From NCBI RefSeq assembly GCF_026914265.1, contig NC_069123.1:51468949-51532948 (forward strand): a DNA stretch of 64,000 nt, given 5' to 3'. The notes beneath the pieces were generated by a model. It saw only the letters and a list, made by a program, of their open reading frames with translations. It was not told the origin of the DNA and did no database searches. Both the position numbers and the translations under genes were made by a program. Source of the stretch: Mya arenaria (taxonomy: Eukaryota > Mollusca > Bivalvia > Myida > Myidae). Of the stretch, positions 1 through 64,000 are shown one piece after another. Numbering within the stretch: the stretch's first letter is position 1; each line of letters begins with the position of its first letter.

Positions 1-3000
1 ACGTGTAATGCAACATGACCTACCACATACGTGTAATGATACATGACCTATCACAAACGTGTAATGATACATGACCCATCACAAACTTGAAATGATACAT
101 GACCCGCCACATACGTGTAATGCAACATGACCTACCACATACGTGTAATGATACATGACCTATCACAAACGTGTAATGATACATGACCCATCACAAACTT
201 GAAATGATACATGACCCGCCACATACGTGTAATGATACATGACCTACAACCTACGTGTAAAGCTACATGACCTACCACATAAGTGTAATGATACATGACC
301 TACCGCATACGTGTAATGATACATGACCTACCGCATACGTGTAATGATACATGACCTACCGCATACGTGTAATGATACATGACCTACCACATAAGTGTAA
401 TGATACATGACCTAACAAATACGTGTAATGATACATGACCTACCACATAAGTGTAATGATACATGACCTACCGCATACGTGTAATGATACATGACCTAAC
501 AAATACGTGTAATGATACATGACCCGCCACATACGTGTAATGATACATGATCTACAGCATACGTGTGATGCTACATGACCTACAACCTACGTGTGATGCT
601 ACATGACCTACCGCATACGTGTAATGATACATGACCTACCAAATACGTGTAATGATACATGACTTGCCACATACGTGTAATGATACATGACATACAACAT
701 ACATGTAATGCTACATGACCTACCACAAACGTGTAATGCTACATGACCTACCACATACGTGTAATGCTACATGACCTACCACAAACGTGTAATGCTACAT
801 GACCTACCACATACGTGTACTGCTACATGACCTACCGCATACGTGTAATGCTACATGACCTACGATATACGTGTAATGCTACATGACCTAACACATACGT
901 GTAATGCTATATGACCTAACACATACGTGTAATAATACATGAACAACCACATACGTGTAATGCTACATGATCTAACACATACGTGTAATGCTACATGACC
1001 TACCACAAACGTGTAATGATACATGACCTACCACATACGTGTACTGCTACATGACCTACCGCATACGTGTTATGCTACATGACCTATCTTATACGTGAAA
1101 GGATACATGACCTAACACATACGTGTAATGCTACACGACCTAACACATACGTGTAATGCTACATGAACAACCACATACGTGTAATGCTACATGATCTAAC
1201 ACATACGTGTAATGCTACGTGACCTACCACAAATGTGTAATGATGCATTAATGAGGCATGACCTACCACATATGTGTAATGATGCATGACCTAACACATA
1301 CGTGTAATGATGCATGACCTACCACATACGTGTAATGATGCATGACCTATCACATACGTGTAATGACACATGACCTACCACATACGTGTAATGATAAATG
1401 ACCTACCAAATGCGTGTAATGATACATGACCTACCACATACGTGTAATGAATCATTGACCTACCACATAATTGTAATGGTACACTACCTACCACAAACGT
1501 GTAATGGTACACGACCTACCACAACCGTGTAATGGTACATGACCTACCACATACGTGTGATGATAAATGACCTACCACATACGTGTAATGATAAATGACC
1601 TACCACATGCGTGTAATGATACATGACCTACCACATACGTGTAATGAATCATTGACCTACCACATGCGTGTAATGATACATGACCTACCACATACGTGTA
1701 ATGAATCATTGACCTACCACATGCGTGTAATGATACATGACCTACCACTTACCTGTAATGATACATGACCTACCACATACCTGTAATGATACATGACCTA
1801 CCACAACCGTGTAATGGTACATGACCTACCACATACGTGTGATGATACATGACCTACCACATACGTGTGATGATAAATGACCTACCACATGCGTGTAATG
1901 ATACATGACCTACGACAACCGTGTAATGGTACATGTCCTACCACATACGTGTGATGATAAATGACCTACCACATGCGTGTAATGATACATGACCTATCAC
2001 ATACCTGTAATGATACATGACCTACCACAACCGTGTAATGGTACATGACCTACCACAACCGTGTAATGGTACATGACCTACCACATACGTGTGATGATAC
2101 ATGACCTACCACATACGTGTGATGATACATGACCTACCACATACGTGTGATGATAAATGACCTACCACATGCGTGTAATGATACACGACCTACGACAACC
2201 GTGTAATGGTACATGTCCTACCACATACGCGTGATGATAAATGACCTACCACATGCGTGTAATGATACATGACATACCACTTACGTGTAATGAATCATTG
2301 ACCTACCACATAAGTGTAATGGTACACGACCTAGCACAAACGTGTAATGGTACACGACCTACCACAACCATGTAATGGTACATGACCTACCACATACGTG
2401 TAATGATAAATGACCTACCACATGCGTGTAATGATACATGGCCTACCACTTACGTGTAATGAATCATTGACCTACCACATAAGTGTAATGGTACACGACC
2501 TAGCACAAACGTGTAATGGTACAAGACCTACCACAACCATGTAATGGTACATGACCTACCACATACGTGTAATGATAAATGTCATACCACCTGCGTGTAA
2601 TGATACATGACTTACCACATACGTGTAATGATACATGACCTTCCACATACGTGTAATAGTAAATGACCTACCATATTCGTGTAATGATACATGACCTACC
2701 ACATACGTGTAATGATACATGACCTACCACATACGTGTAATGATACATGACCTACCACATACGTGTAATAATAAATGACATACCACATACATGACCTACC
2801 ACATAAGTGTAATGATACAAGACCTACCACATACCTGTAATGATACATGACCTACCACATACCTGTAATGATACATGACCTACCACATACGTGTAATGAT
2901 ACATGACCTACCACATACGTGTAATAATAAATGACATACCACATACATGACCTACCACATACGTGTAATGATACATGACCTACCACATACGTGTAATAAT

Positions 3001-6000
3001 AAATGACATACCACATACATGACCTACCACATACCTGTAATGATACATGACCTACCACATACCTGTAATGATACATGACCTACCACATACGTGTAATGAT
3101 TAAGGACATACCACATACGTGTAATGCTACATGACCTACCACTTACCTGTAATGCTACATGACCTACCACATACCTGTAATGATACATGACCTACCACAT
3201 AAGTGTAATGATACATGACCTACCACATACCTGTAATGATACATGACCTACCACATACGTGTAATGATTCAGGACATACCACATGCGTGTAATGATACAT
3301 GACCTACCACATAAGTGTAATGATACATGACCTACCACATACCTGTAATGATTCAGGACATACCACATACCTGTAATGATTCAGGACATACCACATACCT
3401 GTAATGATACATGACCTTCCACATACGTGTAATAGTAAATGACCTACCATATTCGTGTAATGATACATGACCTACCACATACCTGTAATGATACATGACC
3501 TACCACATACGTTTAATGATTCAGGACATACCACATGCGTGTAATGATACATGACCTACCACATACGTGTAATGATTCAGGACATACCACATACGTGTAA
3601 TGCTACATGACCTACCGCATACGTGCAATGCTACATGACCTACGATATACGTGTAATGCTACATGACCTAACACATACGTGTAATGCTACATGACCTAAC
3701 ACATACGTGTAATAATACATGAACAACCACATACGTGTAATGCTACATGATCTAACACATACGTGTAATGCTACATGACCTACCACAAATGTGTAATGAT
3801 GCATTAATGATGCATGACCTACCACATATGTGTAATGATGCATGACCTAACACATACGTGTAATGATGCATTACCTACCACATACGTGTAATGATGCATG
3901 ACCTATCACATACGTGTAATGACACATGACCTACCACATACGTGTAATGATAAATGACCTACCAAATGCGTGTAATGATACATGACCTACCACATACGTG
4001 TAATGAATCATTGACCTACCACATAATTGTAATGATACACTACCTACCACAAACGTGTGATGGTACACGACCTACCACAACCGTGTAATGGTACATGACC
4101 TACCACATACGTGTGATGATACATGACCTACCACATACGTGTAATGATAAATGACCTACCACATGCGTGTAATGATACATGACCTACCACATACGTGTAA
4201 TGAATCATTGACCTACCACATAATTGTAATGGTACACTACCTACCACAAACGCGTAATGGTACACGACCTACGACAACCGTGTAATGGTACATGTCCTAC
4301 CACATACGTGTGATGATAAATGACCTACCACATGCGTGTAATGATACATGGCCTACCACTTACGTGTAATGAATCATTGACCTACCACATGCGTGTAATG
4401 GTACATGTCCTACCACATACGTGTAATGATACATGTCCTACCACATACGTGTAATGATAAATGACCTACCACATGCGTGTAATGGTACATGTCCTACCAC
4501 ATACGTGTAATGATAAATGACCTACCACATGCGTGTAATGATACATGACCTACCACTTACGTGTAATGAATCATTGACCTACCACATAAGTGTAATGGTA
4601 CACGACCTAGCACAAACGTGTAATGGTACACGACCTACCACAACCAAGTAATGGTACATGACCTACCACATACGTGTAATGATAAATGACCTACCACATG
4701 CGTGTAATGATACATGACTTACCACTTACGTGTAATGAATCATTGACCTACCACATAAGTGTAATGGTACACGACCTAGCACAAACGTGTAATGGTACAA
4801 GACCTACCACAACCATGTAATGGTACATGACCTACCACATACGTGTAATGATAAATGTCATACCACCTGCGTGTAATGATACATGACCTACCACATACGT
4901 GTAATGATACATGACCTTCCACATACGTGTAATAATAAATGACCTACCATATACGTGTAATGATACATGACCTACCACATACGTGTAATGCTACATGACC
5001 TACCACATACGTGTAATAATAAATGACCTACCACATACGTGTAATGATACATGACCTTCCACATACGTGTAATAATAAATGACCTACCATATACGTGTAA
5101 TGATACATGACATACCACATACGTTTAATGATACATGACCTTCCACATACGTGTAATAATAAATGACCTACCACATACGTGTAATGATACATGACCTACC
5201 ACATACGTGTAATGATACATGACCTACCACATACGTGAAATAATAAATGACCTACCACATACATGACCTACCACATACGTGTAATGATACATGACCTACC
5301 ACATACCTGTAATGATACATGACCTATCACATACCTGTAATGATACATGACCTACCACATACCTGTAATGATACATGACCTACCACATACCTGTAATGAT
5401 ACATGACCTACCACATACGTGTAATGATACATGACCTACCACATACCTGTAATGCTACATGACCTATCACATACCTGTAATGATACATGACCTACCACAT
5501 ACGTGTAATGCTACATGACCTACCACATACCTGTAATGCTACATGACCTATCACATACCTGTAATGATACATGACCTATCACATACCTGTAATGATACAT
5601 GACCTACCACATACGTGTAATGATACATGACCTACCACATACGTGTAATGCTACATGACCTATCACATGCCTGTAATGATACATGACCTACCACATAAGT
5701 GTAATGATACATGACCTACCACATACCTGTAATGATACATGACCTATCACATACCTGTAATGATACATGACCTACCACATACGTGTAATGCTACATGACC
5801 TACCACATACCTGTAATGCTACATGACCTATCACATACCTGTAATGATACATGACCTATCACATACCTGTAATGATACATGACCTACCACATACCTGTAA
5901 TGCTACATGACCTATCACATACCTGTAATGATACATGACCTATCACATACCTGTAATGATACATGACCTACCACATACCTGTAATGATACATGACCTACC

Positions 6001-7417
6001 GCATACCTGTAATGATACATGACCTACCACATACCTGTAATGATACATGACCTACCACATACGTGTAATGATACATGACCTACCACATACGTGAAATAAT
6101 AAATGACCTACCACATACCTGTAATGATACATGACCTACCACATACCTGTAATGATACATGACCTACCACATACGTGTAATGATACATGACCTACCACAT
6201 ACGTGAAATAATAAATGACCTACCACATACCTGTAATGATACATGACCTACCACATACGTGTAATGATACATGACCTACCACATACGTGTAATGCTACAT
6301 GACCTACCACATACCTGTAATGATACATGACCTATCACATACCTGTAATGATACATGACCTACCACATACCTGTAATGATACATGACCTTCCACATACGT
6401 GAAATAATAAATGACCTACCACATACATGACCTATCACATACCTGTAATGCTACATGACCTATCACATACCTGTAATGATACATGACCTATCACATACCT
6501 GTAATGATACATGACCTACCACATACCTGTAATGATACATGACCTACCACATACGTGAAATAATAAATGACCTACCACATACATGACCTACCACATACGT
6601 GTAATGACACATGACCTATCACATACGTGTAATGATTCAGGACATACCACATGCGTGTAATGATACATGACCTAACACATACGTGTAATGATTCATGACA
6701 TACCACATGCGTGTAATGATACATGACCTAACACATACGTGTAATGATTCAGGACATACCACATACGTGTAATGCTACATGACCTACCACATACGTGGAA
6801 TGATTCAGGACATACCACATACGTTTAATGCTACATGACCTACCACATACGTGTAATGATTCAGGACATACCACATACGTGTAATGCTACATGACCTACC
6901 ACATACGTGTAATGCTACATGACCTACCGCATACGTATAATGCTACATGACCTACCACATACGTGTAATGCTACATGACCTACCACATACGTATAATGAT
7001 TCAGGACATACCACATGCGTGTAATGCTACATGACCTACCACATACGTGTAATGATTCAGGACATACCACATGCGTGTAATGATACATGACCTACCACAT
7101 ACGTATAATGATTCAGGACATACCACATGCGTGTAATGCAACATGACCTACCACATACGTGTAATGATTCAGGACATACCACATGCGTGTAATGATACAT
7201 GACCTACCACATACGTGTAATCATTCAGGACATACCACATACGTGTAATGCTACATGACCTACCACATACGTGTAATGATTCAGGACATACCACATGCGT
7301 GTAATGCTACATGACCTACCACATACGTATAATGATTCAGGACATACCACATGCGTGTAATGATACATGACCTACCACATACGTGTAATGATTCAGGACA
7401 TACCACATGCGTGTAAT
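1..7417. repeat. 28-bp minisatellite array, about 260 copies
   Basis: Almost the whole first 7.4 kb is a head-to-tail array of a 28-bp unit, of the form acgtgtaatgatacatgacc followed by taccacat. Units differ at a few fixed positions (gat/gct/ggt, acgtg/acctg/atgcg, caaac/cataa), and the variants come in blocks rather than at random. Some copies are shortened, for example where ataaatgacataccacatac is followed directly by the next catgacctacc. The array is cut by the left edge of the window and ends in unique sequence near 7418. Short open frames inside it are repeat translations and not genes. Confidence 0.97.
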
Positions 7418-7699
7418 GAAAACGAAAAGTCTATATTTTATACGCATAAGGAATATTAAAAACATGCAATATATAGTCTGTGTTTTCATACGCATTAGAA
7501 AGATAAGAATGCTGCAATATACTAGTAGTTTGTTAACAAGAATATCCTTTTTAATTTATCGTGTGGCCTGTTCTTTCATCACCAACTGTGACAAGACTGT
7601 AGAAATCTAACAAGTGGGAAATGTTGCAAATGTGTAAATAATTAACCTCCCAGTAGGAGCCTGTATATAAATCAGGATTTGCTACTCGGCGGTTCCTTT

Positions 7700-8545
7700 T
7701 GGCGGTTTTGTCCACCCAGATATGTTTTCTTCGAAAAACTTTTCTAAAAATACCTACTTAGTAACTTATCAACATTTATGGCATTTTAATAAATGCCCGT
7801 AATTCATTCAACCGGTGTTTGTTTTCCTCAATCAATACTAGTTCGACTTCCCTGTACTTATGCAACTTTGACCTTGGACAAAACATAGATGACATTTTAT
7901 GCAAACATAAAGTTATATATAGCGTTGTACGTCCGTGACACGGGATACAGACAATAACTCGGGAATAGCTCTACGCTCACTTTATCCCAGGAGCCAATCA
8001 TATCCCCCCACCCCTTTCCGTGTCATGTGACGCTACAGGCCAATCAGAAGGCGTCAGCCATTCTTCTTTGTTCTTTCTGGCGTATGCAAAGCGCTCGCCA
8101 GTCTCTGGAATTTATTTTACCACCACCTTCACACCTCCTCCACTTTTCATTATTTATGCTTTTGTAACTCCCAAGGTCCACCCTATTTCTTTCCTCCGTA
8201 ACTTTCACTTAAGGGTTCCGTACTTTTTCGTGCACCGTTTTGTATTTTTCTTTTGCTTTAATTTATTATTGTTATACCGACCGTGTGCTCCCAATTTTGT
8301 TAATTTTGGGATTTAATGTTGTTTTTCGTAATTGTATGATTTTCTTTCTGACTTCTTTGTTAGTATATGCCTCCATTGAGTAGGTAGGCGGTTTCGTTCA
8401 CCCATACATGTTTTTTCGGAAAACTTTTCTAAAAATACCTTCTTAGTAACTTTTCAACATTTATGGCATTTTAATAAATGCCCGTTTTTCATTCGACTTC
8501 CCTGTACATATGTAACTTTGATCTTCTACAAAACATAAATGCACC
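7700..8545 (+). mobile_element. Split-direct-repeat (Ngaro/DIRS-like) retroelement, 3' end only
   Basis: This is a diverged copy of the terminal structure seen intact at 19212-20131. B1 (7700-7894) runs from ggcggttttgtccaccc through tggcattttaataaatgccc. It abuts A2, which starts near 7895 with acattttatgcaaacataaa. A linker rich in ccaccacct follows. A second B copy starts at about 8388 and ends near 8545. No coding part of the element is present, so this is a 3' remnant. The family is assigned from repeat order alone. Confidence 0.6.
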
Positions 8546-9396
8546 CACGATATAACGGTACACATTCTGAAAAGCCTTAAAAACGGTCCTATCAAGGAGT
8601 TCAAAAAATGGCGTTTAAAGTGGCGCAAACTTTTGAACACGTGCGTGGTCAATAGCATACCAACATAGACTGTGTGTGATTTTGATGGTGTCGACGATGT
8701 ACAAAAGGGACCTGGTATAAAATGGAATTCCTTTTTAGTATACACATTTAATACAATATGTTGGGTCCATGAATAACCTCATACAACATTTATTTACACT
8801 AAATCTAAAGGATAATCTAAGAACACATTTACATGTAATACAGATGGAAGTACCGCATTTTCTTTGCAACTATTGACTTTCCCGGTATGTAGGATGATGG
8901 CGGGGATAGAAGTCTAATCCTCCGTCTTACGATAGGATTTCCTTCTCATTACTTAAACATCAGTCCTCCTCCCTGCGACAAATCGATGAATATAAATGTC
9001 TGCGGTTTCTGATATTGAAATTTCGTAGAGAAAAACGCACGGTCTTCTTGTTTTTTCTGATTACATGACATAGCCTATATACATGTAAAGGCAAAGTATG
9101 TATTATATGTAGGTATCCGTTAAATATGGAATATAAAAGTTCATATGAACAGAGTAGGCTTGGCTAAGTACACGTCTCGTTTTCCAAGTATTTGCTATTG
9201 AACTGTGGTAATCTTGTGTATCTTGTTTATCCTTTTCCATGGCTGAAACATTAGCATCTCACGTAATTAATGGTTTACATGTATTTAGAAAGATGTGTGT
9301 TTGAAAACTCAGTCCAAGGAAGAAAAACAGTATTTAAACAGTCTGAAAATCCATTCCAAAAGTCTTACAACATTAAAACGATATCAGTGCCGACAA
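8546..9396. other. No recognisable gene
   Basis: AT-rich single-copy-looking sequence between the retroelement remnant and the small TIR element. The open frames here are short and show no recognisable motif. I see no RNA gene. Confidence 0.5.
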
Positions 9397-9815
9397 TTTC
9401 TCCCACCTCAGATAAGTAGATCAAAAAAATTAACCATGCTAGAAATTCTTATCTTGCCCACGGGCAAAGATACAACAAGTACCCGTATGGAACTCCTTTT
9501 TAATGGTCATCACATTGTAATTACCTCCCTTGTTGAAGCCTGTCGTCAGTAGCATCATAGAAACCTTGTCTTGTGGCAATATTTAGAATGCTAATTAATT
9601 ATTTCTCACTTCTAATGTCACCATAAAAAGGTTTTCACGCACCTTTCAAGAAATAATGCCTCACTCTCCTCAGATCTACTTAAAGATCGATTTGACTATT
9701 AACATAATCTGAATCACTGCCCGCATATCCGTGACACGAATTATCACATATCCATACGCATTTATTTTCACTACGCATAAAAGAGTTCCAGTTTGTTTAA
9801 CTGAGGTGGGAGAAA
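9397..9815 (+). mobile_element. MITE-like element with 15-bp perfect TIRs
   Basis: The left end (9397-9411, tttctcccacctcag) is the exact reverse complement of the right end (9801-9815). A second copy lies in the opposite orientation at 20132-20481, sharing the internal stretches around cttgcccacgggcaaaga, gtaattacctccctt and gaatgctaattaattatt. Sequence outside the TIR differs between the two copies, which supports the border. No transposase is encoded. I could not identify a target-site duplication. Confidence 0.7.
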
Positions 9816-10006
9816 AAGCATCAACCATAGTCGCTTGTGTAAGATAGGTTCATCCAAACCCTCGCGGAAGGTGTTTTGCGGAAACTCGGTAAACCTCGTT
9901 TCCCCTAAACACCCTACGTTCGGGCCATGGAAGATACTTATAATATTGTTTTTGTTCTCTTTTAATTTAAAAACACGATGCACTAAGAGCAGTTTGCACA
10001 CTAACT

Positions 10007-10222
10007 ATATGTATGGATACTTACTATATGTATGCACACTTTCTATATGTGTGTACACTTACTATATGTATCGGTACACTTACATTATGGATGTATCGGT
10101 ACACTTACTATATGTATGTACTTTATGTATGTTCACTTTCTATATGCATGTACTATGCGCGCGAGAGCGTATGGGTGAGTGTGCGTGTGTGTGTGCGTGC
10201 GTGTGTGCGTGTGTGCGTGCAA
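10007..10222. repeat. Short tandem repeats: tatgtatg-type run and GT/GC microsatellite
   Basis: From 10007 to 10160 a degenerate short repeat built on cacttactatatgtatgta is present. It is followed at about 10180-10220 by a gtgtgtgtgcgtgcgtgtgtg microsatellite. Open frames across it on the plus strand are low-complexity. Confidence 0.8.
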
Positions 10223-10309
10223 TTTTGGTCGTTTCCCTCCCCAAATATCTTCATAAAGAATGTGTCCTACTTTGCACCGTGCCTTGAAGTTCTTAAGTAA
10301 CTTGGATGT

Positions 10310-11443
10310 CTACGGAATCGGGTCGCTTTGGCGACGGAGGACATCCGTTTTTTCCGTTGACACCATTACATCCACCTGATTGGTTGTTTCGTGCATGTCT
10401 ATGTCACGTGACACCGGTGTGCAGTCAGGACAGTAGCCCTTCAGGAACACCCGCATTAGGACGAATATGCCTGTCATGAGAGCGATGGCTCCACCTGCGG
10501 CAGCAAACCCCAGGGCGACAGGTGCGCCACGTCCGTTCCGGTGCTCTACACTCGCTGTACCCATTTTTCCGGCGGCAATCATCACAAATAGGCCTTAAAA
10601 TATATACAAATAAATTTATACCCAATGTGTTTACTACCTTTGAAAAAAATAAATATTCAAAGCATTTAAACAGTTGCCAAGTTATGTGATTTGCATTTGG
10701 AGGCCCTGTTAGAATATATTTGAAGGTACGAGTTGTCTTTTATTTTTATTTTTATGTCAAATAAATGGAAATACCGGAGAAGAAAGCGAAACCAGCGACT
10801 GTAAGAAGACCGTAGTTGGCGGGGTCGGCTTTGGTGCGCTTGGAGACGATTAGCCTTCGGCGCACCGTAAGGGGCAGGAATGCCACCAGGAGGAGCAACA
10901 GACCCAACGTGTAAAGCACCTGGGCTGATGCCACTATATCTGCATCCAGCACTGAGGAAAAAGATTTATACACGTTGTAGTTTGGCATATATGTATTGTA
11001 TGTGTATTTGTAATTATGAGGCGGCGATTTTGTCGCTTACTACAATATTTAATGAATAACAAAATAGTACATGTATACAGCTTGGTTACAAACATAGCAT
11101 TGATCACACTTTACTGCTGTCGTTGCCTTCACTATTGCTCAGTTTATTCAATAATTAATATACATTTTCGAGATGACTTACAGAGCTCTATGCCGTCAAA
11201 GATGTACTTTCCGCGGGTCCAGTCGTACAGGCGGTGATAGGAACGAATGGTGCACGTCCAGTTGACGCCCTCACACTGCGTCACGTACCATAGCGCGTAG
11301 TCCTGAGCCGCTCGCCTCCGACTCCACATGAAATGTGCGCGCAGCCAGTTGGGTAACACAAAGCCTAGCAGCTGAAATACCGCCGCCGACACCAACATGA
11401 AGAGGAAGAAGTTCACCCATCGTCTCTCGGTCGCCCGGTGCAT
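10310..11443 (-). CDS. Claudin/PMP22-like four-transmembrane protein, gene 1 (3 exons, 240 aa)
   Basis: Exons on the minus strand are 11443-11182, 10951-10775 and 10593-10310. Donors are CT|gtaagt and CCG|gtattt; acceptors are cctcag|TG and ttttaag|GC. Both introns are phase 1. TM1 is about residues 9-31. A first extracellular loop carries the claudin-type signature (A50-L51-W52, C57, C64). TM2 is about 94-115, TM3 about 133-154 (built across the exon 2/3 junction, which supports that splice), TM4 about 170-192. The cytoplasmic tail of about 48 residues has CPDC. Met at 11443 was chosen because about 8 residues precede TM1, as in the gene 2 isoforms; an in-frame Met at 11482 would add 13 residues. 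The family includes junction proteins and membrane regulators, so the specific role is unknown. A 49-bp minisatellite starts about 250 bp upstream. Confidence 0.75.
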
Positions 11444-11698
11444 CGTGAGTACGGTGGTTGCCTGGAGCAAAGTTTTATTCATATGTTCTAATACACTGGT
11501 ATGATCTAATATGATTAGTCAATTTAAATAAGATCTAAAAACACGTTAATATTGACAAATAGAATAGGTCATTTAGTCTATAATGCAAATTACAGATACT
11601 ATTTTAGATAATCACCTTTGTTAAATATACAATGTATAATTATGTACAAGCAGTGCATTACCTCCTCTGTCAAATAGACGTAAGCTTTAATTGAATGT

Positions 11699-12772
11699 CC
11701 TTTTAAGCCTCTGTTATATAAATGTACGCTTTACCTGAGAGTTAAAGGTTTTTAAGCCTCTGTTATATAGATGTAAGCCTTATCTGAGAGTCAAAGGTTT
11801 TTAAGCCTCTGTTATATAGATGTAAGCCTTATCTGAGAGTTAAAGGTTTTTAAGCCTCTGTTATATAGATGTAAGCCTTATCTGAGAGTCAAAGGTTTTT
11901 AAGCCTCTGTTATATAGATGTAAGCCTTACCTGAGAGTTAAAGGTTTTAAAGCCTCTGTTATATAAATGTACGCTTTACCTGAGAGTCAAAGGTTTTTAA
12001 GCCTCTGTTATATAGATGTAAGCTTTATCTGAGAGTCAAAGGTTTTTAAGCCTCTGTTATATAAATGTAAGCTTTATCTGAGAGTCAAAGGTTTTGAAGC
12101 CTCTGTTATATAGATGTACACTAAATCTGAGAGTCAAAGGTTTTTAAGCCTCTGTTATATAGATGTACACTAAAACTGAGAGTCAAAGGTTTTGAAGCCT
12201 CTGTTATATAGATGTACGGTAATTCTGAGAGAGGTCTTTTAAAGCTCTGTTGTATAGACGAACGCTGTATCTGAGAGTCAAATGTTTTTAAGCCTCTGGT
12301 ATATAGACCTACGCTTAATCTGACTGTCAAAGGTTTTTAAGCCTCTGTTATATAGACCTACGCTTAATCTGAGAGTCAAAGGTTTTTAAGACTCTGGTAT
12401 ATAGATCTACGCTTTATCTGACTGTCAAAGGTTTTTAAGCCACTGTTATATAGACCTACACTTAATCTGATAGTCACAGGTTTTTAAAACTCTGGTATAT
12501 TGATGTAAACTCAATCTGAGAGTCAAAAGTTTTAAGGCTCTGTTATATAGACCTACGCTAAATCTGATAGTAAAAGGTTTTTAAGACTCTGGTATATAGA
12601 CCTACGCTTAATCTGACAGTCAAGGGTTTTTAAGTCTCTGTTATATAGACCTACGCTTAATCTGATAGTCAAAGGTTTTTAAGACTCTGGTATATAGACC
12701 TACGCTCAATCTGAGAGTCAAAAGTTTTTAAGGCTCTGTTATATAGACCTACGCTAAATCTGATAGTAAAAG
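11699..12772. repeat. 49-bp minisatellite, about 22 copies
   Basis: Tandem units of about 49 bp are built on aaggtttttaagcctctgtt, atatagatgtaagc and a ctgagagtc end. Copies near 11.7-12.1 kb are nearly identical. Those from 12.3 to 12.77 kb form a subfamily with tatagacctacgcttaatctg. The array lies just upstream of the predicted start of gene 1. Confidence 0.95.
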
Positions 12773-13077
12773 ATGGTGAAGCAGTGTATCAATTGCCAGT
12801 CTTATATTGTGTATATACCAAACAGTATTTTTGAATAGCATAGTACAATGTACTTTTACCATTAGTTCTTCTATTCAGTATAATTAACATTATGTGTGTG
12901 TGTTGCTAGTTTCAGTAATTCAACTGAAAAAAATAAGTTGAAATTTCCAGAGGGGGGAAACAATTGTGTGACGTGACACAAAAACGGTAACGTACACACA
13001 GGAAGAAGAGCAAAAGATCACAAATCATGTAGGTTATTTGCATAAAACTACGTAATTAACTCGCTCCAAAATCTCTT

Positions 13078-13672
13078 AAAGGCCTAGTTTAAGCCTTCTA
13101 TATTTGACCTCCCCCACCCCCCCCCCCCCCAAAAAAAAAAAACCCGTGTATTTGTACACAACCTCAGTTAATTGATCTTAATCTAATTGCCTAATTGTCT
13201 TATCAGATCTCCAATCTAAATATCCTGCTGTGCTGTTTTGGATATTCTATTATTAAAATGGACTCTAAATGGCCCTAAGCCACTAAACGAATACACAGGA
13301 AATTGGCACCTAATATGACACCAGTGCAATTAGCAGGAGATGCACAGCAGGGGATTATCATGCCAAATATTCTTTAAAGGCCTAGTTTAAGCCATTTATA
13401 AGTGAACCCCTCCCCCCGAAAAAAAGCAAAAAAAATACGTGTATTTGTACGCAACCTCTGTCAATTAATCTTAATCTTATTGCCTAATTGTCTTATCAGA
13501 TCTCCAACCTGAGTATCCTGCTGTGCAGTTTTCGATGTTTTATTATAAAAATGGACCCTAAATTGCCCTGAGCCAATAAACGATTACACATGAAATTGTC
13601 CCGTTCTGTGAAACCAGTGCAATTAACAGGAGATGCACAGCAGGGGTTTATCATGCCATACATTCTTTAAAT
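13078..13672. repeat. 298-bp tandem duplication
   Basis: The sequence starting aaaggcctagtttaagcc at 13078 is repeated from 13376. Both copies contain the landmarks cctaattgtcttatcagatc, atcctgctgtgc and ggagatgcacagcagggg. The first copy has a long C run followed by an A run (about 13109-13142), shortened in the second. I saw no coding potential. It may be a tandem-arranged non-autonomous repeat. Confidence 0.88.
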
Positions 13673-15100
13673 TATGCCTTTAAAGCTTAAGAACCCTGGG
13701 CCTTTGCGTTCTTCGATATTAATCGGAAACCGTGGGGTCGGACGGATGGACGGACAGACGATCAGTTAACGAAATGCCACCCGTTGGGGCATAAAAATCC
13801 CAGGTGCTGTAATACTAATACTGTAAAAACATTAAAAGTCATCTCTTAACTTTAGTCGATTTCCTAACATATTCATGGTCAAATTAAGAAAAAAACTATA
13901 CCACAATTTTTTCAAGCATAAAATTATGTGTATTACATAAAATTAATGAAAATAAAGTATTTCAGATATTATTAAGTTCTTAAATCATATGACCTGTGAA
14001 ATACTTAGAAAATGACCTAAGTTAGGAAATGACTTATGATGTTTTATGAATAACAGCCTAGGAACATATAAGAAAATAAATTAAAAATAATTACAACAAG
14101 TTAATTGGTATTTATTATTAAAATGAGCAATTATGATATTTAAAATAAAGTTCACATGATTGTTTACTCGTCAATTAGCAAGAATACAAATGGTCTGAAT
14201 AAAGAAACTGTACTGTATTTAGAGGAATGTTAGAAGTACAACAGGGCCCGTATTACAGCATCTTAAGTAAATTTTAAATATTTCCAATTAATAAGAAAAA
14301 CAAGATATATTTCCAAAACCATACAAGAACTTCAAGATGTTTTAACTGCTTTAGCATAGACATTATGGTAATATTCATCTATTTATATAATTTTAACCAC
14401 AAATATCCTTTAAGTCCCAGTTCAGTATTTTATTTAAGTAATGTAAACTAATCGAAATGTATGTATATCCAAATGACTTCGTTTACCCTTTTTAACATTT
14501 GTTTTTTAAATATTTGATAAAAAAAATGCATTTATCGTAAAAGTATACATGCCATAAAACCGAAAGTATAGTCTAAATTTAGCGCACACAGCGCCACTAC
14601 GAAATGTGCATATCACGTGACATTCTTTATGTTTAGAATACCATATTGCTTTTCATTCTAATAATTTTCATATTTTAATTAAAAAGTACTTCGTTTAAAT
14701 ATTCATTAAACAAGATAATCACACTTACACTGTTATTTTCATAAACTATTTCAATTGAAAGCTTAATCATATCAATTGAAGAAAAGGAAGGTAAGAAGAC
14801 AATGATACGGCCATTATTCTTGCATAGTTGGGTTACGAACAATTTCTACATTATATCATTCATACTGTTTAAAGCAATGAATCGTCACAGGATTCCAAGT
14901 TTACCCATTTATTAAAAATCAGATTATTTTAAATATGCAAAACATCCTCCGAAACTTTTTTCTGAGCTTTGACGAATCGGGTCCTACGGTTCGTAATCCA
15001 AGCTATAAATAAACCGTAGCCTACGAGTTTGGGGACAAGTTATTAAATACCCTTTTAATATGTCCAATGGTTTGAAATAACGGTATAAGACATAGAGGAT
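13673..15100. other. AT-rich spacer without a recognisable gene
   Basis: Strongly AT-rich, with no open frame of note. At 13730-13790 there is a short ggacggatggacggacagac stretch followed by cgttggggcataaaaatc, of the kind that ends many dispersed mollusc repeats. Nothing else is supported. Confidence 0.5.
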
Positions 15101-15249
15101 ATTTGTTTATTTCAGTGTAAGATCGTATTTTATTTCACAAGTGTCATAGAAAAACATATTTTCACGAGTGGCGAAGCCACGAGTGAAAATGTAGTTTTTT
15201 TATGATCACGAGTGAAATAAAATACCATCTTACACTGAAATAAACAAAT
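15101..15249. mobile_element. Palindromic MITE-like element
   Basis: Near-perfect inverted repeat. The left arm begins atttgtttatttcagtgtaa and the right arm ends ttacactgaaataaacaaat. The centre is the short palindrome cacgagtggcgaagccacgagtg. The arms are about 70 bp and pair through tcacgagtgaaa blocks. No coding capacity. Confidence 0.75.
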
Positions 15250-15570
15250 TTTCTGTTTCTTTTATGCTTATTTTCGGAGTTTTATTTGTTTTTTTGATTT
15301 ATTTCTGAATTACCCCCTTTTTTGAAATGGGTGGGCTTTAGGCCGCTACTCGTGGGGCGCCCCTCATGCTTAGTTATAGCTGTCAACTTTTCTACTTTCG
15401 GTTTGCTAAGAAATAGTTCTCTGCAATTCATTCTTATAGCTTAATATTCGCTCGTTTTTTATTGCAAAGCTTTATGAACAGTAAACAATGAAGTATTATT
15501 AGTGCACATATGTTCCAAAAAATAATGAAAACACTTTTTATTTTAAGATGGGCATGAATACAAAACCAAA

Positions 15571-15969
15571 TTACTATGCCGCTATTTATGAAATTTTATG
15601 CAAACATAAAATTATTTATGGAATTGTTCAACCATTAATTTAGTGGTATTTAACCATGTCAGCACCCTGCATAAATTATTGCCTCAGCCAATCACCTTTG
15701 AGTTTTATCTCATGTGGCTCTGAACAGCCAATCACGATACGTTGTAGCCATTACTGATATATTTTTAGCGTGGGCGAAAGCCTCGGCATTTTATTTTAGT
15801 TTTCATATTACTATGCCGCTATTTATGAAATTTTATGCAAACATAAAATTATTTATGGAATTGTTCAACCATTAATTTAGTGGTATTTAACCATGTCAGC
15901 ACCCTGCATAAATTATTGCCTCAGCCAATCACCTTTGAGTTTTATCTCATGTGGCTCTGAACAGCCAAT
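15571..15969 (+). repeat. A1 repeat of the retroelement, 237-bp unit in 1.7 copies
   Basis: The unit begins ttactatgccgctatttatg at 15571 and again at 15808. The second copy matches until gaacagccaat near 15969 and then passes into the internal region. The third copy (A2) is at 19424-19645, with the same landmarks (accctgcataaattattgcc, gtgggcgaaagcctcgg). Confidence 0.85.
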
Positions 15970-16603
15970 ACACCATGTCTACTGCTGTATTAACGGTTTG
16001 CCTTTGTAACCGCATATTGTCTTCGCATTTATCATGTCTTCGTTACCTCACGAGTACTAAGTCTACTATGTTTACTACAACATTGCATTAGTTAACACGC
16101 CCGGATCCATCCTTTGCCATAATTAGGTTTACACTATATGCACTACATGATTTACGGCATGGTTAAGTAATCGAGCTCTGTTCCATCGTTGATTTAGTTA
16201 TACACACCATTTGATATGACCTTTATTCTTAATTACGACTCGGCTAAGTTAAATTGTAGCAGAATTTTTCTTTGGTTTCATTAACACGCCATGGGTACTA
16301 CCAGTGCTCACAGCTTGGCTTTATTTACACACCTTGCTATTCAAAAAATCAAACAAAATGTACTTGGGGTACATGGTTCAGATTATACATTACACCCTTC
16401 AAGTGTTTCTCAACTATTCAAATATGACTCGCACTAATGACAGTCAATTTACGCCCTTGGTTATGATTTCAGACTTCTTTACCTTTTACCAATGTCTGGG
16501 GTCATCATTAGTTTATGAATCCCGACACTTTATTATAATTAAATTTGGGAACCCTCTTTGGTGGTATCCATTTCTCAATATTTAACTTTCCTGTTCCTTT
16601 CAG

Positions 16604-17702
16604 ATGACACCTGCTGACAATCAAAGACAGGCACCTTCGGAATCTTCTTGCCATAGATACAAACAAGGGAAACAGCCTTCTGTTCACATGATTACACAGC
16701 CCCAACACACATGGACTGTTACCCATGCCACTACCACCTGCAATGCTGGCCACAATATTTCGCTCTCACCAGTCTTCCCACCGGGACCTGCACTTCCTGA
16801 GACCACTACCAGGTTACATGGTTCTATTCCAGCTGGCGACAAACAAACAATTTGCCCTCCTCAAGTCCCTTGTCTACAACCCTCTCCCGGTGCTACGCTT
16901 CCACGCTGGGGTCAACCTCTTCATGGTCTACAGAACATTCCAGTTGTTTCACACTCTCAACATCGCCTGACATTGAGTCAACCTCTCCCGCGTCATTTGC
17001 AGATCGACAGTGCTTATGATTCTGATGATTCCATAACTAATGATTTTCAACACGCCAGTCCCAATCACACAAGCAAGCTGACATTTAATGGCATTCAATA
17101 CACTGAGCCAATTAATACACCCATCCTCAACCAAATCAAGAGGTCAATCTGCAAAGATATTTGGAGAAATAAATTCATCGACTTCTCTTCTCTACTACCC
17201 TCTTTCCCTTCGTCTACCTGCGATCCCCAATTCTCATTTCAACTCGATCAACACTCGAACTTTATAAAATTCACAGCAGTGTATACAACCAAATTTCCCC
17301 ATGAAGCTGCACAGCTTATGAAGTACGCTGAAATCGTCCGGGACATTGCAGCTCGCTGTCCTGGTCTTGCTTTTTACCATTACGACATCCATTTCAGAAG
17401 GTTACGAGAGTCCGCCCCCCCTCCCCTGGGATAGATTGCATACTGAGTTTTGGCTCAGGGCGTGTACATCTTTTCACCAACAACCCACTCCGTTTTCATC
17501 TCCCATCCATACATCTTTTCATAGCTCGCACAGCCACCGTATCCATAGGTTCCATGACAAGACCTGCTGGAATTTCAACAAAAGAACGCTTTGTCGCAAT
17601 GCCAAATGCCCGCACCCTCACATCTGTGGTTTCTGCAGGGGGTCCCACGCAGCCTACCACTGCCAGTTCTCAAGCAAACGAGACACCGTCAAATTACCAT
17701 GA
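16604..17702 (+). pseudogene. Retroelement ORF1 (gag-like, zinc-knuckle C-terminus), broken by a one-base frameshift
   Basis: The first frame runs 276 codons from ATG 16604 to 17434. Its first 120 or so residues are Pro/Ser/Thr/His-rich and disordered-looking. A conserved-looking block (IWRNKFIDFSSLLP, then KYAEIVRDIAARCPGL, then a YDIHFRRLRE segment) follows near its end. Coding potential then jumps to the next frame inside the C run at about 17410-17425 and continues as PWDRLHTEFWLRAC. A Cys/His-rich end follows, of pattern C-x-F-N-x(4)-C-x(4)-C-x-H-x-H-x-C-x(2)-C-x(3)-H-x(4)-C, closing at 17702. One surplus C in the run explains the break, so it could be real decay or a sequence error. Such gag-like proteins package element RNA. 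A host domesticated origin is not supported. Confidence 0.6.
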
Positions 17703-18184
17703 CACAGTATAACCAATTTTATTGGTCAAACATAAATCCCCCCCATGTTTTCAGGTGCACACTACATTGTGCTTAGTTCAGGTCATGTTACCCTATTTCC
17801 TCAAACCGCACTTTTCAATGCTCTTCTTTTTTCTTTTCTTTTTTGCCGTTTTCTGGTATACTGGTTACCACCTGTTTCATTTTGAGCTATACATGCACCA
17901 ACAACATCACTATTTACCATATCCAATAACCTGGCCAGCGGCATTCATCTGCTTCCTTATAATACACGTCAACTCTCACATGTTGAAACCCTCCCCTCAT
18001 GCTTACATTCCTACTTACACGGTTTTGATCTGTCGGTTAACGGCAACAGATCATCCCATTATTTCATATCCGTCTTGACCACTAGTTCTGACGGTTCTAT
18101 ATAACAGATCTACTCATCACTCTTAAGTATCCCAGCATATTGAATGCCATTACCAACGGTTAACACTACTCTTTGCATAAACGC

Positions 18185-18990
18185 AGTCTCACCGACGGTT
18201 TAAGGCCGCGGTGGTTTTTCAATTTCTATTTTCATGCTGTTATTTGCTGTATAAACATTAGAACCATTTCACCGACGGTTTAAGGCCACGGTGCTCATTT
18301 TTATATGTTGTTCATTGTTGTTGTTCTAAAGATACACTGGTTAACCCGACGGTTTAAGGCCGCGGTGCTCTTTTTTATGTGTACGTTGACGGATGTAGTT
18401 CTAAAGATACATTGGTTTTACCGACGGTTTAAGGCCGCGGTGCACTTTTTTATGTACATGTATGTTTACTGATATAATTCTATGAATTACACTGGTTTAA
18501 CCGACAGTTTAAGGCCGCGGTAAACCTGTGCTAAATGTTTTACCACAACTGTGGTGTACTTAATTGCTGTAATTATTTTACTTTAAAGTATTGCCGTTAT
18601 GCTTTTTGTTTTTGTGTTTATAGTAAATGACGGTTCAATTTGGCCTTAAAGTATTGCATTTTTTTTTTATATTTTTGTGTTTATAGTCTGAAGGTTAAAG
18701 GCCGCAGTTTTTATTAAGTGCCATGTAACCTTCTTTTACCTTTGATCTCAAACAGCCCCTATAGCCAAATGGTCATTCTTGCCAATTTTTTGTACAATCT
18801 CTGACGGTTAAAGTTCGCAGTTTTTATTTTTCATGCTTTTGTTTTCACCTTGTTGTTCTAGGCCGCAATCACTGTATCTATTCTTTTTATTTATTTTGAT
18901 GGTACAGTGCCGCATCTTTATGCTTTCACTTATAAATGTTCCTTTGTGATAATACTATACAATTACTGACGGTTTAAGGCCGCAGTCGGA
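18185..18990. repeat. About 77-bp tandem repeat inside the retroelement
   Basis: Five regular copies of ccgacggtttaaggccgcgg occur at about 18191, 18269, 18345, 18421 and 18500. They are followed by looser ones at about 18628, 18683, 18800 and 18965. Between the cores lies T-rich sequence with tttttatgt and ctaaagatacattgg. The repeat occupies the place where RT and recombinase genes would be expected in a full element. Confidence 0.85.
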
Positions 18991-19211
18991 TTGCATTTCT
19001 GTTGTTTGTTTTTATATTTTTCTCATGTTCTCGACCACATCATGTATTTGAATATGCAGTAAGCACATTGTGAGTGTTCGTTTTCCAGTGTTTTACCATT
19101 AATCATTTCAACTTTTTCTGCCTTTCCTTGTCCGTTTGCATTCATGACCTGGGTTGAACTCGTAGTAATCTCAGTCCGGTCTCTCTGGGTGGCGGCGGAG
19201 GATTCTCCTTG

Positions 19212-20131
19212 TGGCGGTTTTTCCACCCAGATATGTATTTCGGGAAATGTTATTATACACATGCTATTGACACTTATGTTTTATTTTACGATATTTCGTA
19301 AAAACACTTTTATGGCATTAATAAATGCCCTATTTTCATTCAAAGCTTGTGTTACGTTTTCCCTTCATCCATACGAGTTCGACCCGGCCTGTGACTTAGT
19401 ACCTTGACGTTGAGCAATACATAAATGAAATTTTATGCAAACATAAAATTATTTATGGAATTGTTCAACCATTAATTTAGTGGTATTTAACCATGTCAGC
19501 ACCCTGCATAAATTATTGCCTCAGCCAATCACCTTTGAGTTTTATCTCATGTGGCTCTGAACAGCCAATCACGATACGTTGTAGCCATTACTGATATATT
19601 TTTAGCGTGGGCGAAAGCCTCGGCATTTTATTTTAGTTTTCATATAATACACCACCACCATCCCCACCACCTTCTGTTTGAATATCTGTCAGTTTACAAG
19701 GTCGAGAAATGAGCTTATCTAACTGTTCTTCATGTCACATTTAATTGTGAACACATCGTTTAACCCCATGTTTTTCTTCATATTTTCTTACCATATGTAT
19801 TGTTAGTTTTTTGTTTCCCTTCACCAGTTTTGTCAGGCACATGCTATTGACACTTATGTTTTATTTTACGATATTTCGTAAAAACACTTTTATGGCATTA
19901 ATAAATGCCCTATTTTCTTGGCGGTTTTTCCACCCAGATATGTATTTCGGGAAATGTTATTATACACATGCTATTGACACTTATGTTTTATTTTACGATA
20001 TTTCGTAAAAACACTTTTATGGCATTAATAAATGCCCTATTTTCATTCAAAGCTTGTGTTACGTTTTCCCTTCATCCATACGAGTTCGACCCGGCCTGTG
20101 ACTTAGTACCTTGACGTTGAGCAATACATAA
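19212..20131 (+). repeat. B1-A2-B2 terminal repeats of the retroelement
   Basis: B1 (19212-19424) and B2 (19919-20131) both run from tggcggtttttccacccaga to ttgagcaatacata. A2 (19424-19645) matches A1 at 15571. A partial extra B (about 19838-19918) precedes B2. B2 abuts the inverted MITE copy at 20132. Short open frames here repeat the same translated sequence in each B copy and are not genes. Confidence 0.85.
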
Positions 20132-20481
20132 TGCGTATGGATATGTGATCATTTGTGGTTGTCATGGATCTGCGCGCAGTGATACAGATTATGTTGATAG
20201 TCAAATCGGTCTTTAAATAGTTCTGAGGAGAGAGATGCATTATTCCTTGAAAAACTTTTTATGGTGACATTTGAATCGAGAAATAATTAATAAGCATTCT
20301 AAATATAGCAGCAAGACAAGGTTTGTATGATGCTACAGACGACAGTCTTCAACAAGGGAGGTAATTACAATGCGATGACCATTAAAAAGAGTTTCATACG
20401 GGCGTTTATCTTTGCCCGTGGGCAAGATAAGAATTTCTAGCATGGTTATTTTTTGGATCTACTTATCTGAGGTGGGAGAAA
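20132..20481 (-). mobile_element. Inverted second copy of the 9.4-kb MITE
   Basis: The copy ends with ctgaggtgggagaaa (20467-20481), the TIR seen at 9801-9815. It matches the 9.4-kb copy in reverse complement throughout, including the gtttatctttgcccgtgggc and gagtttcatacgggcg segments. The other end is truncated at the retroelement B2 border, so the retroelement probably inserted into or next to it. Confidence 0.75.
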
Positions 20482-21985
20482 TTCCTATCTGCAAAATGAT
20501 TCAACATTGTATCAAGCTGGCTTTATGTTTTTGGAAAAATGAATCGTACAGAAGAATGGTGTAAGGCAAATCACATGTCATTACATCCTACTAGATCTAC
20601 ATGCATTATGATTGGAACTGTCTATAAAACGAAACTAGCATCCAACTTGTTTATAGCAATAAATGGAATCTCTTTATAAAATGTAAATAAAAGACTCTCA
20701 AGGATCCATACCGATATAAATCAAAAGTGCCATTCTCAAATTGACTTTGTTAGAAAATAAACGCGATTTTTTCGCTATTAAAGACCTTTAATTTATTAGC
20801 TTACCGGCATGATGAAATGCATGCACAACTCCCATTACTACATCATTACTGTCATATTTGGGGCAAACGCGTAAAGAAAGTTCACGTTCTACAGAGAAGG
20901 ATGACAATAATAATGCTTAAACACCAAAGCGATGAATTGTTGCAGAAGTTACAATATTTTGTAAACGTTTACATATTATTGTATTAAAAATCATACCTGC
21001 AATACTAGTTTGTAACACACAAAATATCATTTCAATGACTCATTTTCATGACTGGACCCTTGGAGATAAGAGCTGCATATAAACATTCAAATGGAAGTAT
21101 AATAGAAAAGAGAAAATATAATACATATGGTGATGTTTCATACGCCGGTTGACTTGCTGTAAATAAGAACTGGCGTCTGTCGATGAGTTCATAAGGATAG
21201 GCTTAAAACGTATGTTTAAAAAAAAAAATATGTTCTACTCAATATATTGAGAAATGACAAATCCTTATTTCAAATGCCATGATATATTGATGTTACGGTT
21301 ATATCATTGTGAATGTCTGATATTCAATTGTTTTGTGTGTACATGTGTAAATTGTTCACATTATTTTCCTTCAGAAGGAAAACTTGAACATATGTTTTTT
21401 ATTTACAGTAATATAAAACCTCATAAAATAACCATAAAGTTTAAACAGTTAATTATATGTAAAGTGATGTAAAACTACTGACTTCTTTAAAACAAGACCT
21501 GGTGAGGATCGAATTTGGAAACCTTGAATTTTCAATCCAAAACGTTATTATTGCCAATGTGCCAATTGTTATGACTTCTACCATAAATTCAGAATTAACT
21601 TTTTCGGAAGCATCCATCACACGAATATGATATATGTACCGCCACCGCCATTGAGATGTACCTAGAGTTTTCGGACCAAGTTGCAGTGACTATAAAAAAA
21701 TAAATAATTATAGTGTTAAAGCAAATGTGCACCAGATGATCAATTTGCAAGAAAAAAAAGAAAATTTTCGAAAACTGACACAAACTTGGTATTAATGTGT
21801 ACAATGCATTGAAACTTACTAACTGAAGTACCACATGGCAACAATTTATTTAAGTTCAGCAGTTATTCCGGGTTTTTTTTCCATTAAAAAGATGACTGGG
21901 TATGTCTACCTAGCAGAACTTATTCCTTATGCGTGATTGGCTAGTCGATGTAATCACGTGATATTACAAAGTTAGGTATAAAGCT
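20482..21985. other. No recognisable gene
   Basis: AT-rich, with scattered short open frames. A minus-strand stretch near 21600-21690 stays open for about 150 bases behind a plausible acceptor, but it has no start, no family signature and no partner exon. Nothing is called. Confidence 0.4.
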
Positions 21986-21989
21986 GAAA

Positions 21990-22195
21990 TATACCACTCG
22001 TTTTGAGTAAGCCTTTCTAGCACAGTGGATACGACGCTAAACTGCAATTTTGGCGGACACATTTTTTTTTTACATTTTGGTACTTTTTTCAAATTATATC
22101 AAAGCGTAACACATTCTATTAAATAATTGTCCTGAAATTCGTTACAGAAAAAAAAACTTTTTTGGTGACAATCTGGTGTACAGTCCCTTTAACCA
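21990..22195 (+). mobile_element. Possible tRNA-derived SINE-like repeat
   Basis: The stretch tctagcacagtggatacgac (about 22016-22035) fits the tRNA A-box form TRGYNNARNGG. An A/T-rich body follows, ending with ctggtgtacagtccctttaa. A B box (GGTTCGAATCC) is not visible, so the head is partial. The call rests on the A box and on the general resemblance to short bivalve interspersed repeats. Confidence 0.35.
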
Positions 22196-23414
22196 CCCGT
22201 TTGTGAATCACTGACATCCTCTTCCGTGTTCAGGTGGCCTAAAATTGCGTCATAATTCAGCCCAACGAGTTATGTAATATGAATAGGTGTAATCTGTATC
22301 TATTACCATAAATTTAAATATGTTATGGTATTGTGGTGTTGTTTTTTTGGTCGAGATTGTTAACATAATCACGTCAGCCGTGCACAGAAGTGCTCTCATG
22401 GGCAGTATTGTTACTTGTCATGCATTGGAATTTATAACCGAACAAGAGCAGAACAGGCGGACTTCACCACTCGTCCGTTTGTCTAGGTTGATGTAAAGGA
22501 AGTACCCAATGAGTATCATACAGTCACAGTCGTGGTCCTGCCTAGTCTGTAGTCACAGAATATATCTTGTAATGACAGAGCGTTGATTCGTTCCTCCCTT
22601 CATTTTTCGCAAATAGTGTACGACCATATTTACAACATAAAACAAGTTCAGAAGTTTAATTAATTTATTAGTAAGTAAATATTTTGCATATAAAATTTAT
22701 AATATGTATATAATGCTGTTTAATTCCTTTCATGAAAAACACAAAGCAACACCTTTTTACTTTGACACAATTCAATTATTTTAAAGTAAATGTATAAAAA
22801 GTGTTCAAATCTCAGCAATGACATGTTTTTTTATCATTTAAAAAAAAAATCTTTCACCTGAAATTGACAGAAATCGCATTGAAATTTCCTGACTTAACTA
22901 TATAAAGCAAAATAATAAATGTAAACAATAGACTATATGTAATGAGTCAAAACGTTCATCTTCATTCAAACACAACACAATATCTCCTGTATGAGATGAG
23001 TATTGAACTTATTATGATGAGAATATGTACAGGTAGTCATGTCAGAGAGAACATATACACACGCATGTTTCCCATGTCAAGTGTAACATGAACACACGCC
23101 TAATTACCATGTCAATTTAACATCGTCTAACTTGTCACCTAAACATGTAATATAAAAGAAAACTGTATAAAGGATATATAGTTGTTATGAGAATTATGCA
23201 TTCAAACACTTTCTGGAAGATCCTGAACTCTGCCGAGATAACAGATTTAACACACTGTATTTGTTGATAAAGACTTGCAAAACTTGATATATTACCATTT
23301 GTAAACAGTCCTTCCCTGCATGACAAAACAGCTGCACGTGAATGCAAACTGTATTTTACCAACTGGGTAATGCCAATACTACTGTGCACTATGTACGACG
23401 GGTCGAAGACTCGA

Positions 23415-26400
23415 CTATCCCCAGCGGTAAGCAGCGGGCTCGGGGCCGTACTGGATGGCCGGAAGTGGCTGGCGGGCGTCCATGTCGTACAGATAAGGTC
23501 CCTGCTGTGGGTATCCGTAGTACTGCTCCTTGTAGGGCGGCTCCAGGGGCATCGGGTAGCTGCGGTCCAGGTATTCATGTGACCGAGAGTGCTTGTCGTA
23601 GTAATCCTGTAATAATACATGTTTGTGAATATAAATCATGCACATGCATTTTAATTTTTAATTCGATAGTGTCTTATTAGAGAACTATTTGCCGAACCCT
23701 GTGTGTCTAACATATTTTTGTAGGAGTTTCATGCCTTTTTGCATCATATAGGTTTTAGACCAATACATGATCTTGTCATTTCGACCTATTCATAACTAAG
23801 TTTGCGATATTATATATCTGCCATACAATGGCCATGATGCCACAAATACATTGCAATACGGAAATTCACAATCTCACTTATCGGTGAAAAAACGAGTTTC
23901 TTTAAAAAGCTGCACTATCACAGATTGACAGCTTAGACATTTTATATTTATTTTTATCTTAGAATCAGCTAATTTTGACACAATGAAAAAAATCTCAATT
24001 GTTCGAAAAACGGCCGAAATTTTCAATTTTCTTAAAAGCGTTATTAACTCTTTCAGCCATAAACATCATTTTTGGACCAATCATATGAAAATCTGCGACC
24101 TAATCGTATGTCAGCTATCTTATATCACCGGTTTCCAGACAAATGTGTGAACATGTGATCAGGGGAACATATGGCAAGACAATGATCTCGGTTGAATATA
24201 AATTTAGGGTTGTTACATTTTAAGTATTCAGAATATGAATGGAATAACAAACCCTGTCTTGGTATCTCTCCTCGCCTATGTAGCAGCCGGCGATAGAGTA
24301 GAACGTGGCTGTGAGGGCGGCAAAGAACATGGCCAACCAGCCAATGATGTAGGAGTAGCCGTACTCCCGGTCAGTTGCGCTCTGAACCTCCTGCAACAAT
24401 AACGGAACAATGCAGAACATAGCAATGCATAGTACAGACTATAGCCATCAATAGTAGATACATAAGATAGCAATGATGAGTACACATCATTACCACGGAG
24501 TTTAGGCGCATAATTACTCACATCGTGTTGTGTACGAGCTCAACGAAACTACTAAAATGTTTTCGATTTGTTTGTAAGGCTGCAAAACAGGAATCTTGAT
24601 GGCATTTGAACATACGGGAGGTAAGCGCACTTACGGAAGGCCAGTTGTACCAGAACTTGCCGGTGTAGGGGTCTTCGTCCAGGATCTTGTTCCGTTCAAG
24701 GTACTCAGCGCCATGAAAGAACGCGATAGACGCCGCCGTGCTGAATGCTGAAAACAAAGGTAAGCATCATCAGGCAGAGTTTAACAAGGCAGCGAAATAT
24801 ATATGGATACACGATACCACATAACAACTGTTAAATTTAAACTCGGTGCTAGGGTTAGAAATAATGCGTTGATCTGTGACTTTTTTCAATATTAATATGT
24901 TGAGACAATCACATTTAAATCGGTTAAACGATCCAATGTGATCACAGACGTGATTACTTTTCTTTTGGTGTTGGTTCCAAGAAAGAATGCGTGTTTACCA
25001 GCTATGTAAGCGCAGAGTCCTGCGATATAAGCCCACTTCGATTGTCGCCAGCAGCACAGCACCAGTCCAAAGATGTAGGCGACTAGAAACACGACCAGCG
25101 CCACGATAAAGAACGCCATCCAACATCGTAGTAAATCTAGCGGATGTATGATATATATATGTTACTGACTTTTAGATATAGTACATGTATATTTTGAAGA
25201 TATATTGCATTAATTAAATTAAGAGCAGGTAATTTCGCTACCAGTTATTGATTTTCTTAATATATTACTCATTTGTCATATTCTCTATACAAATTTATCA
25301 CCATGCAAATAAAACAAGTGTGTGTATTAATTGAATTACCGATATTAGGTTCATGTTTTTTGCTGTCAGGTGCACTTATAATGCAATGTTTGTCCATCGT
25401 TCTTATACTTGTTTATGGAATGACTCCGATGAACTAACGTGAACTGTCTTTAAATTGCGTGACCATACCCATCCCCATATTTCACTCACGTATTCTAGAG
25501 AGGTAGTCGTTACTCCAGTCATTGTTGTTGCGTTCCTCAGGGATGTTGTACTTAACGAAGAAGCAGTACTTGTCTATCAACTCAGGCTCGTAGTTGGCCA
25601 GGTTCTCCAGAACTAAAATAAAAAAATACATATACATGTCTATGATCTTATAATCAAAACTACCTAAATCAGGATCCCGCCGCACTTACACTCATCTGGG
25701 AGAAGGACATGAAGAGATGATAGATTTACAGTCTGGGAGAAGGACATGAAGAGATGATAGATTTACAGGGCATCTGTTCCCATTACCCTTAGCTGAAAGT
25801 AAAAATTAACACAAACGATAGACCTCCATCAGTCAGGGTATATGTTCTGATAAATAACTTTAAGAGAGAAAATAGCCCTTTTGGTCAACGTATCTGTTCT
25901 CATTACACTGAGCTGGGACTTGGTAGACTTCCATTGGTCAACGAATCTTTTCCCATTACACTGAACGCTGGACTAAACGAGATGATGTACCTCCATTGGT
26001 AAACATATATGTTTCCATTACACTCAGCTGGAAGTTAGACAAAACGAGATGATGTACCTCCCTCCATTGGATTACATATCTGATCTCATCCCACTAAGAC
26101 CTTTAAAATACCTCTGGTTCGGGTTATCCGACCATACTAACGGAATGGGCGCCGACTGTACCGTTTCTTAATCAGTTGAAAAAAATAGATAAAAAATAAT
26201 AGAAATCAGGGTGTTTTATATGTGGTTAAAAAACCTTAAAAGCTTTATTAAGAAGATTACTTTAACAAAGCTCTAATGATGACAATAACGTTTTTACAAA
26301 ACGCTTATTAAGAAAGCCTACCTACTCTTCCTGTTTTTGAAAAGGATGTTACCCTAACCAAACCACTTTACTTTTTTACCTAAGCTGGAAGTTGGACTAA

Positions 26401-29400
26401 AAATGATGACAGACCTCAATTGGTCAATATATCTGTTTCCATTGCCCATGCAGTCACTTTTGATATGTCATGCAATGTTCGCCAAATATAGATTTTTTTC
26501 TACACGGCTGATTAATTTATTAATGTAGTTACGTTGATTTATGACCTTTTATAATTGAACATTTCCCCGCAACATTTTTTTTTTTACTATGAAACATGTA
26601 TACGGATAATTGTGGTCATGTTGTAAGAATGATGAGGACAGATCGCATTTACACAGAAATATTATCAGGGCTTTCAGTAAACAAAATCATTAACTTTCGA
26701 TTACTACTTAATTGTAATGTACAGGTAATTACCAGTCTGAACTCGTTATTTTATAAAACATCACTAAAACATACAAAAATGATTTGTAAGTTAATATTTT
26801 GCAGGTTACACTCCTTCAGATAGTTTTCGGACATCGAGATCATGAAATGTCGAGTTATTTTACATACGAAAGGTGTGTGTATTTATTACAAGTATAACAA
26901 GTTTACATTATAACGATAAAAGGAACATTCCACAAACTCACAAAGCATAAATTGGGGCACAGACATCATTGTGACACATTTCAGTATTAAATTTCTAACT
27001 AGATAAATATGCATCATTGAAATGGTTTTCAATGGGTCTCGATCATTTCAGTAGCTTGCCACTTTGTAAACTATATAACATACATTTGTAACTATATAAT
27101 ATTATATATATATATATATATAATAAGCATGAATTTAACAACATGTTTTATCATGTTAAAGCTTCCCGAAAAAAAACCTCACTGACTGATCTTCAAGTCC
27201 TTAACAGATGATTAAAAAGAGGGTCTCATCTGAGATCAGTCCTTATGAGTTCTGGGTGATAAAATTTCGTAATTACTTGAGATATTTCAGAAATATAGCA
27301 GTAAATGAAATGCATCGGTTTATTATCATATTTTGCAAACAAAGAAAAAAACTGTTTTTAAATGCAAATGCGGTGAAATGTTAAATTCCTTCTGAAATTT
27401 AAGATTTTAATGGGTCTTCCCCATTATGTCACATGTATACTTAAAATATGTACTATTTGACTTTTAATATAGCAACAATATTTGTCGTTTGATGTTACAT
27501 GGCAAATATGGGTTTTGAGCATGTGTTTAGTATACTTGTAGCGTCTATAAAACACTTCGAATAATCATTTCGTACATATTTGTCGACGAAATGAAATGCT
27601 ATATGGCAGTACATGTACTGTGTGAAACTTGATCATGATTGCCCTTTTATGTCCGTTGACAGTGAACACGCTGGGCTAGTTACAGGGATGGGTGACAGAC
27701 CGGGGATTTCAGTTGACGGCGGGGTATGAGCTCGATAACAGAGCCATGCTTTCTCCCCGGGCATCTGGGGTATGGAAGGGAAATCGAATAGACTCTAGCT
27801 TGATTTAAAATCATGGCCTATTGAACACATGCATGTTCGCGAGTGTATCGTCTTCATGCGTTATGTTCGACTGCCTCTCAATGCAACAAGAAGGGGTATT
27901 CTGATTTGTATCATTTAAGTGTTTCAGGTGGTGCATACATCTATTGAACGAAATAGCAATACTGCAACACCCCGTATTGTATGGTAAAATGATATTATAA
28001 TAATGCCCAACCCCATGTAGCGTCAATGTCCAAACAATAAAACCAGTGTAGTCTTTGGTGAAAAGTTTTTAAGTCTATTTAAGTGTGGGAAATCATCATT
28101 ACAGTTGAATATAACTTGCGTAAACAACTTTAAAAGGAAAATAAATCAAGACATTTTGTCACACAACGTGATGTTACACATCAATAAATTTTTCAATGTT
28201 ATTTAAAGGCTTTTGCAGGGTTATATTTAACCATGTTTTAGAACTACAAGAGTTTAACGTGGGTGTATTGACAGACACTGACGAGAATGAAAACTAGGAG
28301 AAATTAATGAACAGGTAATAGGGCGTACCCACGAACAAAACGATATTTTGAAATCGTGATCAGCTGAAAAGCAAGTTTTCCATCACAGAGCTTAATACCA
28401 GTTTATACTTTTTCGAGATCCTTGTAGGGCATCCAACAATCATGTATGTACGATGAAGCCCACCTGTTGGGCAGACCTTCATGTGACGAGTACTTACACT
28501 GTGTGTCACGGCCGGGGTAGCACTCGCGCCACATGCCACTGTGGCGATCAGTGATGTGCCGCCCCACAGAGGGGTCTGCCACCCGTGCCGTTCGCGTCTC
28601 TATGCCTAGTGCCGAAACGTTGACGGCCACCTCCGTCCAATGATCCGTGGCGAACGACACCGACAGCAGTATGGCACCGATGAGCCCGAAAACGGTCGCC
28701 GCCACCAGCAGACCCGTCCCAAGAGAACTGTGGCTCATTTTCAAAGTTTTCAAAATTCCTCGTTTAAATATCCAATATAATACAGCTATATTACAGCTTT
28801 TCCAAGAATTTCTGTCCGAAAACGAAACATTCACAATGATTAAAACGCCCTCAAATAAAGTATGTATACTGTGAACGTAACTCACACTAAAACAATGGAG
28901 CCATACACCGTGAAAGAAAAACAAAACGGTGCGGAACAAGCGGACTCCGTTACCGTGAAATAACTTGTTTTCAAATGAAGACTATGGCTAGTAGACACTA
29001 CCTTGAATAAAATGAATTTATTAATGCATGTTTTGAAATCACATATCGTATTGAAGAGTTCGTGAAATGCCTCAAACACTGTGATGCCGATGATAGCCGG
29101 GAGTAACGCCAGAATCCGATGACACCGGGGAAAAATATCAGTATAGTATCTGACAAATTAGTATTAATAGTATCTGACCAGCTAGAATTGTATAGTATCT
29201 GACCAGCTTGTGTATTATAGTATCTGACCAGCTTGTGTATTATCGTATCTGACCAGCTTGTATAGTATCTGACCAGCTTGTGTATTGTAGTATCTCAGAC
29301 CAGCTTGTATAGTATCTGACCAGCTTGTGTAGTATGGTATCTGACCAGCATGTAAAGTATCTGACCAGCTTGTGTATTATAGTACCTGACCAGCTTGTAT

Positions 29401-31436
29401 AGTATCTGACCAGCTTGTATAGTATCAGACCAGCTTGTATAGTATCTGACCAGCTTGTGTATTATAGTTACTCAGACCAGCTTGTATAGTATGTGACCAG
29501 CTTGTATAGTATAGTATGTGACCAGCTTGTATAGTATTATAGTATCTAACCAATTAATATAGTATCTGACCAACTAATATAGTATCTTACCATCCTAGTA
29601 CTATATTATCTGACCAGCTTGTGTATTATAGTACCTGACCAGCTTGTATAGTATAGTATGTGACCAGCTTGTATAGTATTATAGTATCTAACCAATTAAT
29701 ATAGTATCTGACCAACTAATATAGTATCTTACCATCCTAGTACTATATTATCTGACCAGCTTGTATAGTATAGTACCTGACCAGCTTGCATAGTATAATA
29801 CCTGACCAGCTTGCATAGTATAGTACCTGACCAGCTTGCATAGTATAATACCTGACCAGCTTGCATAGTATAATACCTGACCAGCTTGCATAGTAAAGTA
29901 CCTGACCAGCTTGTATAGTATAGTACCTGACCAGCTTGTATAGTATAGTACCTGACCAGCTTGCATAGTAAAGTACCTGACCAGCTTGTATAGTATAGTA
30001 TCTGACCAGCTTGTATAGTATAGTATAGTACCTGACCAGCTTGCATAGTATAATACTTGACCAGCTTGCATAGTAAAGTACCTGACCAGCTTGTATAGTA
30101 TAGTACCTGACCAGCTTGCATAGTATAGTACCTGACCAGCTTGCATAGTAAAGTACCTGACCAGCTTGTATAGTATAGTACCTGACCAGCTTGTATAGTA
30201 TAGTATAATATAGTATCTGACCAATTAATATAGTATCTGACCATCCTAGTATAGCATCTGACCATCCTAGTATAGTATCTGACCATCCTAGTATAGTATC
30301 TGACCATCCTTGTATAGTATAAACATAAATAAGGAATGCGTTACCAGTTTCCAGGCTTCAGCCATTATACAGTCTCATATAATCGAGTGCGTACATGGAC
30401 AAATCATTATGTTATAAGGTTACGTAGGCCTTAACCAGAACAAAAAGATGAAAAACAAGAAGATAGATGTCATTATTGTGAGAGCGCATCTGTTATTTTG
30501 ACATCTCTGTCGACAAGCAATGCCTCTGGGCTCGTGTTTTCGAGTGATCTGACAATTGGACAAATAAAAACAAATTTTGAGAACAATAAGACAAAGAAAA
30601 TATGACATAATTAAAACACTGCTAAGTTGAATGAATACTGAAATGTTGAATTGGACATTAAAAACAAGTGTATGGTAAAGCTCAACTAAAATAGAGTCGA
30701 CCTATACGAGTGAGAGATCAATAAACCGGTTATTGGAAATGAATAATTGAACAGGATTCCGTCTACACCTGAACAGCGTTGTACGAGTCAGCTGTTGAAC
30801 GAGGTGTATGCAAATCTTAAATCACATAATCTTTGTGTATGTTAAATATTTATAACAAACATGGTCATAACAAAATTTGAAAACGTATCCTATCGTCAAG
30901 GTATCAGATTTTGTAACACAAACCCGCCGTCAGTGAAATTGAGTCGCTATTCAGTATTTCAGCGACATTCATTTGAGAAATATAGGCGGGGTCGACACTG
31001 TAATAGTCATGATTTTCTTTATTAACCATACCGAGTAAAAGTCAGTCAAATATTTCAGTTACCCTAGTTAGAAATACATTTATTTTCCTTCCTCTCTCTA
31101 CACTAGCAGATTTTTTTTATATCATCATTAATGTTACACATCTTCCTGGTGTCGGTGTCGTATTTCATCAGGTGTGACAGTCCCTATCTATTACTTACAG
31201 ATTGTGTCGTTGCCGGAGTAGCACTCCCTCCAAAAGCCCCGATTCCTATCGTGTGTGTAGCGGGCAAGGACGGGGTTACTGTCCCTCAGTGTTCGATACG
31301 CACCCAAGGAGCCCTCCTTAACCTGGAAATCCTGCCAGTGGTCCGTGGCGAACGAGACCGCCAGCAGCACCATCACCACCGGTCCCAGAATCGTCGCACT
31401 CACTATCATACATGTCCCACAAGAGCTTCTGCCCAT
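23415..31436 (-). CDS. Claudin-like four-transmembrane protein with two alternative first exons, gene 2 (313/314 aa)
   Basis: Shared exons on the minus strand are 25612-25490, 25136-24999, 24747-24635, 24390-24253 and 23606-23415. They are preceded by either exon 1A (31436-31199) or exon 1B (28738-28498). All junctions use gt/ag and phases agree (1,1,1,0,0). Numbering by isoform B: TM1 about 9-29, loop 1 with W34 and the G-M-W-x(2)-C73 plus C97 claudin pattern, TM2 about 127-149, TM3 about 155-175, TM4 about 218-240. A Tyr/Pro-rich cytoplasmic tail of about 70 residues begins with a YQDRDYYDK motif. Loop 2 contains YNWPS before TM4. The superfamily makes paracellular seals or modulates channels; the precise subfamily is not assigned. 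The acceptor of the second shared exon (25136) has a weak pyrimidine tract. The tail does not end in an obvious PDZ ligand. Confidence 0.75.
23909..24060 (+). mobile_element. Fragment of the TTAA/agctgcactc MITE family
   Basis: Within the last intron of gene 2, aaaaagctgcactatcacag followed by attgacag matches the terminal sequence of the elements at 42289 and 46360. The body is degenerate and the other end was not found. Confidence 0.45.
25690..26450. repeat. Degenerate tandem repeats in gene 2 intron 1
   Basis: A 37-bp direct duplication (ctgggagaaggacatgaaga ... gatttacag) occupies about 25695-25768. Beyond it, to about 26450, a looser repeat of about 75-80 bp recurs with the theme cctccattggtcaacatatc, tgtttccattacactgagct and gaagttggac. 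Confidence 0.65.
26460..28490. other. Intronic sequence of gene 2, no further gene
   Basis: No coding signature was found. A short (ta)n run lies at about 27100-27122. A comparatively GC-rich patch at 27640-27800 stands out from the AT-rich surroundings and could be regulatory, but no specific site is identifiable. Confidence 0.45.
28498..28738 (-). CDS. Alternative first exon 1B of gene 2 (TM1 and loop 1)
   Basis: Codes residues 1-80 plus one base and ends at T|gtaagt, the same phase as exon 1A. It starts MSHSSLGT and shares VSFATDHW and a G-M-W-R-E-C-Y-x-G-x-D-T block with 1A. The loop body between them differs, and its only sequon is N40-V-S. Reading on past the donor would stop the frame after about 30 more residues, so splicing is required. 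Confidence 0.74.
29125..30325. repeat. 20/25-bp minisatellite between alternative first exons
   Basis: Units are tctgaccagcttgtatagta (20 bp) and a 25-bp form, cctgaccagcttgcatagta plus tagta. Edge variants read ccaattaatatagta and ccatcctagtatag. The array starts about 390 bp upstream of the exon 1B start codon. Long minus-strand open frames across it (up to about 190 codons) only reflect repeat translation. Confidence 0.95.
31199..31436 (-). CDS. Alternative first exon 1A of gene 2 (TM1 and loop 1)
   Basis: Codes residues 1-79 plus one base and ends at a T|gtaagt donor. It starts MGRSSCGT, has a TM1 of about 9-29, the shared VSFATDHW block and the G-F-W-R-E-C motif. A glycosylation sequon N76-D-T lies four residues after the loop cysteine C72. 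It splices in frame to 25612 (junction Phe). Another in-frame start codon (GTG) upstream is not needed. Confidence 0.72.
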
Positions 31437-31499
31437 ATTTACACTCACAATTGTCCGCGTATGTCAAAAATCCTCAAATGTTAGCACAGGTGTTGACAC

Positions 31500-32453
<954 letters not shown>

Positions 32454-32459
32454 CGTATG

Positions 32460-33535
32460 TTCACGTGTTGACGTCCAATAGAACAAAGAAATTAAATCGT
32501 GACTCTCTCTCTCTCTCTTCCCTTTTTGTTTTAATCGCGCAATCGCTCGTCATGTTCATATGACCAGTTGTTGATTTAAACGCACCCGTCTGTTGTTCCA
32601 GCAAAAAAATACCAGGCAAGCAAACTAAGATGCGGTTAAGAAAGGTACCTGTATACTCATAACTCATAGCAAAGCCTATCACCAATTGAAGATGCGGCAA
32701 GCAAACAGACGGATAACTGACAGTGGGGCGGACAGCGACACAATACACGGACAATAGACGAGCATCAGGTAGTAGAACATTAACAGTCGGACATACGGAC
32801 GCAAAACAGACAGACAATAATGGCTCCAGTCCACAGACATAAGGTTCATTCTGTGCCTTAACTATTTTAGTCCAAGGACAGGGCATTACATGATGTTATA
32901 CATTGTTATGACTTAAGTTTGATCCTTTTAAATGTCTCATGCATGAAAATGTTTTGATTTGTATTCAACATTTTGTCATCGTTACTGTAAATAACATTTT
33001 TGAAAAATGGTGGTTAAACAATACTGACTGATGTAAAATGTGTGTACTAATCAATATTGTCTCATTTTGTGTGAACACTTCAATTCATTAGTCATGTATT
33101 TCACAAGTGAATGGGCCATCCTTATGTTGTAGATTCATTCAATTAATAGGGAGCGGTCAAAGGGCGCGACGATTGGTAATGGACGGTAGGGCTACGGCTG
33201 CGGCTGTGACCCAATTGGCGGCTCAGGGTCGCCCAACCGTGGCCAGCATCTGATAAACGCAGCAATTTGAAAACCATCGGTGCCTTAAATCACTTTTCAC
33301 CAAGATGACCAGAGGGTTTATGTTCAACTTTTAAATGGCCATTTCAATGACAATAGCGATAGAAATTCGCCTTTATGGTCGTTGGATGAATTTTACAAAT
33401 AAATAGATACAGGTAACCAGTGAATCATTTACATTTCTATCGCCACAGAAGTCATCCGTAAAAGTTCAACCATATAAAAGACGCGATGTTGTTAAAAAAA
33501 TCTCCAAATACATATAAACGCTGCTTAAAAATGTT
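32460..33535. other. No recognisable gene
   Basis: A minus-strand frame of 141 codons at 32461-32886 has no recognisable domain and an irregular composition. A somewhat GC-rich patch lies at 33150-33260. No feature is called. Confidence 0.45.
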
Positions 33536-33539
33536 GCAT

Positions 33540-33700
33540 ATTTAAGGAATGAATTGCGGGGTTGATGTCATTATTGGGGTAAGAACGCAATTGGGTTGGT
33601 CAATGTGTGTGGAGTCCGAAGGACTCCACGCGTACTTTGATCAACCCAATTGCGTTCATATCCCCGATAATGACATCAACCCCGCAATTCATTCCTTATA
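33540..33700. mobile_element. Palindromic MITE-like element
   Basis: Left arm tttaaggaatgaattgcggg and right arm ccccgcaattcattccttat enclose matching blocks (ttgatgtcattat / ataatgacatcaa; gaacgcaattgggttg / caacccaattgcgttc). The centre is ggagtccgaaggactcc. A related fragment with gaacgcaattgccgaacagt and ttatttaaggaatggaagtt lies at about 34086-34130. Confidence 0.75.
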
Positions 33701-34524
33701 TTTACACCAATAGTTTATTATTTCATTCAAGAATTGTTAAAAAAATACTTCATTTCATTTAAGAAAACCTTTCAGTAATCCGTTCTTACCCATTCTGTAA
33801 ATAAAACGGCCCGACTATAACCGGAAACTTTTTTTTTCAAATGACGTCACAATAACGCGGGAAAAGATCAACCACTTGAAATCACTTTAAAACGTAAAAT
33901 TGAAACACTTCTGGTGCCAATATATTTAAAATATAATAAACTAACACTTTTAAAAATGTTGATCTATATTTTACGGGACCTGCAGACACAATACAGCCAA
34001 TAACAAGATCAATAGCTTTCATGTATATTGTTATGCAATGAATTACGATCCGAACATATCCGAAGATGTTGCGTTCATCGATTGATGAACGCAATTGCCG
34101 AACAGTTTATTTAAGGAATGGAAGTTGAGGTGTAAATATACGAACATGATGAACCTATGTCTTAAAATTAATCAAAGAGTAAACATTTGTTTGAACAAAA
34201 TATATTTAAAGTATATGTACATGTGTATGTATATAACCAAATAAACGCCGACTGTCGCCGTTCACATGGGTTGTCATATTTTATTTGCGAACCGGTTTCG
34301 CTTCATGCCCATCAGGGCAAATCACTATAGATATGTGAACAAAATCAAATGAATATTTAAACGTGAACACACAAAGCGATAAAAGATGTTTTCTATATTT
34401 TAAGTATTGTTCAGTATGAATTCAAATTTAAACTTATTTGTTTTACAATGTGTGAAACAACGTATTACAATGTTTAATTATCCACTCTCGTTGGCAGGGT
34501 GTTACGCGAGAGTGTGGTCTTGTG

Positions 34525-34562
34525 TTGTGGGAGAAACCAGAGTACCCGGTGGAAACCCACTC
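34525..34562 (+). repeat. Short interspersed gggagaaaccagagtacccg motif
   Basis: The segment gggagaaaccagagtacccg followed by gtggaaaccca is a diverged copy of a motif (gaggaaaccggagtacccgg agaaaaccca) that I recall recurring in many eukaryote genomes. Its function is unclear. The identification is from memory of the motif, not from a search. Confidence 0.4.
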
Positions 34563-34871
34563 ATCCGACGTGATGAACAAAACCAACCCCGCACGTCGAC
34601 AACCTGTTAAGATGTTTAAATGTTTCACTTATTCATCGGAATCGGAAAATAGACGCCTTTTTGGTACTATATTAATTTGACGACCCATAATGGAAAAAAT
34701 ATTGGGCACCGTGTGACCAGTCCTGGACCAATGGCGTTGCGTCTTTCGTGTTGGAGGCGTGCTATAGTGTGATATGTTAACATCATTACACGGAGAAACG
34801 AGTTGCGCGGGAATGAGCGGTTTTGTGCATCATTCAAAACAACGTCATTTCCCACACTGGTAGCGAAAAAC

Positions 34872-37800
34872 ATGGGGAATCAAACATCAAAACTTTCCGC
34901 AAGTTCAACCGAATCTCCCTCAGAGAGATACACCTTACGGGAGAGTTCGAGTTTCGAATTGGAATCTTCTAAGAAAGAAAACAAAGAATGCACACCAGAA
35001 TCTGGGCAACAGAAATTATTTCCCAAAATAGTTCCAGAAAAGACAGAACTACAAGACGTATTGGAATGCGAAGACGAAGAATTGAGGCAAAAGAGTATCG
35101 ACAATTTAACAAATGACCTCACAAAAGCGGATGACCCTCGCTATGCTAGGCATCGGTCCCAAGAGCGACTACAAACGACGGAAAAATCCGGGGACGGAAG
35201 CGATCAGCAGAAGATAGGTAATAGTACATGTACACATTATTTTTACAAAATTAACATGTTTTACACATGGAACATGTGCGTGTTGTGTTCTGTATTATTT
35301 AATTCGTGATCTCAACATTTCTTCATCACATTTAATTATTCATAAATTTTAAGTGCTGTTTTAAGGGACTTTTAGTTTAGCGGTATTTAGAAAAAAACAA
35401 ATTTCAATCAGTCGAAATACTGATTATTTGTCCGATCTTATGTTATATAATAATCATGATATTCAGTTCCAACGCCTTTTAATCTCCATTATAACTATCT
35501 TCTTGAGAAATGTAAGTAAAATGCATTTAACAGCACAAAAAGATGCGCGTAAGGTCAAACCATCAATTGCTTTCGTCGTGAGCACGTCCGACGATGGAAT
35601 CAGTTCCGACGGCGTTCCACTATTGCGTCCCCCCTCCCGCCGGATGGTGGAGCGACATGATCCGCACACCACGAGGTCGTCACACGCCGCCACAGGGGTG
35701 AGGTTTACATTCTTTAAATGCCGAGGTCGAAGTTCGTGAGTTTTAACGGGTGTGTGTGGAGATGTGGATATGGTGCGTGTGCACAATGTGAAAAAGTGTT
35801 TGTGATAGAAAACACCGCGACATTTCGATCTCATATTATGTTGTAGTTTTCGAGGTGCTTTATGTGCTTTGTCGTACATTGCAAATCTATTACACACAGA
35901 CATTGAACATATAGACATTGTACACCTTGACATTGTACACCTAGATATTGTACACACAGACATTGAACACCTAGACATTGTACACACAGACATTGTACAC
36001 CAAGACATTGCGTACATCTAGACATTGTACACCTAGACATTGTACACCAAGACATTGTACATACAGACATTGTACACCTAGACGTTATACACCTAGACAG
36101 TGTGCACACAGACATTGTACACACAGACATTGTACACCTAGACATTGTACACACAGACATTGTACACACAGACATTGTACACCTAGACGTTATACACCTA
36201 GACATTGTGCACACAGACATTGTACACACAGACATTGTACACCTAGACATTGTACACACAGACATTATACACCTAGACATTGTACACACAGACATTGTAC
36301 ACCAAGACATTGTACACCTAGACATTGTACACCAGGACATTGTACACCTAGACATTGTACACCAAGACATTGTACACACAGACATTGAACACACAGACAT
36401 TGTACACACAGACATTGTACACCTAGACATTGTACACACAGACATTGTACACACAGATATTGTACATACAGGCATTGTACACACAGACATTGTACATACA
36501 GACATTGTACACACAGACATTGTACATACAGACATTGTACACACAGACATTGTACACACAGATATTGTACATACAGGCATTGTACACACAGACATTGTAC
36601 ATACAGACATTGTACACACAGACATTGTACATACAGACATTGTACACACAGACATTGTACATACAGACATTGTACATACAGACATTGTACATACAGACAT
36701 TGTACATACAGACATTGTACCCAGACATTGTACAGTCAGATATTGTACATACAGACATTGTACACACAGACATTGTACACACAGACATTGTACATACAGA
36801 CATTGTAAACAGACATTGTACATACAGACATTGTACACAGACATTGTACATACAGACATTGTACACAGACATTGTACATACAGACATTGTACACAGACAT
36901 TGTACATACAGACATTGTACACACAGACATTGTACATACAGACATTGTACATACAGACATTGTACATACAGACATTGTACATACAGACATTGTACACAGA
37001 CATTGTACACACAGATATTGTACATACAGACATTGTACACACAGACATTGTACACACAGACATTGTACATACAGACATTGTACACAGACATTGTACATAC
37101 AGACATTGTACACAGACATTGTACATACAGACATTGTACACAGACATTGTACATACAGACATTGTACACAGACATTGTACATACAGACATTGTACATACA
37201 GACATTGTACACAGACATTGTACATACAGACATTGTACACAGACATTGTACACACAGATATTGTACATACAGACATTGTACATACAGACATTGTACATAC
37301 AGACATTGTACACAGACATTGTACACACAGACATTGTACATACAGACATTGTACACACAGACATTGTACACACAGACATTGTACATACAGACATTGTACA
37401 TACAGACATTGTACACAGACATTGTACATACATACATTGTTCACACATATATTGTACACACAGATATTGTACACACATATATTGTACACACAGACATTGA
37501 ACACACGATATTGTACACACAGACATTGTACACACAGACATTGTACACACACACATTGAACACACAGACATTGAACACAAAGAAATTGAACACACAGACA
37601 TTGTACACACATACATTGTACACACAGACATTAAACACACATATATTGTTCACACAGATATTGTACACACATATATTGTACATACAGACATTGTACACAC
37701 ATACATTGTACACACATACATTGAACACACAGACATTGAACACAAAGACATTGTACACACAGACATTGTACACACAGATATTGTACACACATACATTGTA

Positions 37801-38684
37801 CACACACGATATTGTACACATAGACATTGTACACACAGACATTGAACACACGATATTGTACATACTCCGTTTTGCTCACCCCGACCTCTCTAGCAATTCA
37901 TCTAGGAGTTTACTAGATGTTCCAGCTTAATCAGATGGGCATCAGCGTAACACAGGCAACGTCTTGCGATTAGCTTGAAATAGTCAAGCGTTTTAAACGT
38001 GGCCATATGATAATAACAAATCTCGCTTCTAGCTTTTAGAAGACCAAAAACTCATTTTGTTATTCTGCTTTGTTTTATGGTAATTTTGATAACGAAATCA
38101 CCAGTTACCAGACTTGACGTGTAGGACATACGGGGTTTACGCAAACTCTAATACTTCCAAACACGAAACTAGGTTGTCAGTGTAAATTAACACCTGGTTT
38201 ACATATGATTTAAAATGCCCTGTCATGCGTTTTTTGACTGTGTTTAATTCTTACGTTACCATACACCTTTTTAACAACAGTAACGTTTTCTTACAATTAT
38301 TTCTTCGAGGAATGTTTGTAGTTTAGACAAACAATTGATGGGAATTCGATGTCATACATAATTATGAGCGGTGCGTTTCATTGTCAGTATATATGACGTT
38401 TGTCGATTTGTTAACAGGAGTACACATGTCAGGAAAAGTGCATGATGGCCGACATTTTGCGGAGGAACATTCTGGCGGATCGCGTGGCGAAAGCGGCCGT
38501 CTCCGAACAGCGCGTTGAGGAAGCGCGCCGAAGGCGGCATCAGCAAGCCGCAGACGAGCAAGTGCGCGAGGGATTCAAAATTTTGAACTCTTATACGGAG
38601 TCGTCAGAAGGCGAGAGACGCTTGCGGGCCCTTGCAGACAAGACGAGGGAAATGAGGCTTGCGCCTGTCCATCGGAAATCATGA
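34872..38684 (+). CDS. N-myristoylated coiled-coil protein, possibly stathmin-like, gene 3 (3 exons, 258 aa)
   Basis: Exons are 34872-35217, 35534-35697 and 38418-38684. Donors are ATAG|gtaata and GGG|gtgagg; acceptors are ttaacag|CA and ttaacag|GA (phases 1 and 0). The N-terminus MGNQTSK fits the N-myristoyltransferase consensus (G2, S6, K7), which decided the start over the in-frame Met at 34803. Residues 8-115 are acidic, Ser-rich and probably disordered. Exon 2 has a KPSIAF segment and an R-P-P-S-R-R block. Exon 3 encodes a basic Arg/Glu/Ala coiled coil (about 180-220), and the protein ends HRKS. The lipid-anchor head and C-terminal coil recall stathmin-domain proteins, but the match is weak, so no symbol is given. 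Extra small exons inside the 2.7-kb second intron cannot be excluded. Confidence 0.62.
35890..37865. repeat. 15-bp minisatellite (with 13-bp variants) in gene 3 intron 2
   Basis: Units are cagacattgtacaca, cagacattgtacata and, on the left side, tagacattgtacacc. A 13-bp form (cagacattgtaca) alternates with the 15-bp forms from about 36720 to 37430. Because 15 is a multiple of 3, open frames of up to 593 codons occur on both strands. Their translations are monotonous Cys/Val/Tyr/Met or His/Thr repeats and are not believed to be proteins. Confidence 0.96.
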
Positions 38685-38757
38685 GAGCATCGGTTTCATG
38701 TAATTAAAAACAAGTACACGCTAATAGGCGAATTGAATACGATTCTTTAGTCCAGTA

Positions 38758-38763
38758 AATAAA
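38758..38763 (+). terminator. Poly(A) signal of gene 3
   Basis: AATAAA 74 bases after the stop codon at 38684, on the coding strand and at a usual distance. Confidence 0.6.
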
Positions 38764-40464
38764 ACATGCACGTTTGGAAAATCATACCATGTTCATACAA
38801 TGGTAATTATAAATGCAAAACATGTGTGCGTTGGAAATAAGTGTCAACTCCATTCTAGCATTCGAATACTCTACAAATTCCTCTGCAGAAAGTATTTATA
38901 TGTTGACGAGTGGCATTGGGTGTAGCGGCCAAATTTCTTCCATGGAAGGGGCCTTGGTGGGCCTATATCAATCATCTGTGGGCATTCAAAAACTTAGATA
39001 AAAGATCACCGAGAACATTATTCATAGCTGAGGTCTCGTTTTCGGACATTTGTTAATTTCACAATAGACATGGAGAAAATCAGCCCCCGTTCACATTCTG
39101 CTCACGCCAGCTCAATCTCTATATTGCATTAGTTTTCGTCAAAATATGAGGCAGTTGAAACAATGTGTTACCATATTATCTGATTATCCCCATTCGGTTT
39201 GTATGTTAATGGAGTTACATGTAAATAAAACATGAGTGAATATCAAATATAATTTCCCTCTTTATTGCAAAAATAATCAGAATACATAAAGCTTTAAAAT
39301 AAACATGTTGTAATACATACAAAATAATGTTTTTTTACTTCTTAAAGGCTTGATCAATGGAATACAATCATATCACACTAATGGTAACAAACGGAAACAG
39401 CAATACAGTACATGCGCATTCATGCGCTCAAATTTGCCCCCTTAGTAAGCCATAAAGTACTTTTGCACAAAACCCTATTTACAAATTACAAAGTTTACCC
39501 ATTTTTTTACAAACAATAATTGGTGATCAATGTGCACTAAATAGTTTATTTCATACATTGCAATACATACAATAGCTGGAATAAAATCTTCAAAATACAA
39601 AAACAAGGGTCATAAAAATAAAGAACATATCAAAACTAGTCAGAAACAAATGTTACAACTTTAAAAATAACAAATCACAGTTATGTGTTAACAAACTGGA
39701 GGATAAAACAAGAAACATAAATGATTATCACAGATGAAGGATTTCGAGAGATTCTGAGGTTAAAGTTAGACATTTATACAAGATTGTGAGGATGTAAAGA
39801 AATAACATAGATGTGAGGCCCACTGACCAGACATGAGTCTCAATTGGTAGAAGAATTTGATTTTAAGACAGCAAATGATAAAACCAAGTTTCATGAAGAT
39901 AGGCTAAATATGTTAGATATACAGATATCTTTATTTCCTCCTTTAAAAGAAGATTTATAAAAAAAAATGGTTATAACAACGAACCAGTACACATAAGACA
40001 TGAAAAAGTGCAAGACACATATATAACCCTAGAATATTCAAATGACTTCTTTTATATAAGATCTAGTGATCTATTTTGTATCTGACACCCAATGCATTTA
40101 TTGGTTGAGTTCTGATTTGAGATCATAATGGTGAACACATTTTTTTTATTAATAGTAAAATAAATTTTGATCATAAAAATGTTCTGTCTCTTTTTTCAGT
40201 TTACAAAAAATATCAAAATAATTGCGATTTATATCTCATATGATAAACATAATTTAGTGACATTATTTTAGTTTCATCATTTCAGAAATGCAACTTTATT
40301 TTAATTATGCAATATGGCAACCAAAATCTACAAGAGCAATGAAAATATCAAAACAACAAAGAAAGTGAAGCATTGAAAATAACAGGATAGTTCAAAGAAG
40401 TCATATAATAACTAACTGTCATATAAAAATAATTGTTTTATGATCATTAGAAATAATTTATACC
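38764..40464. other. AT-rich intergenic stretch
   Basis: Between the 3' ends of convergent genes 3 and 4. Strongly AT-rich with no supported gene or RNA. Confidence 0.5.
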
Positions 40465-41500
40465 AGAGTCTTTTATCAAGGTTTACATTCAATTCCAGAC
40501 TTTCTTTATCAAGGTTAATATTCAATTCCAGAGTTTCTTGATCAAGGTTTCTATTCAATACCAGAGTATCTTTATCAAGGTTTATATTCAATACCAGAGT
40601 ATCTTTATCAAGGTTTATATTCAATACCAGAGTATCTTTATCAAGGTTAATATTTAATTCCAGAGTTTCTTGATCAAGGTTTCTATTCAATACCAGAGTT
40701 TCTTGATCAAGGTTTATATTCAATACCAGAGTATCTTTATCAAGGTTTATGTTCAATATCAGAGTTTTTTTATCAAGGTTACTTTTCAATACCAGAGTTT
40801 TTTTTTATCAAGGTTTACATTCAATACCAGAGTTTCTTTATCAAGGTTTATATTCAATACCTGAGTTTTTTATCAAGGTTTACATTTAAGTCCAGAGTTT
40901 CTTTTATCAAGGTTTATGCTCAATACCAGAGTTTCTTTATCACAGTTTACATTAATACCCAAATTTCTTTTAATATCAATGTTTATATTCAATATCAGAG
41001 ATTTTATCAAGGTTTTTCTTGCATACCGGACGTGTGTTTCCGGTCATGTGACCAATGCTGGAAAAACCCATCTTACATACCCCATGTAAGATGAGTCACG
41101 CGCAACAACGCGCCACTTCTTATTTCATTTATTGTATGGTTTATGAAAGATATATAATGCCATTTCAATAAAGCGCAATCAAATATATATGTTTGCAAGT
41201 CTTTTAATTAAAACTGAAAATAATTCATCGTAAAAAACGCTATTTTTAGTTATTTAAAATTACTGTGGTACGGATAGAAAAATCCGACCCTCGGGCACGC
41301 TGCGTGACCGGTAACTCGGCAAGCCTCGTTACCGGCTAACGCGCGTGCCCTCGGGTAGGATTTTTCTATCCGTACCGGAAACACATGATAGATACTTATA
41401 ATATTCAATATCAGAGTTTTTTTTTATCCAGGTTTATATTCAATACCAGAGGTTTTTTTTATCAAGGTTTATATTCAATACCAGAGTTTTTTTCATGGGA
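40465..41500. repeat. 33-bp minisatellite, interrupted by a hairpin element
   Basis: Units of about 33 bp (tttatcaaggtttatattca followed by ataccagagtttc) fill 40465-41020 and resume at about 41403-41490. The break is a 353-bp element (41033-41385). The 33-bp period keeps open frames on both strands, read as short repetitive peptides and not counted as genes. Confidence 0.93.
41033..41385. mobile_element. MITE-like hairpin element inserted in the 33-bp array
   Basis: The ends are tgtgtttccgg (41033) and its reverse complement ccggaaacaca (to 41385). Inside are a 10-bp stem (catcttacat/atgtaagatg) near 41080 and a long hairpin from 41268 to 41374. The hairpin arms are gtacggatagaaaaatcc and ggatttttctatccgtac, with inner arms ccctcgggcacgc / gcgtgccctcggg and gaccggtaac / gttaccgg. 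No coding sequence. Confidence 0.75.
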
Positions 41501-41506
41501 TTTATT
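41501..41506 (-). terminator. Poly(A) signal of gene 4
   Basis: tttatt on the plus strand gives AATAAA on the minus strand, about 270 bases beyond the gene 4 stop codon. Confidence 0.5.
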
Positions 41507-41773
41507 CCTTAATCAGTATTTCAACTGAAAAAAGAAAGAAACAAGAGAAGAGGATGAACCAAGTTTCCCCCATTTTTGTACAAGCTGTTGCAATATTCAA
41601 ACAAACACGCCCACTTTGGAACATAATCTTGTGACAGGGTGTGGAAAAGGCACTTCTTCAAATTTACAAATTTCTTCAACAAATGAAAGCCCCTAACAAT
41701 AATTTGAATTTTTGCATAAAAAATACCGTTGCCCACCGACATAAATCCACTAACTAAGGGACACCACTTCTGA

Positions 41774-44700
41774 TTAGGCATATTCATTAGCGAGAAGTCC
41801 CTTGCTTGCCTCCCTGTCACTGCTCCCTGCACTCATTGACGAAGGAGTTCGACCACGGAATACAATAAACCGCTCCACCTGTGAAAAATATCAGAAACTT
41901 AAATAAGAATAGTCATGAAAGCGAAAAACAAGGATCTATATTTTTTTTATGTTGTTCTTCTACTCTTATCTCAGTTTGTGGGTGGTGGTTAAAGTATATT
42001 AATTTTGAGCGACTCACTGATTTCCAGTTCCAGTATACAAGAACGGCCATGATGGTGATGATCAGCATGATGACGAGGCCCATACTGAATCCCACACCGC
42101 TATCAGAGTCTGAAGTAGCAGGGGAAAACAAATGATCATATCAATATACGCTATACATTAATTAATACACAAAAACCTTCTTGAAATTATGCAGTGAACA
42201 AACACTCCTATCTACACCTATGAAGAAGAAAAATACTTACTAAAGTGGTTTTATCAATGATATTATAGCAAGGCTAGTAATACACAATACTTTAAAGCTG
42301 CACTCTTACATATTGAACGTTTTGACAACTTTTGAAATTAGTTACATAAGACTGCTGACAAAAAATAAGATTGCAGATTTTTTAATTTAAGTAAAAAAAA
42401 TGTTTTATGCATTTTTCTTAAGCTGTTAGTAATGGTTTTATCCATAAAACATTAATTTTCTTACGGAAATATGTGATCTGATCTTTCGTCAGCAATCTTT
42501 TATCATTGGTTTACATATATTTAGTCAAAACTTTGCTCTTTCCAAGACAAAAAATAAAAAAGGTGTAAAAATTGTGTGAACATTAAACAGAATGACAGTT
42601 GATCACACAAATCTTGTTAAACATAAACTAAGATAAACAGTGCAGAAGTCAAAGCAACACAAAAATCATTGTATTAACCAACTATGCTCATATGACTGTG
42701 ACTGACGGATTTTTACTGACCTGTCTGTGAGTGACCAAACTCTCCTGATCCAATTGAGGTCTTCATTCCTGATCTACTTGGGACATTCATCTTGTCTGCA
42801 ATAAAACATACGCACTAACTCATTAACTGTCAATAAATTAATGAATTTGCCTTCAGAAAACTCAACATTTATGTGCCAATTTGCAGTTCATTTTTATCAG
42901 AAACAGCCTTTTGCTGAATCACTTTTCATGTAAACATTTTCCAAATAAGGAATTTCATAACATCTGAAAAATACCCACAATTTCAAAAAGAAACATCAAT
43001 AGACCTTAACAAAGGCAGACCGATGTATCTTTGTAACTTAATCACAACTTCCAAGTATATATTGTAATATACAAAGCAATTTTCTGAAAGACAGTTTTAC
43101 CAAAATGCCATCATTCATACCAGCCTTGTTGTTGTCTCCATCCTGCAGCTTCTCTATGGGCCATTTGTCTTCCACATTTTTTTCTTTATCATCATCATAA
43201 TCATAATCATCACCATCATAATCCTTATTGCTATCGTCATAAGGGATTTCTAACTCATCATCTTGGGAACTACTGTCATCCTCCATAAGTTTATGTAATT
43301 CTTCATTGTCTGCATATGTACTGCTTTGATAAGGTATGGCAGTTACATCTTTATCATTTTCCTCAAAATATTCATATTCATCATCAAGGTCTTTGCTTGC
43401 AATAGAAAAGTCATCATTAGTTACATTTTTTTTCTTAAATTCTCCACTTTCATCTTTAGAGTCTTGCATAACATCATCAATTTCATCATTATCTTCATCG
43501 CCATCTACCTCTGAATCAATCCTTTCTCTTTCACTGCCATTCTCTATATCTATATCAACATTATTATTTTGACCTTTTAATTGAGGGTCCAAATTCTCTT
43601 CCTCATGGCCAACAAGAGCATTGCCTATTTTCTTTTCATCTCTATCAGTGCTGTCACCATCATTGTTTTTAGATCCTTGTCCATCAATTACATTCTTTCC
43701 AGCTTTCAAGTCCAATCCAATATCAGTGCTGTCAACATCTGTTGGGCTTGTCACATTAACAGTTTCATCAATAAGTTCAGCTTGTTTCTTCTTTTCTTCT
43801 TCGTACCTTGTCCAGTTTTCATTTCCTGTCATCAGACCAAACTGCTTACCATTCAGCAGTTGGTGGCCATCAGGCAAAATGGAATAGTTCTGAGTTTGAT
43901 GTTCGTTGTTCACACTTTGAGAACTTATCTTCGTAAACCCAGTTGTGCTTGGGACAGATTTGGCTACAGTTATGTATTTCTGTCGAGGCTTACTCGCTGT
44001 GCTAGTCAAACTGCTGGCTGTCGACTCCTTTGGTGCATTTCGAACTGTTCGTCCAGCAGCAATATCTGAAACTAATCAACAGGAAGATCTATGAATCTTG
44101 TTCATTTGTTCCTTATGTACCTGAAAATAGCATTAAATTATATTTTCTTTAAATATTGACAAATCGATTCTCAAAAGTTCAAATAATTAAAATACCTTCA
44201 TAATTATCTACTTTCTGTGCATTTGAAAGTTGAATAATTAGTAATTACCATTTAATTCTATAGACATTCAAATGTTTGATCGTTTTTAATGTCTAGGCCT
44301 AAAAAAAGTTTGGTTACTGTTACATCCTTTTCAAAAATAGGTAGGGTAGGTAGGCTTTTTTTTTTCTTTTTTTTTATTAGGCTTTATATAAGAATGTCTT
44401 TTCATCATTGGATAATGGTGTTAAAGCTATCTTCTGTATAAGCATTTAAGGTTTTCAACAACAAAGTGAAAAGCAATAAAAACATTTTTTTAGTTTTTCA
44501 TAGGTAGGGTCGGGTAACCCGAACCGAATGTATTTTTTTTAAGGCCCAATCCATTAAATATATGGAAGTTTATTTCCAGTCAGAAATTAATAAATTAAGA
44601 CTTAAACTAAAAGGAACAAGAGCGGTCACAGACAGCTATATCCCCCGCCTCATGGAGGCATTTTTTGTAACGAAAGCCAATAAAGGTAAGGGTAGTTTCT

Positions 44701-47700
44701 CAGGAACATAAGAAATGCGAAAAATTAAGAAAGGGATATACTCTTTCAAAAAAGATCAAATTGCAAAAGCCTGAAAATATGCGCTGTGTCACTATATAGT
44801 GATAAACGTAAGAGGAGTTGCAAAGAAACCAATTTTAAATGTAAAATAAAGAAAGGGCAATAACTTTTTCAAAAATGGGCGAATTGCGAAAGCCCCTGAC
44901 AATATGCGCTGCGTCACTATATAGTCATCAATCTGTGAAAGTTTGGTAGAAATTGCATGAAAAACGTAAGAGGAGTTGCGAAGAAACCAATTTAAAATTT
45001 AAAAAAAGCAAAGGGCAATAACTCTTTCAAAAATGGCCCAATCACGAAAGCCCGACAATATGCACTGCATCACTATATAGTCATCAATCTGTTAAAGTTT
45101 GGTAGAAATCGCATGAAAAACGTAAGAGGAGTTGCAAAGAAACCAATTTTAAATGTAAAATAAACAAAGGGCTATAACTCTTTAAAAATGGTTGAATCGC
45201 AAAACCCCGACAATATGCGCTTCGTCACTATATAGTCATCAATCTGTGAGTAGAAATCGCATGAAAAACGTAAGAGGAGTTGCGAAGAAACCAATTTTGA
45301 ATGTAAAATAAGCAAAGGGCTATAACTCTTTAAAAAATGGTTGAATCGCAAAACCCCGACAATATGCGCTTCGTCACTATATAGTCATCAATCTGTGAAA
45401 TTTTAGTAGAAATCGCATGAAAAACGTAAGAGGAGTTGCAAAGAAACCAATTTTAAATGTAAAATAAGCAAAGGGCAATAACTCTTTCAAAAATGGTCGA
45501 ATCGGGAAAGCCCGACAATATGCGCTGCTTCACTTTATGGTCATCAATCTGTGAAAGTTTGGTAGAAATCGCATGAGAAATGTAAGAGGAGATGCAAAGA
45601 AATGAATGTGGGACGGACGCACACACGCAAGCGCGGAATCGCGCCTACCATTACTATATCCCCTCGCCTTTTCAAGGCGGGGGATAAAAAGTGCCAGGAG
45701 CAAATCATTAACCCACAACCACCAGACCACTAGCTCTATCTGACAAAGCTGGCGACTCATTCTTACCCATGACTTACACCAGTCAAGTAAATCCTATAGG
45801 AAAAGTACGAGGTGTCTCTGAAACACATGACTACATACCTAAATAATGTTACAAAATCAACCAAATAATAGGTACTACTAGGATCCATTTGAGAAAGGGA
45901 ACAACCACAAGCTGATACAGCCAAGATAGCATGCTGATGTTGAGACAATGTGGAATATTGGTTGTGCTGTAGGCTTCGTGTTGGTGTTGGCTAGTTGAAA
46001 TCAGACCAATGTTGGACTTACGTGGGGAGTTACAATGCAAAATATTAATTTAACATCACGTTTGTCTCGCCCATATGGCATAAAATGAATTAATATCATG
46101 TTCGCAAAACTTTATAACATACAGTATATTTATATGAAGCTGCATGATTCTTCGTTTATTTTCTAACTTATTTAAAAAAAATTATAAAACAACCCTAAAA
46201 ACCAAGGCTAATTGTTCTCAGGTTTTATATCTGGGTGAAGTAGGCAGTCAAAAGAAAACTATCATGTACACTTCGGAAATGCGAATGCAAGGTTTATTTG
46301 CTGATGGCTTAAACTGAAGAGAGTGATTGAGTCTGACCAAAGCTTGTCCGAGTGATAACTTAAAGCTGCACTCTCACAGATTGAACGTTTTGACTACTTT
46401 TTTTTATTTTTGTCCTGGAACAAGACAATTTTTGCGAAAATCTATGGAAACAAGTTATATAAGACTGCTGATAGACAAAAAATCAGATCGCAGATTTTTA
46501 TAGAAACGTTAAAATAATGACATTTTATGCATTTTTCTTAAACCGTTAGTTAAAGCCATTTAACATTAATTTTCAAACAGAAATATAAAAATCTACGAGC
46601 TGATTTATTGTCAGCAATCTTGTATCATTGGTTTGCAGATATTTACGCAAAAATTTGCTCTTTCGAAGGCAAAAAATAACAAGATATCGCTCACCTCAGT
46701 AAAACTTTGTGCTATAGACTTGTTGATAATTTAAGGGCAATAACAGGGATTTGGCTTCTCTGATGTATGAAATTGTTACCTCGAGAGTGTTAACAAGGTA
46801 TTTCCATATTTGGGCTCTGTGACCTAGTTTTTGACCCCAGATGACCCATATTCGAACTTGAGCTAGAAATCATCAAAACAACCTTTCTGACAAATTTCCA
46901 GGATATTTGGGCTGAAAATGTTACCTCAAGAGTGTTAACAAGGTATTTCCATATTTGGGCCCTGTGACCTAGTTTTTGACCCCAGATGACCCATATTCGA
47001 ACTTGAGCTAGAAATCATTGAAAAAACCTTTCTGACAAATTTCCATGATATTTGGGCTGAAAATGTTACCTTGAGAGTGTTAACAAGGTATTTCCATATT
47101 TGGGCTCTGTGACCTAGTTTTTGACCCCAGATGACCCATATTTGAACTTGAGCTAGAAATCATCGAAACAACCTTTTTCACAAATTTCCATGATATTTGG
47201 GCTGAAAATGTTAGCACTCGAGTGTTAACAAGGTTTTTCCATATTTGGGCGCTGTGACCTAGTTTTTGACCCAAGATGACCCATATTCAAACTCTTCGGA
47301 GTTATTACTGGGACAAACATCCTGACCAAGTTTCGTGACAATTGAGGCAAAAATGTGACCCCTAGAGTGTTAACAAACTAAGTGTGGACAGACGAGGGAC
47401 GACGGACAATCATCGATCCTAAAAGCTCACCATCAGCCTACGGCTAAGGTGAGCTTAAAAAGCTGTTAAAATGGTCAATCTGTTAGAGTGCAGCTTTAAC
47501 AATTCCTGGACGCATGGTCACCAAACTTGACATGAAGGTTGGGCCTGACCAGTAGATGAACCCTACTGATGATAGGGGTCATCGGGTGAAAGGTCAAGGT
47601 CACAGTGGCCTTTAATGGTTAAAGGATTTTAAAGCTTGTCTGAGTGATTACTCAACAATGCCTGAACCCATGGCCCTCAAACTTGACTTGGCGGTTGGAC

Positions 47701-50700
47701 CTAACCAGTAGATGATGCTGGGCCTGACCAGTAGATGGCCCCTATTGGTTTAAGGGGTCATCGGGCCAAAGGTCAAGGTCACAGTGACCTTGAATGATAA
47801 AAAGTTGTCTTAGTGGTAACTTGACAATGCCTGCACCCATGACCCTTAAACTTGACTTGGAGGTTGGGCCTGACCCGTAGATGACCCCTATTAATTTTGA
47901 GGGTCATTGGGTCAAAGTTCAAGGTCACAGTGAACTTGAAGGCAAACTTAACAATTCATTGACCTATGGTCATCAGACTTGACATGAAGGTTGGCCCTGA
48001 CTAGTAGATGATTCCTATTGATTTTGGGGGTCATTGGGCCAAAGTTTAAGGTCATGGTGTCCTTTAATGCGAAAAAGTTAACAAAGCTTCTCCCAGTTAT
48101 ATCTCAACAATGCCTGAACCTATGATCATCAAACTTGACATTGAGGCTAGGCCTGACCAGTAGATGACCCCTATTATTTTAGGATAGGACTTATTCCCTG
48201 CTGCAAAGAGGATAGATTTTTATCTGCAAATATCAGTCATCATCTGAACATGATTAAAAACTGTACCTAATATCCTCACACTTAAATGGTCATAATCTTT
48301 AAACTGCCTCAAAGTCATCCAATGTCTATGACAAATCAGCTGTCATTTCAGTCCATGCATATTTCATTCAATTGTCTAAATAATCCTGACAACATGGCGC
48401 CTTTTGAACCATCCTTTTTTGGCTTGCAGCCCATTCTTATTGGGAAAACTCCACTACAAAAATAAAATTAAAATATATATTTCTTTCTTTAGCAGGTTTC
48501 TCTTGACAAAGTCAAAGCAAATTAGAGTGATGTTTTGATAAAGTAAATTAACATGAAAAGAAAATTAGCTTACGTGCACACAATGACACAAACAACATAA
48601 CAAACCCACTGACCTTGGGCAAACATTGGGTTATATTTTTGTGTTTGGCCAACGTTAGGCAGGTGGGACATCATTTGGCCCATGACATTGGAAAATGACA
48701 TCATGCCAACATGATTTCATCAGTAACAGGAGTAGTCCTACCAACACGAACTCATACCACTACAAAGTATTGCCATAATTATGAGAAATCCTTCTACATA
48801 GAGGTAATTTAATCAATAGTTTAGGTAAGATGTGATAAAAAAAAGATGGTTAATCGGCGGGTACATAATGAAAACATTTTGCATATGGTCTTTTGGAACA
48901 ACATTCGCTGAGTGTGTTAGATGCATAATAGAATATCAATCTTCAATAAAAAATCAATCCAAGTTAAGCTTGTATATCATCAGTACTACCCAACTTTGGC
49001 ATGCTATATCGTAATAACAGGTCCAGAAAGACAGATATGCTGAGTCACCTCCAGGTTAACTCTTTACAAAACAAGTGCATGGTGCCCATACTAATCATAA
49101 AAAAATCACCAACAACAAACTACCCTTTTACAAGTTCATCTATCTACATCTACAGCAGGATGGATGGTTACATTTCAAGAAAAAGTAAAAGTGATAGAAA
49201 AATGAAATGTTACAGCAGGGGATAATCTATAGATGAAGGAGAAAAAACAAGTAAAGAAAGTATAGGTCAGCTTTGTGTAAGTACAGGTCAGCTATGTGTT
49301 AAACTCCTCAAATTAAGCCCCTCTAGTTAGGTTGGTCATGGCCGGCACAATCCCATTTTTATTCCTAATTATCATTGGAAGCTACTTATACTTATAGCTG
49401 AACCCTAATGTTATTTTTTTTAAGTAGACAGCCCCTGTTTGAAGGAAACCAAGACTGGGTATTCACTAATCACTGACTTCGAATGGCAGCTTGTTACACA
49501 CAGTTATGGTCTGTGGGAAGAAGTAGAACATGTAGTAATTTAAGACATAGCTGTAGAAGAAAACAGCCTCAAATCAGACTAAGAACATCAAAACTTTCTA
49601 CTAGTCCATATAAACAGCTGATTCAGAGTCTTTGACGATTTTTTATTTGGTGACTCTACGAGTCCTAGTCCAAATAATTGTACGTTGACGGATTTTTTTT
49701 AGATTTTTGATATGGCAAATCCTTCACGTACAAATTGTTTAGTATCAAAAGTGGGTAGTTGTTCCGATCAGGATTTCGGGTTAAAGCATATAGCGTCTAT
49801 AAAATATCATAAAAACAAGAAATATTACCAGATAATGTTATTTTATATTAGTTCCGTACACAAAAAAATAAATATCCAACTTATAATTATGAGTTTGACG
49901 GCTTTTTTCATTTCATTCTTTCCAAACATAATGATATATACATGAAGGGCACCTGCAAGGCTTTAGGGCACAGTTTTAAATCGCTCGGAACATTTCGGCC
50001 ATGGCCGAGTTGTTACGATTGTATAACGAGGTCTATCTCGAAGCTTTGTCGGAGGAGGCCGAGCTATTACGATTGTATCGAGTTGTTTCCCTTCACATAA
50101 TTGTTGTCTGTGTCAGTCAACTTTCGTTTTATTGGAAAGGTAAACAACTTGTTTTAATGCATTAATTGCTTGTTTAGTGCAAAATAACATTTTACTTACA
50201 TGGTAAAATATAAATGTAACTCTTTATGATCAATTTCAACCATAAAATACTTCACTTAAAACAATTTCAATATTTTTAAAACACCCCCGTTTTTTGCACA
50301 TTCCCGTTTAGATGTTAGGGATTGGAAGAATCCCGTATAACACGTCTATTATTTTAGACTATACGAGTCCATACCCCACTTGTTGTTTTCCTAACCAAGA
50401 ATGACAGATCCCAGCGCTAAGTTTATTGAACGGAAAGATAACGGGCACCTGCTAGATGGTTCCAAAATGGTGACGCTTTATTGACAGCAGTTGATCTAAA
50501 TTAAACTAATTATTTGTGTTTCATTAAAACTTATGTGTAATAAGTAGAAGGTATTGGCTAAAATAATAATTAAAAGTGTAACTTTTGTGTTGTTATTTAA
50601 CAAAGAAGTGTTTAGTATTGTATAGTTACAGTTGAAGAATATATTTTACATTGATATGAAATAGTCGACTTGTGGCTTTTTGGGAACAAAATGAATATCG

Positions 50701-53700
50701 GGTCCCTAGACTTACCGAAATACGATTATTTACCGAAAGACGGATAAAATTACCGAAATACGCATGAAAGTTACCGAAAGACGCCTTCTAATGCATTTAT
50801 TTTTAAATAATCTTGTATATATAATGATTATACGCATTGTACCCAAAAATTATAAAATAATATTTAGAAATAATGACTTTATTGAATAAAGAATTTCCCT
50901 TTTTTAGTCAAATAGAGTTATCTCCCGTCGTCAACCGAAATACAATTTATGGATATGGTTAAACTGGAGTATACATGATAGAAATTTACCGAAAGACGCT
51001 TGCTATTGTATTTATTTTTAATATTCATATATATTTGATGATTTTACACATTGTAGCCAAAAATTATAAAATAATATCTAGAAATAATGAGTTTTTTTGA
51101 CAAAAGAATTTCCTTTATTTAGCCAATAAGAGTAGTCACCTGTTCTCAACCGAAATACGATTTATTGATATGTTTAAGGTGAAGTAAGAACATGACAAAT
51201 ATATACAGTTAACTTAATACTAATTTTTTATTTTATTTTTCATCATTTCTCTACATACATGACACATACATTTGATTAACATCGAACATGGAAGGCTGCA
51301 TAAAACATAAGTCATACACATAATAAAATAACATGAAATATTGAACGCTGCAAATACAAAATAAAATGATTAACTTACAATATGTATTTAAATCATTGAC
51401 AAAGACATATACATGTTAATGACAAAAGCTATGGTAAATGTACATTGAAAATTCACATTGTGTTTCAAACAAATGTGTCAGACATACAAACAATAATGTT
51501 TTATTATTATGTGCAATATTTATTATTAACTATGTAGATATCTTCATCGTTGAAATCAAACAGTTAAAGTTAAAATACTTTATTTTTTTATGGTTTAGCA
51601 TGGTGCATTAGAAATAATAGCCTGCATTTCCAGTGTCTGCAATGGATTTGGACTAGTCTTCTGACGTACGTGTCCCTTCAATGGCAGACCTTAACTCTTT
51701 GAATTGACCTTCAACTAGCTCATTGGACAGGTGAACAAACTTTGTGAATGGTTGTGACCTCCAATCCACAATTTGTTTTAGGACATGGTTAATGGACTCA
51801 CAATTGTTGTTTGTCCAGTTTGGGGGAATTACCTCATTCCTTACAGGGTCGTTAAATCTGGGAAACTAGATTCAATAGCCTTGACCAAGGCCTTTTCATC
51901 GTCAGTTTCAATGACCAATTTGTCGGAACTGACTCCTAACTTGAGCTTCAGGTGATGAAAAAAGTGACTATATGTTTCAAAATCACTGTGGTCGTGTATG
52001 AACATGGGGCCTAAGAAAATTGGGGGGTCACCAGTGCAGCGGCGATTGACGGACAGTTGTTTGTAACAAGTAACTGTCACGTGTTTACAAATTCAAACTC
52101 AGTGATTTGGCTATCATTTACTAAAGGTACAAAATGGTTTGGTACAAAGTTGCTTATGTCAACAGACATCATCGTCCACATGACGGAAAATTGGGGTTGT
52201 GAGTTTCCGGCATCATATGATAATCCACTATATGCACACGATTTACAAACAAATTTGAGGTTTTTGGCACTCCATGACTTAAGGTCTTGCTCGGACATTT
52301 AGCATGAACCCAATTCCTACAAATAGAACAATGTATGCATTGATCACTACTACAGTCAACAACACATATAGCACAAGGAAAGTCATCCATCATTAATTAT
52401 TTCAGAGTGTAAAGTTCTATTAATTTGGACTTCTTTAAAACTCACAGCAATAACTTACCTTTTTACTCACGATTGTTATTTATGAATCTTCAAATGAAGC
52501 CGTCAATTTGTGTGAAAATCACCCGCAATTATAAATGTACACGTAATGCGTTCCTTTAATGCGTAATTATTATGGTATTTACTCAACACGTGTCACAGAG
52601 CCGAAAAGGGTTTACCCAAATTAACACACTTTCAATAATACCAAACTGTCCCCCAAAAAACGTGCCGCTACTTTGTGGGGTGTCATATACCGGGTGATAA
52701 TTATGTTGTTTTAAACATCGCCTGATTTTGTGTATTTGGTGTGGTCTGGTTATTAGTGTCCATAAGTAAGCTAATTTATCTGAAGATGAGAACTTTGCTG
52801 TTTAAAAACTTTTTTTTCAATTTTCATATAAACAAAAATTAAAATTTGAAAGCCCTGAACTATACCGTAGATCTAAGTTAGTTTAAAAGAAAATGTTTTT
52901 TAACGACATTTTCGACCTATTTCAAAGGCAATGTTTCAAGTATATTCCAAAATACTTTCAAATGCTGTTTATTGATCTAACATTTCCATAAGAATATAAA
53001 TTCTATTATTTGAATCCAAATTCATAATCATTTTCATAATACAACAACTAATAAGTTATTTTTACAAATCGTCTTTCGGTTGGCGAAGGGAGACAACTAT
53101 TTCACTGACATATTGTCTTTATTCAATTGAACAATAAGTAAATATTTTCAAGAACTTTTTCATTTATATGAGTGTGTTTTAGTTATATGAATATTATGAG
53201 ATCATCATTAATTGGAATAATTGATTATTTTGGAAGCTTTTATCTGTCTTTCGGTTGGCGAGTCGGCACGCGGAATTCGATCTCGAACACTGAAATTTCA
53301 ACTGCCTATTACATCATTATATTTTAATATTTTTCTCTCAAATTTTGTTTGGTAATGTATTTGCATAATATTAATATAAAAACAATAAAATAAATGCATT
53401 AGAAGGCGTCTTTCGGTAACTTTCATGCGTCTTTCGGTAATTTTATCCGTCTTTCGGTAAATAATCGTATTTCGGTAAGTCTAGGGACCGATGAATATCC
53501 AAATGTAAAAAAAAGTTCCCTAAACGAGCATTATTGTGGCTTAAACTTCTACATTCACATCTGCATAGAACAGGATAGAAGATAAACAGATAAAAGCTCA
53601 ATGAAATCTTCTAAAATGCAGGCAATGGGAGTTGGACGTGGCAGGTGGCAACTTTTAGTTTGCCGCACCGACCGTGGTCAGATCATGATAATTATTATGA

Positions 53701-53829
53701 CGAGTGAAAACGATATTTTCAACATTTAAAGCCGTCTATGAAAGAGAATCCACTGTCATACGTACCATATGCAAATATAAAAAAATGCACCAACAAAGAC
53801 ACCATAAGGCAACCACGTCCTAGACTCAT
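41774..53829 (-). CDS. Acidic type I membrane protein, gene 4 (5 exons, 426 aa)
   Basis: Minus-strand exons are 53829-53766, 44065-43121, 42795-42721, 42109-42018 and 41878-41774. All have GT-AG borders and matching phases (1,1,1,0). Exon 1 encodes a signal peptide (MSLGRGCLMVSLLVHFFIFA). Exon 2 is a 314-codon low-complexity ectodomain, Thr/Ser-rich at first and then dominated by Asp, Glu and Asn, with DDYDYDDD-type runs. It has a sequon at NVTS and another at NWTR. Exon 4 gives one TM helix (about 368-388) ending YWNWK. Exon 5 gives a cytoplasmic tail of about 38 residues with Ser-rich TPSSMSAGSSDRE and an LLANEYA end, where LL and Y could be sorting signals. I do not recognise the family. 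Acidic ectodomains of this type occur in matrix-, calcium- or mucin-associated and Golgi proteins. Intron 1 is 9.7 kb and full of transposons. Confidence 0.68.
42289..42600 (+). mobile_element. TTAA-flanked MITE family member, degenerate
   Basis: Starts ttaaagctgcactcttacat and follows the same body as the element at 46360 (acataagactgctgac, ttttatgcatttttcttaa, catcggtttaca-like region, ccaagacaaaaaataa). The right end is decayed. It lies in an intron of gene 4. Confidence 0.65.
44635..45687. mobile_element. Element with tatcccccgcc termini and six ~152-bp internal repeats
   Basis: The left end (tatcccccgcct, 44638) and right end (aggcgggggata, to 45684) are inverted copies. Inside, about six units of roughly 152 bp repeat the landmarks agggcaataactctttcaaa, gacaatatgcgctgcgtcac, tatatagtcatcaatctgtg and gtaagaggagttgcaaag. 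It lies in intron 1 of gene 4. No protein is encoded. It resembles non-autonomous repeats widespread in bivalves. Confidence 0.8.
46360..47499. mobile_element. TTAA-flanked MITE carrying a nested insertion
   Basis: The ends read TTAA|agctgcactctcacagattg (46360) and the reverse complement form caatctgttagagtgcagct|TTAA (to 47499). TTAA borders are typical of piggyBac-type target sites, though no transposase is present. A second element (46689-47454) sits inside it. The homologous element at 42289 lacks that insertion. Confidence 0.72.
46689..47454. mobile_element. Nested element with gctcacct termini and 145-bp tandem units
   Basis: It begins gctcacctcagtaaaac and ends with the small hairpin gctcaccatcagcctacggc taaggtgagc. 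The middle has four full and one partial unit of 145 bp, beginning gagtgttaacaaggtatttc at about 46785, 46930, 47075 and 47220, with a last one at 47365. It sits inside the TTAA element. Confidence 0.78.
47500..48190. repeat. About 140-bp degenerate tandem repeat with nuclear-receptor-like palindromes
   Basis: Four to five units share caatgcctgaacccatgg, cctgaccagtagatgacccc and ggtcattgggtcaaaggtca followed by aggtcacagtgacctt. The cores lie near 47578, 47757, 47902 and 48030. The unit at 47776-47790 has the perfect palindrome aggtcacagtgacct. It lies in intron 1 of gene 4. Confidence 0.8.
48195..50690. other. Intron 1 of gene 4, no further gene seen
   Basis: AT-rich intronic DNA. At 49998-50080 the phrase gccgagttgttacgattgta recurs twice in diverged form. 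No open frame has a recognisable domain. Confidence 0.45.
50700..53490 (-). mobile_element. Mutator-like (MULE) DNA transposon, 2791 bp, with 9-bp TSD
   Basis: Long inverted repeats of about 105 bp start with ggtccctagacttaccgaaa and contain several accgaaa-gacg motifs at roughly 22-bp steps. They end at 53490. The 9-bp sequence atgaatatc flanks it exactly on both sides (50691-50699 and 53491-53499), the usual Mutator target duplication. Additional single accgaaa-type motifs lie just inside both TIRs. The internal minus-strand coding remnant (51653-52393) has MULE-type features. The element sits in intron 1 of gene 4, in the same orientation as the gene. Confidence 0.85.
51653..52393 (-). pseudogene. 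MULE transposase remnant with PHD-like zinc finger, internally deleted
   Basis: Three consecutive frames on the minus strand carry it. The first (from 52393) has a C-x2-C, C-x2-C, H-x2-C zinc-finger start (CAICVVDC ... CIHCSICRNWVHAKC). The finger's last C-x2-C pair lies in the next frame (from 52298), so a frameshift splits it. The frame from 52080 has GDPPIFLGPMFIHDHSDF and, further on, an ETDDEKAL segment, typical of the MULE DDE core. It stops at 51841. Coding resumes in another frame to 51653 with NNNCESINHVLKQ, which fits the catalytic-Glu region. Sequence expected between these last two blocks is missing. It cannot make a working transposase. Confidence 0.75.
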
Positions 53830-54720
53830 TTTCGTGGAAACTATATATGAAAATTCGACGAAAATTCGACGAAAATACTGAATACTTTCTCTTCTAATGT
53901 TTTTCCCCGTTATGAACTTTGCAAACTGGCTAATTTAAACCATTTTTTTTTTACGAATTTTCTTATAAATAAAACAACTATGAAATCTGCATAATTGGTT
54001 AAATAACACCATTACTTAAACTCTACCGCTAGTATCTTTTATTCGAGTTCATAAAGATAAGATTCATCTGAAATCAGATATTATTTATCTAAAATAAGAT
54101 AAGATTTATTTTGAGTCGGCAAGATAGTAACAAATATGTCATATAAGCTCGTGTGAGCATTTAAACCGACTATGTTTTAAGATACTGTTTATAGTTTAAC
54201 AATTGTATAAGAGCTATAATAGCAAAATTAGTGATGATTACACTAGTATTAACATTTTACAATAAAAATATACATTCAATTCATAAAATGGATTGATGAC
54301 AATACGAACAGTTTTAAAGAAAACAACAGGGTTCGTAGTAGCATAGCCATGTGACATCGTTCTTTAATAAGATATTACTAAGAGAGGCATGAATGGTAGG
54401 TGCCAATAAAGCGTCAGTTGTCAGTTTTTAAAAACAAATTGTAAACAGTGTAATGACAATTATTACAAAAATGGTTCGGAATAAAAAAGCCAAGTTCCCA
54501 CTAGGTATAATGATCGATATTTCATTATGTTGTATTGCACTAGCTAGGTTGGCCGGCAGCTTCCACATAAATTTAATGAGCATTTCACATATCATGATGT
54601 AAATGACATAGCTCAAATTCATAGCTATGCATGTACGTGCAACCTTTTTAGAGTTCTACCAATGACACAAAATACACAAATAATATATACGTAAACCGGG
54701 ATTTGCTTCAAATTTCAGCT
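53830..54720. other. Upstream of gene 4, no gene seen
   Basis: AT-rich sequence upstream of the gene 4 start codon; its promoter should lie in the first few hundred bases, but no core element can be named. No coding feature. Confidence 0.4.
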
Positions 54721-54723
54721 AAA

Positions 54724-54771
54724 CAACAACAACAACAGCAGCAGCAGCAGCAACAACAACAACAAAAATGA
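54724..54771. repeat. CAA/CAG microsatellite
   Basis: (aac)n passes into (agc)n and back to (aac)n: aacaacaacaacaacagcag then cagcagcagcaacaacaac. Confidence 0.95.
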
Positions 54772-54946
54772 AAGGCATAGAGCAAAATCATCTAAATAGT
54801 GCAATAATAAGCAACTAGCTACAAGCAATTAATCACAAGAGGATATGCAATGATACACACATGCTCACTATATAAGGGCAACTTGGCAAAATGACACACA
54901 GCCTTATAAAAACACACAGAGCAAGCATGAGCATGCATGTATACTC

Positions 54947-55079
54947 CACCGGTGTTGTGTGGGCTTACAAGCAATGCACTTGCAGTCTCAGCCACTTCAG
55001 TTTGAGATCAGGCTTCTCAATTGGTTGAGTCTAAAGCTGGTCCTGAAGTGGTCTAGCAGTTAGTTTCACAACACCGGTG
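54947..55079. other. 133-bp hairpin with 13-bp perfect outer stem
   Basis: Outer arms caccggtgttgtg (54947-54959) and cacaacaccggtg (55067-55079) are exact complements. Inside, a second stem pairs ccacttcag with ctgaagtgg, then gatcag with ctggtc, and the tip is ctcaattggttgag. It could be a very small palindromic transposon or a structured RNA. No coding sequence. Confidence 0.6.
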
Positions 55080-55084
55080 CAGCA

Positions 55085-58000
55085 TACTTGATTTTCTTTT
55101 ACTGCAAGCAGTTATTCTTACTCTGAAATATGTAATATATTGGAATTTCAGAAGTTTATATGTATTACTTTTTTGACAACAAGGTAAGATAAAACAAATT
55201 GAGCATTATTGTTTAAAATTTTGAACGCTTTTAGAGCCAGAGTTCGCATTCTTAGAACATGCAACGTACGCATAGTTCAAGTATACCAAGTATTTCAGTG
55301 GAATCGATGAATAATCATCGTATACAAATCTAAATAGCTATTTCCCGAATCTTCTCTATTTTTTGTGTTTTTCTCAATACATTAGTGCCTAGCTAGTGAA
55401 AAGTATTTAATATCTGACAGTACAAATGCATAAAATATAGTAAGTCTATTTAGGTTGTGACCTACTCTTTTAAGAATGTTGACTTGCGGTGCAGCCTTCT
55501 TCAAACATGATTATTTTTTAAATGATATTACCATCTGTTGGTCTAAAGCCATATCGTGATGTTTGAACTCAAACTGACCCGTAATTAAATCATCCATTCT
55601 GACTACATTTAACTAAATGTTTGGAATACACAGGTATCGACACCTTTTGGCTTATGTTAGTCTGAAGACGAAGTTTAAGCGAAGATTGACCAATGTTTTA
55701 AAGGTTTTACACCATCATAGTAGTTGTTGGTGTACGTACAAACATATGGAGCAAACCACAAACGCACCACAAATAAGTTTAACCAACATAAGCTTTATTA
55801 GTTGTAAATTGACTTTTATATTCAGGTAATGTTTTAGCATATAATGGTCTGAAGGCAGACAGACAAATCAAAGATATTTGCCATAGTGAAAATTATAATA
55901 TTGTTTTCCTATAACATAAACTATGGTAAGCAAAACCTTATTTTTTCTTGCCATTTGCTTTTTTATGGTCAACAACAGTTGATTACCTTGGATGTTCCGA
56001 GAGCCGTAACAAACGTGATAAGTGCATTGAATATGCATGGGAAATATTGCACAATCTACAAGTTTAGCTCGTTTTCGTTTTAGGAAAATTTACTAACTAA
56101 AATATCAAGTACAGCAGTCAAAAATCGTTTTTCAACATACCTCCCCAAATACCATCCTTTGTGTCTATATAATTATACATTAGTATTGTTGCATTTGGGA
56201 CCAACTTTTGGCCATCCGCTATTTATGTCACATTTTCTTGTTCCACTTTACAGTATAATACATGCTTTTAAATAAATCGTCTGGAATTAAATATAAATGC
56301 CAGATCTTTTTAATCCAACCTGTCTTACGGCTTTCCTGGGACATAAATCAAACTTCAGAGGAGAAGATGATCAAATAGAAGAATTAATATAGTTTAACAA
56401 TGTAAATACATTTTTGGGGTATAGAGCGATAGTTATGCTTTTTAATATGTGCACAGTTTCGTTTTACCCTATACAAAATTTTATTCGTTTCTTTATTAAA
56501 CTTATTGGTACAATAAAGTTAAAAAGGTTGTTGTTTTTTTTTGTACGATAATGATACAGTGGAATACACATTCAAGCAGAAGACAAGCTGATTGTACGTG
56601 TACAGTGCACACTATCACATTAATATACACTTTCAAATCAAAGGAGGCAAGTCGGTTTCAATGAACTCATGGTTCACACTTCTACAATTAGGTGGATGCT
56701 TCAGTTTCACTCAACTCCTTAATTTTTTCAAGTTTTGTTTATTTATAAATTTGCCTTTGTTTACAAAGGGAGGTGTACTGAAAATTGACGCTGGAGTAAC
56801 ATTGCTTATGGCAGAAAAGGGCGTACTGGGACATATTTTTAAAGTTGAAGGCAACTATCTTCAATGGCTTCAAAGCCATTACAAAAACATTAAACTATGT
56901 GAACGAACGTCAAAAAGACAGAGGGACGGACGGACAGACATTGTGATTTCTAATAACCTTCTTCATGCACAACATGATTAACACACACTAGCGAATGTAT
57001 TCAGCTTATTACACATGGAATGCGACCGTTCTTGGGTGTGGTCAAGTTCATGTAAGAATGTTCATCACAGTTACATGCTTTGTGCAAAATAAAGTTAATT
57101 CCGTTTGGGAACAAAACAAAGAAAAGGTTTTCAAAAGGTCAATGATATCATTTTAAGTGCCCCTTTACTTGGATATTGTGATCCAAACAAGCCTTTCATT
57201 TTGAAATGTGACAACAGCGTATCACCTTAGTCCGTAGACAAAATATCCGTATGCAAAGGAACGTTTTACTGAGATCTATGGAAAATTGGTGTTCTTTTTC
57301 TTCCCGATTTGGTAGCAAATTGACAAATGATCGGGCAACAACGAAGGGGAATGGCTTGTTTCCCGATCGGGCGATTTCCTTAAATGTCAGAGAGTACGGG
57401 AACATCACGCGAAATGACAGTTATTGATGATCTTACAGGCAGAAAGATTGGTGATTCAGTCAGAAACGGTGAAAAAGGAAAGTATTATTGCCAAACACAG
57501 TGATTATTTTGTTCAAACTCTGGATGATGTTGAATGTAGGATAAATAGAGTCCAATTAATGAAAAAGAATGAAATACCACAGATTTGCATGATTTAGAAA
57601 ATCTGCAAGATTGGCATTAGCAATGCAAATATCCCGGAAACTGTCTGAATCAGGCTTCAAAATTTCTCATCAAAACTGATAAGCTGTAGCAAATCCCTTT
57701 AACCATATAGTATACAGTCTGGTCAACAGTTATTGTTTCAGTGCATTTCTTATGCCAAACTAGTATTTTCCCGCAATGAACCGATAAGTTTGCAGCTATT
57801 GGTCCAATCAACTGTATATATATTTAAACGTGTTTATGTGACGACTGTGTACTGTCTACCTAATTTCGACTTTTCTCGAGGAAATGGTTTCAATGGGATC
57901 CATGTTACCTTTAGGGCAATTTTTATGAACTTTTAAACGATTTCCAAGCCATATAGGTCCAGCTACTACACTACTATCAAATGTGTATGTTATACAAGTG

Positions 58001-58390
58001 GAATTTAATAAACTTAATTTATTCTGAACGGTACTTCCATTTCAATTTATTTGAATGAAATCAAATACATGTGGTACGGTTCAGTGTAAATCAGTGCTGT
58101 GTTATCTGGCATCGACCTGTTATTATCGAAAACGAAACTTGAGTTCTGAAAATGATTATCTTAAGCATATGATTCATACGTTATGTCAGTACTGTTTGTG
58201 TATGGCTATCTTCATTACTTAGTAGTATACTGCGCGTTTTCCAAAAGTGATAGCATTTTGCTTCAATATAATCGTTCATAAGGGAGTTCCATTTACACAT
58301 TGTGTGGTACGTTCTGAACTTGAACACATTAGGATATTATAGGGTGTATTGATATAGTTTTTTTTTCATTAAGTACACGCAGCTGAACCA
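55085..58390. other. No recognisable gene
   Basis: AT-rich. A 129-codon frame at 56592-56981 ends in a gacagagggacggacggaca repeat tail and has no domain, so it is not called. From about 57985 the sequence belongs to the duplicated block that also includes the tail-anchored-protein gene. Confidence 0.45.
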
Positions 58391-58393
58391 AGC

Positions 58394-58777
58394 ATGGCTA
58401 AGAAACGACAAAACAAAAGTAAAAAGAAAACAAGAAAATCGGGAAACACTGACTGCTCTCAACTTGTTCTGAACGAAAATGCTGCGCAGCTAGGGAATAA
58501 CTCAAGCGAGCTTGTTCCATGGTCCCCGGCTTCAAGAGCGAGTCTGCGACTGTACAGGCTTGTGTGCTTCCACCGCATTCGCTCTGACGGAAGTGTTGAC
58601 TGCTCGCCGGACTTCTGTCTGCTTGTGCCGCCAACGAGAACCATACCTGAGCGCTCCCACCAACTGGTATCTCCAGAATATCCGAATGCTAGTCGCAATA
58701 ATAACAACAACGCTGTTCTAATTGTTGTTGTTTTGCTTCTCGCTTTTATGGTAGTTCTTGGATTAAATTGGTGGTGA
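58394..58777 (+). CDS. Small tail-anchored membrane protein (127 aa)
   Basis: A single uninterrupted frame. The N-terminus is strongly basic (MAKKRQNKSKKKTRKS). The middle (about 20-95) is polar, with an RIRSDGSVDCSPDF segment. An Asn run precedes one hydrophobic helix (about 105-124, AVLIVVVLLLAFMVVLGL) that ends two to three residues from the C-terminus. That topology is typical of tail-anchored proteins. The ATG has A at -3 and G at +4 (gcatggct), a favourable context. A poly(A) signal lies 280 bases downstream. I do not recognise the family. The alternative frame 58512-58721 is also open and is the one more alike in the second copy's middle part, so the true frame deserves a check. Confidence 0.5.
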   Translation: MAKKRQNKSKKKTRKSGNTDCSQLVLNENAAQLGNNSSELVPWSPASRASLRLYRLVCFHRIRSDGSVDCSPDFCLLVPPTRTIPERSHQLVSPEYPNASRNNNNNAVLIVVVLLLAFMVVLGLNWW

Positions 58778-59056
58778 TTCTGAAACCTTCCAAACGGAAT
58801 AATGAACACGTACAATGCATCCTGTGTCCCTGTGCTCTCTTACAAATTAACCATAAAACGGAGATGCAATTAGTTACTGAGGATTCTGTGTGCCTTTTAC
58901 ATAGGAAATCGTGCAGTGAGCTGACCCTTTTTTACATTTAATGCATTCCTTTCATTGTTGAAACTATGATGATTACCCCTAAAACATCTTATTGTATTTC
59001 AACCTTTTCAAAAAACACGTCTAATTTGTTTAAATTTATACTTGGACATGTTTTGA

Positions 59057-59062
59057 AATAAA
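59057..59062 (+). terminator. Poly(A) signal of the tail-anchored-protein gene
   Basis: AATAAA within gaaataaactgttg, about 280 bases after the stop. The second copy of the block reads aattaaactgttg here and has lost the signal. Confidence 0.5.
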
Positions 59063-60121
59063 CTGTTGTAAAACTATGCGTGATTGTTTTGTTAACTTTT
59101 ATGGCTAATAGTGTATTTCATTATTCATCAGTTTAATAATATTATAGTCTTTGATGCCGGAAATCGGCTTACTAATTTCACTCCCTTGCTTTTTTATTCC
59201 CTGTACACAGCGATGCATATATTTTGTCATAATAGTCCTCGGAACTCGTGATTTGTATCTAGAAAAAAACTGCTTGTAGGTAGCATGCTAACAAAGTGGT
59301 GCTACAATGATGAAAACTCCGTCATTTACCATTGATTTTTTGTTTCCAATAACCAACTTTCGTTAATCCTTGAGCAGTAAACTTATTATCCAAAACGTTT
59401 TTGGATAAAATTGGAACGGTGCTGCAGTTTGTGCACCCAAATGCTGTTGGTGTGAGCCAGGCACAGGATGTGCGCAACTTTAAGTATCACTGGCTCTGAC
59501 TAATGTTTCCAAACTTGGCTATTGACCAGTTTGCAAATTTCTGAAAAAAAAATGTGCAAGGCAATCAGGTAAACATCACTCTTCGTACGTTATGTCATTA
59601 AAATCCACCGAAGGAACAGCCGTTAACTACCCTCCTCTTCATAACTTAGTCTCAAGAATACGCCAAAATAGACGGTGATTTCTTCGATGAGTTGAGTCGG
59701 GATGTTGCACTTGATTCACAATTCACTCGTCGGATTAATGCGCAAAGCAACGACCAATTAAAGAATGCTTCAAAACCTTTAGCTTTAGGATTAGGTCATT
59801 TAACTAGTTTTCAGTGGTACTTGTTCCAACAAAAAATGATTCTCCGTCCCTCCCAGTCTGGCACGACATTGGTGTTTTCACCGATCGACACACTTTTACA
59901 TGTTATCGTTAAAGGTTTCGGCTACATTATAAGTCTTACGGGTCATAGTTAGATAATAAGATTTTCTTTATTTCGACAATTTCAATAACATTTTTTAGGT
60001 TTCTATTTGATATCTTAGTGTATACTTTTCTCATAGAGGTACTTACACTTCAATTGTATCTGGAAGTTGTTTCTAGCTTGTTCGTAAACTAAAAACGATG
60101 ATAATGTTTTGCATACTTTGT

Positions 60122-60852
60122 GTTCACTCATTTTTCTATTCCCTCCTTTATTATTTCGACGGGATGAAATCAACATGTGGGTTCAGACGTACTGGGCTAC
60201 TTTTTCTGTTTGGAGAGTTTTCTTCACAAATTGGAATGGTAAACTCTGTAAAATTATCCGTGACAGTTTTTTCGTCTGAGCCGTCTAGTGATAGGATGTC
60301 CTCAAAGTCTGTTTCACTTAACTTTTAACTTTTTAACTATCTGTCTATAGTAACCTTTACTGTTCAATAATCTCGGAATGATATTGTCATGAATTTCTTT
60401 ACAAACGTGCTATTTGAAACATTGGATTCTATTTCAATTCATTTATTGGTAAACATGCACTTAATGAAAGTGGTCATGATTTGTTCCTTGACTTGTAGCA
60501 CGACGTTTTCTATTCTATCGTCTTGTTTCACATGTCGATTTTCTATCACAAGCCCCCCCCCCCCCCCCCCCCGCCCCCATACACACGAACACCATTTGGC
60601 ATGTCGTTTATATCTTGGAGCGGATTCCGTAATACCGCTTAACTTAGAACTTGAATCCGGCTCACCATTTAGTGTTAATATTGAATAAAACTTCTCAATC
60701 CTGCATGGTTTTCGTATGCTTTGTTTCAATATCGGCTTCTCCTGTAAATGCATACACAATTTAGTTATAACACGCGCATAGCAAGGCGATAATAGATGAA
60801 TAGGCCAGGCGTCCTGGAAAACTTTTAGTGTTTTTTTCACGCACGCACCCAT
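60122..60852 (-). pseudogene. Decayed coding sequence of unknown family
   Basis: On the minus strand a 137-codon frame (60852-60439) is followed by stop-interrupted but coding-like sequence. That sequence ends in an open segment with TDFEDILSLDGSDEK and a NPHVDFIPSK end. The composition of that last part is protein-like rather than random AT translation. The poly(C) run at 60553-60578 lies inside it as a Gly run. No family recognised; it may be an old transposon or a dead gene. Confidence 0.28.
60553..60578. repeat. Poly(C) run
   Basis: Twenty Cs, one G and five Cs. Such runs are prone to sequencing error and to polymerase slippage. Confidence 0.95.
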
Positions 60853-61189
60853 GCTACTTTCAAAGCAACTTTAACCTTACTGCAACGCTGCCATAATTGA
60901 GTGTATAAATGTTACACAAGTGAATTTATTACTCGCTAAACTTTATTCTAAACGGTACTTCCACTTAAATGTCTCTGAATGATATCCAACACGTGTGGTA
61001 CGATTCGGTGTAATTTTGTTCATGGACCTTAATGGTATGTGACATAATGCACCTAACTATAACATTGAATGTTCGTACGAGTGTGCCTGTGCTAGTCAAA
61101 TGTACCGATATGCCACTTGACTTATGACCGTCTTTTATGTAATTGTCCAAGGTCCAAGTTATGTTATGCACAGGGGAGTCGAACTAGTA

Positions 61190-61290
61190 TGGATTGAAGG
61201 AAAACAAACACCGTTTGAATGAAAAACGGGCATTTATTAAAATGCCATAAATATTGCTGAGTTATTCAAAAGGTAATTTAGAAAGTTGTC
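61190..61290 (-). mobile_element. Retroelement B-repeat fragment
   Basis: Reverse-complement match to the B repeats at 7.8 and 8.45 kb, including caccgtttgaatgaaaaacg, ggcatttattaaaatgccat and ttcggacaac-type ends. It lies in the 0.6-kb insertion that splits the duplicated block. Confidence 0.65.
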
Positions 61291-61922
61291 CGAAAACCAT
61301 ATCTTGGTGCACCGTCTTATATCATTGGATTGGTATGCTGATAAGCCCCGCTTTAGCTATATATGTATCGGTTCAAACCGCCTGGTAAGAACACAACAGA
61401 ACATTTCTGTTCCATATAAGCTTGGGATAATTCAGTTAGTCGATAAAAACGTTTATAATGGAATAAACTTAATTCAACAATGATTCTCAATGCGAAACAG
61501 TGGGCCGACACAGACATTTCTATATTTTGTAACCCAACAATTTTAAATTATGTGTTTTTATGGGTATGTATAATTTGTATGTCTTGATGTGTTTCAAAAG
61601 ATAAAACCAAATCGAACTAGTGTTGTGTTATCTGACATCGACCTGTTTATATCGAAAATGAAACTTTAGTTTAAAAGATGATTATCTTTTAATAGCATAT
61701 GTTTCAAAAGTTACAGTAAGCTTGTGTGAGGCTATATCTTCTTTGCTGAGTAGTATATACTGTGCGTTTTCTAAAAATGATAACATGCTTCAATATAATC
61801 ATTAACAAAGGAGTCACATTTACACACTGTTGTCTACGTTCTGGACTTAAACACATTATGATATTTTAGTGTTGTTTTTTTGATATACTTGATTTAATTA
61901 AGTGCAAGTAGCTGAGCCAAGC

Positions 61923-62314
61923 ATGACTAAGAAAAGACATAACAAAAGTAATAAAGAAAACAAGAAAATCGGGAAACACTGACTGCTCTATCTTGTGGAC
62001 AGATTCACTTGTTCCAAACGAAAATGCTGATCAGCTAGGGAGTAACACAAGAGAGCTTGGTCCATGGTCCCCGTCTGCAAGAGCGAGCCTGAGGCTGTGC
62101 AAGCATGTGTGCTTCCACCGCATTCGCTCTGACGGAAGTGTTGACTGCTCCCAGAATTTTGTCTATTGGTGCCGACCACGAGAACCAGACCCGAGAGTCC
62201 CCGCCAACTGGAATATCCGAATGCTAGTCGCAAAATATCAACGCTGTTCTAATTGTTGTGGCTGTGCTTTTCGCTTTTATAGCAGCTCTTGGATTAAATT
62301 ATCGTGGATTCTGA
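61923..62314 (+). pseudogene. Frameshifted copy of the tail-anchored-protein gene
   Basis: Starts atgactaagaaaagacataa as in the intact copy. One extra base in the basic N-terminal region (agtaataaagaaaac against agtaaaaagaaaac) puts it out of frame, and it stops after about 18 codons. The middle is again open in a frame with RIRSDGSVDC, but the hydrophobic tail is out of frame and its stop codon is shifted. The poly(A) signal of copy 1 is not conserved. It is probably a pseudogene, unless the middle frame is used. Confidence 0.68.
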
Positions 62315-62999
62315 AACCTTCCAAACGGAGTATTAAACAAGTACAGTGCACCCTGTGCCCATGTGCTCACAAATTAACCATACGAAGAACGTGCAATTAG
62401 TTTATTAGAAGATTTTGTGTACCGTGTAAGAATATTGTTGCTTTTTTACATTTTATGCACTCCTTTCTTTCATTGTAGAAACTTAGATGGTTACTACTTT
62501 AAGATCTTGTTCATGCGTGTCAATCTTTTTCAAGAAACATGTCTTATATTTAAACTTATACTTGTGCATAATTTTAATTAAACTGTTGTTAAACAATGAC
62601 TGATTGTTTTATTAATTTTCACGGTTGATATTGTATTCCATAATTCCTCAATTTTAGATAGTCTTTGATGCTGGAATCGGTTTACCGATTTCGATTTCGT
62701 GCTTTTTACCTATACACAGCGAAGAATAAAGTTTAAATTATTTTGTCATGATAGTCCTTCCTCGGAAGTAACGATTTGTATCAAGAAAAAATGCCTGCAG
62801 GTAGTTTGCTGACAAGTGGTGCTACAATGATGAAAACTCCGTCGTTTAGCATTGATTTTTGTTTCCATTGAACAACTTTCGTTAATCCTTGAGAACTTAT
62901 TATCCAAAACGTTTTCGGATTAAATGGAACGGTGCTGCAGGTGTGCACGCAAATGATGTTGGTGTAAGCCAGGCACAGGCTGTGCGCACCTCTTAAGTA

Positions 63000-64000
63000 A
63001 TCACGCATTTTCAATAAGTAAATGCGCTTCATCTATATTAAAAACACATACAAACATGTCTGTAAATTGCTGTTTTATTGGCAAAACATGAATCTACCAA
63101 CTTTTAACTACACAAATTCAAAACCTTTCGAACATCAAACAAACTTTTTTATGTGTGATGGAAATATACAACCCCAAAACATTTTTTCCCATAGGAAATG
63201 TCCGTTACATTGAGATAACATGTTAGTTAGCATACATTATTTCAATATGTGCAATACACGACAACTTCTTTCTTATTCGGTTTCATTAACAAGATATTAC
63301 TGTTTTCAGTTTATGTCAGCAATCAACATGTCCGGCTTTTCAATATTTCTTATTAAAATTTTACAAGTTGGTATTTTTCCAAATTATTGAAAAATCTGAG
63401 ATAACGTCATGACGTCCATTTCCTTACTACTATATATCTACTTTCTCTTAAAAACATGTGATCTATATTTTCTATAACCTTTCATTACTTAATGATATAA
63501 AAGTGTATAGTTCAGATTATAAACAAATAAAATACTGACACATGTTATCATGTTTCGACACAAGGTAATTGTAACGAACATTTCAATGCAACTGAAGTAT
63601 GTACCTAAGACAGATATAGATGTACAAACATGCAACTGATCTTAACGTGGTATCGTGTGTGTATATAATTGTTATCGATAGATAAACAGAGTCTTTTGAA
63701 ACATTATCATGCCAACTTGAAAAAAAAACTGCAAAATTTTGATGACAATGAGATTTATGTGACATTCGTGATAAGAATGACACAAGTTCTACCAAGTCCA
63801 GCCTCATGCTCACATAACTGTGTAGAAACTTACACACACTGGTCATAGAACTTAATTGTAAGTTTGTAGCATATATGTTTTAAAAAACTCTAACTCAAAT
63901 CATATCATAAAAATTATCAAAATATTGAAATGTACGTTACCAACTAGTTTGTATCAAATAAGTGTTCATTGTTAATCTGTTATCACTTATATGATCACTT
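63000..64000. other. No recognisable gene
   Basis: AT-rich end of the window. Short frames only, with no motif. Confidence 0.45.

Follow-up and report, generated by a model that had tools for sequence, protein, structure and literature searches.

The window analysed here is the whole stretch of 64,000 nucleotides from Mya arenaria (contig NC_069123.1, positions 51,468,949 to 51,532,948). Its sequence supports the prediction of a claudin-like gene on the minus strand, in which two homologous and frame-compatible first exons precede a single set of downstream exons. The parts of the gene model are as follows:

31199..31436, minus strand: exon 1A, coding part, holding the start codon, TM1 and loop 1 as far as C72, followed by a phase-1 donor
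28498..28738, minus strand: exon 1B, coding part, holding the alternative start, TM1 and loop 1 as far as C73, followed by a phase-1 donor
25490..25612, minus strand: exon 2, shared, with the remainder of loop 1, including the next loop cysteine (C96/C97)
24999..25136, minus strand: exon 3, shared, with TM2 and the beginning of TM3
24635..24747, minus strand: exon 4, shared, with the remainder of TM3 and loop 2
24253..24390, minus strand: exon 5, shared, with the end of loop 2 and TM4
23415..23606, minus strand: exon 6, shared, coding part, with the tyrosine/proline-rich cytoplasmic tail and the stop codon
29140..30320, no strand assigned: minisatellite array with a unit of about 25 bp, between exons 1A and 1B, without an assigned coding role

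The two first exons had been described from the sequence as equal in length to within one codon, ending alike in T/gtaagt (the slash marks the exon boundary) and in phase with the acceptor at 25612. All of this holds exactly. Exon 1A has 238 nt (79 codons + 1) and exon 1B has 241 nt (80 codons + 1); the donors are CAATCT/gtaagtaa and CACAGT/gtaagtac, respectively, and the acceptor reads ...ttttattttag/TTCTGG. When either exon is spliced to exons 2-6, the frame stays open until the stop at 23415, which results in proteins of 313 (A) and 314 (B) residues, each with four hydrophobic segments by hydropathy. All introns of the splice model are GT-AG. The GC3 values of exon 1A (0.72), exon 1B (0.725) and the shared exons (0.73) are close to each other in a window with a G+C content of 36%. 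The AGs preceding exon 1B have 11-13 pyrimidines out of 20, while the gene's own acceptors of exons 3 and 6 have 12 and 11; a cut-off of 14/20 fails two of its five own acceptors.

The homology of exons 1A and 1B, also claimed earlier, is borne out by 38 identical residues among 79 aligned, with one gap of one residue, whereas 10,000 residue shuffles gave a mean of 5.2 identities and a maximum of only 15. The SS-x-GT start and the VSFATDHW and G-x-W-R-E-C-Y motifs were all found in both. When the exons were compared with 16 TM1-type loci by tblastn, the 1A-1B alignment scored 78.6 bits and the best other 31.6. In the genome of 1.216 Gb, the sole matches to the exon 1B query (E<=0.001) and to the exon 1A query (E<=10) were these two first exons, and a search for further copies within the window returned nothing beyond weak hits. 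A search for relatives in viral contigs gave one pattern match and no confirmed one.

From the codon positions, the identity between the two exons is 0.54, 0.73 and 0.44, the third position being the most diverged. The pairwise estimates are dN 0.49, dS 1.31 and a dN/dS of about 0.38, a value which, as dS is above 1, averages both lineages and could mask a recent relaxation in one exon. The divergence pattern bears the signature of protein-level constraint. A different account is that the tandem duplication left exon 1A (or 1B) as an unused but open relic, with only one isoform made. It draws on the fact that a pairwise dN/dS does not tell the constraint on one lineage from that on the other, and on the neutral drift of 80 codons, which stay stop-free in 27% of cases at 0.3 substitutions per site and so are not rare under low divergence. 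In neutral simulations starting from exon 1B, 38 identities were also retained in 90% of runs at a divergence of 0.3; but this fell to 0.02% at 0.65 (half the observed dS), and at 1.31 at least 38 identities were retained in none of 20,000 runs. With a dS as high as observed, the frames, starts and donors are all intact, and exon 1A does not look decayed since its isoform fits the Pfam model about as well as that of exon 1B (63 vs 64.5 bits). We therefore regard a relic as quite unlikely.

The sequence-only reading would have fallen if a hidden second set of downstream exons belonged to 1A or 1B alone. Such a set was looked for genome-wide and rejected: the exon 2-6 query (E<=10) gave seven matches, namely the five exons of this gene and, on other contigs, two weak matches with internal stops (E 0.57 and 1.35). 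The search scores the best candidates only, and a highly diverged exon set could escape it; even so, the single full set in the genome is a strong argument against a second one. It also bears on the view that exon 1A is part of another gene or transcript, whose downstream exons would lie elsewhere, and is not joined to 25612. The distance of 5.6 kb between exons 1A and 2, with exon 1B in between, would suit this view, but no such exons are seen apart from the two stop-containing matches, and the phase-1 donor of exon 1A fits the phase-1 acceptor at 25612. We consider it extremely improbable.

Upstream of both start codons we found an identical 14-mer:

31518..31531, minus strand: 14-mer TTTCGTTTTCGGAC, 81 nt upstream of the 1A start codon
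28814..28827, minus strand: identical 14-mer TTTCGTTTTCGGAC, 75 nt upstream of the 1B start codon

A shared match of 14 bases before both ATGs was reached in none of 3000 dinucleotide shuffles, hinting at paired promoters for 1A and 1B. The 14-mer occurs 14 times in the genome, compared with seven for the reversed pattern, so that there are 12 copies besides these two. The window is enriched in its 10-base core GTTTTCGGAC (6 observed vs 0.08 expected), mostly at a distance from the first exons. The other copies and the enrichment of the core away from the first exons mean that the 14-mer may not be a promoter element. As a generic promoter motif it was rejected: in the 220 nt that follow each of the 12 other copies, no ATG frame exceeds 55 residues, and claudin-like starts in the rest of the genome are thus not marked by it. 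Its opposite strand contains GAAAACGAAA, which is similar to the IRF core GAAANNGAAA.

Both isoforms score above the curated Pfam cut-offs of the claudin superfamily (PMP22/EMP/MP20/Claudin). For Claudin_2 (PF13903) the E-values are 4.1e-17 (A) and 1.4e-17 (B), with 63.0 and 64.5 bits against a cut-off of 29.1; for PMP22_Claudin (PF00822) they are 4.2e-8 and 3e-9, with 33.7 and 37.4 bits against 26.7. The predicted topology has four TM segments and a long first extracellular loop of 87-88 residues. Classical claudins have a short loop with the W-(GLW)-C-C pattern, W-x(10,22)-W-x2-C-x(8,10)-C, and a C-terminal PDZ-binding motif such as -YV. This pattern is in neither isoform, only the relaxed form W-x(20,40)-GxW-x2-C-x(8,30)-C matches them, and the tail ends in AAYRWG rather than in such a motif. 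None of the solved classical claudins was matched by phmmer and profile searches at E<=10, a weak test at such a distance. The non-significant PDB sequence matches were the calcium channel gamma-7 subunit (E 0.71) and lens LIM2 (E 2.2 to 9.7). With the CACNG/TARP, LIM2 and PMP22-EMP branch the clam protein has in common the FATDHW-like motif at the end of TM1 and G-x-W-R-x-C, and by eye FSWSYILGW of LIM2 resembles the clam YGYSYIIGW before TM4. As judged from sequence, the clam protein is a claudin-superfamily member without the classical claudin spacing, and is placed at the superfamily level only.

The locus is very probably a single claudin-superfamily gene in which an old tandem duplication gave rise to two alternative first exons. 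The duplication would have copied the first exon along with some or all of the region upstream of it. Transcription would start before 1A or before 1B, and the first exon of each transcript would bring a start codon, TM1 and the beginning of loop 1. The donor of either would be spliced to the same phase-1 acceptor, which leaves TM2-TM4, loop 2 and the tail unchanged between the isoforms. Both isoforms would be expressed, with the choice presumably made by separate promoters. The switch may alter the contacts of loop 1 (partner or adhesion specificity, glycosylation) or the site of protein production, more than the ion charge selected.

This last point departs from the sequence-only reading, which proposed that the gene uses the claudin-10 trick. 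The layout part of that proposal stands, with two homologous in-frame first exons, each with an ATG, TM1 and part of loop 1, phased to a common acceptor of one downstream set as in claudin-10 and claudin-18. The ion selectivity part is weakened. The sequons lie where they were placed (N76 in A, N40 in B), and within the loop portion encoded by exon 1 the K/R and D/E counts are nearly balanced as claimed (7/6 in A, 6/6 in B). Over the whole loop they are 11/14 (A) and 10/14 (B), i.e. net charges of -3 and -4, so that no opposite loop-1 charge is found and no charge switch is predicted. According to PMC6862131, the claudin-10 ECS1 has 7 positive and 1 negative residues in 10a and 4 and 5 in 10b, implying +6 vs -1. 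A claudin-10-like switch between paracellular anion and cation selectivity is still suggested by the gene layout of CLDN10 described there, and by the swapped part being loop 1, where 7 aligned columns differ in charge between A and B; but with these net charges, no classical spacing, no classical claudin match at E<=10 and a first-exon design found equally in claudin-18, we take it to be unlikely.

A broader reading, which we consider less likely than not, is that the claudin-10/-18 trick arose independently in molluscs, in a claudin of non-classical type. The copied first exon would bring its own regulatory element and exchange TM1 and half of loop 1, with this half bound to the constant one by a disulfide (C72-C96). 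The isoforms would then differ in the partners recognised between cells and not in ion charge, and, given the IRF-like stretch in the 14-mer, immune or stress cues might steer which first exon is chosen. In the open-access literature we found no report of a claudin-like gene with such a two-first-exon design in a mollusc. Provided that both isoforms are produced, this first-exon switch has also arisen in a remote branch of the superfamily and in animals distant from vertebrates, and this would point to the swapping of TM1 and loop 1 as a favoured route of diversification. Two ideas that claudin-10 combines come apart in the clam gene: its loop differs in sequence between the isoforms at a net charge that hardly moves, and the gene could thus reveal what else loop 1 controls.

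When compared with known systems, the clam gene differs from claudin-10 within the loop itself. In claudin-10 both loop cysteines are within exon 1, whereas in the clam gene one (C72/C73) is encoded by the swapped exon and the next (C96/C97) by the shared exon 2. The gene layout of CLDN10 is the same, with the remainder of the protein shared by 10a and 10b (PMC6862131), and the claudin-10 isoforms have a sharp ECS1 charge difference which the clam isoforms lack. Claudin-18 (CLDN18), not named in the earlier reading, has the same design: 18.1 and 18.2 differ in their N-terminal 69 residues through the use of two alternative first exons (PMC11464258), and alternative promoters drive the isoforms (PMC11178514). 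Claudin-18 is a vertebrate classical claudin, whereas the promoters of the clam gene are putative and its family is set at the superfamily level only. Claudin-18 is the closest regulatory precedent, and as a precedent it is as good as claudin-10.

Two first exons, 1A and 1B, precede the shared exons 2 to 6 of the claudin-like gene, and the coordinates proposed for both in the sequence-only reading match the sequence exactly. That reading gave the acceptor of exon 2 alone; the model of exons 2 to 6 is new here.

Exons of the clam gene model (window positions; exons 2 to 6 modelled from sequence and frame)
31436-31199, minus strand: exon 1A, ATG, hydrophobic segment, then loop, ending in T/gtaagt
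28738-28498, minus strand: exon 1B, ATG, hydrophobic segment, then loop, ending in T/gtaagt
25612-25490, minus strand: exon 2
25136-24999, minus strand: exon 3
24747-24635, minus strand: exon 4
24390-24253, minus strand: exon 5
23606-23415, minus strand: exon 6, stop codon included

All introns of this model are GT-AG, the spliced frames of isoforms A and B (the proteins starting with exons 1A and 1B) are open over 313 and 314 residues, respectively, and each isoform has four hydropathy peaks. Exon 1B is a putative first exon: the AGs 5' of it have 11-13 pyrimidines in the 20 preceding bases, similar to the gene's own acceptors at exons 3 and 6, which have 12 and 11.

Exons 1A and 1B are identical at 38 of 79 residues, compared with a mean of 5.2 and a maximum of 15 in 10,000 shuffles. 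From the identities by codon position (0.54/0.73/0.44) and the divergence (dN 0.49, dS 1.31) we conclude that the pair has been under long-lasting protein-level constraint, although the tests are pairwise and do not establish constraint on each exon today. When exon 1B was evolved neutrally (20,000 runs), at least 38 identities were kept in 90% of the runs at 0.3 substitutions per site, in 0.02% at 0.65 and in 0% at 1.31; a stop-free frame was kept in 27%, 10% and 4%, respectively. GC3 is 0.72 in 1A, 0.725 in 1B and 0.73 in the shared exons, and 1A fits the Pfam family profiles as well as 1B.

The clam genome (1,216,080,610 bases, 18 contigs) was searched with scoring limited to the best candidates; strongly diverged copies may therefore have escaped. 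Queries with exon 1B (E<=0.001) and exon 1A (E<=10) each returned two places, 1A and 1B themselves. With exons 2-6, seven places were found at E<=10, five being exons of this gene and two being weak matches on other contigs with internal stops (E 0.57 and 1.35). A second downstream exon set, the refuting case named beforehand, was thus found nowhere in the genome at E<=10 among the best candidates. In a comparison with 16 TM1-type loci, a set that includes the locus of exon 1B, 1A and 1B score 78.6 bits against each other, and the best other score for either exon is 31.6 bits. Within what was searched, these results indicate that 1A and 1B are mutual closest relatives, as would be expected if the first exon was duplicated in tandem long ago. 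The Claudin_2 profile gave 51 places at E<=1; inspected by eye, these showed no further pair of TM1-type matches lying on the same strand and within 20 kb of each other. Many Claudin_2 matches cluster on contig C10 (G000) at about 35.7-37.9 Mb, covering profile positions about 126-190 (the TM3-TM4 part), which suggests a large, tandemly arranged claudin-like gene family.

When the 900 bases 5' of each ATG were compared, one clear common stretch appeared, the 14-mer TTTCGTTTTCGGAC (E 0.008), whose 3' end lies 81 nt from the start codon of 1A in one copy and 75 nt from that of 1B in the other. With 300 bases and ATG distances within 10 nt, a shared run of 14 bases occurred in 0 of 3000 dinucleotide shuffles and one of 13 bases in 2 of 3000. 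We take the 14-mer as a remnant of a common upstream region kept in both, and it is possibly regulatory. It has 14 copies genome-wide (7 for the reversed pattern), and none of the 12 others has an ATG frame of more than 55 residues within 220 nt downstream. Counting against a regulatory role, the window has many more copies of its 10-base core GTTTTCGGAC than expected, 6 (21668, 26824, 28822, 31526, 39039 and 61296) against about 0.08, and four of the six lie away from exon 1. In the downstream flanks the best shared run is 12 bases (E 0.098).

The window also holds several repeats. A minisatellite of about 25 bp (29140-30320; TRF reports it in two rows that overlap, with 44 and 50 copies) occupies much of the 1A-1B interval and gives long spurious open frames. 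At 35891-37862 a 15-bp unit is repeated in tandem about 133 times; many frames are open there on both strands, up to 599 residues, and are probably not genes. Two similar plus-strand open frames (58373-58777 and 61927-62400), sharing KKTRKSGNTDCS and SLRL...VCFHRIRSDGSVDCS stretches by eye, appear to be copies of the same repeat.

Both proteins exceed the Pfam cut-offs for Claudin_2 (A 63.0 and B 64.5 bits; cut-off 29.1) and PMP22_Claudin (33.7 and 37.4 bits; cut-off 26.7), so membership of the claudin superfamily is secure by profile, with placement at superfamily level and not to a branch. Sequence matches to solved proteins were poor throughout: isoform A had none at E<=10, isoform B matched a calcium channel gamma-7 subunit at E 0.71 and, more weakly still, lens LIM2 at E 9.7, and a two-sequence A+B profile matched LIM2 weakly (E 2.2). 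The classical claudin spacing was found in neither isoform; the landmarks are W34, GFW 67-69, C72 and C96 in A, and W34, GMW 68-70, C73 and C97 in B. The C-terminal tail ends AAYRWG. Related superfamily branches are present in molluscs, according to part of a paper on CACNG-GSG1 evolution (PMC7653359). A second minus-strand gene at about 11443-10310 (three exons, ends set by eye, four hydrophobic segments) has a weak Claudin_3 match below the cut-off (E 0.052).

The exon anatomy is confirmed, and the sequence makes it likely that the gene is a two-first-exon isoform switch. Either 1A or 1B would supply its own start codon, TM1 and loop 1 up to the first cysteine, and exon 2 the next loop cysteine. 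A disulfide between two loop cysteines is usual in the claudin superfamily; if these two form it, the exchanged half of loop 1 would be tied to the invariant half in each isoform. Residues 35-66 are the most divergent stretch (10/32 identical), SFATDHW is retained (7/7), and the G-x-W-R-E-C-Y end is identical at 9 of 13 positions. The sequon shifts from N76 in A to N40 in B.

In first-exon layout the clam gene resembles claudin-10 (PMC6862131) and claudin-18 (PMC11464258, PMC11178514), as the relevant parts of these papers describe them; in claudin-18 the two first exons change the N-terminal 69 residues and have separate promoters. By layout the gene would work like both, and it is not proposed as an orthologue of either. 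This much of the claudin-10-like switch put forward from the sequence alone stands; its extension to ion selectivity over-reached. Charge does differ at seven aligned loop columns, which, with the layout, would favour a selectivity switch of the claudin-10 type, but the clam totals are close (isoform A has 11 positive and 14 negative residues, isoform B 10 and 14), whereas the claudin-10 loops carry 7 positive/1 negative and 4/5 (PMC6862131, in part), and we consider that reading improbable. Since the totals are nearly equal, we expect isoform choice to alter partner recognition, glycosylation or expression site more than ion charge. A literature search of limited scope found no mollusc example of such a first-exon switch. 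The design itself is already known from claudin-10 and claudin-18, and what is new is the clam case.
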